A stretch of 64,000 bases of DNA from Companilactobacillus pabuli (GTDB lineage: Bacteria; Bacillota; Bacilli; Lactobacillales; Lactobacillaceae): the NCBI RefSeq assembly GCF_014058425.1, contig NZ_CP049366.1, positions 806,001 to 870,000 on the forward strand, in the 5' to 3' direction. The position numbers and the translations under genes are program-made. Below the pieces are notes generated by a model. The model made no database searches and had not been told where the DNA came from. It saw only the letters and a program-made list of their open reading frames with translations. This document shows positions 1-64,000 of this stretch, in pieces. Within the stretch, counting starts at the first letter, position 1, and each line of letters starts with the position of its first letter.

Positions 1-83
1 GATATGTCGTTAAACAGTCAGTTGAGGCTGGTCATGTGATAAATGACAGTGGTAAAATTATAATCACATTGAAAAATAAATAA
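1..83 (+). CDS. penicillin-binding protein, C-terminal fragment (PASTA end)
   Basis: Only the last 26 codons are present (reading frame from position 3, TAA at 81-83). The peptide ends in alternating Gly/Ile/Val residues and IIITLKNK, which resembles the last strand of a PASTA domain. Its place just before mraY is where the division transpeptidase PBP2x/FtsI lies in the dcw cluster of Firmicutes. The identity therefore rests mostly on context. It would cross-link septal peptidoglycan on the outer face of the membrane. Confidence 0.6.
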   Translation, partial: YVVKQSVEAGHVINDSGKIIITLKNK

Positions 84-97
84 TTAAGGGGATTTTC

Positions 98-1063
98 ATG
101 GAAATTAGTCATATTATTTTCGATATAGTTAGCTCGTTTGCTATCGTTGCAATTTTGATGCCATTTTTAATTGGTTATCTAATTAGACATAAGGAAGGAC
201 AATCGATTCGTGAAGAAGGCCCAAAGTGGCATGCTAAAAAGTCTGGCACACCTACTATGGGTGGTTTGCTAGTAATTTTAGCTACTTTGATCACAAATAT
301 TTGGGTCGGACTTTGGCAAGGTCAATTGGATCGCTCATTATTGATTACGACTTTTGTCATCGTGTTATACGGATGCATTGGTTTCATTGATGATTTCATT
401 AAAGTTTTCAAGAAGAGAAATCTAGGCTTACGTGCTTGGCAAAAAGCATTGTTACAAGTAATCGTTGGAATTATTTTCTTGTACGTTTATAACGATGATC
501 AATTACCAATGAACTTTACTATTCCTGGAATCTTGTCGATTGATTCAGTAGTGATTTTCGTATTGTTCACAATCTTTTGGTTGGTTGGTTTTTCAAATGC
601 TACTAACTTGACTGATGGCTTGGATGGTTTGTTAGGTGGATTAGGAACAATTTCTTACTTTACTTACGGAATCATTTCTTTGAATCAAAACAAACCTGAT
701 TTAGCTATCGTGTGTTTCTCAGTGGTTGGTGCTTTATTAGCATTCTTACTGTACAACCACAAACCAGCCAAGATTTTTATGGGTGATGTTGGTTCATTGG
801 CTCTTGGTGCTGGATTAGCAGCTATTTCAATTTTATTAGGTCGTTACTGGTCACTATTGTTGATCGGTTTGGTTTATGTAATTGAAACAGCCAGTGTTAT
901 GTTACAAGTCTTTTCATTCAAAGTATTCCACCGTCGTATTTTCAAGATGACACCAATTCATCACCATTTTGAAATGATGGGCTGGAGTGAATGGAAGATT
1001 GATATTGTCTTTTGGATTTTCGGGGCAATCTGTTCTGCAATTTATTTAATTTTATTCGTATAG
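98..1063 (+). CDS. mraY: phospho-N-acetylmuramoyl-pentapeptide transferase
   Basis: MraY moves phospho-MurNAc-pentapeptide from UDP onto undecaprenyl phosphate to make lipid I at the inner face of the membrane. The 321-residue protein is a polytopic membrane protein of normal family length. Visible active-site motifs are the Asp pair at residues 98-99, the NxTDGxDG motif at 170-177, GD at 229-230 and the HHH loop at 288-290. A GGGG-containing ribosome site lies 7 bases before the ATG. It is followed 16 bases later by murD, the usual dcw order. Nothing in the sequence departs from the family. Confidence 0.97.
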   Translation: MEISHIIFDIVSSFAIVAILMPFLIGYLIRHKEGQSIREEGPKWHAKKSGTPTMGGLLVILATLITNIWVGLWQGQLDRSLLITTFVIVLYGCIGFIDDFIKVFKKRNLGLRAWQKALLQVIVGIIFLYVYNDDQLPMNFTIPGILSIDSVVIFVLFTIFWLVGFSNATNLTDGLDGLLGGLGTISYFTYGIISLNQNKPDLAIVCFSVVGALLAFLLYNHKPAKIFMGDVGSLALGAGLAAISILLGRYWSLLLIGLVYVIETASVMLQVFSFKVFHRRIFKMTPIHHHFEMMGWSEWKIDIVFWIFGAICSAIYLILFV

Positions 1064-1079
1064 GGAAGTAGTTTAAGCA

Positions 1080-2456
1080 ATGAAAAAGAGTAATTATTCA
1101 AATAAAAAAATCTTAGTATTAGGCTTAGCCAAGAGTGGTTACGCCGTAGCCAAATTATTAAAAAAAATGGGTTCTGATGTTACCGTTGTCGATTCTAATC
1201 CCCTTGAAGGTAACACTGAAGCTCAAGCTTTGATCGATGAAGGATTCAAAGTTATCACTGGAACTAATAGTGCTGACTTAATTGATGATTCATTTGATTA
1301 TTTAGTTAAGAATCCGGGAATTTTCTATTCCAATGAGTTGATTCAAAAAGCCGAGGAATTGATGATTCCAGTTATTACTGAGCCAGAAGTTGCCTATAGT
1401 TTTAGTGATGCCACAATGGTTGGTGTTACAGGAACTAACGGTAAAACTACAGTGACGACTTTGATTCAATTGATGCTCAAGCATTCACCAAAGTTCGAGA
1501 ATTCTTATTATGCTGGAAACATTGGTATTCCTATTTCCGATGTTATTCAAAAAGCAACTGCCAAGGATGTTGTTGTAACTGAGCTTTCTAGTTTTCAATT
1601 GCAAGGAACGATTGAATTACATCCACATGTAGCAGTGTTAAATAATATTTATTCAACTCACTTAGATTTTCACAAGACTCGTGCAAACTATATCAAAGCT
1701 AAGATGCACATTACTAAGAACCAAACTAAGAATGATTACTTTGTAGTTAATTACAATACTGAAGAATGGCGTGGTTTAGCTAAACAATCACAGGCTCAAA
1801 TTTTGCCATTTTCTGACAACCAAACTTTAGATCAAGGTGCTTTTGTAAAAGATGATGTCATTTATTGCAATGGCGAAGCTGTTATGAAAACTGACGAAAT
1901 CAAGATTCCTGGTGAACATAACGTTCAAAACGCCTTGGCAGCAATCAGTGTTGCTAAACTGTACGACGTAAGTAACGCCGATATTATTGAAGTCTTATCT
2001 TCATTCAAGGGTGTCAAACATCGTATCCAGTACGTTGATACTTTTGGCGGACATAAGTTTTATAATGATTCCAAAGCTACTAATGTGGAAGCAACAATCG
2101 TAGCCTTAACAGCTTTCAAACAACCAATTACTTTGATTGCCGGTGGTTTGGATCGTGGAAACGGATTTGACGAACTTATTCCTGCTTTAAAGGGGAAAGT
2201 TAATAATTTAGTAGTTTATGGTCAAACAGCAGATAAGGTGATTGAATCAGCTCAAAAAGCCGATGTAAGTAACATTGTTAAAGTTGATAATTTGACTGAA
2301 GCAGTTCCTGAAGCGTACAAACAAAGTGATCCAGAAGATGTTATTTTGCTTTCACCAGCTGCAGCTAGTTGGGATCAATTCCACACCTTTGAAGAACGTG
2401 GTGACCAATTTATTAAAGAGGTCGAAACTTTAAAGGGAGAAATCAATGATGACTAA
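1080..2456 (+). CDS. murD: UDP-N-acetylmuramoyl-L-alanine--D-glutamate ligase
   Basis: MurD is a cytoplasmic ATP-dependent Mur ligase that adds D-glutamate to UDP-MurNAc-L-Ala. At 458 residues it has the three-domain layout of the family: an N-terminal nucleotide-substrate domain (ILVLGLAKSG, 11-20), a central ATPase domain with the P-loop GTNGKTT at 118-124, and a C-terminal domain starting around residue 300 with DSKATN. The 3' end overlaps the start of murG by 11 bases, which suggests translational coupling between successive wall precursor enzymes. Confidence 0.97.
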   Translation: MKKSNYSNKKILVLGLAKSGYAVAKLLKKMGSDVTVVDSNPLEGNTEAQALIDEGFKVITGTNSADLIDDSFDYLVKNPGIFYSNELIQKAEELMIPVITEPEVAYSFSDATMVGVTGTNGKTTVTTLIQLMLKHSPKFENSYYAGNIGIPISDVIQKATAKDVVVTELSSFQLQGTIELHPHVAVLNNIYSTHLDFHKTRANYIKAKMHITKNQTKNDYFVVNYNTEEWRGLAKQSQAQILPFSDNQTLDQGAFVKDDVIYCNGEAVMKTDEIKIPGEHNVQNALAAISVAKLYDVSNADIIEVLSSFKGVKHRIQYVDTFGGHKFYNDSKATNVEATIVALTAFKQPITLIAGGLDRGNGFDELIPALKGKVNNLVVYGQTADKVIESAQKADVSNIVKVDNLTEAVPEAYKQSDPEDVILLSPAAASWDQFHTFEERGDQFIKEVETLKGEINDD

Positions 2457-3558
2457 AATGCGCATAATTGTTTCCGGTGGTGGTACCGGTGGACATATTT
2501 ACCCCGCAATGGCCTTAATTAAGCGTTTAAAGGAACGTGACATGGTTGAGGATGTTTTATACGTTGGGACAGAAAAAGGCCTAGAAAGCAAGATTGTCAA
2601 GAATGCTGGCATTGCATTTAAAACAATTGAAATTCAAGGCTTTAGACGTAAACTGAGTTTGGAAAATTTGAAGACAGTACAATTGTTCTTATCAAGTATT
2701 CATAAATCTCGTAAGATTATCAAAGAATTTAAGCCAGATATCGTCATCGGAACTGGTGGCTATGTTTCAAGTGCTATCGTATATGCAGCTCACACAATGC
2801 ACATACCGACCGTAATTCATGAACAAAACACAATTGCTGGCGTTACAAACAAGTTCTTAGCTAACTTCGTTGATAAGATTGCAATTGCGTTTACTGAAGC
2901 AGCAGATCAATTTAATGAAAAAAGAAAGATCGTTTTCACTGGTAACCCTAGAGCCCAAGAAGTAGTTAACATTCAGAAGAATGACCGTTTAAAAGAGTTT
3001 GGCTTAGAACCAGACAAAGATACGGTTATGATTTTTGGAGGTTCCAGAGGTGCCAAGCCAATCAATCAGGCTGTAATTGAAACGATGCCTAAATTTGTTG
3101 AAAGTGATTATCAAGTATTATTCGTAACGGGTCGAGTACATTATGATGGTGTTATTAAATTGATTGATGACAAGTACCTTAAGAGTGCAAATGTTTCGGT
3201 ATTGCCATATATTGATAATATGCCTGAGATTTTACCTGATATTAAGTTGATTGTTGGTCGTAGTGGTGCTACTAGTATCGCTGAGATAACGGCACTTGGA
3301 ATTCCAGCGATTTTCATTCCAAGTCCTTATGTAACGCATGACCACCAAACAAAAAATGCACTTTCAGTTGCTAAAGTCGACGCTGCAGTTATGATTGCTG
3401 AGAAAGATTTGAACTCTGATAGTTTGTTTAAAGAAATTAATCAAATTATGGGTGATGCTAAGTTGCAACAAGAAATGTCAATCAATTCTAAGAAGATTGG
3501 TGTCCCTGATGCGACTGATCGCTTGATCAAAGTTCTGGTCGACTTAGTAAATAAGTAA
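2446..3558 (+). CDS. murG: lipid II synthase: undecaprenyldiphospho-muramoylpentapeptide GlcNAc transferase
   Basis: MurG is a peripheral membrane GT-B glycosyltransferase that adds GlcNAc to lipid I, giving lipid II. The glycine-rich loop GGGTGGHIYP is at residues 11-20. A second Gly loop (GGSRGAKPIN) lies near residue 200 and the donor-binding RSGATSIAEI near 275. The start lies inside murD behind AAGGGAGA. Two successive ATG codons (2446 and 2449) are possible and differ by one residue. Length 370 is typical. Confidence 0.97.
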   Translation: MMTKMRIIVSGGGTGGHIYPAMALIKRLKERDMVEDVLYVGTEKGLESKIVKNAGIAFKTIEIQGFRRKLSLENLKTVQLFLSSIHKSRKIIKEFKPDIVIGTGGYVSSAIVYAAHTMHIPTVIHEQNTIAGVTNKFLANFVDKIAIAFTEAADQFNEKRKIVFTGNPRAQEVVNIQKNDRLKEFGLEPDKDTVMIFGGSRGAKPINQAVIETMPKFVESDYQVLFVTGRVHYDGVIKLIDDKYLKSANVSVLPYIDNMPEILPDIKLIVGRSGATSIAEITALGIPAIFIPSPYVTHDHQTKNALSVAKVDAAVMIAEKDLNSDSLFKEINQIMGDAKLQQEMSINSKKIGVPDATDRLIKVLVDLVNK

Positions 3559-3573
3559 GATTTGAGGATTAAG

Positions 3574-4275
3574 GTGTTGAAAAAGATAAAAATCAAAGTA
3601 AGTAAAAATAGTTTAATCATCGTACTAGTTTTCTTCATAGTTTTGATTGCTTATTTTGGTTCGCCGTTGAGTAAAGTTAGGAATATCAATGTTAAAGGTG
3701 TCAATGATTTGGGAGCACAACAAGTTATCGATGCTACTAAAATTGATGATCATTCCACTTTGTTCAATGTTTTGTTGCACCATGGTTCGATATCAAAAGA
3801 AACAGAGAAAAAATTACCATCGATTGAATCTATTTCATTTCGTACTCGTAATTTGCGCGATTTGACAATTACTGTGAAGGAACGTCCAACACTTGGATTT
3901 ATTGCCAAAGATGGTGGTTATTATCGGATTATTAGTAATGGTCAGATAATAGATCAAAAACTCAATTCACCGATTGGAAGTTATCCAATTTATAGTAATT
4001 TTAGTCATAAGAGATTGAAACAAATTTCCAATATTTATGCTAAGTTGGCTAAAAATATTCAAACCAACATTTCTGAGATTCGTAACGCTCCAACGAAGCT
4101 GAATCCATATCGCATTAAGATTGACATGAATGATGGCAATAAGGTGATAGCTGATATGAGGACTGTTCAGTCGAAGTTGAAGTATTATCCAGGAATGGCT
4201 GCGCAGATGAAGAAAAAAGGCGTTATAGATTTAGAAATCGGTGCCTATTCTTATCCCTTTAAAGACAAGAAATAG
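3574..4275 (+). CDS. divIB: cell division protein DivIB/FtsQ
   Basis: This bitopic membrane protein of the divisome has a short basic cytoplasmic tail, one membrane helix (about residues 14-30) and an extracellular POTRA-like domain (VRNINVKGVNDLGAQQVI) followed by a beta domain. DivIB stabilises the FtsL/DivIC complex at the septum. The reading frame is open from a TTG at 3562, but the GAGG at 3564-3567 fits the GTG at 3574 or the TTG at 3577 better, so I place the start there. Position between murG and ftsA is standard. At about 233 residues it is on the short side for lactobacilli. Confidence 0.85.
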   Translation: MLKKIKIKVSKNSLIIVLVFFIVLIAYFGSPLSKVRNINVKGVNDLGAQQVIDATKIDDHSTLFNVLLHHGSISKETEKKLPSIESISFRTRNLRDLTITVKERPTLGFIAKDGGYYRIISNGQIIDQKLNSPIGSYPIYSNFSHKRLKQISNIYAKLAKNIQTNISEIRNAPTKLNPYRIKIDMNDGNKVIADMRTVQSKLKYYPGMAAQMKKKGVIDLEIGAYSYPFKDKK

Positions 4276-4350
4276 GTTTAATATAATCATATTTGTGTTA
4301 AAATTTTTTAGTGAATAGATTTTTCTAGGTAAGGGAGGCTGCTACGATTA

Positions 4351-5676
4351 ATGGACAATTCTGAATTCTTTGTAGGTCTAGATATTGGTACTAATTCAAT
4401 AAAAGTGGTCGTTGCTGAATCGTCTGATGATAGATTGAGTGTCGTGGGCGTTGGCAGTGAACGTTCTGAGGGAGTCAGTCGTGGCGTTATAGTCGATATA
4501 GACAAAGCGGCAGGTGCTATCAAAAAAGCCATTAAGAAGGCCGAAACACAAGCAAATATAACTATTCGTAACGTTGTAGTCGGTATATCGGCAAATATGT
4601 TACAGATTGAGAAATGCCAAGGGATGATAGCGGTTGGTTCTCAATCAAAAGAAATTAATGAAAATGATGTCAGACAAGTAATGCTGGCTGCTATGGTCCA
4701 AAACTTACCTAGTGAAAGAGAAGTAGTTTCTCTAATACCTAAACAATTTTCCGTTGATGGATTCACTAATATTCGTGATCCACGAGGAATGATTGGTGTT
4801 CGTTTGGAAATGACGGGAATCATTTACACGGCACCAAAAACAATCGTACATAATACTAAAAAGGCCATTCAAAAGGCCGGTCTAAATATTATTCATAAAG
4901 TAATCTCTCCAATGGCATTGAGTCAGGTGGTATTAAATGACGGTGAAAGTGATTTTGGAGCCGTTATTATCGACATGGGAGCTGGGCAAACAACAGCTTC
5001 AGTCGTGCACGATCATAACTTAAAATTGTCGACTGTAGATTTTGAAGGCGGAGATTATGTAACGCATGATATTTCTGTCGTTTTAAATACAACGGTTGAG
5101 AATGCCAACCAATTAAAGCTTTACTACGGTAATGCATCAGCTGATAAGTCGGAAACTGAGGAAAATATTAACGTAGAAGTGGTTGGAAAGAGTGAGCCAA
5201 CCATGATTTCAGAGGAATATTTAGCCGAAATCATTGAAGCTAGATTGAACCAAATCTTTACGAGATTGCAAGCACCACTAGAAGAGGCTGGAGCGTTATC
5301 ACTTCCGGGTGGTATCGTACTTACTGGTGGTGTAGCTGCAACTCCTAACATTGAAGATCTTGCTCGAAAGATTTTTGATGTTAAAGTAAGAAGCTACGTA
5401 CCTACCCAAATGGGTATGCGGTATCCTTCTTATTCTTTAGGATTAGGATTAGTTACTTATGCTTCAAGATTGAATGACATTGGAGTAATTGCTGACAATG
5501 TTGTCAATGGTGCTACTGTTTCAAATAGTAGACCTCAACCGACTGTTCCAGAACCACAACCAGAACAACCAGTTGATACAACTCAAGAGGACCAACCAAC
5601 TGAAGAAGAGACGCCAGAATCAAAAGAGAAAAAGACGTCGAAATTCAAGGACTTTTGGAGTAGATTTTTTGATTAA
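4351..5676 (+). CDS. ftsA: cell division protein FtsA
   Basis: FtsA is an actin-fold ATPase that anchors FtsZ filaments to the membrane and recruits later divisome proteins. The phosphate-1 motif GLDIGTNSIK is at residues 9-18 and the actin-like DMGAGQTT motif around 209. The C-terminus ends in an amphipathic membrane-targeting helix (KFKDFWSRFFD) after a Pro/Glu/Gln-rich linker at about 385-425. A strong GGGAGG ribosome site precedes the ATG. It is separated from divIB by 75 bases, where TATAAT occurs at 4282-4287 but without a clear -35 box. Confidence 0.97.
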   Translation: MDNSEFFVGLDIGTNSIKVVVAESSDDRLSVVGVGSERSEGVSRGVIVDIDKAAGAIKKAIKKAETQANITIRNVVVGISANMLQIEKCQGMIAVGSQSKEINENDVRQVMLAAMVQNLPSEREVVSLIPKQFSVDGFTNIRDPRGMIGVRLEMTGIIYTAPKTIVHNTKKAIQKAGLNIIHKVISPMALSQVVLNDGESDFGAVIIDMGAGQTTASVVHDHNLKLSTVDFEGGDYVTHDISVVLNTTVENANQLKLYYGNASADKSETEENINVEVVGKSEPTMISEEYLAEIIEARLNQIFTRLQAPLEEAGALSLPGGIVLTGGVAATPNIEDLARKIFDVKVRSYVPTQMGMRYPSYSLGLGLVTYASRLNDIGVIADNVVNGATVSNSRPQPTVPEPQPEQPVDTTQEDQPTEEETPESKEKKTSKFKDFWSRFFD

Positions 5677-5715
5677 TAAAAACTAAATTAAATGATTTGT
5701 AGGAGGAACTCCTTA

Positions 5716-6951
5716 ATGGAATATACTTTAGACTCAAGCCAAAACAAGGGAGCGGTAATTAAAGTTATCGGTGTCGGTGGTGCCGGCGGAAATGCTGTTA
5801 ATCGAATGGTTGAAGCAGATATCAAAGGCGTCCAATTCATCGCTGCTAATACTGATGTTCAAGCTCTAGAAAATTCAAATGCTGAAACTAAAATTCAATT
5901 AGGACCTAAATTGACTAGAGGTTTAGGTGCTGGTTCAAATCCTGAGGTTGGACAAAAAGCTGCTCAGGAAAGTGAAGAGGCCATTAAAGAAGCTCTTGAA
6001 GGCGCAGATATGATTTTTGTCACTGCCGGAATGGGTGGTGGAACTGGTACTGGTGCCGCTCCTATCGTTGCTAACATTGCTAAAGAAAGTGGTGCTTTGA
6101 CAGTTGGCGTTGTTACACGTCCATTTGCCTTTGAAGGTGCTAAGCGTTCACGTTTTGCAGCCGATGGAATTACTGAACTAAAGAAAGATGTTGATACATT
6201 AGTTTTAATTTCTAACAGTAAACTATTGGAAATTGTCGATAAGAAGACTCCAATGAATGAAGCTTTCAGTGTTGCTGATGACGTTTTGCGTCAAGGTGTT
6301 CAAAGCATTTCTGATTTGATCACATCACCTGGTTTCGTTAACTTGGACTTTGCCGATGTTAAGACAGTTATGTCTGATCAAGGTTCTGCTTTGATGGGTA
6401 TCGGTACAGCTAACGGCGAAAACAGAATTACTGAAGCTACTAAGAAGGCTATTTCTTCACCATTACTTGAAGTTTCAATCGATGGTGCTAAACAAGTTCT
6501 TCTTAATATTACTGGTGGACCAGACTTGTCACTATTTGAAGCTCAAGATGCAGCGCAAATTGTTTCCGAACAAGCTACATCAGATGTTAATATAATCTTT
6601 GGTACTTCAATCGATGATACTTTAGGTGATCAAGTTAAGGTAACGGTTATTGCTACTGGTGTTGAAAGTGGCGATAAGAAGAAGGAACCAACTAGACGCC
6701 CATTGCACAATCCAAGAGCTACATTGGACAATAATAAGAAGCCTGAGGAGCAAGCACAACCCAAACCTCAAGCTAAACCATCTAATGATCCTTTAGCAGA
6801 CTGGGATATTAATCGTGATGCTTCAAAGAACAATAACGTTTCTAGCGAAAAGGGAGACTTTGAAATTTTCCAAAAACCAGAAACAATTGATTTAAGCGAT
6901 GACGATGATGATTCAACTCCTCCAATTTTTAAACGTCGTAACAAAAAATAA
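5716..6951 (+). CDS. ftsZ: cell division GTPase FtsZ
   Basis: FtsZ is the tubulin homologue that forms the Z ring. The tubulin signature [10 protein letters not shown] is at residues 107-116. The N-terminal nucleotide loop [13 protein letters not shown] lies at 19-31. After the GTPase core (to about residue 320) comes a charged, disordered linker and the conserved C-terminal tail [10 protein letters not shown] that binds FtsA and SepF. The frame extends upstream to 5692, but that extension would encode the ribosome site AGGAGG (5701-5706) itself, so the ATG at 5716 is the start, giving 411 residues. Confidence 0.98.
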
Positions 6952-6965
6952 AAGGAGACTTTCCT

Positions 6966-7376
6966 ATGGCATTTGAAAAATTAGGCAGTTTTTTTGGTAT
7001 TAATGATGAAGATGACTTCGACGAAAAGAAGCCAGAAGCAGCAGAACCAAAGCAAGAAAACTACGCAAATAACGAAAAGGTAGTATCTATGAGTACAGCT
7101 AGTGAAGCTCGAACTAAGGCCAACAGTAAAATTGCTATTTACCAACCTAGGGTTTACTCAGATGCGAAAGTTATCGCTAAACAACTTTTGAATAATAAAG
7201 CGGTGATCGTTAATTTTACCAATGTCAATGATCAACAATCAAAGCGGATCGTGGACTTTTTGACTGGGGCTATTTATGCCATCAATGGTGAAATCAAGCG
7301 TGTTGGCGATAAGATTTTTCTTTGCACACCACCTAAGTTTGAAATCGACGGAAGCATACCAGATATAAACGAATAA
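6966..7376 (+). CDS. sepF: cell division protein SepF
   Basis: SepF is a cytoplasmic, ring-forming membrane anchor for FtsZ that overlaps FtsA in function. The 136-residue protein has a short N-terminal helix likely to touch the membrane (MAFEKLGSFFGI), an acidic linker to about residue 45, and a conserved globular domain (IYQPRVYSDAKVIAKQLLNN and VNFTNVNDQQSKRIVDFLTG). It follows ftsZ by 14 bases behind AAAGGAGA, so it is almost surely cotranscribed. Confidence 0.95.
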   Translation: MAFEKLGSFFGINDEDDFDEKKPEAAEPKQENYANNEKVVSMSTASEARTKANSKIAIYQPRVYSDAKVIAKQLLNNKAVIVNFTNVNDQQSKRIVDFLTGAIYAINGEIKRVGDKIFLCTPPKFEIDGSIPDINE

Positions 7377-7390
7377 AGTCGAGGAATGAT

Positions 7391-7657
7391 ATGGATCGAA
7401 TTGTAAGTGGACTGCCGTTCATTATTAGTCTGGCTTTCGAATTGTATGAATTTATAATTTTTTTGTATTGTATAATGTCTTTTATACCTTCACTATATAA
7501 TTCAGCTTTTGGAAGTTTGATAGTTAGAGCAGTAGATCCATTCTTGAACTTAATTAGAAGGTTTATTCCTACTAGTATAGGTTTTCTAGATTTTTCTCCA
7601 ATAGTTGCACTGATATTAATTCGATTATTGCAGAAAGCGATATTTTTAATAATTTAA
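7391..7657 (+). CDS. YggT family membrane protein (YlmG)
   Basis: This small integral membrane protein (88 residues) has two hydrophobic helices at about 8-35 and 60-87, joined by a loop with the conserved Arg/Pro-rich RAVDPFLNLIRRFIP. YggT/YlmG proteins sit between sepF and ylmH in most Firmicutes. In other bacteria and in plastids they are linked to division or to the distribution of nucleoids, but the molecular role is not settled. Start is ATG 7391 after GAGGAATGAT. Confidence 0.88.
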   Translation: MDRIVSGLPFIISLAFELYEFIIFLYCIMSFIPSLYNSAFGSLIVRAVDPFLNLIRRFIPTSIGFLDFSPIVALILIRLLQKAIFLII

Positions 7658-7659
7658 CT

Positions 7660-8454
7660 ATGGATGATAAAAATACAATCATTGGCGGCGGCTATTTTCG
7701 TCCAGAAGAAAAGCCGTTCATTGATAAAATAAGTGATATTTTATTAAGAGCTCAAACGATGTATACGCCACAATTGACTGATTTTTTGAATCTGCGCGAA
7801 CAAACAATTTTGAATAACCTGATTAACAAGTATGACGATTTATATGTTCATTACTTTGGAGGTTTTAGAAATTCTGAAAGAGTCAGGGGAATAATTGCTC
7901 CTGACTATTTTGTACCGCAAGATTCTGATTTCGAGATTGCTATGTATGAAATACGTTATCCAGAAAAATTTGCTAATTTACATCACGGTCAAATATTAGG
8001 CTCATTAACAGGATCAGGCGTAGAACGTGACCGTTTTGGAGATATAATTACCGATGGTGAAAATTGGCAATTTTTTGTATTTAATTCGATGAGCGATTAC
8101 ATTGAGGAACAAGTGAAAAAGATTGGTCCTTACAAGATTCATTTGATTAAAAAAGATTTTTCTGAGGTTCTTTTGCCAAAAGATGAGTCAATTGATGAAA
8201 CGATCCTTGTACAGTCATTGCGATTGGATTCAATTATTGCAACGGCCTATGACTTGTCTCGACAAAATGCTAAGGCCTTAGTAGATCATGGTAAGGTCCA
8301 AATTAATTGGGTCGTCAATAAGAATGCGTCTGCGTTTATTGCCATTACTGATACTCTTAGTGTTAGGGGCTTTGGTCGTATTCGAATCAATGATATTATG
8401 GGTCGATCAAAGAACAGCAAGTATATCCTACTTGTTAATATCTTTAAGAAATAG
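7660..8454 (+). CDS. ylmH: YlmH family RNA-binding protein with S4 domain
   Basis: A 264-residue cytoplasmic protein. The C-terminal part (about 182-245, containing LRLDSIIATAYDLSRQNAKALVDHGKVQ) is an S4 RNA-binding domain. The N-terminal two thirds match the YlmH type found only next to divIVA in Firmicutes and cyanobacteria. Work in Bacillus links YlmH to rescue of stalled ribosomes, which is family knowledge and not visible here. The ATG at 7660 lies 2 bases after the yggT stop, with no good Shine-Dalgarno, so translation is probably coupled to yggT. Confidence 0.9.
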   Translation: MDDKNTIIGGGYFRPEEKPFIDKISDILLRAQTMYTPQLTDFLNLREQTILNNLINKYDDLYVHYFGGFRNSERVRGIIAPDYFVPQDSDFEIAMYEIRYPEKFANLHHGQILGSLTGSGVERDRFGDIITDGENWQFFVFNSMSDYIEEQVKKIGPYKIHLIKKDFSEVLLPKDESIDETILVQSLRLDSIIATAYDLSRQNAKALVDHGKVQINWVVNKNASAFIAITDTLSVRGFGRIRINDIMGRSKNSKYILLVNIFKK

Positions 8455-8466
8455 GGGCGTGAAGTT

Positions 8467-9219
8467 ATGGTATTGTCACCAGTAGAAATACAGGATAAAG
8501 AATTTGATAGTAAATTTCGAGGTTATGACCGCGACCAAGTTGATAGTTTCTTGAAACAAGCAGCTCAAGACTATAATTTAGCTCTCCAAAAAAATGCTCA
8601 ATTAGAAAAAGAGCTCAAAGAGACTTCAGAACAGTTGAAATACTTTACTGATATGAAGGATGCTTTGAATCAGTCTATCTTGGTGGCTCAAGAGGCTGCT
8701 GAGAAGGTTAAAAATGAATCTGAACAAGAAGCCCAGATTATTGTTGAAGAGTCTCAGAAGAAGGCTCGGGACTTATTGAATCAATCAACTGAAAAATCCA
8801 ATCAAATTTTACAGGATGCTTCTGATCGAGCACGTCAGGTAACGATTGAAACTGATAATCTTAAAAAGAGTGTCAATTCGTTCCGTCAAGGCTTGCAAGG
8901 TATGTTGAAACAACAATTGGATATGGTTGACAGTCCAGAATGGTCGAAACTCAATGACAGTACTTCTACTGACAAATTAAAACAAGAGGTTGGCGATCAT
9001 TCAGACGCTGATACGAGTGCTAATTATCAAAATAATCAACAAAAATCTTCACAAGATTATGAAAATAATCAAGAATCAGTTTTCAATTCAGATCAAATGA
9101 ACTATAATGACAATTATCAGGATGACCAACCAGACGAAACATATACGATTAATCATCAACAGAATGAACCAACGTTCAATTTCTCGGATGATAAATCGGG
9201 TGATGATCCTAAAAAATAA
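8467..9219 (+). CDS. divIVA: septum site / polar scaffold protein DivIVA
   Basis: DivIVA is a coiled-coil scaffold that binds negatively curved membrane at septa and poles. The first 60 residues carry the typical membrane-binding start (SPVEIQDKEFDSKFRGYDRDQVDSFL). A long coiled coil follows to about residue 155. The last 80 or so residues are rich in Asn, Gln, Asp and Ser, and this tail is longer than in Bacillus. Ribosome site GGGGCG lies before ATG 8467. It closes the division cluster and is followed by the ileS T-box leader. Confidence 0.95.
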   Translation: MVLSPVEIQDKEFDSKFRGYDRDQVDSFLKQAAQDYNLALQKNAQLEKELKETSEQLKYFTDMKDALNQSILVAQEAAEKVKNESEQEAQIIVEESQKKARDLLNQSTEKSNQILQDASDRARQVTIETDNLKKSVNSFRQGLQGMLKQQLDMVDSPEWSKLNDSTSTDKLKQEVGDHSDADTSANYQNNQQKSSQDYENNQESVFNSDQMNYNDNYQDDQPDETYTINHQQNEPTFNFSDDKSGDDPKK

Positions 9220-9221
9220 CT

Positions 9222-9381
9222 TGAGAGAACAAGTGCCTTTTGGATATTTTTTCAGCGAGCTAGTGTATGGTGTGAGACTAGTAAAAATTAATTTAGGTAT
9301 ATCAACTCTTAAACAATTTATGTAATTTACCAATAGGTGGTATAGCGAGAACTCGTCCTAAATTGGATGGGTTCTTTTTAT
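9222..9381 (+). promoter_or_regulatory. T-box riboswitch leader of ileS (isoleucine)
   Basis: The stretch shows stem I features (CAGCGAGCTAG...GGTGTGAGACTAGT at about 9253-9282). The isoleucine specifier codon ATC is at 9301-9303, just before a CTCTT strand that can pair with GAGAG near 9223. The T-box core AGGTGGTATAGCG at 9335-9347 holds TGGT, which pairs with the ACCA end of uncharged tRNA-Ile. It overlaps the terminator listed separately. Uncharged tRNA-Ile should favour antitermination and ileS expression. Confidence 0.92.
9349..9381 (+). terminator. T-box-controlled terminator of ileS
   Basis: GAACTCGTCC (9349-9358) pairs along its whole length, with G-U pairs, with GGATGGGTTC (9365-9374), and a T-rich run follows. 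The left arm overlaps the antiterminator half of the T-box, so the two structures are mutually exclusive. Confidence 0.9.
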
Positions 9382-9400
9382 TTTCAGAAGGGGTGAAAAG

Positions 9401-12178
9401 ATGCGAGTAAAAGATACTCTAAACTTAGGTAAAACTAAGTTTCCAATGCGTGGTAACCTTCCAAACAAAGAAGCGGAATGGGAAAAAGCTTGGGAAGAAA
9501 ACAAAATTTATGAAAAGCGTCAAAAATTAAACGAAGGTAAACCAACTTTCGAACTATTGGATGGTCCTCCATTTGCTAATGGTGACATTCACATGGGACA
9601 TGCTTTGAACAAAATTTCAAAGGATATCATTGTGCGTTACAAGTCAATGGACGGTTTCCGTTCACCTTACGTTCCTGGTTGGGATACTCATGGTCTTCCA
9701 ATCGAACAACAACTTGCTAAAAAAGGTGTTAAACGTAAGGAAATGACAATGAGCGAATATCGTAAATTGTGTTACGAATTCGCTGAAGGTGAAATCAAGA
9801 AACAAATGGCTGGTTTCAAACGCTTAGGTGTTTCAGCTGATTGGGATCACCCATATATCACATATCAAAAAGAATTTGAAGAAGCTGAAGTTAAAGTCTT
9901 TGGTGAAATGGTCGACAAAGGTTACATCTACCGTGGTAAGAAGCCAGTTTATTGGTCACCATCTTCAGAATCAACTCTAGCCGAAGCTGAAGTTGAATAT
10001 AAAGATATCAAGTCACCTTCAATTTTCGTAGCTTTCAAAGTACGTGATGGTAAAGGTGTCGTTGATGATGATGCATCATTTATTATTTGGACAACTACTC
10101 CTTGGACAATTCCATCAAACAAGGCTATCTGTGTGAACCCTAAGTTCATCTATGCTGAAGTTAATGCTGATGGTAAGAAATACGTTGTAGCTCAAGAGAG
10201 AATCCAATACGTTCAAGAAGAATTAGGTTGGGAAAACGTTGAAATCCTTAAGACATTCAAAGGTTCAGAATTGGAATATGTTACAGCAACGCATCCATTC
10301 TACGACCAAGAATCACTTTTGATCTTAGGTAATCACGTAACACTCGATGATGGTACTGGTTTAGTTCATACAGCTCCTGGATTTGGTGCCGATGACTTTG
10401 TTGTTGGTATGAAATACAAGTTGCCAGTCTTCTCACCAATCGATGCACAAGGTAAATTTACTGACGAAGTACCTGAATATCAAGGTATCTTTTACGATGA
10501 TGCTAACAAGTTGATTACAGAACGTATGAAGAAAAATGGCTCACTTTTGAAGTTGAGTTTCTTTACTCACAGTTATCCACATGATTGGCGTACTAAGAAA
10601 CCAGTTATTTTCCGTGCTACTCCACAATGGTTTGCTTCAATCGACAAGTTCAGACAACAAATTCTTGATGCTATCGATAAAATCGACTTCAAGCCAGCTT
10701 GGGGTAAAACTCGTCTCTACAACATGATTCGTGATCGTGGTGACTGGGTAATTTCAAGACAACGTGCTTGGGGTGTTCCATTACCAATTTTCTACGCTGA
10801 AAATGGTGACCCTATCATGACTAAGGAAACTGTCGATCACGTAGCTGAATTATTCGGTAAATATGGTTCTAACATTTGGTTTGAAAGAGATGCTAAGGAT
10901 CTTCTTCCAGAAGGATATACTAATGCTGGTTCACCAAATGGTAAGTTTACTAAGGAAACAGATATCTTGGATGTTTGGTTCGACTCTGGAACAGTTCATG
11001 CTGGGGTAGCTAAGACTCGTGATAATCTAACTTTCCCAGCTGACTTGATTCTTGAAGGATCTGACCAATATCGTGGTTGGTTCAACTCAATGCTTGTAAC
11101 ATCAGTTGCTGCATTCGGTGAGGCCGGCTATAAGTCAATCCTTTCACAAGGTTTCACTTTGGATAAGAATGGCGTTAAGATGAGTAAATCACTCGGTAAC
11201 GTTATTGCCCCTAGTGATATCGAAAGACAATTTGGTGCTGAAATTATCCGTCTATGGGTTGCTTCGGTTGACTCAAGTTCTGATGTTTCAGTTTCAGTTG
11301 ACTCATTCAAGCAAGTTTCTGAAACTTATCGTAAGATTAGAAATACTATCAGATTCATGTTGGCTAATACAACTGACTTTGATCCTAAGACTAATGCTGT
11401 TAAATATGATGATCTTCGTCCAGAAGACAAGTACATCAAGGTTAAATTGAACAACTTAGTTAAAGAAGTTCTAAGTGACTATGACAAGTATGACTTTGCT
11501 GACGTGGCTAAGAATGTAGTCAGCTTCATAGTTAATGAAATGTCTACTTTCTACTTAGACTTTGCTAAGGACGTTGTTTATATCGATGCTGAGGATGCAC
11601 ATTCACGTCGTTCAATGCAAACAGTTATTTACGAAACAGTTGTTAAATTGGCTAAGTTATTGACACCAATCCTTCCACATACAATGGAACAAGTTTGGGA
11701 ATATCTTAAAGAACCAGAAGAATTCGTTCAATTAGCTGAAATGCCAGCTGTTGAAGAAATTCCTGATGAAGCAGAAATTCAAAAGGATTGGCAAGTCTTC
11801 ATGGACTTTAGAGATAACGTCTTGAAATCTCTTGAAGTTGCTCGTGCCAATAAGTTAATTGGTAAATCACTTGAAGCTAAAGTTACTGTACATCCAAGTG
11901 ACGAACTAAAAGCTGTTCTCGATAAAATCGATAGCAACTTTGGTCAATTATTGATCGTTTCTCAATTTGAATTAGTTGATGCAACACCAGAAAATGCTGA
12001 CAAGTATGAATTAGCTGACGTCTTAGTTCAAAAGGCTGAAGGCGAAGTTTGTCAAAGATGTCGTATGATTAAAACTGATGTTGGTAGTGACAGTAATTAT
12101 CCAACATTCTGTGCTAGATGTGCTAAAATTGTTGCTGAAGAATATCCAGAAACAAAAGCTGAAGGCTTTGATGATTAG
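9401..12178 (+). CDS. ileS: isoleucyl-tRNA synthetase
   Basis: A class I aminoacyl-tRNA synthetase of 925 residues that charges tRNA-Ile and edits mischarged valine. The HIGH motif appears as HMGH at residues 64-67 and KMSKS near 593-597. The inserted editing domain occupies about 190-390. A C-terminal zinc site has two CxxC pairs (CQRC near 884 and CARC near 903), as in the Gram-positive type. Start ATG lies behind AGAAGGGGTG. Control is by the T-box leader directly upstream. Confidence 0.98.
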
Positions 12179-12190
12179 GAATGGTGAATA

Positions 12191-12406
12191 ATGTTCACAG
12201 GAAAAATTGTAAGATTTAATAATAACCGTGGTTTTGGCTTTATAAATAATGGTGAGGAAGATATCTTTTTCTTTGCGGACTCAGTTCTCAATCGTGATGA
12301 CTATTTCATCAAGGACGGACTAGAAGTTAGCTTTGAAATTGCGCCAGGTTATAAAGGTCCACAAGCGGTAAATGTTAATATCAAAGATGAAGAAAGCGCT
12401 GATTAG
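12191..12406 (+). CDS. divergent cold-shock domain protein
   Basis: A 71-residue protein with a cold-shock fold signature: a KIVRFNNNRGFGFI strand matching RNP1 at residues 5-18 and DIFFFADSV in the RNP2 position at 24-32. The classical RNP2 sequence VFVH is replaced by IFFF, so single-stranded RNA/DNA contacts may differ from CspA. It lies 12 bases after ileS with no promoter between them and so falls under the same T-box control. The stop codon lies inside a terminator hairpin. Function is not established. It could be an RNA chaperone. Confidence 0.75.
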   Translation: MFTGKIVRFNNNRGFGFINNGEEDIFFFADSVLNRDDYFIKDGLEVSFEIAPGYKGPQAVNVNIKDEESAD

Positions 12407-12419
12407 TGCTTTCTTTTTC
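12391..12419 (+). terminator. terminator of ileS-csp unit
   Basis: AGAAAGCGCT (12391-12400) and AGTGCTTTCT (12405-12414) form a stem with a 4-base loop, followed by T residues. The stem begins within the last codons of the cold-shock-like gene. Confidence 0.85.
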
Positions 12420-12430
12420 TTTGGCATAGG

Positions 12431-12458
12431 TTGTAGTCAGTTTAATTTCTGGTAAAAT
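12431..12458 (+). promoter_or_regulatory. putative promoter upstream of the Nudix gene
   Basis: TTGTAG (12431-12436) and TAAAAT (12453-12458) are separated by 16 bases. It would leave a long leader of about 140 bases before the gene at 12608. A second possible -10 (TATGAT, 12564-12569) lies closer to the gene but lacks a good -35. Confidence 0.4.
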
Positions 12459-12607
12459 ATCTGCAAAAGGTAAACATTGTTCCAGCCAAATTTGCTTTGC
12501 CATGGAGAACCATACACTAACTGAAATTCAGAAAGAATCATTTTAGTCTATTAATTGGTTTGTTATGATATTAGTAAGTTCATTAATCAAGTCAGGAAGG
12601 TTTTGCA

Positions 12608-13177
12608 ATGAAAAAAGAAGATTCAAGATATTATGAAGAAGTAGTAGCCAAAAAACAAATGTTTGGTGGCAAGATTTTTGATGTGAATGTAGAACAAGTG
12701 GTTTTGCCTAATGGTATTCCAGATATTCGTGAAGTTGTGGAACATCGCGGAGCTGTCGCAATCATTCCATTCACTGACGACGATAAGATGATTTTTGTTA
12801 GACAATGGCGTACACCTATGGGACAAGAAACTTTAGAAATCCCAGCAGGAAAAATTGATGCCGATGAAGGCAGTGACTTAAAAGAAGTTGCCTTGCGTGA
12901 GATGGATGAAGAATTAGGTTTGACGACTGATAATCTAGAACAAATTACTTCATTCTTTTCTAGTCCTGGTTACTCAAACGAAAAATTAACTGTCTTTGCA
13001 GCTAGAGATCTCAAAAAGGTAGAATTTAAACGTCCACTTGACCCAGATGAATTTTTGAATGTAGAGAGTTTAACTTTAGATGAGGCTAAAGAACAGATTA
13101 AAACTGGTGACATTTGTGATGCCAAAACTATTTATGCCATTACTTATTGGGAATTATTAAAGGCAAAGGAAAAATAA
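12608..13177 (+). CDS. Nudix hydrolase, ADP-ribose pyrophosphatase type
   Basis: A cytoplasmic 189-residue Nudix enzyme, probably cleaving ADP-ribose to AMP and ribose 5-phosphate. The Nudix box begins at AGKIDADEG (about residue 80) and ends with LREMDEELGL, whose Glu residues bind the metal. The spacing between the Gly/Glu part and the REMDEE part is two residues longer than in the textbook motif. An upstream VVEHRGAVAIIPF strand is typical of the ADP-ribose branch. AGGAAGG precedes the ATG. Its stop codon abuts the ATG of the next gene, showing an operon. Confidence 0.88.
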   Translation: MKKEDSRYYEEVVAKKQMFGGKIFDVNVEQVVLPNGIPDIREVVEHRGAVAIIPFTDDDKMIFVRQWRTPMGQETLEIPAGKIDADEGSDLKEVALREMDEELGLTTDNLEQITSFFSSPGYSNEKLTVFAARDLKKVEFKRPLDPDEFLNVESLTLDEAKEQIKTGDICDAKTIYAITYWELLKAKEK

Positions 13178-13465
13178 ATGTTTTCAAAAGTAAAAGATTT
13201 TATTAATTCTAAAGTTAAAAAATCCGACCACCCACAGACAGTAGTTCGTGCTGATCAAGTAGAACAACAGCAACAAAGAATCAGACAGCAGGAAAGAGAA
13301 CGTGCTGAAAAAGAGTATCAACAGCAACATCCAGAGCAAACTATTCAAGAAAATTTAGAAATATTTGAGTATAAGACAAATAAATTGAAAAAGAAGTTGA
13401 ATATTGCCATCATTACAGTATTCGGCCTCATCGTTCTGGTATTTTTAATATTATTTTTTATTTAA
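13178..13465 (+). CDS. unknown small tail-anchored membrane protein
   Basis: I do not recognise a characterised family. The 95-residue protein has a basic N-terminus, a Gln/Glu/Arg-rich helical stretch (about 28-55, with QQQQ and RERERAEKEY) likely to form a coiled coil, and one strong C-terminal membrane helix (about 74-95) ending at the stop codon. The layout suggests a tail anchor with the soluble part in the cytoplasm. The ATG follows the Nudix stop without a gap, and mtnN starts 11 bases later, so it is cotranscribed and probably translationally coupled. Confidence 0.75.
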   Translation: MFSKVKDFINSKVKKSDHPQTVVRADQVEQQQQRIRQQERERAEKEYQQQHPEQTIQENLEIFEYKTNKLKKKLNIAIITVFGLIVLVFLILFFI

Positions 13466-13476
13466 GGAGTTAAAGT

Positions 13477-14166
13477 ATGAAAATTGGCGTAATCGTCCCT
13501 ATGGAAGAAGAAATTAAATTAATGAAGGAGTCTTTAACAGATATCCAAACAGTTACAGTTGCTGGAGTTGAATTTACACTCGGCAATTATAAGAACCACG
13601 AAGTATATCTTGCTCAAAGTGGTATCGGTAAAGTTCAAGCTGGAATGACAGCTACTTTGATGAATGATCGTTATCAACCTGATTTTGTCGTTAATACTGG
13701 TTCAGCTGGTGGTATCGGTGAAGGTTTGAGTGTTGGAGATGTAGTCATTTCTAACAAATTGGCTTATCACGATGTTGATGCGACTGGTTTTGGTTACAAA
13801 GTAGGTCAACTCCCTCAAAAAGACCTTTATTTCAACGCTGACCCTGATTATGTTAAGGCTATTTCTGAAGCTGCAACAAGAACTGGTTTAACTAGTAAAG
13901 TCGGTTTGATCGTTTCCGGAGACCAATTTGTTGACGGAAAAGAAAAAATTGCTACAATTAAAAAGTCGTTCCCTGATGCTTTAGCAGCAGAAATGGAAGG
14001 CGCAGCTGTGGCTCAAGTCTGTGTTGAATTCAAAACACCATTCGTTGTTATTCGTTCAATGAGTGATGTGGGCGACGAAAATGCTAGTGTAAACTTTGAC
14101 GAATTTGTTTTACAAGCCGGACGCAAATCAGTAACTATGTTATTGAACTTTTTAGACCAAGAATAG
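13477..14166 (+). CDS. mtnN: 5'-methylthioadenosine/S-adenosylhomocysteine nucleosidase
   Basis: The enzyme (Pfs) cleaves the glycosidic bond of methylthioadenosine and S-adenosylhomocysteine, which releases S-ribosylhomocysteine for LuxS and recycles methionine. At 229 residues it matches the family. Seen here are the N-terminal IGVIVPMEEEI with its catalytic Glu, the NTGSAGGIG loop near 74 and the EMEGAAVAQV nucleoside-binding motif near 170, followed by the catalytic Asp in SMSDVGDE. AAGGAG precedes the ATG. It is followed 12 bases later by a cysteine desulfurase, so sulfur metabolism genes are grouped. Confidence 0.95.
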   Translation: MKIGVIVPMEEEIKLMKESLTDIQTVTVAGVEFTLGNYKNHEVYLAQSGIGKVQAGMTATLMNDRYQPDFVVNTGSAGGIGEGLSVGDVVISNKLAYHDVDATGFGYKVGQLPQKDLYFNADPDYVKAISEAATRTGLTSKVGLIVSGDQFVDGKEKIATIKKSFPDALAAEMEGAAVAQVCVEFKTPFVVIRSMSDVGDENASVNFDEFVLQAGRKSVTMLLNFLDQE

Positions 14167-14178
14167 AGGGGATTTATT

Positions 14179-15327
14179 GTGGCATTTATTTATTTAGATA
14201 ATGCTGCCACCACACCGATGGCTACACCTGTAGTCGATGTAATCAGTGAACAGATGGCTAATAATTTTGGTAATGCATCTGCTACCAATTATTTTGGTCG
14301 TCAAGCTCGAAAAGTTTTGGATGAAAGCCGGCATACGATTGCTCAAAGTCTCAACGCTAAAGACTCAGAAATTGTCTTTACTAGTGGTGGGACTGAGAGT
14401 GACAATACCGCTGTAATTCAAACAGCATTATCTAGACAAAAACTAGGTAAACATATCATAACGACTGCGATTGAGCATGAAGCAATTCTTAAACCGTTAG
14501 CTTATTTAGAAACATTGGGTTTTGAAGTAACTTATTTAAAACCTAATGAACGCGGTGAAGTGACTGCTCAACAAGTCAAAGATGCTTTACGTGATGATAC
14601 TATTCTAGTAACGATCATGTACGGTAACAACGAAGTTGGTTCGATGAATCCAATTAAAGAAATTGGTGAAGTCTTAAAAGACCATCAAGCATATTTCCAC
14701 ACTGATGCTGTTCAAGCATTTGGAATGGAAGATATTGATGTCAAAGACCAACACATTGATATGTTATCAACTTCAGCTCATAAGATTAATGGACCGAAGT
14801 TCATCGGCTTTTTGTATATCAATGATGATATTCATATTCCATCATTTATTAAAGGTGGCGACCAGGAGACTAAACGTCGTGCGGGAACAGAAAATGTACC
14901 TGCTATCGCTGGTTTTGCTAAAGCCGTTGAGTTGATTACTCCGGAAGAAAAACAAGCTCGACAAGATCGTTATTTTGGATTTAAACAAACGATCCAAAAG
15001 ATCTTAACAGAGAATAAAATTGATTTTGACATCAATGGACCAAAGGATAAACATGCTTTAAACCATGTAATGAATTTGTATTTGCCAGGAATTGATCGTG
15101 GCGTTTTATTGACGAGATTAGATCTTGACGAAGTAGCAATTTCGGGAGGTTCTGCATGTACAGCCGGAAGTTTGGAACCATCACACGTGTTAGTGGCTAT
15201 GTATGGTGAAGACAGTCCAAGAATCAATGATTCAGTCAGAATCAGTTTTGGTAAAGACAATACTGAAGAAGAAGTAGTTGAATTTACCAACAAACTAGTT
15301 AAAATCGTGCAAGACTTGACTAATTAA
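14179..15327 (+). CDS. cysteine desulfurase (IscS/NifS-like)
   Basis: A PLP enzyme that removes sulfur from cysteine to give a persulfide. The PLP lysine is K202 in STSAHKINGPK, the GGTESDN phosphate-binding motif is at 70-76, and the catalytic Cys lies in SGGSACTAGS around residue 328. Length is 382. Start is GTG 14179 behind GAGGGGA. The neighbours DUF1831 and mnmA suggest that it serves as the sulfur donor for tRNA 2-thiouridine, as with the dedicated desulfurase beside mnmA in other Firmicutes. That role is an inference from context. Confidence 0.93.
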   Translation: MAFIYLDNAATTPMATPVVDVISEQMANNFGNASATNYFGRQARKVLDESRHTIAQSLNAKDSEIVFTSGGTESDNTAVIQTALSRQKLGKHIITTAIEHEAILKPLAYLETLGFEVTYLKPNERGEVTAQQVKDALRDDTILVTIMYGNNEVGSMNPIKEIGEVLKDHQAYFHTDAVQAFGMEDIDVKDQHIDMLSTSAHKINGPKFIGFLYINDDIHIPSFIKGGDQETKRRAGTENVPAIAGFAKAVELITPEEKQARQDRYFGFKQTIQKILTENKIDFDINGPKDKHALNHVMNLYLPGIDRGVLLTRLDLDEVAISGGSACTAGSLEPSHVLVAMYGEDSPRINDSVRISFGKDNTEEEVVEFTNKLVKIVQDLTN

Positions 15328-15383
15328 GCAATTTTATTCAAACTTATAATTAAGAGAAAATATGATTATGAGGGATGATTATT

Positions 15384-15719
15384 ATGGATAAACGCCAAGC
15401 TCAAGTACAAGGGGATCAAGAAGTTTACGAACTTAACCCCGAAGTAAAAAAATATTCACTATTGGATTCTGGTTTCATGGAAACAAATAAAGGTAGTTTT
15501 CGTCTGGAACACCCAATCAATGGGTCATCTCCTTACGAGGCTAGATATTATTTGCGTGCCGTTGTTAGCAAGAATCTAGACAGTTTGAAATTGTCGATCA
15601 CTGATAAAAGTGGGATGCACAATATCAATATGTTCAAAATTAAAGATGTAGAAAAGGAAATCAGTGACTATCGTTACTTGATGAACTTTTTGAAAGAAAA
15701 AAACGTATTAGTTAAATAA
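15384..15719 (+). CDS. DUF1831 family protein
   Basis: A 111-residue soluble protein without signal or membrane segment. It matches the DUF1831 type that occurs in lactobacilli between a cysteine desulfurase and mnmA. Function is unknown, but the constant neighbourhood suggests a part in sulfur transfer to tRNA. The frame is open from 15375, but the GAGGGA at 15370-15375 overlaps that codon and fits the ATG at 15384. The protein is mixed alpha/beta in appearance, with a KSLKLSIT-like central strand region and a Lys-rich C-terminus. Confidence 0.85.
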   Translation: MDKRQAQVQGDQEVYELNPEVKKYSLLDSGFMETNKGSFRLEHPINGSSPYEARYYLRAVVSKNLDSLKLSITDKSGMHNINMFKIKDVEKEISDYRYLMNFLKEKNVLVK

Positions 15720-15724
15720 AATGA

Positions 15725-16852
<1,128 letters not shown>

Positions 16853-16860
16853 AAAACATA

Positions 16861-16916
16861 AAACAGTAATTTAAATTGGCTATTTGTGTAGTCAGTTTTG
16901 ATTACTGTTTTTTTAT
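16861..16916 (+). terminator. terminator after mnmA
   Basis: AAACAGTAAT (16861-16870) pairs perfectly with ATTACTGTTT (16901-16910), and seven T follow. The 30-base loop is unusually long for an intrinsic terminator. Confidence 0.7.
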
Positions 16917-16940
16917 ATTTTCAGTAAAAAACACTCCAAC

Positions 16941-16969
16941 TTGAAAAAATCTTCCAAAAAACCGATAAT
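16941..16969 (+). promoter_or_regulatory. promoter for phosphatase-TPR-recD2 unit
   Basis: TTGAAA (16941-16946), a 17-base spacer and GATAAT (16964-16969) make a good sigma-A type promoter located 33 bases before the phosphatase ATG. Confidence 0.65.
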
Positions 16970-17002
16970 TAGAAGTAATTAACTTTGTAAGGTGAGAATA
17001 AA

Positions 17003-17653
17003 ATGGAATTATATTTTGTCAGACACGGAAAGACCGAATGGAATTTAGAAGGAAAATATCAAGGTGGACATGGTGATTCACCACTTTTGCCAGAAAGTTT
17101 GCATGATATCAGCTTACTAGCAAAACGATTGCAAGCTATAAATATTGACCATATCTATTCCAGTCCTTTGCCACGTGCTAAAACTACTGCTGAAACGTTG
17201 ATCAAAGATTTGAATCGTCAAATACCTTTTGACATTGTTGATGGTCTTAGAGAATTTGATTTAGGAATTATGGAAGGTCGCAAATTTTCTGAATTAGAAA
17301 ATGAAATGCCAGAAGTAATTTATGCTTTTAGACATCAACCAAAAGACTATGATTATGACTTGATCAAAGGCGAATCTTTTGAACAAGTTGCTAAGAGAAC
17401 TACAGCAGCAGTGAAAGAAATAGTTGCTCAAAATTCTCCTGATAGCAATCTTGTAATAGTTAGTCATGGAGCTGCTTTAGTGACTTTGATCCAATCGTTA
17501 TTAGGAACTAAGATTTGCGATATTCGTAAGAATGGTGGTCTTTCCAACACTAGTCTGACTCATTTACAATACCAAGACGGCCAATTTAAATTAATCAAGT
17601 GGAATGAAACTAGTTACCTGGACAAACAATTAGACAGTTCAGATACTATTTGA
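17003..17653 (+). CDS. histidine phosphatase family protein
   Basis: A 216-residue member of the phosphoglycerate mutase-like superfamily. The phosphorylated His lies in the RHGKTEWN motif at residues 7-14, the second active-site His in VSHGAAL near 154, and an acid Glu in REFDLGIMEG near 90. The substrate is not evident. Such proteins include alpha-ribazole phosphatases and broad-range sugar phosphatases, and the cobalamin role is unlikely without other genes. It starts the operon with a TPR protein (8 bases downstream) and recD2. Confidence 0.88.
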   Translation: MELYFVRHGKTEWNLEGKYQGGHGDSPLLPESLHDISLLAKRLQAINIDHIYSSPLPRAKTTAETLIKDLNRQIPFDIVDGLREFDLGIMEGRKFSELENEMPEVIYAFRHQPKDYDYDLIKGESFEQVAKRTTAAVKEIVAQNSPDSNLVIVSHGAALVTLIQSLLGTKICDIRKNGGLSNTSLTHLQYQDGQFKLIKWNETSYLDKQLDSSDTI

Positions 17654-17661
17654 GGTAACCG

Positions 17662-18330
17662 ATGAACAAACAAGCAGAAAAATTATTTAATCAAGGCGAT
17701 AAAGAGGCTGCTGTTAAGCTGTTAGTAGCAGACTTGAAACAAAACCCAAAGCAATTGCCTGAGATTTTACAGTTATCAACTTATTTAGTCCAAGCTGGCG
17801 ATTTAGAACAAGCCGAGGAATTATTAGCTCGTTCGTTAGAGATATTTAAAGACAATCAAGATTTACTTTATAATTTGGGTAATATTTATTATTTAGCTGA
17901 TAAATATGATAAAGCTAATGACATCTTTCAAAAATTGGTCAACAATGATTACGCTTTTGAAGCATATTTTATGTTGGCTAAAACTTTGGATGAACAAGGT
18001 AAACGTCAACTAGCAATTATGTACGCTTTAACGGCAGTTGAAAAAGCACCTAAAGATTTACGCTCAAATGAATTATTAGCCGATTTATTGCTGGCTAACG
18101 GTAATTTTCAAGAAGCATTAACATTCTATCAAGCGGCTAATAAAATCCAACCAGAGGCCAAATTTTACTTTAATATGGCCTTGTGTGCAATGAATCTCAA
18201 AAAAGAATATCAATCATACTTAAATCAAGCCAAAAAATTGGATGAAAAGTATTATTTAAAAAATGAAAAGAAATTAGCTGATCTACAAGAATTCATAAAA
18301 AAGCAAGGGGATAGCAATGACGGACAGTAA
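17662..18330 (+). CDS. tetratricopeptide repeat protein
   Basis: A soluble 222-residue protein built of helical pairs with TPR-like spacing (for example LEQAEELLARSLEIFKDNQDLLYNLGNIYYLADKYDKAN, seen here as repeated A/G/Y positions). No catalytic motif is visible. Its end overlaps the start of recD2 by 14 bases, a gene pair also found in other lactobacilli and in Bacillus (YrrB-like upstream of RecD2). The partner is unknown. Protein-protein scaffolding is the family expectation. Confidence 0.85.
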   Translation: MNKQAEKLFNQGDKEAAVKLLVADLKQNPKQLPEILQLSTYLVQAGDLEQAEELLARSLEIFKDNQDLLYNLGNIYYLADKYDKANDIFQKLVNNDYAFEAYFMLAKTLDEQGKRQLAIMYALTAVEKAPKDLRSNELLADLLLANGNFQEALTFYQAANKIQPEAKFYFNMALCAMNLKKEYQSYLNQAKKLDEKYYLKNEKKLADLQEFIKKQGDSNDGQ

Positions 18331-20698
18331 TGAAACACCATATTTCTTAGGCACTGTCAAAGCTATCTTTTTTGAGAATCCGGAAAACCTTTATAAAATT
18401 TTTACAATTAAAATAAAGAAAACAAATACTGATTGGGATGCGAAAGATATTGTTGTAACTGGTAGCTTTGGTGAAATATCAGAAGAAGAGGAATATCGTT
18501 TCGAAGGCCGCATCGTTGACCATCCCAAATATGGCAAGCAATTTCAAGCTACTTCATACCAAAGAAGTCGTCCTAATGGTCGTAAAGAATTAATCAGCTT
18601 CTTTTCTAGTGAAGAGTTTCCTGGTATTGGTAAGAAAAAAGCCGAAAAGATTGTTGATGAATTAGGTAACGATGCTATCGATAAAATTCTTAAAGACCCT
18701 CATGCACTTGATTTCTTGAAATTGGGAACTGAAAAGACTCAACAGATTATTGAACAAATCTCTAGCAATCATCAGACAGAGCAAGCCTTGTATCAATTGA
18801 ATAACTATGGCTTTGGACCTACTTTGAGTGCACGGATCTATCAAAAGTATGGAGTTCAAACACTGGAAAAGATTCAAGACGATCCTTATCAATTAGTTTT
18901 AGATGTTAAAGGTGTCGGTTTCAAGCGAGCTGATGAATTGGCTAGAAGATTAGGGATTACTGGTGATGACCCTCGACGGATCAAAGGTGCCTTAATTCAG
19001 ATGACGAGCTCAATGATCAATGAAACTGGCGATACTTACGTTGATGGGCAAGATTTGATTAGAAGAGTTATGGGAGTTTTGAGAAATAATTCAACTGATG
19101 ACTTGGCGCAAAAGTTAGTAGCTGGTTTACGAGATTTAGTTAAAAACGGAGTTTTGCTAGTTGAAGATGGCAATGTTTATCAAAAAGATCTGGCAGATTC
19201 TGAATGGTCGATAGCACAGTCTTTGAAGATGATCACTGATACTTTTAAGGGTGTCTCATGGACTGAACACGCCATGAAAAAAGAACTTAAAAAAATTGAA
19301 AAGCGTTTTAAAGTTAAATATGATGACTCACAAGAAAAAGCTATTCGTCAATTTTTGACGCATCCAATTTTTCTATTAACTGGTGGTCCGGGAACTGGTA
19401 AAACGACTATCATCAATGCAATTGTAGCAGCATATGCTGAATTAAATGATATGCCCCTTGATCCAGCTTCAGATGATTATGCGATTGCTTTAGCTGCTCC
19501 AACGGGAAGAGCTGCTAAACACATGGGAGAGGCAACTGGTCTGCCAGCTATGACAATTCATCGCTTGTTAGGTCTAACGGGTACTGAAGATGACGAATAT
19601 GCTGAACCAAGCCTTGATTGCAAATTGTTGATTATTGATGAGATGTCGATGGTCGATACAAAATTATTCAAAGTTTTGATATCAGCTGTGCAGCCTGGAA
19701 CGCAGATCGTTTTAGTAGGTGATCGTGATCAGTTACCATCAGTTGGACCGGGACAAATTTTTGCGGATTTGATCAATAGTGATGCTTTTCCAACAACAAT
19801 CTTAAAGAATATCCATCGTCAGGATGAAGATTCAACGATTATTCAATTAGCTCATGATATAAATGAAGGAATTATTGTTGATGGTATTTTTCAAAATAGG
19901 GCTGATCGGAGTTTCATCAATTGCGATAGTCGAAATGTCCCTAGTGTCTTGTCACAGATTATTGCAAAATCGAGTGAACGTGGTTTCGATATTGCCGATG
20001 TGCAAGTTTTAGCCCCAATGTACCGTGGTCAAGCGGGGATTGATAATTTGAATTATGTGATTCAAAATGTTGTCAATCCGATGAAGCCGAAAAGAAAAGA
20101 AGTTTCGATGGGTAATGTTAAATATCGAATCAATGATAAAGTTGTCTATTTGGTCAATACACCTGAAGACAATGTTTTTAACGGCGAGATTGGGAAAATT
20201 GTCGGGATAATTCTTGCTAAAGAAAATACCGACCACGTTGACCAATTAGTAATTGATTTTGATGGCAATGAGGTGACATTGGATCGTAAAGATTGGACTA
20301 ATATTTCTTTAGCTTACTGTACTTCAATCCATAAATCGCAAGGTTCAGAATTTGAAATGGTAATTTTGCCACTTGTTAATGAAGAATCTAGAATGTTACG
20401 CCGTAATTTGTTGTATACAGCTGTAACACGTGCTAAGAGATTATTGATCATGGTAGGTGATAGGTCGGCTTTTGAACGGTCAATCAAAGATCAATCGAGT
20501 GAACGTCAGACCACATTGAAACAAAGAATTTTTACTACATTTAAGATTAAAGTACCAGAAGCACCATCGGAAGAAGAAACACAAGAACAAGCTCCTATCG
20601 ATTATCGTTTGACTTTAGACATGATTATGAATAATGCTATTGACCCGATGATTGGTATGGAACACATAACTCCTCAAGATTTTTTGGAGAAAAAATAA
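18317..20698 (+). CDS. recD2: ATP-dependent 5'-3' DNA helicase RecD2
   Basis: A superfamily 1B helicase of the stand-alone RecD type, acting on DNA with a 5' overhang in replication fork maintenance and mismatch-linked repair. At 793 residues it has the long N-terminal domain typical of RecD2, with helix-hairpin-helix segments around 110-200. The Walker A is GGPGTGKTT near 355-363, Walker B IIDEMSMVD near 440, and a C-terminal motif VI-like TAVTRAKRLLIMVG near 700. No RecB or RecC gene is nearby, as expected for this subfamily. Confidence 0.96.
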   Translation: MTDSNETPYFLGTVKAIFFENPENLYKIFTIKIKKTNTDWDAKDIVVTGSFGEISEEEEYRFEGRIVDHPKYGKQFQATSYQRSRPNGRKELISFFSSEEFPGIGKKKAEKIVDELGNDAIDKILKDPHALDFLKLGTEKTQQIIEQISSNHQTEQALYQLNNYGFGPTLSARIYQKYGVQTLEKIQDDPYQLVLDVKGVGFKRADELARRLGITGDDPRRIKGALIQMTSSMINETGDTYVDGQDLIRRVMGVLRNNSTDDLAQKLVAGLRDLVKNGVLLVEDGNVYQKDLADSEWSIAQSLKMITDTFKGVSWTEHAMKKELKKIEKRFKVKYDDSQEKAIRQFLTHPIFLLTGGPGTGKTTIINAIVAAYAELNDMPLDPASDDYAIALAAPTGRAAKHMGEATGLPAMTIHRLLGLTGTEDDEYAEPSLDCKLLIIDEMSMVDTKLFKVLISAVQPGTQIVLVGDRDQLPSVGPGQIFADLINSDAFPTTILKNIHRQDEDSTIIQLAHDINEGIIVDGIFQNRADRSFINCDSRNVPSVLSQIIAKSSERGFDIADVQVLAPMYRGQAGIDNLNYVIQNVVNPMKPKRKEVSMGNVKYRINDKVVYLVNTPEDNVFNGEIGKIVGIILAKENTDHVDQLVIDFDGNEVTLDRKDWTNISLAYCTSIHKSQGSEFEMVILPLVNEESRMLRRNLLYTAVTRAKRLLIMVGDRSAFERSIKDQSSERQTTLKQRIFTTFKIKVPEAPSEEETQEQAPIDYRLTLDMIMNNAIDPMIGMEHITPQDFLEKK

Positions 20699-20745
20699 CC
20701 TCGTTAGAGTGCAATGAAACAATGCATTCTAGCGAGGTTTTTGTT
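20699..20745. terminator. bidirectional terminator between recD2 and lipid kinase
   Basis: CCTCGTTAGAGTGCA (20699-20713) pairs with TGCATTCTAGCGAGG (20723-20737). A T-rich run follows on the plus strand. The minus strand is less T-rich after the stem, so termination of recD2 is the main role. Confidence 0.85.
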
Positions 20746-20751
20746 TAAAGA

Positions 20752-21696
20752 TTATTTAACTGGTAACCAAAAGGGATGTTGACTGATCTCAAAATTGAAA
20801 TTGAATTCATGCTGATTTAATTCTTCACCATCCATCTGACCATATTGATCAGTTTGGTTATGAAGTGAAAAATGTTTGTCTTCAATATGCCAAACGTTTT
20901 TATCTTGTAGATGAGAACCATTGGTCAACAATTTGCTGAACAATTTGATGAATGTCATCCCAGTGATCTTTTTTACGACAACCAGATTCAAGTGATGGTT
21001 AAAAGGAGTAGCGGTTGGATCAATCGCAAAACCACCACCAAAATAAGGATGGTTTGTAGCAACCACGATATAGGCTGAGTCAAAATGTTTTTTCTTGTCT
21101 TCATAATCAACGTCTAATCCAAAAGCTGGTTGCTTTTTGATAACCTTTAATAGATTAGTGAAATAAGAAAGAGTCCCCAAATGTAATTTGTTGAGGAAAT
21201 CTTTTCGTTCAGAATTATTTGTGTAATAAACCGTACGAGCATCGAAACCAATACCGATATTGTTAATAAAATAATGGGAAAAATCATTATTATATGCTTT
21301 ACCAACATCGATTATTTGAGGTTGCTTCATTGAAAGAATGGCTTGTAATAAAATTACGGGATCCTTGATCTTTAATTTTATGCCACGGCAAAAATCATTA
21401 CCAGAACCACCAGGAATATATCCTAAGGCAGTATTGGGGTAATTAGATTCTTTGACACCATTGACGGCTTGATTTAACGTTCCATCGCCACCGATAACGA
21501 TGATTTTACTATTAGTTGGATGATTGGCTAACTGTTTAGCAATCCGAACGCCATCGCCATCTTTTAAAGTTTTGTGGATCTCGTAAGTGATTTTATTTTT
21601 ATCTAGAAAATTTATTACCTTATGACAAGCGGAGATTGCTAATCCATTGCCAGCATGGTGATTTAAAATTATTTCAATTTTTGTAGTTTTACTCAT
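20752..21696 (-). CDS. diacylglycerol kinase family lipid kinase
   Basis: A 314-residue cytoplasmic or membrane-associated kinase of the DagK/YegS fold. The nucleotide-binding motif GGDGTLNQAVNGV is near residue 74 and GGSGNDFCRG near 96. The acidic metal-site region follows (DVGKAYN; FINNIGIGFDA). It would phosphorylate diacylglycerol or a related lipid to feed phosphatidic acid back to phospholipid and lipoteichoic acid turnover. The exact lipid cannot be told from sequence. It lies downstream of rnjA on the same strand, beyond a terminator. Confidence 0.88.
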   Translation of the reverse strand: MSKTTKIEIILNHHAGNGLAISACHKVINFLDKNKITYEIHKTLKDGDGVRIAKQLANHPTNSKIIVIGGDGTLNQAVNGVKESNYPNTALGYIPGGSGNDFCRGIKLKIKDPVILLQAILSMKQPQIIDVGKAYNNDFSHYFINNIGIGFDARTVYYTNNSERKDFLNKLHLGTLSYFTNLLKVIKKQPAFGLDVDYEDKKKHFDSAYIVVATNHPYFGGGFAIDPTATPFNHHLNLVVVKKITGMTFIKLFSKLLTNGSHLQDKNVWHIEDKHFSLHNQTDQYGQMDGEELNQHEFNFNFEISQHPFWLPVK

Positions 21697-21712
21697 TTGA
21701 ATACCCTTAAAT

Positions 21713-21739
21713 AAAAAAAGTAGATCAAATGATCTACTT
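21713..21739 (-). terminator. terminator after rnjA
   Basis: AAAGTAGATCA and TGATCTACTTT form a near-perfect stem. On the minus strand it is followed by a run of T (21710-21716), so it ends the rpoY-rnjA transcript. Confidence 0.85.
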
Positions 21740-23430
21740 TAGATTGAAGTTCCAATTAACATTGGTAAGATAACAGGATTTCTAGCTGTACGTTTGTACA
21801 AAAATTCTTGCAATCCTTCAATGATGATACGTTTTAATGTTGCTTCAGTAACTTTTTCATCTTCATCGTCAAATGCATTCTTGATCAAGTGGAAGACACG
21901 TTTTTGTGCTTGGTTGATCAATTCACCTGATTCACGCATGTAAACAAAACCACGTGAAAGAATATCAGGACCAGCTAAAACGATGTGCTTTTGATAATCG
22001 ATCGTAGCAACAACGACAACCATTCCTTCTTCGGAAAGAACTTGACGGTCGTGGATAACTACGTTTCCGATATCACCAACACCTTTACCGTCGACATAAA
22101 CGTCACCAGCAGGGAAGTGTCCAGCTACACGAGCAGTATCTTTAGTTAAAGCTAAGACATCACCATTTTCCAAAAGGAAGGAGTGATCTTGAGGTACGTC
22201 ACACAACTCAGCTAATTCAGTGTGAATCTTCAACATTCTGTACTCACCGTGAATTGGCATGAAGAACTTAGGTTTCATTAAACGAAGCATTAACTCTTGT
22301 TCTTCTTGACCACCGTGACCGGAAGCATGGATGTTGTTGACTTTACCATGAATAACTTCAGCACCAGCTTCTGAAAGTTGGTTGATCAAGTGGTTAACAC
22401 TGATTGTGTTACCAGGAATAGGGTTACTTGAGAAGATAACCGTATCGCCTGGTTGAATAGTGATTTGTCTGTGAGTACCATTGGCAATTCTACTTAAAGC
22501 AGCTAATGGTTCACCTTGTGATCCAGTACATAGGATCAAAGTCTCTGAAGCCGGAGTTTGGTTCAAAGCATGTGGATCAATCAACATGTTGTCAGGAATA
22601 TTTAAGTATCCTAATTCTCGACCATTTTCAATTGCTTGTTCCATGCTTCGTCCGAAGACTGCAATCTTTCTACCTTGTTGCATCGCCGCATCGACCGCTT
22701 GCGAAATACGATAGATGTTAGAAGCAAAGGTAGCAAAGATGATTCGTCCTTGAATCGTTTCAAAGATTTGGTGAATCGTTAAACCGACAGAACGTTCTGA
22801 CTTAGAGAAAGTAGGTATTTCGGCATTAGTACTATCAGATAGTAAGCACAAAACACCTTTAGCACCGAGTGCAGCCATCTTTTGTAAGTTAGGTGATGGC
22901 AATCCAGCAACCGGTGTTAAATCAAACTTAAAGTCACCAGTTTCAACGATAATTCCCTGAGGGGTATGAACAGCGATACCTAAGGTATCAGGAATTGAGT
23001 GAGTCGTTCTAAAGAATGAGACACTAGTCTTTGGGAATTTAATAACATCGTCTTCGTGCAAGACGTGCATTTCGGTCGTTCTTAATAGACCATGTTCTTC
23101 CAATTTACCTTTAATTAATGCACAAGCTAATGGACCGGCATAAATAGGGATGTTAGGAAGTTGTTGAAGGAGATAAGGGATACCACCGATGTGATCTTCG
23201 TGACCGTGAGTGATAAATAGACCCTTGATCTTATCCTTATTTTCTACTAAGTAGCTGTAATCAGAAATGACATAGTCAATTCCGAGGAGTTCGTCTTCTG
23301 GAAACTTAATTCCGGCATCAATTACGATCAATTCGTCTTGATATTGAACTCCGTACATATTTTTACCGATTTCGCCAAGGCCCCCGATGGCAAAAACGGC
23401 AACTTCATTATTTTTAACTTTAAAGGACAT
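21739..23430 (-). CDS. rnjA: ribonuclease J1
   Basis: RNase J1 is a metallo-beta-lactamase/beta-CASP nuclease with 5'-3' exonuclease and endonuclease activity, central to mRNA decay and rRNA maturation in Firmicutes. The zinc ligand motif HGHEDH is intact at residues 75-80, with GDFKFD and the beta-[12 protein letters not shown] motif further on. Length 563 fits. The gene follows rpoY by three bases. The intact HxHxDH motif and the RpoY neighbour distinguish it from its paralogue rnjB at 42212. Confidence 0.96.
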
Positions 23431-23433
23431 TAA

Positions 23434-23646
23434 CTAAAACTCCGTTAATTTAAAGTCAGGGCTCTTTTTCTCATATTCGAGATGTTTTTCATCGAGCTCC
23501 TGAATAAATTCGATGTCATAGTCAGTATTGTCCTCTACTGCTTGACGTACTTCGATACTTGAAGCAGCGTCCATATAGAGTGAATGTGTAAATTCACGAC
23601 GGGGGTTATCTAGTTCACTTGTTTGATACAAAACTTTATAAATCAA
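23434..23646 (-). CDS. rpoY: RNA polymerase epsilon subunit
   Basis: This 70-residue acidic protein matches the DUF1447/YkzG family, the small epsilon subunit of RNA polymerase in Firmicutes that binds beneath the secondary channel region. The N-terminal MIYKVLYQTS strand and EFTHSLYMDAASSIEVRQAV are recognisable. It is encoded immediately before rnjA, the conserved arrangement. AAGGAGAA precedes the ATG on the minus strand. Confidence 0.92.
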   Translation of the reverse strand: MIYKVLYQTSELDNPRREFTHSLYMDAASSIEVRQAVEDNTDYDIEFIQELDEKHLEYEKKSPDFKLTEF

Positions 23647-23742
23647 TATATAATTCTCCTTTAATCAAATTGAATGAAACAAGTCAGTCTCATTCGGTAA
23701 TTCTTTTCCAGTCCATTTGTGCACTATTCAATAGATAGCACA

Positions 23743-23751
23743 ATTCTACCA
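23743..23751 (-). promoter_or_regulatory. extended -10 promoter element for rpoY-rnjA
   Basis: On the minus strand the sequence reads TGGTAGAAT, an extended -10 (TGN followed by TAGAAT). No good -35 box is visible. It would give a leader of about 90 bases before rpoY. Confidence 0.5.
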
Positions 23752-23782
23752 TAATAAGTTATCTAAGTATACTTAACTACTA

Positions 23783-24343
23783 TTACGAAATGACTACAGT
23801 ACTTGGATCTAATTCAAATGGAGCAGTCTTACTGATCTTGTCGTAATATAGGTGACCATTTAAGTGATCGATTTCGTGTTGGCAAACAATGGCAGGGTAG
23901 TCTCTGACACGAAGTGTTTGTGAGTTACCATCGAAGTCATCATATTTAATAGTGATACGGTCAGCGCGAGGAACAAATCCAGGGACATCTTTATCAACTG
24001 ATAAGCAACCTTCACCTTCAGACAAAGCGGCTCTTTGAACTGAGTTTCTGATGATAACAGGATTGATCAAAGTCATTTTGAGAAGTGGCTTGTCAGGATC
24101 TTCATCATTAGGAACTAAAACAGAAGCCATCATTTTTGAAACGCCAACTTGAGGTGCGGCCAAACCAACACCGGCTCTTAGTTGATGTTTTTCAGCGTAT
24201 TCTTCATCTTGACTCTTAACGAGATATTCCATCATGTTGTCCGCTAAAGCTTTATCTTCATCACTTAGTGGAAATTGAACCTTTTCTGCAACTTTTCTTA
24301 AAACGGGATCGCCATCACGGACGATATCTTTCATAAAATACAT
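23783..24343 (-). CDS. def: peptide deformylase
   Basis: Removes the formyl group from the initiator methionine of new proteins, using Fe2+ or another metal. All three family motifs are present: [10 protein letters not shown] at about 58-67, EGCLSV near 109 (metal Cys) and QHEIDHLNG near 152 (two metal His and the catalytic Glu). It is the longer Gram-positive type with 187 residues. The frame is open to a TTG at 24355, but GGAGG lies right there, so the ATG at 24343 is chosen. Confidence 0.96.
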
Positions 24344-24449
24344 AGTTTCCTCCAAATGTTAAATTGTACAAAATTACCTTAGTATATCTATTATAGATTA
24401 TTTTTCTTAAAAAATAGAAGCAAATGAAAATTTTTTTGAAAAAGCAAGC

Positions 24450-24464
24450 AAGAAAGCGTAATCA
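24450..24464 (+). promoter_or_regulatory. putative cre site upstream of D-2-hydroxyacid dehydrogenase gene
   Basis: AAGAAAGCGTAATCA differs from the CcpA consensus WTGNAARCGNWWWCA at one position. It lies about 30 bases upstream of the likely -35 box of the next gene. Confidence 0.45.
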
Positions 24465-24494
24465 TTTCAAGCAATTTTTTATTATGCCATATCT

Positions 24495-24524
24495 TTGTTA
24501 TATCAAACATCATAATGATAAAAT
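24495..24524 (+). promoter_or_regulatory. putative promoter of D-2-hydroxyacid dehydrogenase gene
   Basis: TTGTTA (24495-24500) and TAAAAT (24519-24524) with an 18-base spacer, 68 bases before the ATG. Confidence 0.5.
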
Positions 24525-24591
24525 AGTTAATGTATATGTTACCGATTTCATATTGGTGCGTAAATAAAAAAGATGGCTGGAGGTTTTGTTA

Positions 24592-25590
24592 ATGAAGCTA
24601 ATTGATTTTGGCGTCAGGGAAGATGAAAAGAAATATATTCAAGAATGGTCTAAGACCAACAATATTGAAGTAAAAATCGTGACTGATTTGTTAACGCCAG
24701 AAACAGTCAAAATGGCTCAAGGATACGATGGAATTGTTGCTTATCAGCAGTTACCATACGATGAAAAAATTTTTGATACGATGAATGAATTTGGGATTCA
24801 TGTTTTATCGTTGCGTAATGTTGGGGTAGATAATATTCCATTTGCAGCTTTGAAGAAAAATAATATTCGCTTGACTAATGTTCCAAGTTATTCACCAGAA
24901 GCAATCGCTGAATATTCAGTTGCTGGCTTGATGGCATTATTACGTAATTTTAAACATATGATTAGAAAAGTGGACCAACACGATTTCAGATGGGCACCGG
25001 ATATCGGTCGTGAATTAAATCAATTGACAGTCGGGGTTGCAGGTACCGGAAGAATTGGTCGAGCTGCGATAAAAATTTATCAAGGATTTGGTGCAAAAGT
25101 TATCGCATATGACAAATTTCACAATCCAGAAATTGAAAAACAAGGATTATATGTCGATGACTTAGATACGCTTTTGAAAGAATCTGATGTTGTAACTCTA
25201 CATATCCCTAGTCTTGGTAAGGGACATACCGTTATTAATAAGGATACGATTGCTGAAATGAAAAGCGATGCTATCGTGGTCAATTCAGCTCGTGGCGATT
25301 TGATCAACACACAAGATCTCTATGATGCAGTAGCAAATGGAAAGCTCTACGGTGCAGTTTTGGATGTTTATGAAAAAGAAGTTGGTGTGTTTAATACTGA
25401 TTTAAGTGATCAAGAATTTAACGATAAATTATTAGAACGAGTAATTAAGAGTAATCGCATTATTTTAACACCACACATCGCCTTTTATACAACTAAGGCC
25501 GTAAAGAATATGGCGACTGTTTCTCTCGATTCAATGGTCGCTGAACTAGAGCATGGAAGCTCTGAAAATGAAATAAATTTGGATAAATAG
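24592..25590 (+). CDS. D-2-hydroxyacid dehydrogenase (D-lactate dehydrogenase type)
   Basis: An NAD-dependent dehydrogenase of 332 residues that would reduce pyruvate or a related 2-oxo acid to the D-hydroxy acid. The Rossmann motif GVAGTGRIGRA is near residue 145. The catalytic Arg (NSARGDLI), Glu (DVYEKEVGVF) and His (TPHIAFYTT) are all present. The closest families are fermentative D-LDH and D-2-hydroxyisocaproate dehydrogenase, and I cannot separate these by eye. ATG 24592 is preceded by GGAGG. An upstream TTG in frame at 24586 is too close to that site. Confidence 0.9.
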   Translation: MKLIDFGVREDEKKYIQEWSKTNNIEVKIVTDLLTPETVKMAQGYDGIVAYQQLPYDEKIFDTMNEFGIHVLSLRNVGVDNIPFAALKKNNIRLTNVPSYSPEAIAEYSVAGLMALLRNFKHMIRKVDQHDFRWAPDIGRELNQLTVGVAGTGRIGRAAIKIYQGFGAKVIAYDKFHNPEIEKQGLYVDDLDTLLKESDVVTLHIPSLGKGHTVINKDTIAEMKSDAIVVNSARGDLINTQDLYDAVANGKLYGAVLDVYEKEVGVFNTDLSDQEFNDKLLERVIKSNRIILTPHIAFYTTKAVKNMATVSLDSMVAELEHGSSENEINLDK

Positions 25591-25751
25591 TTACAATTTT
25601 CACAAACTTATGAAAAATATTTTTGAATTTTTTTTGTGCCAAGAACGTTGAAACTACTTGTTTTTTAGCAGATCAATGTTAGACTAAAATTATATGAAAG
25701 CCCTTACAAATATTCACAAGGGATGAGTTTTTTATGAAAGGACTGTGGAGA

Positions 25752-26855
25752 ATGGCAAATAAACCAATTGTTGATTTTGAAGCAATAAAAAATAATTTAT
25801 CAAATGTTTCAAAACCCATTCAAGTATTGAACGAAAATGCTGAAATTACGGATCAAGAGGTTTTTGATAGTTTTTCAGATGAGGATTTAGTTGAATTCAT
25901 GAAGAAAATGGTCTGGGAACGTGCTTTGCATGAACAGACAATGAACTTTTCACGTCAAGGACGCATGGGATTCTATGCTCCAACTGAAGGTGAGGAAGCT
26001 TCTGAGATGGGAACTGTTCTCGCAATGAAGAAACAAGATTATCTTCTACCTGCTTATCGTGATGTTCCTCAATTGATTCAACACGGAGCTACTGTAACGG
26101 AAGCTTATCTTTGGTCAAGAGGTCACGTTTTAGGTAATAAATTTAAAGCTCGCTCAATGATGCCACAAATTATCATCGGTGCTGCTTATGTTGAAGCCGC
26201 TGGTGTTGGACTTGGTATCAAGAAGAACAAAGAAGAAGATACGATTGCCTTCACATATACTGGTGATGGTGGTACTTCACAAGGTGATAGTTATGAAGGA
26301 ATGAACTTTGCTGGTGCTTATCAAGCTCCTGTTTTGTTCATCGTTCAAAATAATGGCTTTGCTATTTCGACACCTCGTGCCAAACAAACAGCTGCTCCAA
26401 CATTAGCTCAAAAGGCTGTTGCCGCTGGTATTCCTAGTGTTCAAGTTGATGGTATGGATATCTTAGCTTGTTATGCGGTTGCTAAAGCAGCTCGTGACTA
26501 CATGGTTGCTGGCAATGGTCCAGTCTTAATTGAAACCTTAACTTATCGTTTTGGTGCTCACTCAAGTGCGGGTGATGATCCTAAACGTTACAGAACTAAG
26601 GAACAAGAACAACCTTGGTTTGAAAAAGATCCATTGATTCGTCTCAGAAAAGTTCTTACAGATAAGGGACTTTGGTCAGAAGACGAAGAAGATAAATTAG
26701 TTGATGAATACAAAGCATCATTTAAAGATGCAATTAAAGAAGCAGATAATGTTCCTGCCGATAAAGTTTCCGATATGTTGAAACGTACTTTTGAAATTCC
26801 AACTCCAGAAATGAAACAAGAGATTGATAAATTTGAAGCAAAGGAGTCGAAGTAA
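25752..26855 (+). CDS. pdhA: pyruvate dehydrogenase E1 component, alpha subunit
   Basis: The alpha subunit of the thiamine-diphosphate-dependent E1, which decarboxylates pyruvate and passes acetyl to lipoate. The ThDP/Mg motif GDGGTSQGDSYEGMNFA is near residue 170, with the phosphorylation-loop-like RFGAHSSAGDDPKRYR near 262. I prefer ATG 25752 (AAGGA with 9-base spacing). An in-frame ATG at 25734, behind AGGG, would add six residues. It heads the pdhABCD operon. I could not assign a clear promoter in the 160 bases upstream. Confidence 0.96.
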   Translation: MANKPIVDFEAIKNNLSNVSKPIQVLNENAEITDQEVFDSFSDEDLVEFMKKMVWERALHEQTMNFSRQGRMGFYAPTEGEEASEMGTVLAMKKQDYLLPAYRDVPQLIQHGATVTEAYLWSRGHVLGNKFKARSMMPQIIIGAAYVEAAGVGLGIKKNKEEDTIAFTYTGDGGTSQGDSYEGMNFAGAYQAPVLFIVQNNGFAISTPRAKQTAAPTLAQKAVAAGIPSVQVDGMDILACYAVAKAARDYMVAGNGPVLIETLTYRFGAHSSAGDDPKRYRTKEQEQPWFEKDPLIRLRKVLTDKGLWSEDEEDKLVDEYKASFKDAIKEADNVPADKVSDMLKRTFEIPTPEMKQEIDKFEAKESK

Positions 26856-26857
26856 AA

Positions 26858-27835
26858 ATGGCTAAGAAAACTTATATTCAAGCAGTTACAGATGCCTTAG
26901 ACATTGTTCTGGAAGACGATCCAAAAACATTGATCTTCGGTGAAGATGTTGGTAAAAATGGTGGTGTTTTTAGAACTACTCAAGGACTTCAAGAAAAATA
27001 CGGTGAAGATAGAGTCTTCGATACTCCACTTGCTGAATCAGGAATCATGGGACTTGCAACTGGTCTTGGTTTGACTGGTTGGCGCCCAATCCCTGAAATT
27101 CAGTTCATGGGCTTCTCTTTTGAAGCTGTTGACCAAATTGCTGGTCAATTGGCTAGAATGCGTTTTAGATTTGATGGTTTGAAGAATGCTCCTGTAACGA
27201 TCCGTACACCATATGGTGGTGGTACACATACAGCTGAAATGCATGCTGATAACCTAGAAAATTTCTTTACGGGTGTTCCTGGACTTCGTGTTGTAATGCC
27301 AAGTAATCCATATGATGCTAAAGGCCTGTTGATTTCATCAGTTGAAAATAATGACCCAGTATTATTTATGGAAAACTTGAAATTGTATCGTTCAATGAAA
27401 GACGATATTCCTGATGGCAAATACACAGTTCCTTTGGATAAAGCAAACGTTGTCCGTGAAGGAAATGATATTACTATCGTAGCTTACGGTGCTGAAGTCA
27501 ATGAAGCCCTTAAAGTTGCTGATAGCCTAGCAGAAAAGAATATCTCAGTTGAAGTTATCGACCTTAGAACTGTGTCACCAATCGATACAGAAACAATTTT
27601 CAAGTCAATTGAAAAGACTCATAAAGTTGTAATCGTTCAAGAAGCTCAAAAGATGGCCGGAGTTGGCGCACAAGTTGCATCAGCTATTGCTGAAGGCGCT
27701 ATTCTTTCTCTCGATGCACCAGTTGGTAGAGTTGCAGCACCAAACAGTGTTTATCCATTTGCGTTAGGTGAAGACATTTGGATCCCACGTGCCAAAGAAA
27801 TTGAAGAAAAAGTAAATGAGATTCTCAACTACTAA
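26858..27835 (+). CDS. pdhB: pyruvate dehydrogenase E1 component, beta subunit
   Basis: A transketolase-type beta subunit that completes the E1 heterotetramer. The N-terminal FGEDVGKNGGVF and TPLAESGIMGLATGLG segments hold the residues that activate ThDP. The C-terminal transketolase domain carries EVIDLRTVSPIDTETI. At 325 residues the length is exact for the family. It starts 2 bases after the pdhA stop, with AAGGAG in the pdhA end. Confidence 0.97.
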   Translation: MAKKTYIQAVTDALDIVLEDDPKTLIFGEDVGKNGGVFRTTQGLQEKYGEDRVFDTPLAESGIMGLATGLGLTGWRPIPEIQFMGFSFEAVDQIAGQLARMRFRFDGLKNAPVTIRTPYGGGTHTAEMHADNLENFFTGVPGLRVVMPSNPYDAKGLLISSVENNDPVLFMENLKLYRSMKDDIPDGKYTVPLDKANVVREGNDITIVAYGAEVNEALKVADSLAEKNISVEVIDLRTVSPIDTETIFKSIEKTHKVVIVQEAQKMAGVGAQVASAIAEGAILSLDAPVGRVAAPNSVYPFALGEDIWIPRAKEIEEKVNEILNY

Positions 27836-27860
27836 TTAATCGAAGGAAGGGAAAACAACT

Positions 27861-29144
27861 ATGGCTTACAAATTTAAATTACCAGAACTTGGCGAAGGGA
27901 TGGCCGAAGGTGAAATTGCTAGCTGGCTAGTTAAAGAAGGAGACACCGTAAAAGAAGATGACTCCTTGGTAGAAATTCAAAATGATAAATCAGTTGAAGA
28001 ACTACCATCTCCAGTTGCCGGAACTGTCAAACAAATTGTAGCTAAAGAAGGAGAAACAGTTGAAGTCGGCGATACTTTGATTGTTATCGATGATGGTTCA
28101 CCAGACGATGGCGATGATGAAACTGAAAAGAAGACTGAGACTAAGGAAGAAGCTAAACCCGCTGCAGCTAAAGAAGAAGCTGGACCCGCAACCGGATCAG
28201 CCAACGCTAAATATTTGGCAATGCCATCAGTTCGTCAATATGCACGTGACGAAGGTGTTGATTTGAGCCAAGTAACTCCAAGTGGTAAACATGGTCAAAT
28301 TACTAAGGCTGATGTTGACGCCTTTAAGAGTGGCAATCCACAAGCAGCTGCCCAAACTTCGACAACTGCCGCTACGAGTCCTGCTGCAGCTTCAAGCGCA
28401 CCAGCCCAACCAATTACTCCTTACAAGTCAGCAACTCCAGAATTAGAAACTCGTGAAAAGATGTCTATGACTAGAAAAGCTATTGCTAAGGCAATGCTCA
28501 ATAGTAAACACACAGCTCCTCACGTAACTAGTTTTGATGACGTTGAGGTAAGCGCTCTGATGGCCAACCGTAAGAAGTACAAAGCTATTGCTGCTGATAA
28601 AGGCATTCATTTGACATTCCTACCATATATTGCTAAAGCTCTAGTAGCTGTTTTGAAAGCATATCCAGAATTGAATGCTTCAATCGATGATTCAACAGAA
28701 GAAATCGTCTATAAGCACTATTACAATATCGGAATTGCTACAAACACAGAACATGGACTTTATGTTCCAAATGTTAAGAACGTTGATTCTAAAGGTATGT
28801 TTGAAATTGCCAAAGAAATCACTGAAAACTCACAAGCTGCTTATGACAACAAGTTGAGTATGGACAAAATGTCTGGTGGTTCAATCACTATCAGTAATGT
28901 TGGTTCAATCGGTGGTGGCTGGTTTACTCCAGTTATCAATTATCCTGAAGTAGCAATTCTTGGTGTTGGTAAGATTGCTAATGAACCTTATGTAGATGAG
29001 GACGGCAACATTCAAGTAGGTAAGATGTTGAAGTTATCATTAAGTTATGATCACAGATTGATCGATGGTGCTTTAGCTCAAAACGCTTTGAACTTATTGA
29101 AGAAGTTGTTGCACGATCCAGACATGTTATTGATGGAGGGCTAA
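27861..29144 (+). CDS. pdhC: dihydrolipoyl acetyltransferase (E2) of pyruvate dehydrogenase
   Basis: E2 forms the core of the complex and moves acetyl from lipoyl-lysine to CoA. One lipoyl domain (residues 2-78) carries the lipoylated K43 in QNDKSVEE. A Glu/Ala/Lys linker follows, then the E1/E3-binding domain (about 114-150), an Ala/Pro-rich linker and the catalytic domain from about 195, ending with the active-site DHRLIDG near 400. Having one lipoyl domain is normal for Gram-positive bacteria. Length 427. Confidence 0.97.
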   Translation: MAYKFKLPELGEGMAEGEIASWLVKEGDTVKEDDSLVEIQNDKSVEELPSPVAGTVKQIVAKEGETVEVGDTLIVIDDGSPDDGDDETEKKTETKEEAKPAAAKEEAGPATGSANAKYLAMPSVRQYARDEGVDLSQVTPSGKHGQITKADVDAFKSGNPQAAAQTSTTAATSPAAASSAPAQPITPYKSATPELETREKMSMTRKAIAKAMLNSKHTAPHVTSFDDVEVSALMANRKKYKAIAADKGIHLTFLPYIAKALVAVLKAYPELNASIDDSTEEIVYKHYYNIGIATNTEHGLYVPNVKNVDSKGMFEIAKEITENSQAAYDNKLSMDKMSGGSITISNVGSIGGGWFTPVINYPEVAILGVGKIANEPYVDEDGNIQVGKMLKLSLSYDHRLIDGALAQNALNLLKKLLHDPDMLLMEG

Positions 29145-29150
29145 TTTAAA

Positions 29151-30578
29151 ATGGCAGAAAATGTAATAGAAAAAGATACCGTTATTATTGGATCAGGCCC
29201 TGGTGGTTATGTTGCAGCAATCAGAGCTTCAGAATTAGGACAAGATGTAACAGTTATTGAAAAATCGGATACCGTCGGTGGTGTTTGTTTGAATGTTGGC
29301 TGTGTGCCTTCAAAGGCTTTGATCACAGCTGGCCACAGACTTCAACAAGCTAAGGATTCATCAACCTACGGTATTACAACTAGTGACGCTACGATTGATT
29401 TTACTAAGACACAAGCATGGAAAGATGAAAAAGTTGTTGCTCGGATGACTAATGGTGTTCAAATGCTACTCAAGAAGCATCACGTTGAGTTGATTAATGG
29501 TGAAGCATATTTGGATAGCGATACACAATTACGTGTTATGCCAAGTGGTCCTAGACAATTCATGGACAACGGTGGCGGTCAAACTATCAAGTTCAAGAAT
29601 TTGATTTTGGCAACTGGTAGTCGTCCTATTGAAATCAGAGGATTCAAATTCGATGATCGCGTAATCGATTCAACTGGTGGCTTGAATTTGAAAGAAGTTC
29701 CTAAAGAGTTCATCATTATCGGTGGTGGTTATGTCGGAACAGAGCTTGCCGGTGCTTATGCTGACCTTGGTGCTCATGTAACTATTCTTGAAGGTTCTCC
29801 AAATATCATTCCTAACTTCGAAAAAGACATGGTTTCTATCGTTAAGAAGAACCTCGAGAAAAAAGGCGTTACGATTATTACTAACGCTATGGCTAAAAAG
29901 AGTGAAAATAAGGGCGATCACGTTGATGTTACTTATGAAGTGGACGGCACTCCAACTACGATCAGTGCTGACTATTGCATGGTAACCGTCGGACGTCGTC
30001 CAAATACTGATAACTTTGGACTTGAAATGACTAATGTTAAGACAACTGACAGAGGGCTTGTTGAAGTTGATGAACAAGGCAAGACTTCAGTTGATCACAT
30101 TTATGCTATTGGTGATATCACTCCTGGACCAGCTTTAGCTCATAAGGCTTTCTTTGAAGCTAAAACTGCCGCAGGTGCTATTTCTGGTAAGAATACAGCT
30201 AATGACTACATTGGCGTTCCAGCTGTTTGTTTCACTGACCCAGAATTAGCTAGTGTTGGTTTGACTGAAAAAGATGCCAAAGATAAAGGTATCGATGTCA
30301 AAGTTGCTAAATTCCCATTTGCCGGCAACGCCCGTGCAGTCTCCTTGGATGCTGCTGAAGGATTCGTGAAATTGATTGCCCAAAAAGATACTGGAACACT
30401 TCTTGGTGGTCAAATTGTCGGACCTGGTGCTAGTGATTTGATCTCTGAATTGAGTGTTGCAATTAATTGTCAGCTAAATGCTGAAGATATTGCTCTCACA
30501 ATTCACCCACATCCAACTCTAGGTGAACCAATTCAAGAAGCTGCCGATATTTTGATTGGTTATCCAACACACATTTAA
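29151..30578 (+). CDS. pdhD: dihydrolipoyl dehydrogenase (E3)
   Basis: The flavoprotein E3 re-oxidises dihydrolipoamide with NAD+. FAD motif GSGPGGYVAA is at residues 15-24. The redox disulfide cysteines are C46 and C51 in GGVCLNVGCVPSK, the NAD motif IIGGGYVGTELA lies near 185, and the C-terminal HPHPTLGE catalytic His/Glu near 450. Length is 475. It ends the pdh operon and is followed by a strong terminator. Confidence 0.97.
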   Translation: MAENVIEKDTVIIGSGPGGYVAAIRASELGQDVTVIEKSDTVGGVCLNVGCVPSKALITAGHRLQQAKDSSTYGITTSDATIDFTKTQAWKDEKVVARMTNGVQMLLKKHHVELINGEAYLDSDTQLRVMPSGPRQFMDNGGGQTIKFKNLILATGSRPIEIRGFKFDDRVIDSTGGLNLKEVPKEFIIIGGGYVGTELAGAYADLGAHVTILEGSPNIIPNFEKDMVSIVKKNLEKKGVTIITNAMAKKSENKGDHVDVTYEVDGTPTTISADYCMVTVGRRPNTDNFGLEMTNVKTTDRGLVEVDEQGKTSVDHIYAIGDITPGPALAHKAFFEAKTAAGAISGKNTANDYIGVPAVCFTDPELASVGLTEKDAKDKGIDVKVAKFPFAGNARAVSLDAAEGFVKLIAQKDTGTLLGGQIVGPGASDLISELSVAINCQLNAEDIALTIHPHPTLGEPIQEAADILIGYPTHI

Positions 30579-30640
30579 ATCAGTCTTGCGTTTAGAAACC
30601 AAAATAGGATATTTTGTAAACTAAATAAAATGATTTGACT

Positions 30641-30669
30641 AAAAGCGATGCAATTGCATCGCTTTTTTT
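30641..30669 (+). terminator. terminator of pdh operon
   Basis: AAAGCGATGCA and TGCATCGCTTT form a perfect palindromic stem (AAAGCGATGCAATTGCATCGCTTT) followed by a run of T. Confidence 0.92.
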
Positions 30670-30701
30670 GTATAGTAGAATAAATGAAAGGGGTTATTTC
30701 A

Positions 30702-30992
30702 ATGCAAGATAATTACAGCTATCCGCTTGATGAGACTTGGAGTCAAGAAGATATCGTGACCGTAATAGATTTATATAATGCCGTCGAAAAGGCCTATGAG
30801 TCAGGTGTCAAGCGGGATGAATTTTTGCAAAAATACCGCTCGTTCCAACAAGTAGTGCCCATGAAGATGGAGCAAAAACGTCTCGACAAAGAATTTGAAA
30901 GAGAGTCGGGCTATTCAATTTATCAAGTCTTCAAACAATGTCAAAAAGCTAAAAACAGTGAGAAAGTCAGGATTCGAAATGAACGTAGATAG
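30702..30992 (+). CDS. UPF0223 family protein (YktA-like)
   Basis: A 96-residue cytoplasmic protein that resembles the UPF0223/YktA group, small helical proteins of unknown function limited to Bacilli. The start YSYPLDETWSQEDIVTVIDLYNAVEKAYE is typical. The frame opens at 30684, but that segment carries the AAAGGGG ribosome site, so ATG 30702 is preferred. Its 3' end overlaps the next gene by 14 bases. It sits between the pdh operon and the inositol-phosphatase-like gene in many lactobacilli. Confidence 0.85.
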   Translation: MQDNYSYPLDETWSQEDIVTVIDLYNAVEKAYESGVKRDEFLQKYRSFQQVVPMKMEQKRLDKEFERESGYSIYQVFKQCQKAKNSEKVRIRNERR

Positions 30993-31758
30993 TAAAAAGA
31001 TCGATGCATTTTTAGTAGAATTGTTAACTAAGGTCGGAGCCAATTTACGAGAAGATTCTATTAAAAAAATGTCCGTCGGTACGAAAAAAAATCGTAATGA
31101 TCTAGTAACTAATTTTGATAAAAAGACTGAGCAATTCGTTAATTCAGAAATTAAAAAAGCTTATCCAGAGGCTACAATCGTCAGTGAAGAAGGTTATGGC
31201 GATTTGGTTAAGGATATGTCAGGCTTGGTTTTCTTTGTCGATCCTATTGATGGTACGATGAATTTTGTGAAGCGCGGTGGCGATTTCGCTTCAATGATTG
31301 GCGCTTACATTGACGGTGAACCATTAATTGGTGCTATCATAGACGTTATGGATAATGAAATTTATCATGGTGGTAAGGAAATTGGGTTATTTATCAATCA
31401 AACACCGATTGATTCCCCAAAGGATTTACCTTTGATAGAAGGGCTAGTTGACATATCAGCTCCAATGGCTTTGGCGAATAAATTTGATGTTCAAGAAGTC
31501 GTTAAAAAGAGCAGTGGGCTAAGAGTTTATGGTAGTGCCGGAATTATTTTCGGACATCTTTTAACTGGAAAAGAAGTCATGTATATGTCATACTTAGCTC
31601 CTTGGGATTTAGCCGCTGGACGCGTTCTGTGTGAAGCAGCGGGGATGAGTGTCGTAAGTATTGACGATTCCCCAATAAATATGTTAGAATCACAAGTCGT
31701 AATAGTTGGTACTCAGAAGGTTGCTTCTGAAGCACTAAAGACACTTAAAGCGCGTTAG
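30979..31758 (+). CDS. inositol monophosphatase family protein
   Basis: A Mg2+/Li+-sensitive phosphatase fold of 259 residues. The first motif EEGYGD and the metal-binding DPIDGTMNF (near residue 87) are intact, and the second site APWDLAAG near 207 is present. In bacteria such enzymes can act on inositol phosphate, fructose bisphosphate or 3'-phosphoadenosine phosphate, and the substrate cannot be deduced here. The start at 30979 lies inside the preceding gene behind CAGGA. A longer in-frame ATG at 30895 would overlap by about 100 bases and is less likely. Confidence 0.88.
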   Translation: MNVDSKKIDAFLVELLTKVGANLREDSIKKMSVGTKKNRNDLVTNFDKKTEQFVNSEIKKAYPEATIVSEEGYGDLVKDMSGLVFFVDPIDGTMNFVKRGGDFASMIGAYIDGEPLIGAIIDVMDNEIYHGGKEIGLFINQTPIDSPKDLPLIEGLVDISAPMALANKFDVQEVVKKSSGLRVYGSAGIIFGHLLTGKEVMYMSYLAPWDLAAGRVLCEAAGMSVVSIDDSPINMLESQVVIVGTQKVASEALKTLKAR

Positions 31759-31760
31759 TG

Positions 31761-31788
31761 AACTGTGACAGTCATTCACAGTTTTTTT
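31761..31788 (+). terminator. terminator after inositol-phosphatase-like gene
   Basis: AACTGTGA (31761-31768) and TCACAGTT (31776-31783) pair perfectly with a 7-base loop and T7 following. Confidence 0.88.
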
Positions 31789-31832
31789 ATTGCAAGTAAT
31801 CTAAACACGTATTTATGGAAGGAAGAACTAAT

Positions 31833-33671
31833 TTGACTAAGAGAAGAGAAGATATTAGAAACATTGCGATCATCGCTCACGTTGACCACGGTAAAACTAC
31901 ATTAGTTAACGAAATGCTAAAACAATCAGACACACTAGGAAAGCACTACGAAATCCAAGACCGTGCGCTTGATTCAAATGCTATTGAAAGAGAACGTGGT
32001 ATCACAATCCTTTCAAAGAATACAGCTGTTGATTACAAGGGTAAGAAGATCAATATCTTGGATACACCAGGACACGCGGACTTCGGTGGTGAAGTTGAAC
32101 GTATCATGAAGATGGTCGATGGTGTATTGCTAGTTGTTGATGCATATGAAGGTACAATGCCTCAAACACGTTTTGTTTTGAAGAAAGCTTTGGAACAACA
32201 CTTAACACCAATCGTTGTTATTAACAAAATTGATAGACCAGGTGCTCGTCCTGCAGAAGTTGTTGACGAAGTACTTGAATTGTTTATCGAATTAGGTGCT
32301 GATGATTCACAACTTGATTTCCCTGTTATTTACGCTTCAGCTATCAACGGTACATCAAGTTATTCAGATGATCCTGCTAAACAAGAACACACAATGGATC
32401 CATTGTTTGACACAATTTTGAAGACAATCCCTGCACCAATCGACAACTCAGATGAACCATTACAATTCCAAGTTGCTCTACTAGACTATAACGATTACGT
32501 TGGTCGTATCGGTATTGGACGTGTCTTCCGTGGAAAGATCAAGGTTGGTGACAATGTTACTGTTATGAAACTTGACGGTTCTACAAAGAACTTCCGTGTA
32601 ACCAAGTTATTTGGTTTCATGGGCTTGAAGCGTGTTGAAATCAATGAAGCTAAAGCTGGAGACTTAATTGCTGTTTCTGGTATGGAAGATATTTTCGTTG
32701 GTGAAACTGTTACACCAGTTGACCATCAAGAAGCACTTCCATTGCTACGTATTGATGAACCAACATTGAAGATGATGTTCTTACAAAATAATTCACCATT
32801 TGCTGGCCGTGAAGGTACAGAAGTTACTGCTAGAAAGATCGAAGACCGTTTGAAGAAACAATTGCACACTGATGTTTCATTGAAGGTTGAAGATACTGAT
32901 CAAGCTGGTGCTTGGATGGTTTCAGGTCGTGGTGAACTTCACTTGTCAATCCTTGTTGAAGAAATGCGTCGTGAAGGTTTCGAATTGCAACTATCACGTC
33001 CAGAAGTTATTTACAAGACTATTGATAACCAAAAGTGTGAACCTTTCGAAGAGGTTACAATTGATACTCCTGACGAATACGTTGGTTCAGTTATCGATTC
33101 AATGGCTCAAAGAAAAGGTGACATGGAAAACATGGAAAGTACAGGAAATGGTCAAACAAAACTTATTTTCTCTGCACCTTCACGTGGTTTGATTGGTTAC
33201 TCAACAGAGTTCTTGTCAATGACTGGTGGTTACGGTATTTTGAACCACACATTCTCAGAATACAAACCAGTTGTTAAGAACTGGAACCCAGGTAGAAGAA
33301 CTGGTGCTTTGGTTTCAATTAACCAAGGTCCATCAACTACTTATTCACTACAATCAGTTGAAGATCGTGGTACATTGTTCATCGGTGCCGGTGTTGATGT
33401 TTACGAAGGTATGATCGTTGGTGAAAGTAGCCGTGATCAAGATATCGCTGTTACTGTTACAAAGGGTAAGAACCTTACAAATACTCGTGCTGCTGGTAAA
33501 GACCACGCTGCTGCAATCAAGACACCTAAGGATATGTCACTTGAACAATCAATCGAATTCCTAAACGAAGACGAACTTTGTGAAGTAACACCTAAGAGTG
33601 TTAGATTACGTAAGAAGATCTTGAACACAAACGAACGTAAGAAGTTTGACAAACAAAAGAAGAATAACTAA
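31833..33671 (+). CDS. typA: translational GTPase TypA/BipA
   Basis: An EF-G-like ribosome-binding GTPase that helps 50S assembly and stress or cold adaptation. G1 AHVDHGKTT is near residue 15, followed by the G2/G3 segments RGITI and [10 protein letters not shown] and the G4 [10 protein letters not shown]. The C-terminal domains end in a Lys-rich tail typical of BipA. The ATG at 31815 has no ribosome site. TTG 31833 has GGAAGGA nine bases upstream and yields [20 protein letters not shown], matching the usual N-terminus, so I choose it (612 residues). Confidence 0.95.
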
Positions 33672-33685
33672 TAATTGATTATTTT

Positions 33686-33719
33686 AAGGGTTGGGGACAG
33701 TAGTCTTCAGCCCTTTTTG
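33686..33719 (+). terminator. terminator after typA
   Basis: AAGGGTTG (33686-33693) pairs with CAGCCCTT (33708-33715), with one G-U pair, and T residues follow. Confidence 0.8.
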
Positions 33720-33769
33720 TTTTGATTTTTTGGTTCGATTATGCGGAGTTTTTTTATCTATTTGTTTGG

Positions 33770-33778
33770 TGGTATAAT
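33770..33778 (+). promoter_or_regulatory. extended -10 promoter for ftsW-type gene
   Basis: TGGTATAAT is a perfect extended -10 element 29 bases before the GTG start. The -35 region is only a T-rich stretch. Confidence 0.6.
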
Positions 33779-33806
33779 CGTTATATCAGATTTTAGGAGT
33801 TAAAAT

Positions 33807-34985
33807 GTGAAAAAATTAAAGAAGATAGACTTATGGATCGTGATTCCATATATTCTGTTATTGGGTATAGGCATCGTAATGGTGTATTCAGCCAGTTTTT
33901 ATAATTCTTTAATGTCTGGCGGTAGCACTAATCAGTATTTGATTAAGCAGGCCATCTATGCGGTGTTGGGGATTTTTCTATGTTATGTAACTTTTATGCT
34001 GAAAGAGCGAATTCTAAAGAGTCAGCGAATTTTGAGTATAGTAATGCTGATTACAGTAGGTTCGTTGTTTTATTTGTTAGGACGCGCTTTTGTTGATCCT
34101 AGTAGTCGTGTTAATGGGGCTTCTGCTTGGATCAGTTTGAAAATATTTAACTTTCAACCCTTAGAGTTTGCCAAATTGTTTTTGATTATGTTTTTGGCAT
34201 TAGTATTGACCAATAAACAAAATCGATTGATCAGAAAACAAGGTTGGAAAGAAGTTTTTCATGAAGTTTTACAACCAATGATGATTGTTGCAGCAATTAT
34301 TATCATGGTACTTGTACAGCCAGATATTGGTGGAGCTTTGATTTTGTCGTTGATAACATTAGTATTATTAGCTTCGTCAACTATTCCAGGAAAATTAATA
34401 GCTGAGCTAAGCGGCGTTTTGTTAACAGTTTTTATTGCTGTAGTTGTTATGATCACAAAGTTTCCACCTAATTTTGTAAAAACAAATTATGCTTACCAAC
34501 GATTTTTGGCTATGCAGCATCCATTTCAATTGGAACAAAAATCTGGGGCGCAACTAGTTAATTCTTTTTATGCAATTAGTAATGGAGGATTTTTTGGTAC
34601 TGGTTTAGGAAATAGTATTCAAAAGCGTGGTTATTTACCTGAACCACACACTGATTTTATTTTGTCGATTATCAGTGAAGAATTAGGCTTAGTTGGTGTG
34701 GCTTTTATTTTAGGTTTATTGCTGATTATTATTTTGAGAATGATTTCCTTGGGTTTTCGTTCTAAAAAAACTTATAATTCATTAGTTTATTATGGTGTGG
34801 CAACGATGATTTTGGCCCAAATTATCTTAAACGTTGGTGGATTGTTAGGATTGATTCCTTTGACTGGGGTTACTTTGCCATTTATTAGTTATGGTGGGTC
34901 CAGTTTATTGATTTTATCAGTCGCGTTAGGAATCGTCTTGAACCTTGAAGCAACAACTAAGTTTGAAAAAATGAAAAAAAGGTGA
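33807..34985 (+). CDS. ftsW: FtsW/RodA/SpoVE family peptidoglycan polymerase
   Basis: A SEDS-family glycosyltransferase with about ten membrane helices in 392 residues. It polymerises lipid II with a partner class B penicillin-binding protein. The conserved PEPHTDFILSIISEELG and the GVTLPFISYGGSSLL motifs are at the C-terminal half. SEDS family membership is secure, but whether it serves division (FtsW) or elongation (RodA) is harder to judge. Its position after typA and before ylbG is the ftsW site in lactobacilli. Start is GTG 33807 with AGGAG upstream. Confidence 0.9.
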   Translation: MKKLKKIDLWIVIPYILLLGIGIVMVYSASFYNSLMSGGSTNQYLIKQAIYAVLGIFLCYVTFMLKERILKSQRILSIVMLITVGSLFYLLGRAFVDPSSRVNGASAWISLKIFNFQPLEFAKLFLIMFLALVLTNKQNRLIRKQGWKEVFHEVLQPMMIVAAIIIMVLVQPDIGGALILSLITLVLLASSTIPGKLIAELSGVLLTVFIAVVVMITKFPPNFVKTNYAYQRFLAMQHPFQLEQKSGAQLVNSFYAISNGGFFGTGLGNSIQKRGYLPEPHTDFILSIISEELGLVGVAFILGLLLIIILRMISLGFRSKKTYNSLVYYGVATMILAQIILNVGGLLGLIPLTGVTLPFISYGGSSLLILSVALGIVLNLEATTKFEKMKKR

Positions 34986-34989
34986 TTCT

Positions 34990-35256
34990 ATGTACAAAAA
35001 AGTGGAACGTCAGGCGCTGTATGTCTGGGTCTACTCACTAAAGAGGAGAAAGAAATTGCAACGTTATGGAACAATTTATTACACTTCTCCCAAAATGAAG
35101 TATGTTATGTTATACGTCAATTCGGAAAAAGCTTCAGAAGTTAGAAAAGAATTGATTTCTAAAAAATATGTCAAACGTGTGGCATTAGCTCATCGAAAAG
35201 AATTAGATGAACATTTTGTCTTAAAATCTAAGGATACTGAAGAGGAAGATCAATGA
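34990..35256 (+). CDS. YlbG family protein (UPF0298, DUF2129)
   Basis: An 88-residue basic protein of the UPF0298 group, small cytoplasmic proteins of unknown function always found beside rsmD and coaD in Bacilli. Seen are the N-terminal RQALYVWVYSLKRRKKLQRYG and a central MLYVNSEKASEVRKEL. It starts 4 bases after ftsW behind AGGTGAT and overlaps rsmD by 4 bases (ATGA), so it belongs to the same transcription unit. Confidence 0.88.
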   Translation: MYKKVERQALYVWVYSLKRRKKLQRYGTIYYTSPKMKYVMLYVNSEKASEVRKELISKKYVKRVALAHRKELDEHFVLKSKDTEEEDQ

Positions 35257-35801
35257 AGGTAGTTTCAGGTAAATTTCGAGGACTTAATTTAAAGGCAGTG
35301 CCAACTAATAACACTCGCCCAACTTCGGCCAAAGTTAAGGAAGCTGTCTTTAGCATGCTATCTCCTTACATGGTTGATGGAAATGCCCTAGATTTATTTG
35401 CTGGTACAGGTAGTTTAGGTATTGAAGCCGTTTCTAGAGGTTATGAAACAGCTTATTTAGTCGATAAAGCTTATAAAGCCATCAATACGATCAAAGAAAA
35501 CGTCGAAAAAACTCGTGAAGAAGACAGCTTTGTGGTAATTAAGTCTAGTGCGACTGAAGCTTTGAAGAAGTTTGAAGATGAAAAGATCAAATTTGATTTA
35601 GTATTTTTAGATCCGCCATATCGGATGAAGATAACAGAACAAATCATCTCTGATTTGGTCGCTAATGATCTGTTAAATGATGGGGCAATTATTGTCGATG
35701 AAACAGATTACGATATAGATCTAGAATTAGAACAGATTGAATTGATTAAAGAAAAAAGATACAAAGATACTAAAGTAGCAATGTATCGATTTGGAGGTTA
35801 A
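35253..35801 (+). CDS. rsmD: 16S rRNA (guanine(966)-N2)-methyltransferase RsmD
   Basis: A SAM-dependent Rossmann methyltransferase that modifies G966 of 16S rRNA on the 30S subunit. The SAM motif LDLFAGTGSLGIEA is near residues 43-56, and the catalytic DPPY (FLDPPYRM) near residue 127 is typical of N2-guanine and N6-adenine enzymes. Length 182 fits the family. The start overlaps ylbG. The next gene coaD begins just after the stop, and this rsmD-coaD pair is widely conserved. Confidence 0.95.
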   Translation: MKVVSGKFRGLNLKAVPTNNTRPTSAKVKEAVFSMLSPYMVDGNALDLFAGTGSLGIEAVSRGYETAYLVDKAYKAINTIKENVEKTREEDSFVVIKSSATEALKKFEDEKIKFDLVFLDPPYRMKITEQIISDLVANDLLNDGAIIVDETDYDIDLELEQIELIKEKRYKDTKVAMYRFGG

Positions 35802-35802
35802 A

Positions 35803-36294
35803 ATGTCTGAAAGAATTGGTCTTTATGCGGGAAGTTTTGATCCAATTACCAATGGTCATTTGGATATTATTCGTCGGTCAGCTAAATTATTCGACAAATT
35901 GTATGTTGTACCAATGACGAATACTTCAAAAAATTACTTATTTACGTATCAAGAGAAAAAAGCTTTTATTGAAGAAGAAATTGCTGATTTAGATAATGTT
36001 GAAATTTTTGATGGTAAAAATGAACTGTCTACTAAGTTGGCTAAGGATTTAGGAGCACATTTCTTAGTGCGTTCCATGCGTAATCCAGATGATTTTGGTT
36101 ATGAATCAGGAGTTGCTTCAATCAATAAAGTTTTGGATAAAAATATTGAAACGATATTCCTGCTAGCTAATGGCAAGTATGCTACGATATCATCATCAAT
36201 GATGAAAGAGGTAGCAAAATTTGGTGGCGATATTTCTGAATTTGTTCCTCCAGCTGTTGCCAAAGCATTGATAAAGAAGTTGAGGAAGGAATAA
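35803..36294 (+). CDS. coaD: phosphopantetheine adenylyltransferase
   Basis: CoaD transfers AMP from ATP to 4'-phosphopantetheine, the penultimate step of coenzyme A synthesis. The nucleotidyltransferase motif GSFDPITNGHLDII (residues 10-23) includes the TxGH-type signature, and ISSSMMKEVAKFGGD is near the C-terminus. An in-frame TTG at 35791 is rejected because GGAGG at 35793-35797 fits the ATG at 35803 (163 residues). Confidence 0.96.
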   Translation: MSERIGLYAGSFDPITNGHLDIIRRSAKLFDKLYVVPMTNTSKNYLFTYQEKKAFIEEEIADLDNVEIFDGKNELSTKLAKDLGAHFLVRSMRNPDDFGYESGVASINKVLDKNIETIFLLANGKYATISSSMMKEVAKFGGDISEFVPPAVAKALIKKLRKE

Positions 36295-36300
36295 TTCATT

Positions 36301-37356
36301 TTGAAGTTCAACAAAACTAGAAACAAAGTTTTTGGTGCTATTTTTATTTTCATAGTTGTGGTAGCTTTTTTCTTCTATCCAACTAAATATTATTTGGAAG
36401 TACCGGGGTCAGCTGAAGATACCTCACAGTTCGTTAAAGTGGCTGGCAAACATGACCAAAAAAAGGGTAATTTGCTATTGACCACCGTCGGAATTGTTAA
36501 TGGAACGCCATTTACACTTTTGAAATCTGTTGGCAATAACTTTGAGACTATTTATTCGCAACAAGAGTTGATGGGTGACGAAACGAATGAAGAGTACTTA
36601 CGCGTTCAACAGTATTACATGAAATCAGCTACGAACAATGCCATCCAGGCTGCATATTCTAAGGCTGATAAACCATTTACGAAAAAGTATTTGGGTGTGT
36701 ATGTCATGGATGTAATGGATAATTCTGATTTTAAGAATAAACTAGCAATTGGCGATACGATTACGTCGATCAACGGCTACCATTTCAATAATGCTGATCA
36801 ATTTATTAAGTACGTCAAAAAGCAAAACAAGAAATCAACAGTAAAAATTAAATTTACTCGTGATGGCAAGCAAAAGACTGCTAGCGGAAAATTAGTTAAG
36901 CTAGCTGATACTAAGCGCTTTGGTTTAGGAATTACTTTAACTGATAATACTGAAGCAAAAGGGAAGCCGGCTACTAAGATCGATGCGGGTAGTATTGGTG
37001 GTCCGTCGGCTGGATTGATGTTTACTTTACAAGTTTATTCACAGATTACGAACAATAATCTAAAAGCTGGTCGTACGATTGCCGGAACGGGAACTATTTC
37101 TCCCGACGGTACAGTTGGTCCAATCGGTGGGATTGAGAAAAAGGTTTATGCTGCTTCTCAAGAAGGGGCAACGATTTTCTTTGCTCCCGATGATCCGGTT
37201 ACTAAATTGATTAAGAAATATGAACCAGGCTACGTTAATAACTACCACTTAGCTTTACGTGCCGCTAAAAAAATTCATACTAAGATGAAGATCGTTCCTG
37301 TGAAGAATTTGAACGATGCAATTAATTATCTTGAAAAAACGAAACAGTCCAAATAA
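36301..37356 (+). CDS. PDZ and Lon-like (S16) domain membrane protease (YlbL/SepM-like)
   Basis: A 351-residue protein with an N-terminal membrane helix (about 9-25), a PDZ domain (about 130-205, KKYLGVYVMDVMDNSD and GDTITSING) and a C-terminal Lon-type protease domain. The catalytic Ser is in GGPSAGLMF near residue 237 and the catalytic Lys in GGIEKKVYAA near 280. Homologues include Bacillus YlbL and streptococcal SepM, which trims a competence peptide outside the cell. A signalling role here is speculation, though competence genes follow. Start TTG 36301 has AGGAAGGA upstream. Confidence 0.9.
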   Translation: MKFNKTRNKVFGAIFIFIVVVAFFFYPTKYYLEVPGSAEDTSQFVKVAGKHDQKKGNLLLTTVGIVNGTPFTLLKSVGNNFETIYSQQELMGDETNEEYLRVQQYYMKSATNNAIQAAYSKADKPFTKKYLGVYVMDVMDNSDFKNKLAIGDTITSINGYHFNNADQFIKYVKKQNKKSTVKIKFTRDGKQKTASGKLVKLADTKRFGLGITLTDNTEAKGKPATKIDAGSIGGPSAGLMFTLQVYSQITNNNLKAGRTIAGTGTISPDGTVGPIGGIEKKVYAASQEGATIFFAPDDPVTKLIKKYEPGYVNNYHLALRAAKKIHTKMKIVPVKNLNDAINYLEKTKQSK

Positions 37357-37370
37357 GGGCTGTTTTTTTT
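37343..37370 (+). terminator. terminator after ylbL-type gene
   Basis: AACAGTCC (37343-37350) pairs with GGGCTGTT (37357-37364) and eight T end the signal. The stem starts inside the last codons of the protease gene. Confidence 0.85.
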
Positions 37371-37395
37371 CGTAATTTTTTTTGAGGTGATAAAA

Positions 37396-37995
37396 ATGAA
37401 TGAATTTTTAGACTATGTTAAGCGTAATAAGATGGTAGTCATTGTTATAGGTGTTTTGATATTAGGATTTGGAGGCTATTGGTGGGGTAATCGAGTTCCA
37501 GTAGCCAAAAATGATATTAAAACTGAATTTAAAACTTCTAAAAAGGTTGTTGAGAAGGAAACCTCGGCTCCCAAAAATAAATTAGTAGCAGTTGATATTC
37601 AAGGTGCAGTGAAAAAGCCTGGTGTTTATCAGCTTAAAGAAAATTCTTTAGTTCAAGCAGCAATTCAATTGGCAGGAGGTTTAGCAGATAATGCTGATAC
37701 TAAGCAAATCAATCAAGCTAAACGAGTTACTGATCAAATGCAAATTTATGTACCAGTCATTGGCAATAGTACTGCGTCAGTAACTGGTGCACCCGCTAAA
37801 GGTGAAAAACTCAATATTAATAATGCAAAAGTTGAAGATTTTAAGAATGTCACTGGGATTGGACCTAAGAAAGCTGAAAAAATCATTGCCTTTCGAGAGA
37901 AAAATGGTAATTTTAAAAATTTACATGATTTGACTAAGGTATCTGGCATTGGTGAAAAGAGTTTGGATTCCTTGAAAGATCAATTGACTGTTTAG
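37396..37995 (+). CDS. comEA: competence protein ComEA (DNA receptor)
   Basis: ComEA binds double-stranded DNA outside the membrane during natural transformation. The 199-residue protein has one N-terminal membrane helix (about 11-30), a SLBB/soluble-ligand-type domain (about 62-120, VDIQGAVKKPGVYQL) and a C-terminal helix-hairpin-helix DNA-binding domain (KLNINNAKVEDFKNVTGIG, 140-197). GAGG at 37384-37387 fits ATG 37396 better than the in-frame GTG at 37387. comEC follows directly. No comEB lies between. Confidence 0.93.
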   Translation: MNEFLDYVKRNKMVVIVIGVLILGFGGYWWGNRVPVAKNDIKTEFKTSKKVVEKETSAPKNKLVAVDIQGAVKKPGVYQLKENSLVQAAIQLAGGLADNADTKQINQAKRVTDQMQIYVPVIGNSTASVTGAPAKGEKLNINNAKVEDFKNVTGIGPKKAEKIIAFREKNGNFKNLHDLTKVSGIGEKSLDSLKDQLTV

Positions 37996-37998
37996 CTT

Positions 37999-40245
37999 AT
38001 GAAAAATTATTTTATTTTTCCGGCAATTATGATGGGTATTGTCGTGGCAGCAATGTTTGAATCTTCATGGTTTTGGCTTTTAGTGTTAATTTTAATAGTC
38101 AGATTACTCTGTTTAAAAAAGTTAGTAGTGTTAATTGTCACAATCGTATTAGCTGTGATTACGGGTATTCGTTGTCAAAGCTTCATACAAAAAACAAAAC
38201 CAGAAAATTTTCGAACGGCTGTTTTTTCTCCGGATAAAATATCAGTGAATGGTGATATTTTGAGTGGCGAGCTAAAAGCTACACAAAATATGCGTTTTAT
38301 TTATCGAATTAAGACTAAAAAAGAACAAAAGGTCTGGAAAAATTTATCTGAATTAACAATAGCTCAAGTAAAAGTGGCTAAAGTGCAACCATTGCAAGGG
38401 CCACGGAATCCAGGAGAATTTGATTTTAAAAAATATGCACAACACAAAGGTGTTTTTTACCAAGTTAATTTAAAAAATGTCGATCACTTGCAGACAGCTC
38501 AACCACAAACAATATCAGAAAAAATAAATGTTTTACGAATACATATAATCAATCATTTGTCACGATTACCAAAGTGGTTAAAAATTCATGCACAAAGTTT
38601 ATTAGTAGGCTATGTCCCTAATGCGGAAAAGGATTTTCTTAAAACTTTGAGTATTTTAGGGATTATTCATTTGTTCAGTCTATCAGGATTGCATGTGCTA
38701 GTGATTCTAACTTTTCTGAGAAAGATAACTTCATTTTTTAAAATTCCAGTGGATTGGGTGGATGGTGTATTTTTATTGATTTTACCGTGTTATGGATTGT
38801 TAGTAGGTTCAAAGAGCGGTATTTGGCGAGCAATCGTCCTAGCAATGCTGGCGATAATTTTGAAGAAACTAAAAATATCGGTCAGTAAGTTAGATTTATT
38901 TAGTCTAACCTTGCTAGTTTGTACGTTGATTTATCCATTTGCCATGATCGAAATGGGTGGACAGTTGAGTTTCTTGTTATCTTTTACAATTTTATATTTA
39001 TATGAAGGAACAAATTTATTATTAGCGACTTTTAAGATGAATCTGGTCAGTCTTCCTTTAATTTGCTTTTATACATACCAATTCAATTGGTTGACTCTTA
39101 TCGTGAATATTGTTTTTGTACCATTATTTATGACGGTGATTTTACCAATTACGATAATTTCTGCTTTTACAGTTCAATGGCCATTATGGAATTTTGTTAA
39201 TCAAATTTTTGACTCGTTGTATCGATTTTTAGACGGCTTAGCTTTAAATAGACAATTCACCTTTATTACTGGTAAATTTTCGGTCGTGCTAGTGTTATTA
39301 CTCGTGATTATTACACTTTTTTACGTGGAAAGTCGCAATTTTTGGAATCGATACTTGATGAGTTACATGATTATATTTTGGGGATGTGTCCTATTGAATA
39401 AATTTCCACTTACTGGTTCGGTTAATTTGATCGATATTGGACAGGGAGATAGTATTTTAATTACTACGCCATTGAATCGAAAAGTTGTGATGATCGATGT
39501 AGCGGGTAAAGTTCAGTTTCCTACTAAATCTTGGGCAAAACATGCTAGTGGTAATCAAGTGGATTTCAATACTTTGCCTGTTTTAAAGTCCAAAGGAATC
39601 AGCCACGTTGATAAATTGTTTTTGACCCATAAAGATGTTGATCATATTGGAAATTTAGAAACAATTTTGACCAAATTTGATGTTAGGGAAGTCAATTTTG
39701 GAGTTGGATTGGAAAACGACCTGAAAATTAAAAGAACTATCCAAAAGCATCCGCAAATCAAATTCAAAAATCTGCGTCAAGGCGACAAAGTAAAAGTTGG
39801 AACTTTGAATTTTCAAGTTTTATGGCCTCAAAAAAGTGGCAAAGGCGAGAATAGTGATTCATTGACGCTGTTAACTAAAATAAAACAAAGAAGTTGGTTA
39901 TTTACCGGGGACTTGGACATCCCATCGGAGAATAAAATTTTAAGAAAATATCGCTTCAAAGTTGATTATTTAAAATTAGGACATCACGGCTCTAAAACTT
40001 CGACAGGCGATAATTTATTGCAAGTTACTAAACCTAGCGTTGGTTTGATTTCTGCAGGAATTAATAATCGTTATGGACATCCTAATCAAGAGACTTTGAC
40101 ACGTCTGAAAAAACATCAGGTCCAATATTTTAATACAGCTGAATATGGTATGATATCTTGGTATTATAATTTCTTCAATAATGAGGAGAGATTAACGACA
40201 TTTTTAAAGGGTGACTTGATTGAAGGTAACAGAACTAAAAAATAA
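37999..40245 (+). CDS. comEC: DNA internalization channel protein ComEC/Rec2
   Basis: The polytopic membrane channel for single-stranded DNA uptake. At 748 residues it has an N-terminal membrane pair with an OB-like domain, the central competence domain (about 215-440, LLVGYVPNAEKDF and LFSLSGLHVLVIL) and a C-terminal metallo-beta-lactamase domain (about 470-735) with LTHKDVDHIGN and GHHGSKTSTGDN. The full reading frame is intact, so the uptake machinery could work. Its end overlaps the start of holA by 26 bases. Confidence 0.94.
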   Translation: MKNYFIFPAIMMGIVVAAMFESSWFWLLVLILIVRLLCLKKLVVLIVTIVLAVITGIRCQSFIQKTKPENFRTAVFSPDKISVNGDILSGELKATQNMRFIYRIKTKKEQKVWKNLSELTIAQVKVAKVQPLQGPRNPGEFDFKKYAQHKGVFYQVNLKNVDHLQTAQPQTISEKINVLRIHIINHLSRLPKWLKIHAQSLLVGYVPNAEKDFLKTLSILGIIHLFSLSGLHVLVILTFLRKITSFFKIPVDWVDGVFLLILPCYGLLVGSKSGIWRAIVLAMLAIILKKLKISVSKLDLFSLTLLVCTLIYPFAMIEMGGQLSFLLSFTILYLYEGTNLLLATFKMNLVSLPLICFYTYQFNWLTLIVNIVFVPLFMTVILPITIISAFTVQWPLWNFVNQIFDSLYRFLDGLALNRQFTFITGKFSVVLVLLLVIITLFYVESRNFWNRYLMSYMIIFWGCVLLNKFPLTGSVNLIDIGQGDSILITTPLNRKVVMIDVAGKVQFPTKSWAKHASGNQVDFNTLPVLKSKGISHVDKLFLTHKDVDHIGNLETILTKFDVREVNFGVGLENDLKIKRTIQKHPQIKFKNLRQGDKVKVGTLNFQVLWPQKSGKGENSDSLTLLTKIKQRSWLFTGDLDIPSENKILRKYRFKVDYLKLGHHGSKTSTGDNLLQVTKPSVGLISAGINNRYGHPNQETLTRLKKHQVQYFNTAEYGMISWYYNFFNNEERLTTFLKGDLIEGNRTKK

Positions 40246-41233
40246 TTTAAAACAAGGTAATTTAAGCAATGTTTACTTGATTACTGGTAAAGAGCAAGTT
40301 TTTATCAAAGAAATCCAAAAGTCATTTAAAGAGATTATGTCAGCTGAAGAACGGGAAATGAATTTTTCTAATTTTGATTTGGAAGAAGTGTCGATTGCTG
40401 ATTTGATCAACGAAGCAATTTCAGCACCATTCTTTGGCGAGCGACGCTTAGTTTTTGCTCAGCATCCATACTTCTTAACGGGTGAACGAGCAAAAAATGT
40501 TATTGAACAAAATGTAGATTTGTTGATTAAATACATTCAAGACCCAACACCATCGACAATTTTAGTGATTTTTGCATCGTATGATAAGTTAGATGCACGA
40601 AAGAAGATAACTAAACAGCTTAAGAAATTGGCAACAGTAGTTGATGCTGGTCAAATGGAAGGTTCAGCTTTGAATCGGACTATTAAGGCTGACTTGAATA
40701 AAGCTGGCTATGAGATTGATCCTGACGCTTTGGAATTGCTGGTCAATAAAACCAAGGGTAATTATTCTTTGATCACTAATCAATTAGCTAAGTTGAAGTT
40801 GTATTCGTTACAGACTAAAAAAATTGACCAGACAGCGGTTAACGAATTAGTTCCTCAATCTTTAGAAGATAATGTTTTTGATTTAACGACTCAAATTCTC
40901 AACAAGAATATTTATAAAGCTGAAGAATTGTATGATCAATTCTTGTTGCAAAAAATTGATCCAATTTTATTGGTAGCAATTATCATTTCACAACTCAGAT
41001 TGTTGATTCAAATTCAAATTCTATCAGAAAAAGGACTTTCGGAAGGAACGATTGCCAAGAATCTACGTTTGAATCCTTATCGGGTTAAATATTCTTATCG
41101 ACAAGCTAAGGCATTGAATCGCAAACGACTTCAGGTAATGTATTCTGATTGTGTGAATCTTGATTACCAAATTAAATCAGGACAGGGCGATAAAGAATTA
41201 CTATTTGATCTATTTATTGCTAAACATGCATAA
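40220..41233 (+). CDS. holA: DNA polymerase III delta subunit
   Basis: The delta subunit of the clamp loader opens the beta sliding clamp. The 337-residue protein has the AAA+-like fold without an ATPase motif: NVYLITGKEQVFIKEI at the start, a central STILVIFASYDKLDARKK and a C-terminal helical collar domain. It starts with TTG 40220 inside comEC, behind AAGGGTGA, which implies translational coupling to comEC. The comEC-holA-rpsT order is conserved in lactobacilli. Confidence 0.94.
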   Translation: MKVTELKNNLKQGNLSNVYLITGKEQVFIKEIQKSFKEIMSAEEREMNFSNFDLEEVSIADLINEAISAPFFGERRLVFAQHPYFLTGERAKNVIEQNVDLLIKYIQDPTPSTILVIFASYDKLDARKKITKQLKKLATVVDAGQMEGSALNRTIKADLNKAGYEIDPDALELLVNKTKGNYSLITNQLAKLKLYSLQTKKIDQTAVNELVPQSLEDNVFDLTTQILNKNIYKAEELYDQFLLQKIDPILLVAIIISQLRLLIQIQILSEKGLSEGTIAKNLRLNPYRVKYSYRQAKALNRKRLQVMYSDCVNLDYQIKSGQGDKELLFDLFIAKHA

Positions 41234-41267
41234 AAAGGGACCCAGATTAATATCTGGATCCCTTTTT
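41232..41267 (+). terminator. terminator after holA
   Basis: AAAAAGGGACCCAGAT pairs with ATCTGGATCCCTTTTT with a single mismatch, ending in a T run. It begins at the holA stop codon. Confidence 0.88.
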
Positions 41268-41270
41268 GGA

Positions 41271-41300
41271 CAAAATAAAAAAGCAACCTTCTGGCTGCTT
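41271..41300 (-). terminator. terminator of rpsT (minus strand)
   Basis: AAGCAACC (41281-41288) and GGCTGCTT (41293-41300) pair with one mismatch. On the minus strand a T-rich run (41271-41282) follows the stem. Confidence 0.8.
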
Positions 41301-41304
41301 ATCA

Positions 41305-41562
41305 TTAATTCAATTTTGCAAGTCTTGACTTATCACGAGCAGCCTTGTTAGCCTTGATTAGGCCTTTTGACTTAGCCATGTCAATAGCACGGACAGCTGT
41401 TCTGAACAATTCATCTTTGTTGTCAGCGTTTTTGGCAGCTGATGTTTCAAAGTTCTTGATTGCTGAACGCATTGAACTCTTTTGTGCATTGTTGCGAAGG
41501 TTTGCGCTTTCTGCAGTCTTTACACGTTTCATAGCTGATTTAATTTGTGGCATTAATTTCAC
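41305..41562 (-). CDS. rpsT: 30S ribosomal protein S20
   Basis: An 85-residue basic, all-helical protein that binds 16S rRNA early in 30S assembly. The typical start [21 protein letters not shown] is not quite complete in the track start: the frame begins MKLMPQIKS, and the ATG at 41553 ([10 protein letters not shown]) with GGAGGTGA upstream is also plausible. It is transcribed away from rpsO and is the only minus-strand gene between holA and tig. Confidence 0.94.
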
Positions 41563-41601
41563 CTCCGATTACCTAGTAAGCTTTAAAACTCAATACATAG
41601 A

Positions 41602-41630
41602 ATTATACATAATTCGCATTGGCAATGCAA
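41602..41630 (-). promoter_or_regulatory. promoter of rpsT
   Basis: On the minus strand TTGCAT (41630-41625), a 17-base spacer and TATAAT (41607-41602) form a good promoter 40 bases before the gene. It lies inside the dyad at 41605-41642. Confidence 0.6.
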
Positions 41631-41650
41631 CGAATTGTGTATTTTTTTTC
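41605..41650 (+). terminator. strong hairpin with T-run between rpsT and rpsO
   Basis: ATACATAATTCG (41605-41616) pairs with CGAATTGTGTAT (41631-41642) over 12 positions with one G-U. An inner CATT/AATG stem and T8 follow. It looks like a plus-strand intrinsic terminator, upstream of rpsO, that overlaps the rpsT promoter. Confidence 0.65.
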
Positions 41651-41696
41651 GCTATTGCAAAATTATCCATTTTGTAGTAAATTTATTAGTTGTGTT

Positions 41697-41737
41697 AACC
41701 ATGCTCTGTTTGACGAATCACCAACGCAAGCATAGTT
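41697..41737 (+). promoter_or_regulatory. rpsO leader hairpin, possible S15 binding site
   Basis: AACCATGCT (41697-41705) pairs with AGCATAGTT (41729-41737) with one mismatch, in the untranslated leader 32 bases before the rpsO ATG. S15 of several bacteria represses its own mRNA through such leader structures. Whether this one does is inference. Confidence 0.4.
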
Positions 41738-41768
41738 TGGCTAAATTTATAAGGAAAAGGTGAAATAA

Positions 41769-42038
41769 ATGGCTATTTCAAAAGAAAAGAAAAACGAAAT
41801 TATCAAGCAATATGCACGTAAAGACGGAGACACAGGTTCTCCAGAAGTACAAATTGCTGTATTAACTTATGATATCAATGCACTTAACGACCACTTGAAG
41901 GTTAACAAGAAAGACCACCACTCATATGTTGGTCTACTTAAGAAGATCGGTCACCGTCGTAACTTGCTAAGTTACCTACGTAACAAGGATGTTCAACGTT
42001 ACCGTGAATTAATCAAGTCATTAGGTCTACGTCGTTAA
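41769..42038 (+). CDS. rpsO: 30S ribosomal protein S15
   Basis: An 89-residue primary 16S rRNA-binding protein that organises the platform of the 30S subunit. The conserved [33 protein letters not shown]-type and [13 protein letters not shown] segments are all present. The ribosome site AAGGAAAAGG lies before the ATG. It is a single-gene unit, with its own terminator and a structured leader. Confidence 0.97.
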
Positions 42039-42047
42039 TAATTATTT

Positions 42048-42080
42048 TAGGAGTTTCCATTATGGAACTCCTATTTTTTT
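42048..42080 (+). terminator. terminator after rpsO
   Basis: TAGGAGTTTCCA and TGGAACTCCTA form a stem (42048-42073) with a short TTA loop, followed by a run of T. Confidence 0.9.
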
Positions 42081-42109
42081 TGCTTATTTTCTCTAAAACA
42101 CTGTTGATA

Positions 42110-42118
42110 TGGTAGAAT
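42110..42118 (+). promoter_or_regulatory. extended -10 promoter element for rnjB
   Basis: TGGTAGAAT is an extended -10 element, giving a leader of about 85 bases that contains nested inverted repeats. No clear -35 is visible. Confidence 0.45.
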
Positions 42119-42211
42119 AAAAAACAGGTATAGCTTAAATAGTCTTAAAAGACTTTAAAATCACAATAGAATATTATGATCTATGCTATTTTAATGAAAT
42201 GAGAGATGAAA

Positions 42212-43921
42212 ATGGATAAAAAAATTAAAATAATTTTGTTAAGTGGCGTACGCGAAAATGGAAAAAATATGTACGCAGTAGAAGTAAATGATGAGATCTA
42301 TATCCTCGATATTGGGTTGCAATATCCTGATAATGATCTTTATGGAATCGATGTTGTTGTACCAGATATGACTTACATCAAGAAAAACATTGATAAAGTA
42401 GTAGGAATTTTCTTGTCACACGGACATGCTGATGCGATTGGAGCTTTGCCATATTTGATTGGTGAATATGATATTCCGGTCTTTGGTTCAGAGATGTCAA
42501 TTGAACTTGCTAAAATCGTTTGTGCAAATGATCGTCGCAGTAAGAAGTTTTCAGATTTTCATGTTATTGATGAAAATACAGCCATTGACTTTAATGAGGC
42601 CTCAGTGTCATTTTTCAAGACAACGCACTCAATTCCTGGTTCATTAGGAATCGTTATCAAGACAAGTGAAGGTCAAATTGTTTACACTGGTGATTTCAAA
42701 TTTGATCAAGCTGCTGCTCCAATTTATAAAACAGATTATGGTCGTATTGCCAAAATTGGTAGTGAACGTGTTTTAGCTTTATTAAGTGACTCTGCCAACG
42801 CGGAATCACCTTATGAAAATTCCAGCGAAAAAGATATTTATGAATATATTTTTGATACCTTTAGCTACCACACAGGAAGAATTATCGTAGCTCAAGTTGC
42901 TTCTAACATTCAAAGAATGCAACAAGTCTTAGATGCAGCCGATAAAACGGGTAGAAGAGTCTTTTTGTCCGGAACTGACGCTGAGAAGATTTTGAAGACA
43001 GCGATGAAGTTGAATTATCTAACTATCAAGAATAAGGAATTATTAGTTAAACCTAAGGAACTAAAGAACGTCGATAAGAACAAGTTAGTTATTATTGAAA
43101 CTGGCAAGATGGGTGAACCAATCAAGGTCTTACGTAAGATGGCCAATCCTGCTGCTAAAACTAAGTTCCAAGTTGAAGAGGGAGATTTAGTATTTATTGC
43201 TACAACACCTTCACATGCTATGGAAACAACTGTTGCTAAGGCTCGTGATGCTATTTATCGTACCGGAGCAGAAGTTAAGGCTTTGAGTGATGATAAGCAT
43301 TCATCAGGCCACGCTAATAAATCTGATTTGCAATTGATGATCAATCTGTTGAATCCTGAAAATGTTATTCCGGTTCAAGGCGAATATCGTCTATTAGATG
43401 CTCACGCTAGAATTGCTCATGAAACTGGTGTCCCTTATCAAAATATCTTCCTAACTAAAAAAGGTGACGTTCTTAATTATGAAAATGGCCAATTTTATCA
43501 AGGAAAAGGCGTTGACGCTGGAGATACTATGATCGATGGTATCGGTATTGGTGATATTGGTAGTATTGTGCTTCGTGATCGTGAATTATTGGCCGAAGAC
43601 GGGGTCTTTATTGCAGTTGCTACAATTGACCGTAAAAAGAAGAAAGTCGTCGCTAAGCCAAAAATAACTGCTCGTGGCTTCGTTTATATGCGTGCTAGTC
43701 GTGATTTGTTGAGCGAAAGTTCAGATATTATTGTGAATACGATCATTGACTACATGCAAACAAGCAAAGATTTCGATTGGTCAGATTTGAAACAAAATGT
43801 TCGTGAAAAGTTGAATCACTTCTTGTATGAACAAACTAACCGTCATCCTGTTATTTTGCCAGTAATCATGGAAGTGAACCAAAATAGACACAGAAAGTCT
43901 AAATCAAAAGCAAAAAAATAG
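42212..43921 (+). CDS. rnjB: ribonuclease J2
   Basis: A paralogue of RNase J1, expected to form a heterocomplex with it and tune its nuclease activity. The beta-lactamase fold is retained, but the key motif reads HGHADA (residues 70-75) where J1 has HGHEDH, so one metal-binding His is lost. The beta-CASP motif reads DDKHSSGHAN. Such degeneration is known for J2 subunits, which are weak nucleases. ATG 42212 is preferred over ATG 42206 by distance to GAGAG. It is about 570 residues and followed by a TPR gene. Confidence 0.93.
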   Translation: MDKKIKIILLSGVRENGKNMYAVEVNDEIYILDIGLQYPDNDLYGIDVVVPDMTYIKKNIDKVVGIFLSHGHADAIGALPYLIGEYDIPVFGSEMSIELAKIVCANDRRSKKFSDFHVIDENTAIDFNEASVSFFKTTHSIPGSLGIVIKTSEGQIVYTGDFKFDQAAAPIYKTDYGRIAKIGSERVLALLSDSANAESPYENSSEKDIYEYIFDTFSYHTGRIIVAQVASNIQRMQQVLDAADKTGRRVFLSGTDAEKILKTAMKLNYLTIKNKELLVKPKELKNVDKNKLVIIETGKMGEPIKVLRKMANPAAKTKFQVEEGDLVFIATTPSHAMETTVAKARDAIYRTGAEVKALSDDKHSSGHANKSDLQLMINLLNPENVIPVQGEYRLLDAHARIAHETGVPYQNIFLTKKGDVLNYENGQFYQGKGVDAGDTMIDGIGIGDIGSIVLRDRELLAEDGVFIAVATIDRKKKKVVAKPKITARGFVYMRASRDLLSESSDIIVNTIIDYMQTSKDFDWSDLKQNVREKLNHFLYEQTNRHPVILPVIMEVNQNRHRKSKSKAKK

Positions 43922-43957
43922 AATAAGTAATTTATTCAGAGATGGTTGAGGTACTTT

Positions 43958-44905
43958 ATGAGCGACTCAGATAATCTAAAAAAAATCCTAGATCAAGCTC
44001 AAGATGCCTTTGATCAAGGTGATTGGGAAGAGTCAACCGACTTATTTACGCAAGCCTATGCGATGGAGCAAACGTTTGATATTAATAAGGGATTGGCAGC
44101 TTCTTTATTAAATCAAAAAAGGCCTGGGGATGCTGAGGCGGTTATTTTAGATTATTTTAATTACTACCTCAGTGAGCCCGATACAGCTCGAATGGCATTG
44201 GACATTATTTTAGAAAATAATGATTTTTTGCTAGCCAATCAATTATTGAATTTCTATGATGCTAATCCGATACCAAGTATTAAACAGGACTTTCTAGATG
44301 AAGTCGTTAAACGGATTCAAATTTCTGAAGATAGACATGAACGTATTTTTAAGCCTGAAAAGGAAAAGATAACTAAACGTCTATTATCGATCGTAACTGA
44401 ATCAACAAGTGAACAAATTCAATTATTGCGGAAGCTACGAGAATTTAAAAAAGAAGATTATATCGAAAATGCCAAGATTTTATTGGATAATCCCTTGTTA
44501 CATCCGCTTTTAAAGAGTGAAGCATTGGAGAATTTATTGAAGCTTGGACTTGATGAAAATATCGATATTTCCTTTTATGGCGAAAATAAAACTTGCAATC
44601 CAAGCAAGTTAATGCCTATTATGTCAACTGATGTCTATTTGAAAATGTGTGACGAACTAGAAAAATTATTGACTGATAAAAATGAAACTCAGTTGGAAAA
44701 CTTTAAAGGTGAATTGTCACTTTATGCTGCATTTGTCTATCCTTTTGGGGAAGAAATAATAAAAAGCCCTGAACTCTGGACAAAAGCGATGCTTTTAAGG
44801 TATGGTTTAGTTGATGATTCACAAGTAAGTGATAATCAGGGGCTTGATAATGTAAAAACTTGGCTAAAAAGGTTTGATAATTTGATTGATGCCTTTCAAG
44901 AGTGA
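43958..44905 (+). CDS. tetratricopeptide repeat protein
   Basis: A 315-residue soluble, acidic protein. The first 110 residues contain TPR-like helices (QDAFDQGDWEESTDLFTQAYAMEQ). The rest is helical, without a motif I can name, and could act as a scaffold. It starts 36 bases after rnjB behind GAGG (43947-43950). The in-frame TTG at 43946 overlaps that site and is rejected. The tuf promoters begin just after the stop. Similar TPR proteins occur at this place in other lactobacilli. Confidence 0.82.
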   Translation: MSDSDNLKKILDQAQDAFDQGDWEESTDLFTQAYAMEQTFDINKGLAASLLNQKRPGDAEAVILDYFNYYLSEPDTARMALDIILENNDFLLANQLLNFYDANPIPSIKQDFLDEVVKRIQISEDRHERIFKPEKEKITKRLLSIVTESTSEQIQLLRKLREFKKEDYIENAKILLDNPLLHPLLKSEALENLLKLGLDENIDISFYGENKTCNPSKLMPIMSTDVYLKMCDELEKLLTDKNETQLENFKGELSLYAAFVYPFGEEIIKSPELWTKAMLLRYGLVDDSQVSDNQGLDNVKTWLKRFDNLIDAFQE

Positions 44906-44933
44906 ATTTTTTGAACTTTTTTCGCTTTGAGTA

Positions 44934-44962
44934 TTTACAATTATGCTTACGCCCCGTATAAT
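44934..44962 (+). promoter_or_regulatory. distal promoter of tuf
   Basis: TTTACA (44934-44939), a 17-base spacer and TATAAT (44957-44962). This is close to consensus and gives a leader of about 140 bases before tuf. Confidence 0.65.
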
Positions 44963-45004
44963 CCAAAGAGTATATTTTTAGTCGGTGATTTGCGTTGAAT
45001 TAAT

Positions 45005-45032
45005 TTGCTTTCACCTCTGAAAGTAGTATAAT
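45005..45032 (+). promoter_or_regulatory. proximal promoter of tuf
   Basis: TTGCTT (45005-45010), a 16-base spacer and a perfect TATAAT (45027-45032), about 70 bases downstream of the distal promoter. Confidence 0.6.
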
Positions 45033-45110
45033 TTTTCAGTAAAGAGTCGTCTAAAGAACATTTTCTTTGGATCAATCTTATGAAATGAAATTTTAGGAGG
45101 ATTCTTTGTA

Positions 45111-46301
45111 ATGGCAGAAAAAGAACATTATGAGAGAACAAAGCCCCATGTAAATATTGGGACAATTGGTCACGTTGACCACGGTAAGACTACTTTAACA
45201 GCAGCAATCACTAAGATTTTGGCTGACAAAGGTTTAGCTAAAGCTGAAGATTACGCTGATATCGATAAGGCCCCAGAAGAAAAGGAACGTGGGATTACAA
45301 TCAACACTGCTCACGTTGAATACGAAACTGAAAAGCGTCACTATGCACATATCGATGCTCCAGGACACGCTGATTACGTTAAGAATATGATCACTGGTGC
45401 TGCACAAATGGATGGTGCCATCCTTGTTGTTGCTGCAACTGATGGTCCTATGCCACAAACTCGTGAACACATCTTGCTTGCTCGTCAAGTTGGTGTTGAA
45501 TACATCGTTGTCTTCTTGAACAAGACTGACCTTGTTGATGACCCAGAACTAGTTGATCTAGTTGAGATGGAAGTTCGTGAACTTCTATCAGAATACGATT
45601 TCCCAGGGGATGACATTCCTGTAGTACGTGGTTCAGCTTTGAAGGCTCTTGAAGGAGACCCTGAAGAAGTAAAACACGTTGAAGAACTTCTTGATGTTGT
45701 TGATGAATACATCCCAACACCAGAACGTGATAACACAAAGCCATTCTTGATGCCTATTGAAGATGTCTTCACTATCACAGGTCGTGGTACTGTTGCATCT
45801 GGTCGTATCGATCGTGGTGAAGTTAAGATCGGTGACGAAGTTGAAATCGTTGGTTTGAAGCCAGAAGTTGAAAAATCAACTGTTACAGGACTAGAAATGT
45901 TCCGTAAGACTCTTGATCTTGGTGAAGCCGGAGATAACGTTGGTATTTTACTACGTGGTATTAACCGTGACCAAGTTGAACGTGGACAAGTTCTTGCTAA
46001 GCCAGGTTCAATCAAGACTCACAACAAGTTCAAGGGTGAAGTTTATATCATGAGTAAAGAAGAAGGTGGACGTCATACTCCATTCTTCTCAAATTACCGT
46101 CCACAATTCTACTTCCACACAACTGATGTTACTGGTGTTATTGAACTACCAGATGGTGTAGAAATGGTTATGCCTGGTGACCAAGTTACTTTCGAAGTTG
46201 ACTTGATTGCTCCAGTTGCTATTGAAGAAGGTACAAGATTTACTGTTCGTGAAGGTGGCCGTACTGTTGGTGCCGGAGTTGTTACAGAAATCTTAGACTA
46301 A
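45111..46301 (+). CDS. tuf: translation elongation factor Tu
   Basis: EF-Tu carries aminoacyl-tRNA to the ribosomal A site as a GTP complex. The G1 motif GHVDHGKTT is at residues 19-27, RGITI and DAPGHADY follow, then NKTDLVDD near 136. Domains 2 and 3 are intact to VVTEILD at the end (396 residues). AGGAGGATT precedes the ATG. Codon use is strongly biased, as for other very highly expressed genes in the window. It stands apart from the fus/str operon, as usual in lactobacilli. Confidence 0.98.
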
Positions 46302-46321
46302 TTCTAAGTGGTAATGATTTT

Positions 46322-46351
46322 AAAGAGTTGGTTAATCCAACTCTTTTTTTT
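46322..46351 (+). terminator. terminator after tuf
   Basis: AAAGAGTTGG and TCCAACTCTTT form a stem (46322-46346) with a TTAA-type loop, followed by T8. Confidence 0.92.
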
Positions 46352-46362
46352 ATGCTTAAATA

Positions 46363-46391
46363 TTCAAAAATGCTGCAAAGTATTTTATAAT
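46363..46391 (+). promoter_or_regulatory. distal putative promoter of tig
   Basis: TTCAAA (46363-46368), a 17-base spacer and TATAAT (46386-46391). Confidence 0.45.
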
Positions 46392-46433
46392 GTAACAATG
46401 ATGTCTAAAATTACCTAGAAATGACGACGAATG

Positions 46434-46462
46434 TTTACAATATTGCTAATTTAGGGTAATAT
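46434..46462 (+). promoter_or_regulatory. proximal putative promoter of tig
   Basis: TTTACA (46434-46439), a 17-base spacer and TAATAT (46457-46462), about 43 bases before the tig ATG. Confidence 0.5.
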
Positions 46463-46504
46463 TACAAAGTATGAGATCGTTGAAATACCGGAGGGATAAT
46501 ATAA

Positions 46505-47791
46505 ATGTCTGCTAAGGCTAAATTTACAAAAAAAGAAAACAATACTGGTGAATTGAAATTTGAAATTGACCAAGACACAATCAAACAAGGTTTGGATACT
46601 GCATTTAACCGTGTTAAGAAGAGCTTAAATGTACCTGGTTTCAGAAAAGGTAGAGTACCTCGTCAAATCTTCAACCGTATGTACGGAGAAGAAGCATTGT
46701 ACGAAGACGCTTTAAACGCTGTTTTACCTGCTGCATATCAAAGTGCTGTTGATGAAACTAAAGTAGAACCAGTTGATCAACCACAAATCAACGTTGAATC
46801 AATGGAAAAGGGCAAGCCTTGGGCTATTACTGCTGTAATTACAGTTAAACCTGACGTTGAACTTGGTGACTACAAGGGTATTCAAGTTAAGAAGCAAAAA
46901 CGTAATGTTATGAAAGCTGACGTTGAAGCTCGTTTAGAAGAACTACAAAAGCAACAAGCTGAATTAGTTCTTAAAGATGGTAAAGCTGAAAAAGGCGACA
47001 CAGTAATCATTGACTACGTTGGTACTGTTGATGGTAAAGAATTCGACGGTGGCAGTGCTCAAAACTACTCACTAGAACTTGGTTCAGGTACATTCATTCC
47101 TGGATTCGAAGACGAATTGATTGGTCACTCAGCTGGTGAAGATGTTGACGTTAACGTTACATTCCCAGAAGATTATCAAGCAAAAGACTTAGCTGGTAAG
47201 AAAGCTATCTTCAAGACAAAACTTCACGAAGTTAAGACAAAGGAATTGCCAGAATTAGACGATGACTTTGCTAAGGATGTTGACGAAAATGTTGACACAC
47301 TTGAAGAACTAAAGACTAAGGTTCATGACGAAATCAAGGATCAAAAGAAAGAAACTGCTGAAGAAAACATTCAAGAAGAAGCCATCTCAGGTGCTGTAAA
47401 GAACGCCAAGATCGATGACATTCCTCAAGCAATGATCGACACAGAAGTTGAAAATCAATTGAACCAATACCTAGCTAACTTACGTCGTCAAGGTATCGAT
47501 CCTAAGTTGTACTACCAAATGACAGGTACATCAGAAGACGATTTGAAGAAGCAATTTGCTAAAGATGCTGAAGAACGTGTTAAGACTGACTTAGTTATCG
47601 AAGCAATCGTTGCTAAAGAAGATATCAAACCTTCAGAAGATGAAATCAAAGCTGAAATCAAGTCATTGGCTGACGAATACAAGATGGAAGAAAAAGCAGT
47701 TAGAAATGCACTTTCAGATGATATGTTAGCTCATGATATTGCTGCTAAGAAGGCAATTGAATTGATCGTTGACTCAGCTGTTGAAAAATAA
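46505..47791 (+). CDS. tig: trigger factor, ribosome-associated chaperone
   Basis: Trigger factor binds ribosomal protein L23 at the exit tunnel and shields nascent chains. The ribosome-binding signature is [15 protein letters not shown] (about 40-54). The FKBP-type peptidyl-prolyl isomerase domain spans about 160-245 ([20 protein letters not shown]). The C-terminal helical chaperone domain ends at residue 428. GGAGGGA precedes the ATG. In relatives clpX follows directly. Here an insertion sequence separates them. Confidence 0.97.
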
Positions 47792-47811
47792 AGCTAAAAG
47801 CTGTTAAACTT

Positions 47812-47838
47812 AAGGAAGCCGTAAGGCTTTCTTTTTTT
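47812..47838 (+). terminator. terminator after tig
   Basis: AAGGAAGCC pairs with GGCTTTCTT (one G-U) around a GTAA loop, with a T run. It ends immediately before the left end of the insertion sequence. Confidence 0.85.
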
Positions 47839-47884
47839 ATCGGCTCTTTGTCAAATCGTATTGATGAATGATTTTGAGCTCATT

Positions 47885-47912
47885 GAGCATCCTCATCGAG
47901 GATGCTCTTTTT
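47885..47912 (+). terminator. plus-strand terminator inside IS left end
   Basis: GAGCATCCTC (47885-47894) and GAGGATGCTC (47898-47907) pair perfectly, followed by T5. It points into the IS and would stop transcripts from tig running antisense to the transposase. Confidence 0.8.
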
Positions 47913-49166
47913 CTATGCACAAATCAGTCTTATTCTTTTAATAAAGTGTTCAAGATTTCTAAAGCCATAAGAATTTCTTTTTAGTTTCTTTATCTTTCCA
48001 ATGGTGCCCTCTAGAGGACCATTGGAATATGGCAATAAGCAACTATTTTTCACATAATTTATGTTTTTTCGTAACGTTGTAATGGCTGTATCCATTGCAG
48101 TCCCATTTCTTTTATATCCAGAAGTAGTTTCTTGAAGTAGATTTATGTCATGATATCTTATTGATCTTTGAATACTCTGATAAGTACCATAAGCTTCCTT
48201 GAAAATTGGTATTTCATCAGTAGCTATATCGATGACATTTTGAATAGTCGTAAATTCATTTATGCCGACAATAAATTTTATATGAGTATCGTCTACATCT
48301 TCCTCTGGAAGATGATATAGACGCCAATCAGATTTCATCGCTTTATATATACGAGATTTTTTATCAGGCAATTTTTTTAAAGAATTGATACGTACTTGAT
48401 CCAAGGCTCTACTACAAAGTTGAACTATATGAAATCTATCTACGACAATGCGAGCATTGGGGAATATACGATGAACGACTAATTGATAGTTGGCATTTAA
48501 GTCGATTGATACGGTTTTTACGGCTTGTCGTTCCGATAAGCTGTAATTATTTATAAAGTGTTCAGTTATTGTTTTAGACAGTCTGTCATGTATCAATTCG
48601 ACCAACCGATGCGTATCCGCATCGATGGCGATAAATGTAAAAATATTTTTTACGGATCTAAACTCATCAAAACAAAGATTTTCTGGCAAATGCGCACATC
48701 TATTAGGAATTTTGGTATTACTATATAAAATCCTACTTACAGTATTGGCTGAAATACCGATGACTTTAGCTATTGATGACAGAGTAAATGATTCTTTAGC
48801 CATGGAAAAGATTCTATTCTTAATCTGTTTGGTCATAGTATGATTTTTTATCAATAGATCACTGTGGGCACCGCAGGTGCTTCCACAGTTCCTACACAGG
48901 AATCGTTGCTTTCTTAGTACTAGGTGGTACTCGATACCATTAAAGCTAGCTAATCTTGCATTAGTGGTTCTTTTACCATTTTTAACTAGTGTATTCATTC
49001 CACATTGAGGGCACCTATGTAAAGAATAAGATAGTTCAGCATTCACCACTTTGATGTGTTTTATAACACCATGTTTTTTTATTTTGGAATCTTTTACTGA
49101 AACATTTTTTATATTATTGTCTTTTATGTCTAGCGCACATAGTATAGAATTGTCTTGGGACACCAT
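47913..49166 (-). CDS. ISL3-family DDE transposase
   Basis: An apparently intact transposase of 417 residues. The N-terminal zinc ribbon has C52xxC55 and C91xxC94. A helix-turn-helix follows (about 125-148, LSSIAKVIGISANTVSRIL). The catalytic RNase H-like domain includes DEF at 167-169, DRFH starting at D243 and a late NGPLEG segment whose Glu completes the DDE triad, followed by KLKRNSYGF, a hallmark of ISL3. No frameshift is visible, so the copy may be active. Confidence 0.93.
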   Translation of the reverse strand: MVSQDNSILCALDIKDNNIKNVSVKDSKIKKHGVIKHIKVVNAELSYSLHRCPQCGMNTLVKNGKRTTNARLASFNGIEYHLVLRKQRFLCRNCGSTCGAHSDLLIKNHTMTKQIKNRIFSMAKESFTLSSIAKVIGISANTVSRILYSNTKIPNRCAHLPENLCFDEFRSVKNIFTFIAIDADTHRLVELIHDRLSKTITEHFINNYSLSERQAVKTVSIDLNANYQLVVHRIFPNARIVVDRFHIVQLCSRALDQVRINSLKKLPDKKSRIYKAMKSDWRLYHLPEEDVDDTHIKFIVGINEFTTIQNVIDIATDEIPIFKEAYGTYQSIQRSIRYHDINLLQETTSGYKRNGTAMDTAITTLRKNINYVKNSCLLPYSNGPLEGTIGKIKKLKRNSYGFRNLEHFIKRIRLICA

Positions 49167-49212
49167 TGTTCACTCCTGTTTGATTTGGTTTGGTCGCTTA
49201 AATCTTAACACG

Positions 49213-49234
49213 AGAACAGTGATGTTCTTTTTTT
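49213..49234 (+). terminator. plus-strand terminator inside IS right end
   Basis: AGAACA (49213-49218), loop GTGA, TGTTCT (49223-49228), then T6. It would block plus-strand read-through leaving the IS towards clpX. Confidence 0.65.
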
Positions 49235-49248
49235 ATTTCAAAGAGTAT

Positions 49249-49283
49249 AAAAAAAACTGGTATTGATTGTTCATCAATACCAG
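49249..49283 (-). terminator. minus-strand terminator just right of the IS
   Basis: CTGGTATTGAT (49257-49267) pairs perfectly with ATCAATACCAG (49273-49283). Eight A (49249-49256) give a T8 run on the minus strand. It would stop antisense transcripts entering the IS from the clpX side. Confidence 0.75.
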
Positions 49284-49391
49284 AAAGTTTAGAACCTTTT
49301 TATCACGAACAACCTAGAAACTAATTACTTTACTCTTAATTATTACAATGCTAGACTTTCAAAGTATTGGAACTATTGAAGGAGAATAACT

Positions 49392-50639
49392 ATGTTTGAT
49401 AGTACAGAAAATACTGGCACGATTAGCTGTTCATTTTGTGGTAAAACACAAGATCAAGTAAAGAAAATCGTTGCTGGTCCCGGTGTCTATATTTGTAATG
49501 AATGTATTGATTTATGCAAAGAGATTATCGATGAAGAATTAAATGAAGCTACACCACTTGATTTAGATAACATTCCTACACCTGTAGAAATTAAAAAAAT
49601 CTTGGACGAATATGTGATTGGACAAAAGTCTGCCAAACGTGCTTTGTCAGTTGCTGTTTATAATCACTATAAGAGAATTAATAAAATGGAACACCTTAAA
49701 GACGGTGAGACAGAGCTTCAAAAGAGTAATATTGCCTTAATTGGACCTACTGGTTCAGGTAAGACTTTCTTAGCTCAAACGTTGGCTCGTATTTTGAAGG
49801 TCCCATTTGCTATTGCTGATGCTACTACGCTTACTGAAGCTGGTTACGTTGGTGAAGATGTCGAAAATATTTTGCTTAAGTTACTTCAAAATGCTGATTT
49901 TGATGTGGACAAAGCAGAACACGGAATCGTATATATTGATGAAATTGACAAGATCGCTAAGAAGAGTGAAAATGTCTCAATTACACGTGATGTTTCTGGT
50001 GAGGGTGTCCAACAAGCTCTTTTGAAGATTCTTGAAGGAACAATTGCTAGTGTGCCACCACAAGGTGGAAGAAAGCATCCTCAACAAGAACTTATTCAAA
50101 TTGATACAACTAATATTCTCTTTATCGTTGGTGGTGCCTTTGACGGTATTGAACAAATCGTTAAGAATCGTTTAGGCGATAAGACGATTGGTTTTGGTGC
50201 TGAACAAAAAGCTAGTGTTGCCGAAGAAAAGAATTTGATGAAACAAATTATTCCAGAAGACTTGATGAAATTCGGTATTATTCCTGAATTTATCGGTCGT
50301 ATTCCAATCGTAACTGCATTGGATAAATTGACGGAAAATGATTTGGTCGAAATTCTAACTAAGCCTAAGAATGCTCTTGTAAAGCAATATAAGGAACTTC
50401 TTGTACTTGATGGTGTTGACTTAGTTTTCACTGACGATGCTCTTAAAGAAATTGCGAAGATGTCAATTGAAAGAAATACCGGAGCTCGTGGTTTGAGATC
50501 GATTCTTGAAGAAACGATGCTTGATACGATGTTCGATATTCCTGGTCGTGATGACATTGAAACAGTTAAAGTTACAAAAGATGCTGTTAGAAAGATTAAA
50601 GAACCAGAAGTTATTTTGAAAAATGGAGAGGTTGCCTAG
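49392..50639 (+). CDS. clpX: ATP-dependent Clp protease ATP-binding subunit ClpX
   Basis: ClpX is an AAA+ unfoldase that feeds tagged proteins to the ClpP peptidase. The N-terminal zinc-binding domain has C13xxC16 and a later CxxC pair (CNECIDLC). Walker A GPTGSGKT lies near residue 118, Walker [11 protein letters not shown] near 180, and the ISRD-type pore and sensor motifs follow. Length 415. AAGGAGAA lies before the ATG. Because the upstream IS carries terminators, a promoter must lie in about 49284-49391, but I cannot define it well. Confidence 0.97.
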
Positions 50640-50693
50640 TGGGCAGCCTTTTTTTATATTAAATATGGTAAAATTATGAGATTGAGGTGAATT

Positions 50694-51275
50694 ATGCAAG
50701 TAAATAATGTTTCGATGAATTTGAGTGCAGTTAGTTCCAAGCAGTATCCTGATGAAGGATACCCTGAGATTGCTCTTCTAGGCCGTTCTAACGTCGGTAA
50801 ATCTTCTTTGATTAATACGTTGATCAATCGTAAAAGCTTTGCGAGAACGTCCAGTACGCCTGGTAAAACACAAACACTTAATTTCTACAAAATTGAAGAT
50901 CAATTATACCTAGTTGATGTGCCAGGATATGGCTTTGCAAAAGTATCAAAGAAGCAACGTGAAGAATTCGGTGTGATGATTGAAGAGTATTTGACTACTC
51001 GTAAGGTTTTAAAAGGGGTAGTTATTTTAGTTGATGGTCGTCGCAGTCCTAGCGATGATGACGTTTCAATGTACCAATTCGTTAGTTACTATCACATTCC
51101 AACATTGATCGTGGCTACGAAGATGGATAAAGTTAAACGTAATCAATGGAATAAGACCGTCAGTCAAGTTAAAAAAACCATGAATATCAATCAAACCGAT
51201 GACTTACAATTATTCAGTTCTGAAACTAAATCAGGCAAAGATGAAGTTTGGAATTGGATCGAAAATCATATGTAA
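50694..51275 (+). CDS. engB: ribosome biogenesis GTPase EngB/YsxC
   Basis: An essential small GTPase for 50S subunit assembly. G1 GRSNVGKSS is near residues 31-39, G2 TPGKTQT, G3 DVPGYG near 77 and G4 ATKMDK near 142. At 193 residues the protein is one GTPase domain of family length. It follows clpX by 54 bases with GAGGTGA before the ATG, and the clpX-engB pair is conserved in Firmicutes. Confidence 0.96.
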
Positions 51276-51280
51276 TAAAA

Positions 51281-51307
51281 AAATCGACTGTAAAAGTCGA
51301 TTTTTTA
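51281..51307. terminator. bidirectional terminator between engB and phosphatase gene
   Basis: AAATCGACT (51281-51289) and AGTCGATTT (51295-51303), with A-rich DNA on the left and T-rich DNA on the right, serve the convergent genes. Confidence 0.88.
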
Positions 51308-51880
51308 TTTTGAAAAATTTATAATTTTTTGAAAATAAAACTTATTGTTTTCAAAAGTAAATTTAAGGATGCTGCAATTTGTGAAACCACTTTGAATAAT
51401 TTTTTGAATGTCAGTCCAAAGATCGGAAAACATCATCATAGCTCCACCGTGACTAACTACTAGGACTGTCTGATTGTCTTGATTCATAATTTTTTGCAAA
51501 GTAGTAGCGATTCGCTTTTGCGCAGCTTGGTTATCTTCGCCACCAAATTGGACGTAATAGTCGCCAAAATGCTTTTTAGGGTCCATTTTGGGATGTAAAT
51601 ATTCATGTTCACCTTCAAAGACACCAAAAGAAAGCTCTTTTAAGCCCTTTAAACGCGTATATGGCATGTCAGTTACAAGTTCTAACGTATCGCTAGCGCG
51701 TTCAGCAGTCGAGCAATAAGCAGCGTCAAATTGGATTTTATTATCTTTGAAGTATTGGCCAGCGGTTTTTGCTTGTTCAATACCTCTTTGAGTCAATGGT
51801 GAATCGCACCAACCTTGAATCTTTTTTTGAGCATTAAATAAAGTTTCACCGTGTCGCATGATATAAAGTGTCTTTTTCAT
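51305..51880 (-). CDS. histidine phosphatase family protein (phosphoglycerate mutase-like)
   Basis: A 191-residue protein with the phospho-His motif YIMRHGETLFNAQ at residues 6-18, the acid Glu in LSFGVFEG and the second His in VVSHGGAMM near 140. It is a paralogue in fold of the gene at 17003. Substrate is unknown. The frame is open upstream, but GAGGGGG lies 8 bases before the ATG at 51880, which decides the start. An ATG at 51886 is too close to that site. It is convergent with engB. Confidence 0.87.
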   Translation of the reverse strand: MKKTLYIMRHGETLFNAQKKIQGWCDSPLTQRGIEQAKTAGQYFKDNKIQFDAAYCSTAERASDTLELVTDMPYTRLKGLKELSFGVFEGEHEYLHPKMDPKKHFGDYYVQFGGEDNQAAQKRIATTLQKIMNQDNQTVLVVSHGGAMMMFSDLWTDIQKIIQSGFTNCSILKFTFENNKFYFQKIINFSK

Positions 51881-51999
51881 TTGCATTTCCCCCTCGTAGA
51901 AAACACTTACATTATACAATAACTTGTAAAAAGTCCTTGAAAAAAATTAAGGTTCTGTGTATCATCATACTTATAATAAGATTTTGATTTTTAAAATAA

Positions 52000-52181
52000 T
52001 TAATGATTTATTTCAGAGTTCAGAGAATTGACGGTCGGTGCGAGTCAAGCAGGATAAATCACGAAATACGAAATCAAAATTCACGTCCAGTTGATGGAAT
52101 AAAGTGCAAGTATGATTACTTGAATTTGGGTGGTACCGCGCATAAAGCGTCCCTGCAATTACTGCAGAGGCGCTTTTTTTA
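52000..52181 (+). promoter_or_regulatory. T-box riboswitch leader of tyrS (tyrosine)
   Basis: Stem I is recognised by GAATTGACGG...GGTGCGAGTCAA (52024-52048). The Tyr specifier codon TAC is at 52067-52069. The T-box core GGGTGGTACCGCG (52128-52140) contains TGGT, complementary to the ACCA end of tRNA-Tyr. TATAAT at 51972-51977 is a likely -10 for the leader. The terminator is listed separately. Confidence 0.93.
52145..52181 (+). terminator. T-box-controlled terminator of tyrS
   Basis: AAGCGTCCCTGCA pairs with TGCAGAGGCGCTT with one mismatch, followed by a run of T. Confidence 0.92.
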
Positions 52182-52216
52182 TTTCTTGGACTTGGACAAT
52201 TACAGGAGGAAGATTT

Positions 52217-53461
52217 ATGAACATTATTGATGAATTATCATGGCGTGGCCTGATCAATCAACAATCCGATGAAGAGGGATTGAGAAAATTAGTTGACGAA
52301 AAGGCCATCTCACTTTACTGTGGTATGGATCCAACAGGGGATTCAATGCACATCGGTCACTTGTTGCCATTTATGACTTTGGAAAGATTCGCTAAAGCTG
52401 GTCACCATCCTTATATCGTTATCGGTGGTGCTACTGGTTCAATCGGTGATCCAAGTGGTAAAAAAGCTGAACGTCCTATGCAAACAATGGACCAAGTTAA
52501 CCACAATGTAGAGGCTTTGAGTAATCAAGCTAATAAGATCTTCAGTAACTTCACTATGGTTAATAACTATGATTGGACTCATCAAATCGGTATTTTGGAC
52601 TTCTTGCGTGACTACGGTAAATTGTTCAACGTTAATACAATGTTGAATAAGGAAATTATTTCCAGCCGTTTGGAAGTAGGAATTTCCTTTACTGAATTTA
52701 CTTATCAAATCTTACAATCACTTGATTTCTTAACACTTTACCGTCAACACAACGTACAATTGCAAGTTGGTGGTGGTGACCAATGGGGTAATTTGACTGC
52801 TGGTTTGGACTTGATTCACAAAACTGAAGGTCAAGATGCTAAAGTTTATGCTTTGACAATTCCATTGCTTCTTAAAGCTGATGGTACAAAGTTCGGTAAA
52901 ACTGCTGGTGGTGCTGTATGGCTTGATCCTAAGAAGACTTCACCTTACGAATTCTATCAATTCTGGTTCAATCAAGATGACAAGGACGTTATTAACTTAT
53001 TGAAGAAATTTACTTTCTTGTCAAAAGAAGAAATAAATAAATTAGCTGAAGCAGTTAAGACAGCTCCTGAAAAACGTTTAGCACAAAAGACTTTGGCAGA
53101 AGAAGTTACTAAGTTTGTTCACGGTGAAGAAGCTCTAAAGACTGCTGAAAAAATCACTGACGTATTGTTCTCTGGTGAAATCCAAGAATTGACGACAGAA
53201 GAAGTTGCTGAAGCCTTCCACGGTGTTCCTAGTGAAGAAATCTCAAGCGCCCCTATCAATTTAGTTGACCTCTTGATTGCTGTTAACGTCGACAAGTCAA
53301 AACGTCAAGCTCGTGAAGATATTCAAAATGGTGCCATCAGAATCAATGGTGAGAGATTAACTGATACAACAACTGAAATCGATCCAAAAGATTCATTTGA
53401 CGGCAAGTACATCGTAATTCGTCGTGGTAAGAAGAAATATTTCTTAGCAAAAATTAACTAA
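52217..53461 (+). CDS. tyrS: tyrosyl-tRNA synthetase
   Basis: A class I synthetase that charges tRNA-Tyr. The HIGH motif is exact at residues 45-48 and the KMSKS loop reads KFGKT near 225, as in the bacterial TyrS type. A C-terminal S4 RNA-binding domain begins near 350 (VDLLIAVNVDKSKRQAREDI). The frame is open upstream into the T-box, but AGGAGGA before ATG 52217 sets the start, giving 414 residues. Confidence 0.98.
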   Translation: MNIIDELSWRGLINQQSDEEGLRKLVDEKAISLYCGMDPTGDSMHIGHLLPFMTLERFAKAGHHPYIVIGGATGSIGDPSGKKAERPMQTMDQVNHNVEALSNQANKIFSNFTMVNNYDWTHQIGILDFLRDYGKLFNVNTMLNKEIISSRLEVGISFTEFTYQILQSLDFLTLYRQHNVQLQVGGGDQWGNLTAGLDLIHKTEGQDAKVYALTIPLLLKADGTKFGKTAGGAVWLDPKKTSPYEFYQFWFNQDDKDVINLLKKFTFLSKEEINKLAEAVKTAPEKRLAQKTLAEEVTKFVHGEEALKTAEKITDVLFSGEIQELTTEEVAEAFHGVPSEEISSAPINLVDLLIAVNVDKSKRQAREDIQNGAIRINGERLTDTTTEIDPKDSFDGKYIVIRRGKKKYFLAKIN

Positions 53462-53466
53462 TACTA

Positions 53467-53495
53467 TTGACTGAGAATGTGAAATCGTTTATATT
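53467..53495 (+). promoter_or_regulatory. promoter of pyr operon, with cre-like overlap
   Basis: TTGACT (53467-53472), a 17-base spacer and TATATT (53490-53495). TGAAATCGTTTATA (53480-53493) overlaps the spacer and -10 and differs from a cre consensus at one position. Confidence 0.6.
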
Positions 53496-53513
53496 ATTTG
53501 CAACGAAAACTTT

Positions 53514-53605
53514 TAATCGAGTCCTGTGAGGCTTGGAAGGTTACTTACACATTAGACAGAAAAAGTGTAAACTTCCTTTCCTTGTGGGATAGGAAGTTTT
53601 TTGTT
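53514..53605 (+). promoter_or_regulatory. PyrR attenuator 1 of pyr operon
   Basis: The loop sequence GAGTCCTGTGAGGCTT (53519-53534) fits the PyrR-binding anti-antiterminator consensus around TCCNGNGAGG. Downstream, AAACTTCCTTTCC (53569-53581) pairs with GGGATAGGAAGTTT (to 53599), followed by T, forming a terminator. GGAAG near 53535 can pair instead with CTTCC to form the antiterminator. UMP-bound PyrR should promote termination. No gene lies between it and attenuator 2. Confidence 0.88.
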
Positions 53606-53635
53606 TACTAAAAAATAAATCGTCAGGGAACTTTT

Positions 53636-53717
53636 AAATAGATCCAGTGAGGTCTGAAAGGTCGGTTGAACACCAAACTTTTAGGGGTAGCTGGATAAAA
53701 GCTATCCCTTTTAATTT
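53636..53717 (+). promoter_or_regulatory. PyrR attenuator 2 of pyr operon
   Basis: AGATCCAGTGAGGTCT (53640-53655) is a second PyrR-binding loop. GGGGTAGCT (53684-53692) pairs with AGCTATCCC (53700-53708), followed by T4, as the terminator. AAAGGT and ACTTTT flank an alternative antiterminator. Confidence 0.9.
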
Positions 53718-53728
53718 GGAGGAAAACA

Positions 53729-54679
53729 ATGAAAAATATACTTTCTATGTCACAATTATCAAACGAAGAGGTACTGAACTTAATTGATTCCGCAATTGAT
53801 TTCAAGGCCGGTAAGAAATCAGAAATCGGTCAAGATAAATTTGCCATCAATTTATTTTTTGAAAACAGTACAAGAACAAAATCTAGTTTCCAAGTAGCTG
53901 AAATGAAGCTAGGGATGAAAGAAATCGAATTCGAGGCTTCAACATCTTCAACTTCTAAAGGTGAAACACTTTATGACACTGTCAAGACTGAAGAGAGTAT
54001 CGGTGCTAGTGTAGCAGTTATCCGTCACAGCCAAGACAAGTATTATGAAGATTTAGTAAATAATCATAATCTAAAAATTCACATCATCAACGGTGGTGAT
54101 GGTACTGGTCAACATCCTTCACAATCACTTTTGGACTTAATGACAATTTATGAACATTTCGGCAGTTTCGATGGTTTAAAGGTTGGTATTATCGGGGACT
54201 TGAGTCACTCACGAGTAGCCCATTCAAATGCTGAAATCTTAACAAGACTAGGAGCTTCAGTTTGCTTTGGCGGTTTGGATTCATGGTACACACCAGAATT
54301 TGCAGAAATTGGACCACATATGAGTGTCGATGAACTTTGCCAAGAAATGGACGTTGTGATGTTACTTAGAGTTCAACATGAACGTCTTTCTGCTGAAGAA
54401 AACAAAAATTTCTCCAAAGCTGACTATTTTGAAAAATACGGTTTGGATATGAATCGTGTCAATATGATGAAACCTGATGCAATGATCATGCACCCAGCTC
54501 CAGTTAACCGAGGAGCAGAAATTGCTGATGACGTTGTGGAATGTGACAAGTCATATATTTTCCCTCAAATGGCTAACGGTGTCTTTATGAGAATGGCAAT
54601 GATTGAAGCAGTTTTAGAAGGAGATAATGCAGAAGATGAACTTATTGGTCAAAAATGCAAAATTGTTCTACACAAATAA
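53729..54679 (+). CDS. pyrB: aspartate carbamoyltransferase, catalytic subunit
   Basis: PyrB joins carbamoyl phosphate and aspartate, the first committed step of pyrimidine synthesis. The carbamoyl-phosphate motif STRTKSSF is at residues 47-54. HPSQSLLDLMTIYE and the HPAPVNRG loop are present. Length 316. A regulatory chain gene (pyrI) is absent, as expected for Firmicutes. AGGAGG-like GGAGGA precedes the ATG. Its last 53 bases also encode the beginning of pyrC. Confidence 0.97.
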   Translation: MKNILSMSQLSNEEVLNLIDSAIDFKAGKKSEIGQDKFAINLFFENSTRTKSSFQVAEMKLGMKEIEFEASTSSTSKGETLYDTVKTEESIGASVAVIRHSQDKYYEDLVNNHNLKIHIINGGDGTGQHPSQSLLDLMTIYEHFGSFDGLKVGIIGDLSHSRVAHSNAEILTRLGASVCFGGLDSWYTPEFAEIGPHMSVDELCQEMDVVMLLRVQHERLSAEENKNFSKADYFEKYGLDMNRVNMMKPDAMIMHPAPVNRGAEIADDVVECDKSYIFPQMANGVFMRMAMIEAVLEGDNAEDELIGQKCKIVLHK

Positions 54680-55907
54680 ATTAATCAATTGTGATCTTTT
54701 GATTGAAAATGGCAAGTTTTCAAAAATTGCCGAAAATATTCATCCTCAAGGCAGTAAAATAATCGATGCTAAGTTCAATCTAGTTACGCCAGGCTTAGTT
54801 GACGTCCACGTCCATTTCAGAGAACCAGGACAAGTTCATAAGGAAACGATTGAGACGGGAACGAAAGCTTCAGCTCATGGTGGTTTTACGACCGTTGGTG
54901 CGATGCCTAATGTTATCCCAGTACCTGATGATGCCGAAAAATTTACGAAGCAGATTGAATTGAACAAAAAGAATTCAGTTATTCATACTTTGCAATACGC
55001 ACCAGTTACTAAAGATGAAACTAGTGATGAATTAGTTGATATTGAAAAGTTAAGCAAGCTAGGAGCCTTCGCCTTTTCAAACGATGGTCACGGAATCATG
55101 AATGCTAAGTCGATGTTTGATGCCATGGAAAGAATTGCCGCTATCAACAGTCATTTAGCAGCTCACGTGGAAGATAAGAACCTCTTCAATAAGGGTGTTA
55201 TTAATTTTGGACCTGCAGCTATACGTTTAGGTTTGCCAGGCATTCAACAAGTAGCAGAAACATCACAATTAGCTAGAGATTTGATGTTGGCTAAAGAAAC
55301 CGGCGTTCACTACCATGTTTGTCACATTTCAACTAAAGATGGCGTGGATTTGGTCAGAGTGGCTAAGGATGCTGGAATCAATGTTACTTGTGAAGTATCG
55401 CCACACCACTTGTTGTTGAGTGAAGATGATATTTTGACAAACGATGCTAATTTCAAAATGAATCCACCATTGCGTAGTGAAAATGATCGTCAAGCTTTAA
55501 TCAGCGGTTTGCAAGATGGCACGATCGACATGATTGCAACTGATCATGCGCCACACGCTGAAAATGAGAAGAATCAAGGTTTTAAAAAGAGCGCCTTTGG
55601 AATCACTGGTATCGAAACGAGTTTTCCATTGATGTACAGCCGCTTAGTCAAAACAGGCATCATTAGTTTAGAAAAATTATTGAATCTGATGTCGACTAAT
55701 CCAAGTAGGATTTTTGACTTAAATGAAGCCGGAGAAATTAAGCTTGGACAAAAAGCTGATTTTTCAATCATCAATCTAGATGATGAATTTGAAATTAATA
55801 AAGCTGATTTTATTTCCAAAGGTTTCAACAGTCCATTCATCGGACAAAAGGTCTTTGGTTCAGTGCAACAAACTTATTGTGATGGACAACTAGTCTATTC
55901 GAAATAG
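54627..55907 (+). CDS. pyrC: dihydroorotase
   Basis: A zinc amidohydrolase (class I) that cyclises carbamoyl aspartate. The metal motif DVHVHFREPG lies near residue 58, KxxAHG-type residues near 90, and TDHAPH near 305 completes the metal site. Two starts are possible inside pyrB: ATG 54627 with AAGGAG only 3 bases away, or ATG 54636 (MNLLVKNAKL) 12 bases after it. Neither spacing is ideal. The overlap suggests coupled translation with pyrB. Confidence 0.95.
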   Translation: MQKMNLLVKNAKLFYTNKLINCDLLIENGKFSKIAENIHPQGSKIIDAKFNLVTPGLVDVHVHFREPGQVHKETIETGTKASAHGGFTTVGAMPNVIPVPDDAEKFTKQIELNKKNSVIHTLQYAPVTKDETSDELVDIEKLSKLGAFAFSNDGHGIMNAKSMFDAMERIAAINSHLAAHVEDKNLFNKGVINFGPAAIRLGLPGIQQVAETSQLARDLMLAKETGVHYHVCHISTKDGVDLVRVAKDAGINVTCEVSPHHLLLSEDDILTNDANFKMNPPLRSENDRQALISGLQDGTIDMIATDHAPHAENEKNQGFKKSAFGITGIETSFPLMYSRLVKTGIISLEKLLNLMSTNPSRIFDLNEAGEIKLGQKADFSIINLDDEFEINKADFISKGFNSPFIGQKVFGSVQQTYCDGQLVYSK

Positions 55908-55923
55908 AGAATGAGGGGTAAAA

Positions 55924-56616
55924 ATGAATAAGCCAGTAATAGTAGCGTTAGATTTTGCAGATGATTTTGAATGTATTAACTTTTTGAATCAATTTCCTAA
56001 GGAACAAAAATTATTTTTGAAGATTGGTTTGGAAATGTTTTGTCAATTCGGTTATCCGTTTGTTAGAAATTTGAGAGAACGTGGTTACAATATTTTTCTT
56101 GATTTGAAGTTACATGATATTCCCAATACAGTTAAGAGAACTTGTGAAATGATTGCTAAATGGGATGTTCAAATGCTAACTGTCCATGCCAGTGGTGGTG
56201 CTGAAATGATTGCCGCTGCCAAAAAAGGTTTAGCAGGTTCTGATACGAAATTACTTGCCGTTACACAGTTAACTTCGTTAGGACAAACTGAATTAAAGAA
56301 TGAATTACAAGTACCACTACAATCTCAAGATTATGTTACACATCTAGCAAAATTAGCATTTGATAACAAAGCCGATGGCGTTATTTCATCAGCTTTGGAA
56401 GTGCCAATGATCAAACAAGCTACTAGTGAAGAATTTTTATGCGTTACCCCAGGTATTCGTCCCAAAGCATCACAAGTGGAAGATCAAAAGCGTGTCGCTA
56501 CACCAGCCAAAGCTAAGACTTTAGGCAGTGATGCCATTGTGGTTGGTCGTCCGATTACTTTAGCTGAAAATGGTTATCAAGCATACATGAATATTTGTAA
56601 GGAGTGGAATAAATAA
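55924..56616 (+). CDS. pyrF: orotidine 5'-phosphate decarboxylase
   Basis: PyrF decarboxylates OMP to UMP. The catalytic motif DLKLHDIPNT lies near residue 60 with its Lys and Asp. VTPGIRPK and VVGRPIT near the C-terminus form the phosphate-binding site. Length 230 is normal. The stop codon overlaps the pyrE start by one base (TAATG), typical of translational coupling. Confidence 0.97.
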   Translation: MNKPVIVALDFADDFECINFLNQFPKEQKLFLKIGLEMFCQFGYPFVRNLRERGYNIFLDLKLHDIPNTVKRTCEMIAKWDVQMLTVHASGGAEMIAAAKKGLAGSDTKLLAVTQLTSLGQTELKNELQVPLQSQDYVTHLAKLAFDNKADGVISSALEVPMIKQATSEEFLCVTPGIRPKASQVEDQKRVATPAKAKTLGSDAIVVGRPITLAENGYQAYMNICKEWNK

Positions 56617-57254
56617 TGGATAAAATCTCAGTCGCAAACAATATTGCCAGTCAATTATTAAAGATCAAGGCGGTGACCTTGAATCCTAAAGAACCCTTCG
56701 TTTGGGCCAGTGGCATTAAGGCTCCGATTTATACAGACAATCGTTTGACCATTGCTTATCCAGATTTTCGCCAAACAATTGCACATGATTTGGCTGAATT
56801 GATCAAAGAAAAATATCCTGAAGCTGAAGTTATCGGAGGAGTTGCCACAGCAGGAATTCCCCATGCTACTGGTGTTTCTAATATTTTAAACTTGCCATTG
56901 AACTATGTCCGTCCGCAAAAAAAGGATCACGGCAAGAAGAGTCAAATCGAGGGTCGCTGTCAAAAAGGCGACAAAGTTGTTTTGATCGATGACTTGATTT
57001 CAACTGGTGGCAGTATTTTAAAAGCCGTCAAAGCAGTTGAAGAAGAGGGCGGAGATGTAATTGGAACTGTCGCAATTTTCTCTTATGATTTGCCAGAAAG
57101 TACTAAGAACTTTGCTGATGCGCATACTAAATTATTTACGTTGACGGATTATCCAACCATGATTCAAGTAGCTCAAAAATTAGACTACGTTGAAGAAAGC
57201 GATATGGAATTATTGCAACAATGGTATCAAAATCCAGAAAGTTGGGGTAAATAA
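56616..57254 (+). CDS. pyrE: orotate phosphoribosyltransferase
   Basis: PyrE attaches PRPP-derived ribose phosphate to orotate. The PRPP-binding motif VVLIDDLISTGGS is near residues 121-133. YVRPQKKDHGKKSQIEG, with the flexible catalytic loop, precedes it. Length 212. It overlaps pyrF and pyrD by one base each, so expression of F, E and D is tightly linked. Confidence 0.97.
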   Translation: MDKISVANNIASQLLKIKAVTLNPKEPFVWASGIKAPIYTDNRLTIAYPDFRQTIAHDLAELIKEKYPEAEVIGGVATAGIPHATGVSNILNLPLNYVRPQKKDHGKKSQIEGRCQKGDKVVLIDDLISTGGSILKAVKAVEEEGGDVIGTVAIFSYDLPESTKNFADAHTKLFTLTDYPTMIQVAQKLDYVEESDMELLQQWYQNPESWGK

Positions 57255-58399
57255 TGAGTCTATATAAGTTAGTTCGTCCAGTGATTTTTAAAGGTGATCC
57301 TGAAGTTGATCATCATTTAGTAGCTAGTGGCTTGAAATTGTTTAATAAGACACCAGAAGTCTTGGAAACAATGTTTCAAGCTAAAAAACCAGACAATATT
57401 AAAGTAACCGTCAAAGGAATTACTTTTGATTCGCCAATTGGTATTGCCGCAGGTTTCGATAAAAAAGCTGAATTTTATAATAGTTTGGGTGCCTTAGGTG
57501 CAGGATTTGTTGAAATCGGAAGTATCACTAAAAATGATCAACCCGGCAATAAGAAAAAACGGATCTTTCGTTTGCCAGAAGACAACGCTATTATCAATCG
57601 TATGGGCTTAAATAACTTAGGCGTTGAAGAAACAAGACGTCATTTAGCTAACACTCCTAAACACGTCAAAGTTGGTATCAGTGTGGCTCCAGGACATGGT
57701 TTGAGTAGTGAAGAAATGGTCGAAGAAATGGTTGAAGATATCAAAGAAATTCATTCTTTTGGTGACTACATCGCTTTGAATCAAAGTTGTCCTAATCAAA
57801 AAGGTGTCACAACTTTACAAGAGATTCCGGTGGCTAAGAATTTGTTACAAAAGATTCACAATTTGCACATTAAGGAGCCAGTATTTTGTAAATTTGGTAA
57901 TGACATTACTGCTGAACAACTGATTGAATTGATTAAAGAAACTGATGGTTTGATGGATGGAATTATTTTGACTAATACAGCTTCAAATCCTAGTCCAATT
58001 CATGACAACCTCAAGTCAGCTCATAAAAATGAAGGTGGTGGTCTCAGTGGTAAGCCAATCTTCAAGAAATCATTGAGTTTAACTAGAGCAATCCATTCAG
58101 CTTTTCCTGATTTGCCAATTATGTTCTCTGGTGGGGTATTCACACCTGAAGATGCTAAAGCAGCTTTAATTGCAGGCGCAAGTTTGGTTCAAGTTTATAC
58201 CGGCTTTATTTATAATGGACCTACTTTAATGAAACAAATTAATCAATATTTATCAGAAAATAAAATTATTAATTCAGATGATTATCAAAACGTTTGTGAA
58301 GCTCCAATTAGAGATTCTGAAGATTTAGCTGTAACACCAATTAACGAAGATAAGAAAGTGGAATTGGATGCCAATTCTGGTGCATCATTTCATGAATAA
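57254..58399 (+). CDS. pyrD: dihydroorotate dehydrogenase, class-2-like
   Basis: A flavoenzyme that oxidises dihydroorotate to orotate. The 381-residue protein has a class 2 style N-terminal extension (LYKLVRPVIFKGDPEVDHH, residues 3-21) and the class 2 motifs GFDKKAEFYNSLGALG and RIFRLPEDNAIINRMGLNN. No pyrK gene is present, which also fits class 2 (quinone-linked, membrane-associated). However, the catalytic-base region reads LNQSCPNQKG with Cys179, where class 2 enzymes usually have Ser. It has an unusual polar C-terminal tail of about 35 residues. Last gene of the operon. Confidence 0.92.
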   Translation: MSLYKLVRPVIFKGDPEVDHHLVASGLKLFNKTPEVLETMFQAKKPDNIKVTVKGITFDSPIGIAAGFDKKAEFYNSLGALGAGFVEIGSITKNDQPGNKKKRIFRLPEDNAIINRMGLNNLGVEETRRHLANTPKHVKVGISVAPGHGLSSEEMVEEMVEDIKEIHSFGDYIALNQSCPNQKGVTTLQEIPVAKNLLQKIHNLHIKEPVFCKFGNDITAEQLIELIKETDGLMDGIILTNTASNPSPIHDNLKSAHKNEGGGLSGKPIFKKSLSLTRAIHSAFPDLPIMFSGGVFTPEDAKAALIAGASLVQVYTGFIYNGPTLMKQINQYLSENKIINSDDYQNVCEAPIRDSEDLAVTPINEDKKVELDANSGASFHE

Positions 58400-58400
58400 C

Positions 58401-58449
58401 AAATAAGAGCCAAGATTGCGTTTTTCCACAATCTTGGCTCTTATTTTGT
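58401..58449. terminator. bidirectional terminator between pyrD and lactate permease
   Basis: AAATAAGAGCCAAGATTG (58401-58418) pairs perfectly over 18 positions with CAATCTTGGCTCTTATTT (58429-58446). Confidence 0.92.
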
Positions 58450-58458
58450 TGATTTTTG

Positions 58459-60045
58459 CTAGATAACCAGTGTAAAGATAAAGCCAACGATACCAACGAC
58501 TAAACCGTAGATCAAAGCCGGTACGGCGGTTTTTCTTAAAATATTTCCTTCTTGACCAGTAAGTCCAACGACTGAACTGACTGAAACAATGTTGTGAACA
58601 CAGATCATATTACCAGCAGCTGCACCAATCAATTGAGCAGCTAAAACTAAGTCAGTTCCAACGCCGGCTTTAGTAGCGATGTCGGCTTGAATTTGTCCGA
58701 AAGTCAAAGTTGAGACAGTCGTACTGCCGGTTACGAATGATCCTAATTGACCAAGGAATGGAGCGATAACTATCCAAACTGAAGATAAGTACTTAGAAAT
58801 AATTTGGGCGATATACATTGGCATGCTAGGGATGTTACTTTGATTTAATTCTGAGTTAGTGAAAATTTGTACCATGATTAAAGTTACAATCAAAGCAATT
58901 GCTGTAGATTTCATTGAAAAAACAACTTTTTTAGCTGTAGGTAAGAATGCTTTGAGAGATTTAACTTGAAGCAATAAACCAATGATAGCGGCAATCGTCA
59001 ACAAAGTACCAGGTGAATAGAGGAACTCCCAGTCCGAATTGATCTGTTTGAAACCGAGAATATTATTCCAAGATAGATTGATATTTTGAGTCAAAAAATT
59101 CTTTAAAGGCATAATAGTTCTTGTCGCTAAAAGTAATAAAATAACTACGATGTATGGTGACCAAGCTGTCAATAGAGACATAGAATGGTCGGATTTGATT
59201 TCTTTTTTTGAAGTTGTCCAAGGTTCTTTGAGAAGCTTTTTAGGCAATAGAAAATTAAATTTGATAGAAATAATAGCAATAATTATCGTGAAAAATGGTG
59301 CTAAGATTGCTACGAATTCGTAACTGATTAAGAATGAAACTACTAAAGCGGATAAACTGTAAACTAGACCGATGAATAATGTCCAAGGTACTAATGTCAG
59401 AAAGTCTTTCTTTTTATGTTCGTCGTTTTTGCCAAAAATAAAAATCAACATAAAAACGAGTAAAAGTGGCATGAACGTTCCTGAAAATAGGTCTAACTGT
59501 GTGATGCGTTGACCAATGGTATTTAAAAAATCACTCTTGTCGCTGACGTTACTCAAACCGACTGTTAAAGGAGTCCCCACAGCACCAAAGGAAGCAGGTG
59601 TTGAATCAGCAACTAGTGACAAAGTGACTGCAGCCATGGGTGAGTATCCTAGGGCAATCATCAAAGGTGCTGTAACCATTGCTGGCGTACCGAATCCGGA
59701 AACACCTTCGATCAAACCACCAAATAAGAAAGCTACTAAAATCAATTGGAGTCGCATATCACCAGAAATTTGATGGAAACCAGAGTTGATACGATCAATT
59801 GCTCCGGTATGTTGCAAAATATTCAACATCATCAAGGCACCAAATAATATCCAAAGAATGGGTAAAGCTTTGTGGATGGATTGGAAAATTGACGCCAAAA
59901 GAACTTTACTAGGCATTTTCCAAAAGAAATAACCTTCTAGTAAAACAATTGCTGCACTGATCGACATACCCTTGGTAGCCGGCATGTTGAGAATGCCCAA
60001 AAGAATAAGCGGCAAAATAACAGCTGAAAGTGCGATTAAAATCAT
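58459..60045 (-). CDS. L-lactate permease family transporter (LctP)
   Basis: A 528-residue polytopic membrane protein with 12 or more hydrophobic helices that matches the LctP family, which moves lactate or glycolate with protons. Motifs visible are EGVSGFGTPAMVTAPL (about 113-128), SPASFGAVGTPLTVG-like PASFGAVGTPL near 154, and a C-terminal GAAAGNMICVHNIVSVSSVVG near 472. Start ATG follows AGGGAG on the minus strand. It is a single-gene unit convergent with the pyr operon. Direction of transport in a fermenter could be lactate export or uptake. Confidence 0.92.
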   Translation of the reverse strand: MILIALSAVILPLILLGILNMPATKGMSISAAIVLLEGYFFWKMPSKVLLASIFQSIHKALPILWILFGALMMLNILQHTGAIDRINSGFHQISGDMRLQLILVAFLFGGLIEGVSGFGTPAMVTAPLMIALGYSPMAAVTLSLVADSTPASFGAVGTPLTVGLSNVSDKSDFLNTIGQRITQLDLFSGTFMPLLLVFMLIFIFGKNDEHKKKDFLTLVPWTLFIGLVYSLSALVVSFLISYEFVAILAPFFTIIIAIISIKFNFLLPKKLLKEPWTTSKKEIKSDHSMSLLTAWSPYIVVILLLLATRTIMPLKNFLTQNINLSWNNILGFKQINSDWEFLYSPGTLLTIAAIIGLLLQVKSLKAFLPTAKKVVFSMKSTAIALIVTLIMVQIFTNSELNQSNIPSMPMYIAQIISKYLSSVWIVIAPFLGQLGSFVTGSTTVSTLTFGQIQADIATKAGVGTDLVLAAQLIGAAAGNMICVHNIVSVSSVVGLTGQEGNILRKTAVPALIYGLVVGIVGFIFTLVI

Positions 60046-60132
60046 AAATAACTCCCTCTTTAAATTAATTTTATATATTATATAACTTTTTACTTATGTA
60101 TGGGAACAGATTTTGAAAAAATTTTAATCAAA

Positions 60133-60162
60133 AAACGAACCTAAAATAATCTAGGTTCGTTT
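60133..60162 (-). terminator. terminator of small unknown gene (minus strand)
   Basis: AAACGAACCTA (60133-60143) and TAGGTTCGTTT (60152-60162) pair perfectly. On the minus strand T6 follows. Confidence 0.88.
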
Positions 60163-60424
60163 ATAGCATTTTAAGAGGACCACCATCAATACCCTTGGTA
60201 ACGGTTACATCATTGGGATTGATCTCAGTGTTCTCAGTTAATAGTTTATTCAAATGTCTGTTAAAGTCTTCCTCATCTAGTTGTGATTTAACGTGCCAGG
60301 ATGAAAAATCACCATTAGTAAAAATGTCGCCAAGTTTTTCAAAAGCAGCGATTTTCTTAGGATCGGTTAAATTATCAGAACTAATGTCTACAAAATAGTT
60401 GGTATACCACAATAAAAACGCCAT
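60161..60424 (-). CDS. hypothetical protein, 87 residues
   Basis: I do not recognise this protein. It starts MAFLLWYTNYFVDIS and is otherwise soluble and acidic, with a predicted helical middle (KKIAAFEKLGDIF) and QLDEEDFNRHLNKLL, then a C-terminal TKGIDGGPLKML. GGAGGA sits properly before ATG 60424, and a strong terminator follows, so it looks like a real single-gene unit. A longer frame up to 60457 lacks a ribosome site. No domain or cofactor motif is visible. Confidence 0.7.
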   Translation of the reverse strand: MAFLLWYTNYFVDISSDNLTDPKKIAAFEKLGDIFTNGDFSSWHVKSQLDEEDFNRHLNKLLTENTEINPNDVTVTKGIDGGPLKML

Positions 60425-60548
60425 AATTTCCTCCGATAGTTGTGTTACTACTATCATAATATAATTTATTTGGTAGCGGTTAACTTTTTGTTAAAAAAGA
60501 TTGTTCCAATTAGTAGCTACCATTAGAATATCTTTAGAGAGGTAGATT

Positions 60549-61046
60549 ATGAGTCAAAAAACATGTCAACAGACTAAAACTATTAGTGAACGGATTATTT
60601 TTGATAAGGATTTAAATGATAAGAAGACACTCTTTGGTGGCAAAACTTTGAGTTTATTGGATGAGAATGCTGGTTTAGCCAGTTTTAAGTTCGTTAAAGG
60701 CAAGATTGCCACAGCTGGGTATGACCATGTCAATTTTTGGAGTCCGATTACAACCGACAAGTATGTCAAGATGGAATCTTTTGTGACGGGCGTGCATAAT
60801 CGGCAAGTAGAAGTCTTTACGAAAATTATTAGTCGTGACATAAAAACTGATAAACCAGAAATTGCTTTTACCAGTTTTTGCACGTTAATAGTCTTAAAAT
60901 CCAATGACAAAATGGAAATTCCTGAAATTATTCCCGAAACTGCTGAAGAAAAATATCTTTGCCAAGGTTTTGAAAATCGTTTAAAGCAAAGAAAAGCTGA
61001 ATACTTACAAAAAAGCGAATTCTTAGGACATTTGAGCCTAAATTAA
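60549..61046 (+). CDS. acyl-CoA thioesterase, hotdog fold
   Basis: A 165-residue protein of the YkhA/BFIT-like acyl-CoA hydrolase group. FGGKTLSLLDENAGLASFKF (about 29-48) holds the catalytic Asp/Glu region at the start of the hotdog helix. A YDHVNFWSPI strand and KMESFVTGVHNRQVEVF follow. It would cleave acyl-CoA to free acid and CoA in the cytoplasm, with chain length preference unknown. The ATG has AGAGAGGTAG upstream. It is a single-gene unit. Confidence 0.85.
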   Translation: MSQKTCQQTKTISERIIFDKDLNDKKTLFGGKTLSLLDENAGLASFKFVKGKIATAGYDHVNFWSPITTDKYVKMESFVTGVHNRQVEVFTKIISRDIKTDKPEIAFTSFCTLIVLKSNDKMEIPEIIPETAEEKYLCQGFENRLKQRKAEYLQKSEFLGHLSLN

Positions 61047-61069
61047 AGGAAACTGAGATGAAAATTAAA

Positions 61070-61112
61070 AGCCTCACTAGAATCTATTACAACGTTCTAG
61101 TGAGGCTATTTT
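61070..61112. terminator. bidirectional terminator between thioesterase and membrane protein gene
   Basis: AGCCTCACTAGAA (61070-61082) and TTCTAGTGAGGCT (61095-61107) pair perfectly over 13 positions. T5 follows on plus, and T4 (TTTTAATTTT) on minus. Confidence 0.9.
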
Positions 61113-61116
61113 TGAA

Positions 61117-61659
61117 TTAATCTATTTTCTCAGCTAACTTTTTTAAGACATTGCTCAAACGAAACAAAGTATTTTTGGAATCGTGAAACTGATTATAACT
61201 CAAGTCCAGATCAATTTTATCTTGATTGATTTCGAGTCGCAGTAAAAATGGCTTACGCAAAAAAGGTAAGAATGACTGCTTTGCAGGTTTAATGGTCAAA
61301 AGATTATTTAAATCATATTGATTTTCACGTTCAATTACTTCGAACCCTTTGATCTGTGAATAACTGATAAATTGAAATTCAGTCCGATTAGGAAAAAGGA
61401 TCATTTTCAATTTATCCCAGTATGAGTTCATTTTGTAGTACGAAATTCCATGATTTTCTAATTGCCAATGACCAAATATTTTTGGTAAATTGACTGGAAA
61501 ATAGATGCAAAGTAACAAAAATAAAACTGCCAAAAATGATATTATTGCTACTTTAATGTTAGCGATTAACCCCAAACCACCAACGAAAAAACTTCCAATG
61601 AAACTGACAATTAATGGACGATGATTGATTCTTTTTCCGAATTCGATCGTATCAGTCAT
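61117..61659 (-). CDS. membrane protein with PH-like cytoplasmic domain, unknown function
   Basis: A 180-residue protein with two membrane helices (about 16-34 and 36-54) joined by a short turn, then a soluble C-terminal region of about 125 residues rich in beta segments (FQFISYSQIKGFEVIE; LTIKPAKQSFLPFL; FLLRLEINQDKIDLDLS) that resembles bacterial PH or EbsA-like domains. The similarity is only by layout, so the name is uncertain. It is divergent from the YfcC-type gene, and the 170 bases between carry a cre site. Confidence 0.7.
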   Translation of the reverse strand: MTDTIEFGKRINHRPLIVSFIGSFFVGGLGLIANIKVAIISFLAVLFLLLCIYFPVNLPKIFGHWQLENHGISYYKMNSYWDKLKMILFPNRTEFQFISYSQIKGFEVIERENQYDLNNLLTIKPAKQSFLPFLRKPFLLRLEINQDKIDLDLSYNQFHDSKNTLFRLSNVLKKLAEKID

Positions 61660-61700
61660 TCTAATGTCTCCCTCTTAAATCTAATAATATTGTAATATTT

Positions 61701-61714
61701 TGTAATCGTTTACA
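61701..61714 (+). promoter_or_regulatory. cre site (CcpA operator) upstream of YfcC-type gene
   Basis: TGTAATCGTTTACA fits the catabolite-responsive element consensus TGWAANCGNTNWCA at every position. It lies 116 bases before the transporter start and 42 bases from the start of the divergent membrane protein gene, so it could act on either. Confidence 0.75.
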
Positions 61715-61748
61715 CAACTGGCATTAAAGGAAAATTTATTTACAAATA

Positions 61749-61760
61749 TTTCCATGGAAA
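61749..61760. repeat. perfect 12-base palindrome, possible operator
   Basis: TTTCCATGGAAA is self-complementary and lies between the cre site and the transporter gene. No regulator can be named. Confidence 0.35.
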
Positions 61761-61829
61761 CCATTGTAATAGTTTATTTTATCGTATATCCTGAAACTAT
61801 ATTATAAATATATATAGGAGGGTTGATTC

Positions 61830-63335
61830 ATGGGAAAAAAAGCTAAAAAATGGCAAATGCCGTCGGCATATACAATTTTATTCTTCTTAATTATTTTAGT
61901 TGCCATTTTGACTTGGATTATACCAGCAGGTGAGTACGCAACCACTAAAGCAGGAAACATTATTGCAGGTACGTACAAAGCCCGCGCAAGCAGTCCTCAA
62001 GGTATTTGGGACGTATTTTTAGCACCGATCAACGGAATGGTTGGTACCGATGTTACTGAAGGGTCAATTTCAGTCTCGCTATTTATCCTAGTTATCGGTG
62101 GATTTTTAGGTGTCGTCAATAAGACTAAGGCCTTGGATGATGGTATCAGTTCTACCGTTCAAAAGTATAAGGGTAAAGAAAAGGCACTTATTCCTATTTT
62201 AATGACATTATTTGCCATCGGTGGTTCTACTTATGGTATGGGTGAAGAAACAATTGCTTTCTACCCAATCTTGATCCCAGTTATGATCAGTGTTGGTTAC
62301 GACTCGATCACAGCGATTTCTCTAGCTTTAATTGGTTCACAAGTTGGATGTTTGGCTTCAACAGTTAACCCATTTGCGACTGGTGTTGCTTCACAAACAA
62401 TCAACATTTCACCTGGTGACGGGTTGATTCCACGTTTCATTCTTTTGATTTTGGTAACTGGAATTAGTATTTTTTACGTTATGCACTATGCAGATAAAAT
62501 CAAAAAAGATCCATCACAATCATACGTTTTTGAACGTCGTCAAAAGGATTTGGAAGAATTCTCTATGGCTGACAGAACAATTGGTGAAAAATTAACTAAG
62601 AAGCAAAAGAGTGTTCTCTGGCTATTTGCACTTACTTTTGTAGTTATGATCACTAGTTTGATTCCTTGGTCAAGTTTGAATCCAAATTGGACATTCTTTG
62701 ACAGCTTTACAAAATGGTTAACAAACGTACCATTCTTAGGTGCTTTGATTGGTAAAGATATTGCTCCACTTGGTACATGGTACTTTACAGAAATCACAAC
62801 GCTATTCTTCATGATGTCAGTTATCATTATGTTCATCTTTGGTATGAAAGAATCAGAATATATTGATGCTTTCTTGAATGGTATGAATGAATTCTTGAGT
62901 GTTGCGATTATCGTTGCGGTTGCTCGTGGTATTCAAGTTATCATGAACAATGGTTACATTACTGCTACAGTTCTACACGCTGGTGAAACAGGACTACAAA
63001 ATCTTTCTGCCGGTGTCTTCATTGTATTAACATATATTTTCTACATTCCAATGTCATTCTTGATTCCTTCAACTTCTGGACTAGCTGCCGCTACAATGGG
63101 AATTATGGGACCATTAGGTAAGTTCTCTGGTGTTGACGGATCATTAGTTATCACAGCTTATCAATCAGCTTCAGGATTAGTTAACTTGATTACACCAACT
63201 TCAGGTATCGTTATGGGTGCTTTGGCTATTGGACATGTAAGTATCGTTAAATGGTGGAAGTACATGTGGAAGTTGGTTGCCATTTTATTCGTGGTAATTG
63301 CAGTCTTCTTAGTTATTTGCTCGATGTTTAAGTAA
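61830..63335 (+). CDS. YfcC family transporter (C4-dicarboxylate/amino acid carrier superfamily)
   Basis: A 501-residue membrane protein with about 12 helices. The first helix follows a basic start (MGKKAKKWQMPSAY), and the WIIPAGEYATT segment and FAIGGSTYGMGEETIAFYPI with ASTVNPFATGVASQ are hallmarks of the YfcC group. Substrates of this group are poorly known, with amino acids or peptides suggested. The dipeptidase gene starts 28 bases downstream, so uptake of peptides or amino acids is the best inference. AGGAGGG precedes the ATG. A cre site upstream suggests control by carbon source. Confidence 0.87.
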   Translation: MGKKAKKWQMPSAYTILFFLIILVAILTWIIPAGEYATTKAGNIIAGTYKARASSPQGIWDVFLAPINGMVGTDVTEGSISVSLFILVIGGFLGVVNKTKALDDGISSTVQKYKGKEKALIPILMTLFAIGGSTYGMGEETIAFYPILIPVMISVGYDSITAISLALIGSQVGCLASTVNPFATGVASQTINISPGDGLIPRFILLILVTGISIFYVMHYADKIKKDPSQSYVFERRQKDLEEFSMADRTIGEKLTKKQKSVLWLFALTFVVMITSLIPWSSLNPNWTFFDSFTKWLTNVPFLGALIGKDIAPLGTWYFTEITTLFFMMSVIIMFIFGMKESEYIDAFLNGMNEFLSVAIIVAVARGIQVIMNNGYITATVLHAGETGLQNLSAGVFIVLTYIFYIPMSFLIPSTSGLAAATMGIMGPLGKFSGVDGSLVITAYQSASGLVNLITPTSGIVMGALAIGHVSIVKWWKYMWKLVAILFVVIAVFLVICSMFK

Positions 63336-63363
63336 TTTTGTTTAAATAATGGGGGAAAGAATA

Positions 63364-64000
63364 ATGGAAAAATTTATTACAGATGAAATTCAAGATGCAG
63401 CGATTAAGGATTTAGGTAAATTAGTTGGTGTTGCCTCATACAACGAACCAGCTGAGCCTAATGCACCTTTTGGTAAAGGACCTAAAGCTGCTTTGGATAA
63501 AGTTTTGGAAATTATCGGTAATCTAGGTTTTAAGACTTATGAAGATCCAGATGGCTATTACGGCTATGCTGATATTGGTGAAGGCGATGAAACCTTTGGT
63601 ATTGTTGGTCACGTTGATGAAGTACCAGCTGGCAACTTAGAAGCTTGGGATGTAGAGCCTTATCAATTGACTGAAAAAGATGGCAAATTGTATGGTCGTG
63701 GAACTCAAGATGACAAGGGACCTACAATCGCTGCTATTTATGCCGTTAAATCTATCCTCGATAAAGGCTACAAATTAAATAAAAAGATTCGTGTAATTTT
63801 TGGTACTGACGAAGAAATCCTTTGGAGATGCTTAGCTGAATATAACAAGAAAGAAGATCCAATCGATTTAGGTATCGCACCGGATGCTGAATTTCCATTG
63901 ATCTATGCTGAAAAAGGCTTGCAACAATCACACTTATTTGGACCTGGTTCAACGGAATTAAATATTGATTTGGAAAATGCCTTCAATGCCGTACCCGGTA
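63364..64000 (+). CDS. M20 family dipeptidase (PepV-like), N-terminal part
   Basis: The gene runs off the window after about 212 codons. It encodes a zinc metallopeptidase of the M20/PepV type that cleaves dipeptides in the cytoplasm. The first zinc His is in GIVGHVDEVPAG, the bridging Asp in GRGTQDDKGP, and the catalytic Glu pair in GTDEEILWRC. ATG 63364 follows GGGGGAAAGA 4-13 bases upstream. It is probably cotranscribed with the YfcC-type gene, pairing a transporter with an enzyme for peptide use. Confidence 0.92.
   Translation, partial: MEKFITDEIQDAAIKDLGKLVGVASYNEPAEPNAPFGKGPKAALDKVLEIIGNLGFKTYEDPDGYYGYADIGEGDETFGIVGHVDEVPAGNLEAWDVEPYQLTEKDGKLYGRGTQDDKGPTIAAIYAVKSILDKGYKLNKKIRVIFGTDEEILWRCLAEYNKKEDPIDLGIAPDAEFPLIYAEKGLQQSHLFGPGSTELNIDLENAFNAVPG

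Follow-up and report, generated by a model that had tools for sequence, protein, structure and literature searches.

Does the leader of the pyrB operon of Companilactobacillus pabuli carry two complete PyrR attenuators one behind the other, and what could a second one contribute? An initial annotation of a 64-kb stretch of this 2.5-Mb genome (hereafter the window) had described such a pair in one leader with no gene between the two, and our analysis confirms this observation. We conclude that the pyrB leader very probably consists of two complete, ordinary PyrR attenuators arranged in series on one RNA. What we observed directly comprises the two elements with their order and conservation, compensatory changes in terminator 1 and in each of the two stem-loops, and the location of the only pyrR gene elsewhere in the genome.

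The pyrB leader contains two PyrR stem-loops

The leader is flanked by tyrS on its 5' side and by pyrB-pyrC-pyrF-pyrE-pyrD on its 3' side (Table 1), the pyr genes being named from recognisable sequence and from matches to them in relatives. The predicted promoter directly follows the tyrS stop codon and is conserved among the leaders of the genus, with a predicted transcription start at about 53502. It was the sole candidate on the + strand within 53300-53900. No promoter-like site was found between the two elements on this strand and in this interval, so that the objection foreseen in the initial annotation, a promoter there that starts the main transcript, finds no support.

Table 1. Features of the pyrB leader and operon in the window
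Feature	Position	Strand	Basis
Sigma-70-like promoter TTGACT-17-TATATT (predicted)	53467..53495	+	Consensus match alone
PyrR-binding stem-loop 1 (anti-antiterminator 1), loop region TCCTGTGAGG	53508..53542	+	Rfam, independent model, fold
Antiterminator 1 (predicted)	53521..53590	+	Prefix folding
Intrinsic terminator 1 (hairpin 53571-53597, then T-run)	53571..53602	+	Hairpin; covariation
PyrR-binding stem-loop 2 (anti-antiterminator 2), loop region TCCAGTGAGG	53630..53662	+	Independent model; covarying pairs; Rfam below cut-off
Antiterminator 2 (predicted)	53642..53696	+	Prefix folding
Intrinsic terminator 2 (hairpin 53683-53709, tail TTTAATTTG)	53683..53718	+	Hairpin and T-rich tail in 30/30 aligned
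Ribosome-binding site of pyrB, GGAGG	53718..53722	+	Sequence
pyrB-pyrC-pyrF-pyrE-pyrD operon	53729..58399	+	ORFs and translations

We scored both elements with covariance models. The Rfam model RF00515 matched element 1 at 53506-53605 with 59.6 bits, above the curated cut-off of 54 bits, and element 2 at 53627-53716 with 36 bits (E 0.0014), below that cut-off. Because the full-length Rfam model takes in a long variable linker and the terminator, of which element 2 has short forms, we built a model of the stem-loop only, with 36 positions and trained on 39 elements, all from outside the genus. This independent model ranked the two stem-loops first and second in the 64 kb: stem-loop 1 at 53509-53544 (37.8 bits, E 2.3e-6) and stem-loop 2 at 53630-53665 (33.1 bits, E 2.9e-5), the third-best match in the window reaching 12.7 bits. 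According to this model, element 2 shows the conserved PyrR stem-loop with UCCNGNGAGG. The two loops that the initial annotation had placed at 53519-53534 and 53640-53655 are confirmed by Rfam and the independent model taken together; as for the individual scores, element 1 passes in Rfam, and element 2 falls short there and is recognised by the stem-loop model. In the whole genome, the independent model gave six matches at E <= 1, all of them in leaders of pyrimidine-related genes: carA and pyrB are each preceded by two, and single matches precede a cytosine-permease-type gene and the uracil permease gene.

A terminator and a predicted antiterminator accompany each stem-loop

Both loops have their own intrinsic terminator. 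The hairpins, initially located at 53569-53599 and 53684-53708, were confirmed and refined to the limits given in Table 1. The tail after the second hairpin is TTTAATTT, in which the T-run is short and interrupted by AA. A hairpin with a T-rich tail was present in 29/29 first and 30/30 second aligned elements.

We then compared covariation in the alignment with that of 500 shuffles, counting sequences and not independent events. Terminator 1 has five pairs changed on both sides, and its covariation was reached by 0/500 shuffles. Stem-loop 2 has four such pairs, with 95% of cells paired and a covariation above that of all 500 shuffles; one of its pairs, for example, is C-G in 21 sequences and U-A in 8. 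Stem-loop 1 is almost invariant across the alignment. For terminator 2, the same comparison gave no clear covariation signal, probably owing to variation in loop length.

Prefix folding returned the same order for each element, namely the stem-loop, then an antiterminator using the PyrR loop and finally the terminator, with each antiterminator appearing just before the terminator can close. In predicted antiterminator 1, residues 53521-53531 pair with 53580-53590 and 53535-53539 with 53572-53576; in predicted antiterminator 2, 53642-53648 pair with 53690-53696 and 53653-53660 with 53678-53685. Folding alone is weak evidence for such structures: when the downstream sequence was shuffled, some pairing with the loop still arose in 53-61% of cases, and we rejected the folding-only test for this reason. 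Antiterminator 1 shows three pairs changed on both sides, 93% of cells paired and a covariation score reached by 1/500 shuffles. For antiterminator 2, the pair count over the whole alignment was not above that of shuffles, probably because the terminator loop lengths differ among lineages. Compensation is nevertheless visible in the leaders of two species: in most leaders, the PyrR loop carries UCCAG and the loop of terminator 2 CUGGA, UCCGG faces CCGGA in L070, and UCCUG faces CAGGA in L073. Among 255 elements from all fetched loci, the variable loop base was associated with its downstream complement (A with CTGG in 56 and with CAGG in 11, T with CTGG in 15 and with CAGG in 26; Fisher p 9e-7, uncorrected for relatedness). 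Folds and compensations speak for the antiterminators that the initial annotation had considered possible, which stay predicted structures, and the whole-alignment count for the second does not.

The pair is conserved in the genus, and PyrR is encoded elsewhere

A complete pyrB leader was available from 31 of the 36 genomes of the genus, window included. In G008 the leader is cut at a contig end, and a pyrB-type leader was not found in G002, G013, G015 and G025. Both complete elements are present in 30 of the 31 leaders. The exception, G014 (L089), has an intact element 2 but only a remnant of element 1, in which stem-loop 1 is present and terminator 1 is lost. The same tandem pair is carried by the related Lactobacillus sp. 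YT155 (G069).

The pyrR gene is found as a single copy at G000:C1:1068694-1069215 (241 bits; cut-off 138), and exactly one strong pyrR match was obtained in each of the 36/36 genomes of the genus. Since this sole pyrR lies outside the pyr operon, PyrR must act in trans, as had been supposed; carAB and the uracil permease gene are likewise located elsewhere in the genome. The neighbours of pyrR are lspA and rluD on its 5' side and, on its 3' side, a second carA together with a short carB of 800 amino acids (L028, 1189-5219). No PyrR element was detected in front of pyrR in this genome. Three PyrR loops are present in the carAB leader (L021, 5560-6050), along with two promoter-like sites. The middle loop is atypical (GGACCCTGTGAGATC). 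Of the other two, the first carA loop is closest to pyrB loop 1 (0.75) and the last carA loop to pyrB loop 2 (0.72).

Two attenuators in series would tighten repression

Following the logic of the PyrR attenuator family, we infer PyrR binding, termination at both sites and multiplicative control. At high UMP, PyrR supplied in trans would bind stem-loop 1 and block antiterminator 1, and RNA polymerase would consequently stop at terminator 1. Polymerases escaping this terminator would be subject to an identical choice at element 2, immediately ahead of pyrB. Because the attenuators stand in series, their readthrough fractions should multiply, and expression of pyrBCFED would be roughly the product of the two. 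Two elements would thus allow a tighter shut-off than one, and such a two-step repression plausibly fits the retention of both.

Closely spaced PyrR elements recur in other bacteria

We surveyed the family with Rfam, taking a single genome per genus from 39 other genera; in five of these (G069, G056, G039, G396 and G053), pyrB is preceded by a closely spaced pair. Other genera of the family have an element-pyrR-element layout. A strict-pattern scan within the family had returned tandems almost only in Companilactobacillus; this pattern undercounts, because the Rfam scan found the pyrB pairs in these five other genera. In public named genomes, a scan for two boxes 81-141 bases apart gave at least 120 stretches, mostly from Firmicutes. 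Among the matches listed, the downstream gene was pyrB in at least 41 cases, an MFS transporter gene in at least 40, the uracil permease gene in at least 24, carA in at least 6, pyrR in at least 2 and another gene without a name in at least 7. Of seven such loci sampled from different genera, all but L276 had one or more elements confirmed by Rfam at the threshold used, and in L241 all three were confirmed. The tandem arrangement is therefore recurrent and not peculiar to the C. pabuli window. Being both conserved and recurring, the pair is real and probably useful, and it is built only of known parts.

The tandem boxes linked to MFS genes were seen in Bacillus, Lysinibacillus, Paenibacillus and Sporosarcina (L122, L124, L141, L165, L182 and about 35 more, among the matches listed); in L122, L141 and L182, the first box is confirmed by Rfam. 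The transporter resembles aromatic acid/H+ symporters with a score of 278.7 bits, below the cut-off of 418.55, and we would guess that its substrate is pyrimidine-related. In L182 (5380-5450, - strand), a short open frame, MDKTAIIHSPEL, begins right after the second PyrR box, and similar short-frame starts occur in several MFS leaders.

Origin of the pair

The initial annotation had put forward the deletion of an ancestral pyrR or pyrP gene. In its strongest form, the pair would be the leftover of a deletion of pyrR (and pyrP) between two ancestral attenuators, without any function beyond its history, which we consider possible but doubtful. Several Lactobacillaceae do have pyrR between two elements, and the route can be seen in another genus. 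Between the two loops of G396 lies a 23-nt stretch that matches the 3' end of this genome's pyrR at 20/23 positions (relic score of 31 versus 24 for the best of 500 shuffles), and a member of the same genus retains pyrR between the two loops. In contrast, no pyrR relic scoring above shuffles was found in the window's own spacer, and the spacers of the genus score no better. In addition, L241 has the order element-pyrR-element-element-pyrB; therefore, tandem pairs also form with pyrR still in place, and local multiplication of elements also occurs. The short 36-nt cores of the genus elements are 69% alike mutually, versus 61% between the second elements and the canonical second element, and the long retention of the pair argues against neutrality. 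Deletion of pyrR thus stands as a visible route in another genus but is unproven in Companilactobacillus.

In L276 (1065-1132), a relic of the pyrR 3' end lies between two PyrR loops, and an intact pyrR is found just upstream. This locus is a snapshot of pyrR loss from between attenuators.

Role of the second element

In the leaders of uracil permease and MFS genes (L129, L133, L146, L207 and others), a terminator belongs to the first element in nearly all cases among the matches listed. For the second element, no terminator was detected in 23/24 uracil permease and 40/40 MFS leaders among the matches listed, by a detector limited to loops of 3-9, which overlooks hairpins with longer loops, apparently including that of L125. 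Because no terminator was detected and the start codon is close, the sequences of these leaders suggest translational control by the second element. The wider survey suggests that tandem PyrR elements are common and follow two or more designs. A broader reading is that they form a widespread, undescribed layer of pyrimidine control, in which the first element would act on transcription and the second on transcription before pyrB and carA and on translation before the uracil permease gene and the new MFS transporter gene, and in which element 2 of the window may do both. We regard this generalization as rather unlikely.

Applied to the window, the translational model would have element 1 act on transcription and element 2 mainly on translation. 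It draws on the leaders just described (24 uracil permease and 40 MFS second loops near the start codon, mostly without a detected terminator, among the matches listed) and on the position of terminator 2, whose hairpin ends about 8 nt 5' of GGAGG. However, a terminator-like hairpin followed by a T-rich tail is found in every second element of the genus, and the ribosome-binding site of pyrB is unpaired in the predicted folds, so that we consider a mainly translational element 2 decidedly unlikely.

It is even more improbable that only element 1 attenuates and that element 2 is the decaying remnant of an older attenuator between pyrR and pyrB. The lower Rfam score and the weaker T-run of element 2 would fit such a decay, but this element is kept in every complete leader, its stem shows compensations, its terminator is found in 30/30 sequences, and the sole damaged case (G014) hit element 1. 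Finally, although only a few bases separate the end of tyrS from the promoter, the idea that the first hairpin is merely the tyrS terminator and that the true leader has a single PyrR element is virtually untenable, given that the promoter and the top-scoring PyrR stem-loop lie between tyrS and this hairpin and that the same first element precedes carAB, where the upstream gene is different.

Comparison with known systems

Two complete PyrR attenuators in series thus remain our preferred reading of the pyrB leader. This leader offers a small natural system in which to ask about the contribution of a second identical RNA switch, be it a steeper response, a deeper shut-off or insurance, and the genus provides about thirty natural versions of it, one of which has lost terminator 1. 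Annotation of PyrR regulons would be affected, because the second element often falls below the Rfam cut-off. The parts are known; no description of tandem PyrR attenuators was found in the literature searched, which included neither the main review nor the pyr paper on Lactococcus.

The pyr operon of Bacillus subtilis has several PyrR sites in series. The C. pabuli elements resemble these attenuators in the sequence and fold of the stem-loop, in the predicted antiterminator that overlaps the loop and in the intrinsic terminator. However, in B. subtilis pyrR and pyrP lie between the sites, and the operon itself encodes PyrR, whereas in C. pabuli they share one leader and pyrR is located elsewhere. 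Similarly, the canonical Lactobacillaceae layout, element-pyrR-element-(uraA)-pyrB (L278, L280, L281 and L282), has two elements upstream on one transcript but, unlike C. pabuli, about 650-700 bases and pyrR between them and a second core of CCRTTTAATTG.

Two RNA copies per leader are also found in tandem T-boxes and tandem glycine riboswitches, where they have been proposed to sharpen or increase control (PMC4342826, PMC3766115). PyrR sites beside SAM riboswitches, T-boxes and yybP-ykoY have been listed in Bacillus methanolicus (PMC4342826), pairings that look unusual for pyrimidine control. The tandem T-boxes and glycine riboswitches sense a tRNA or a metabolite, while the sensor of the PyrR pair is a protein. 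Moreover, the glycine tandems share one expression platform, whereas the PyrR elements have one terminator each.
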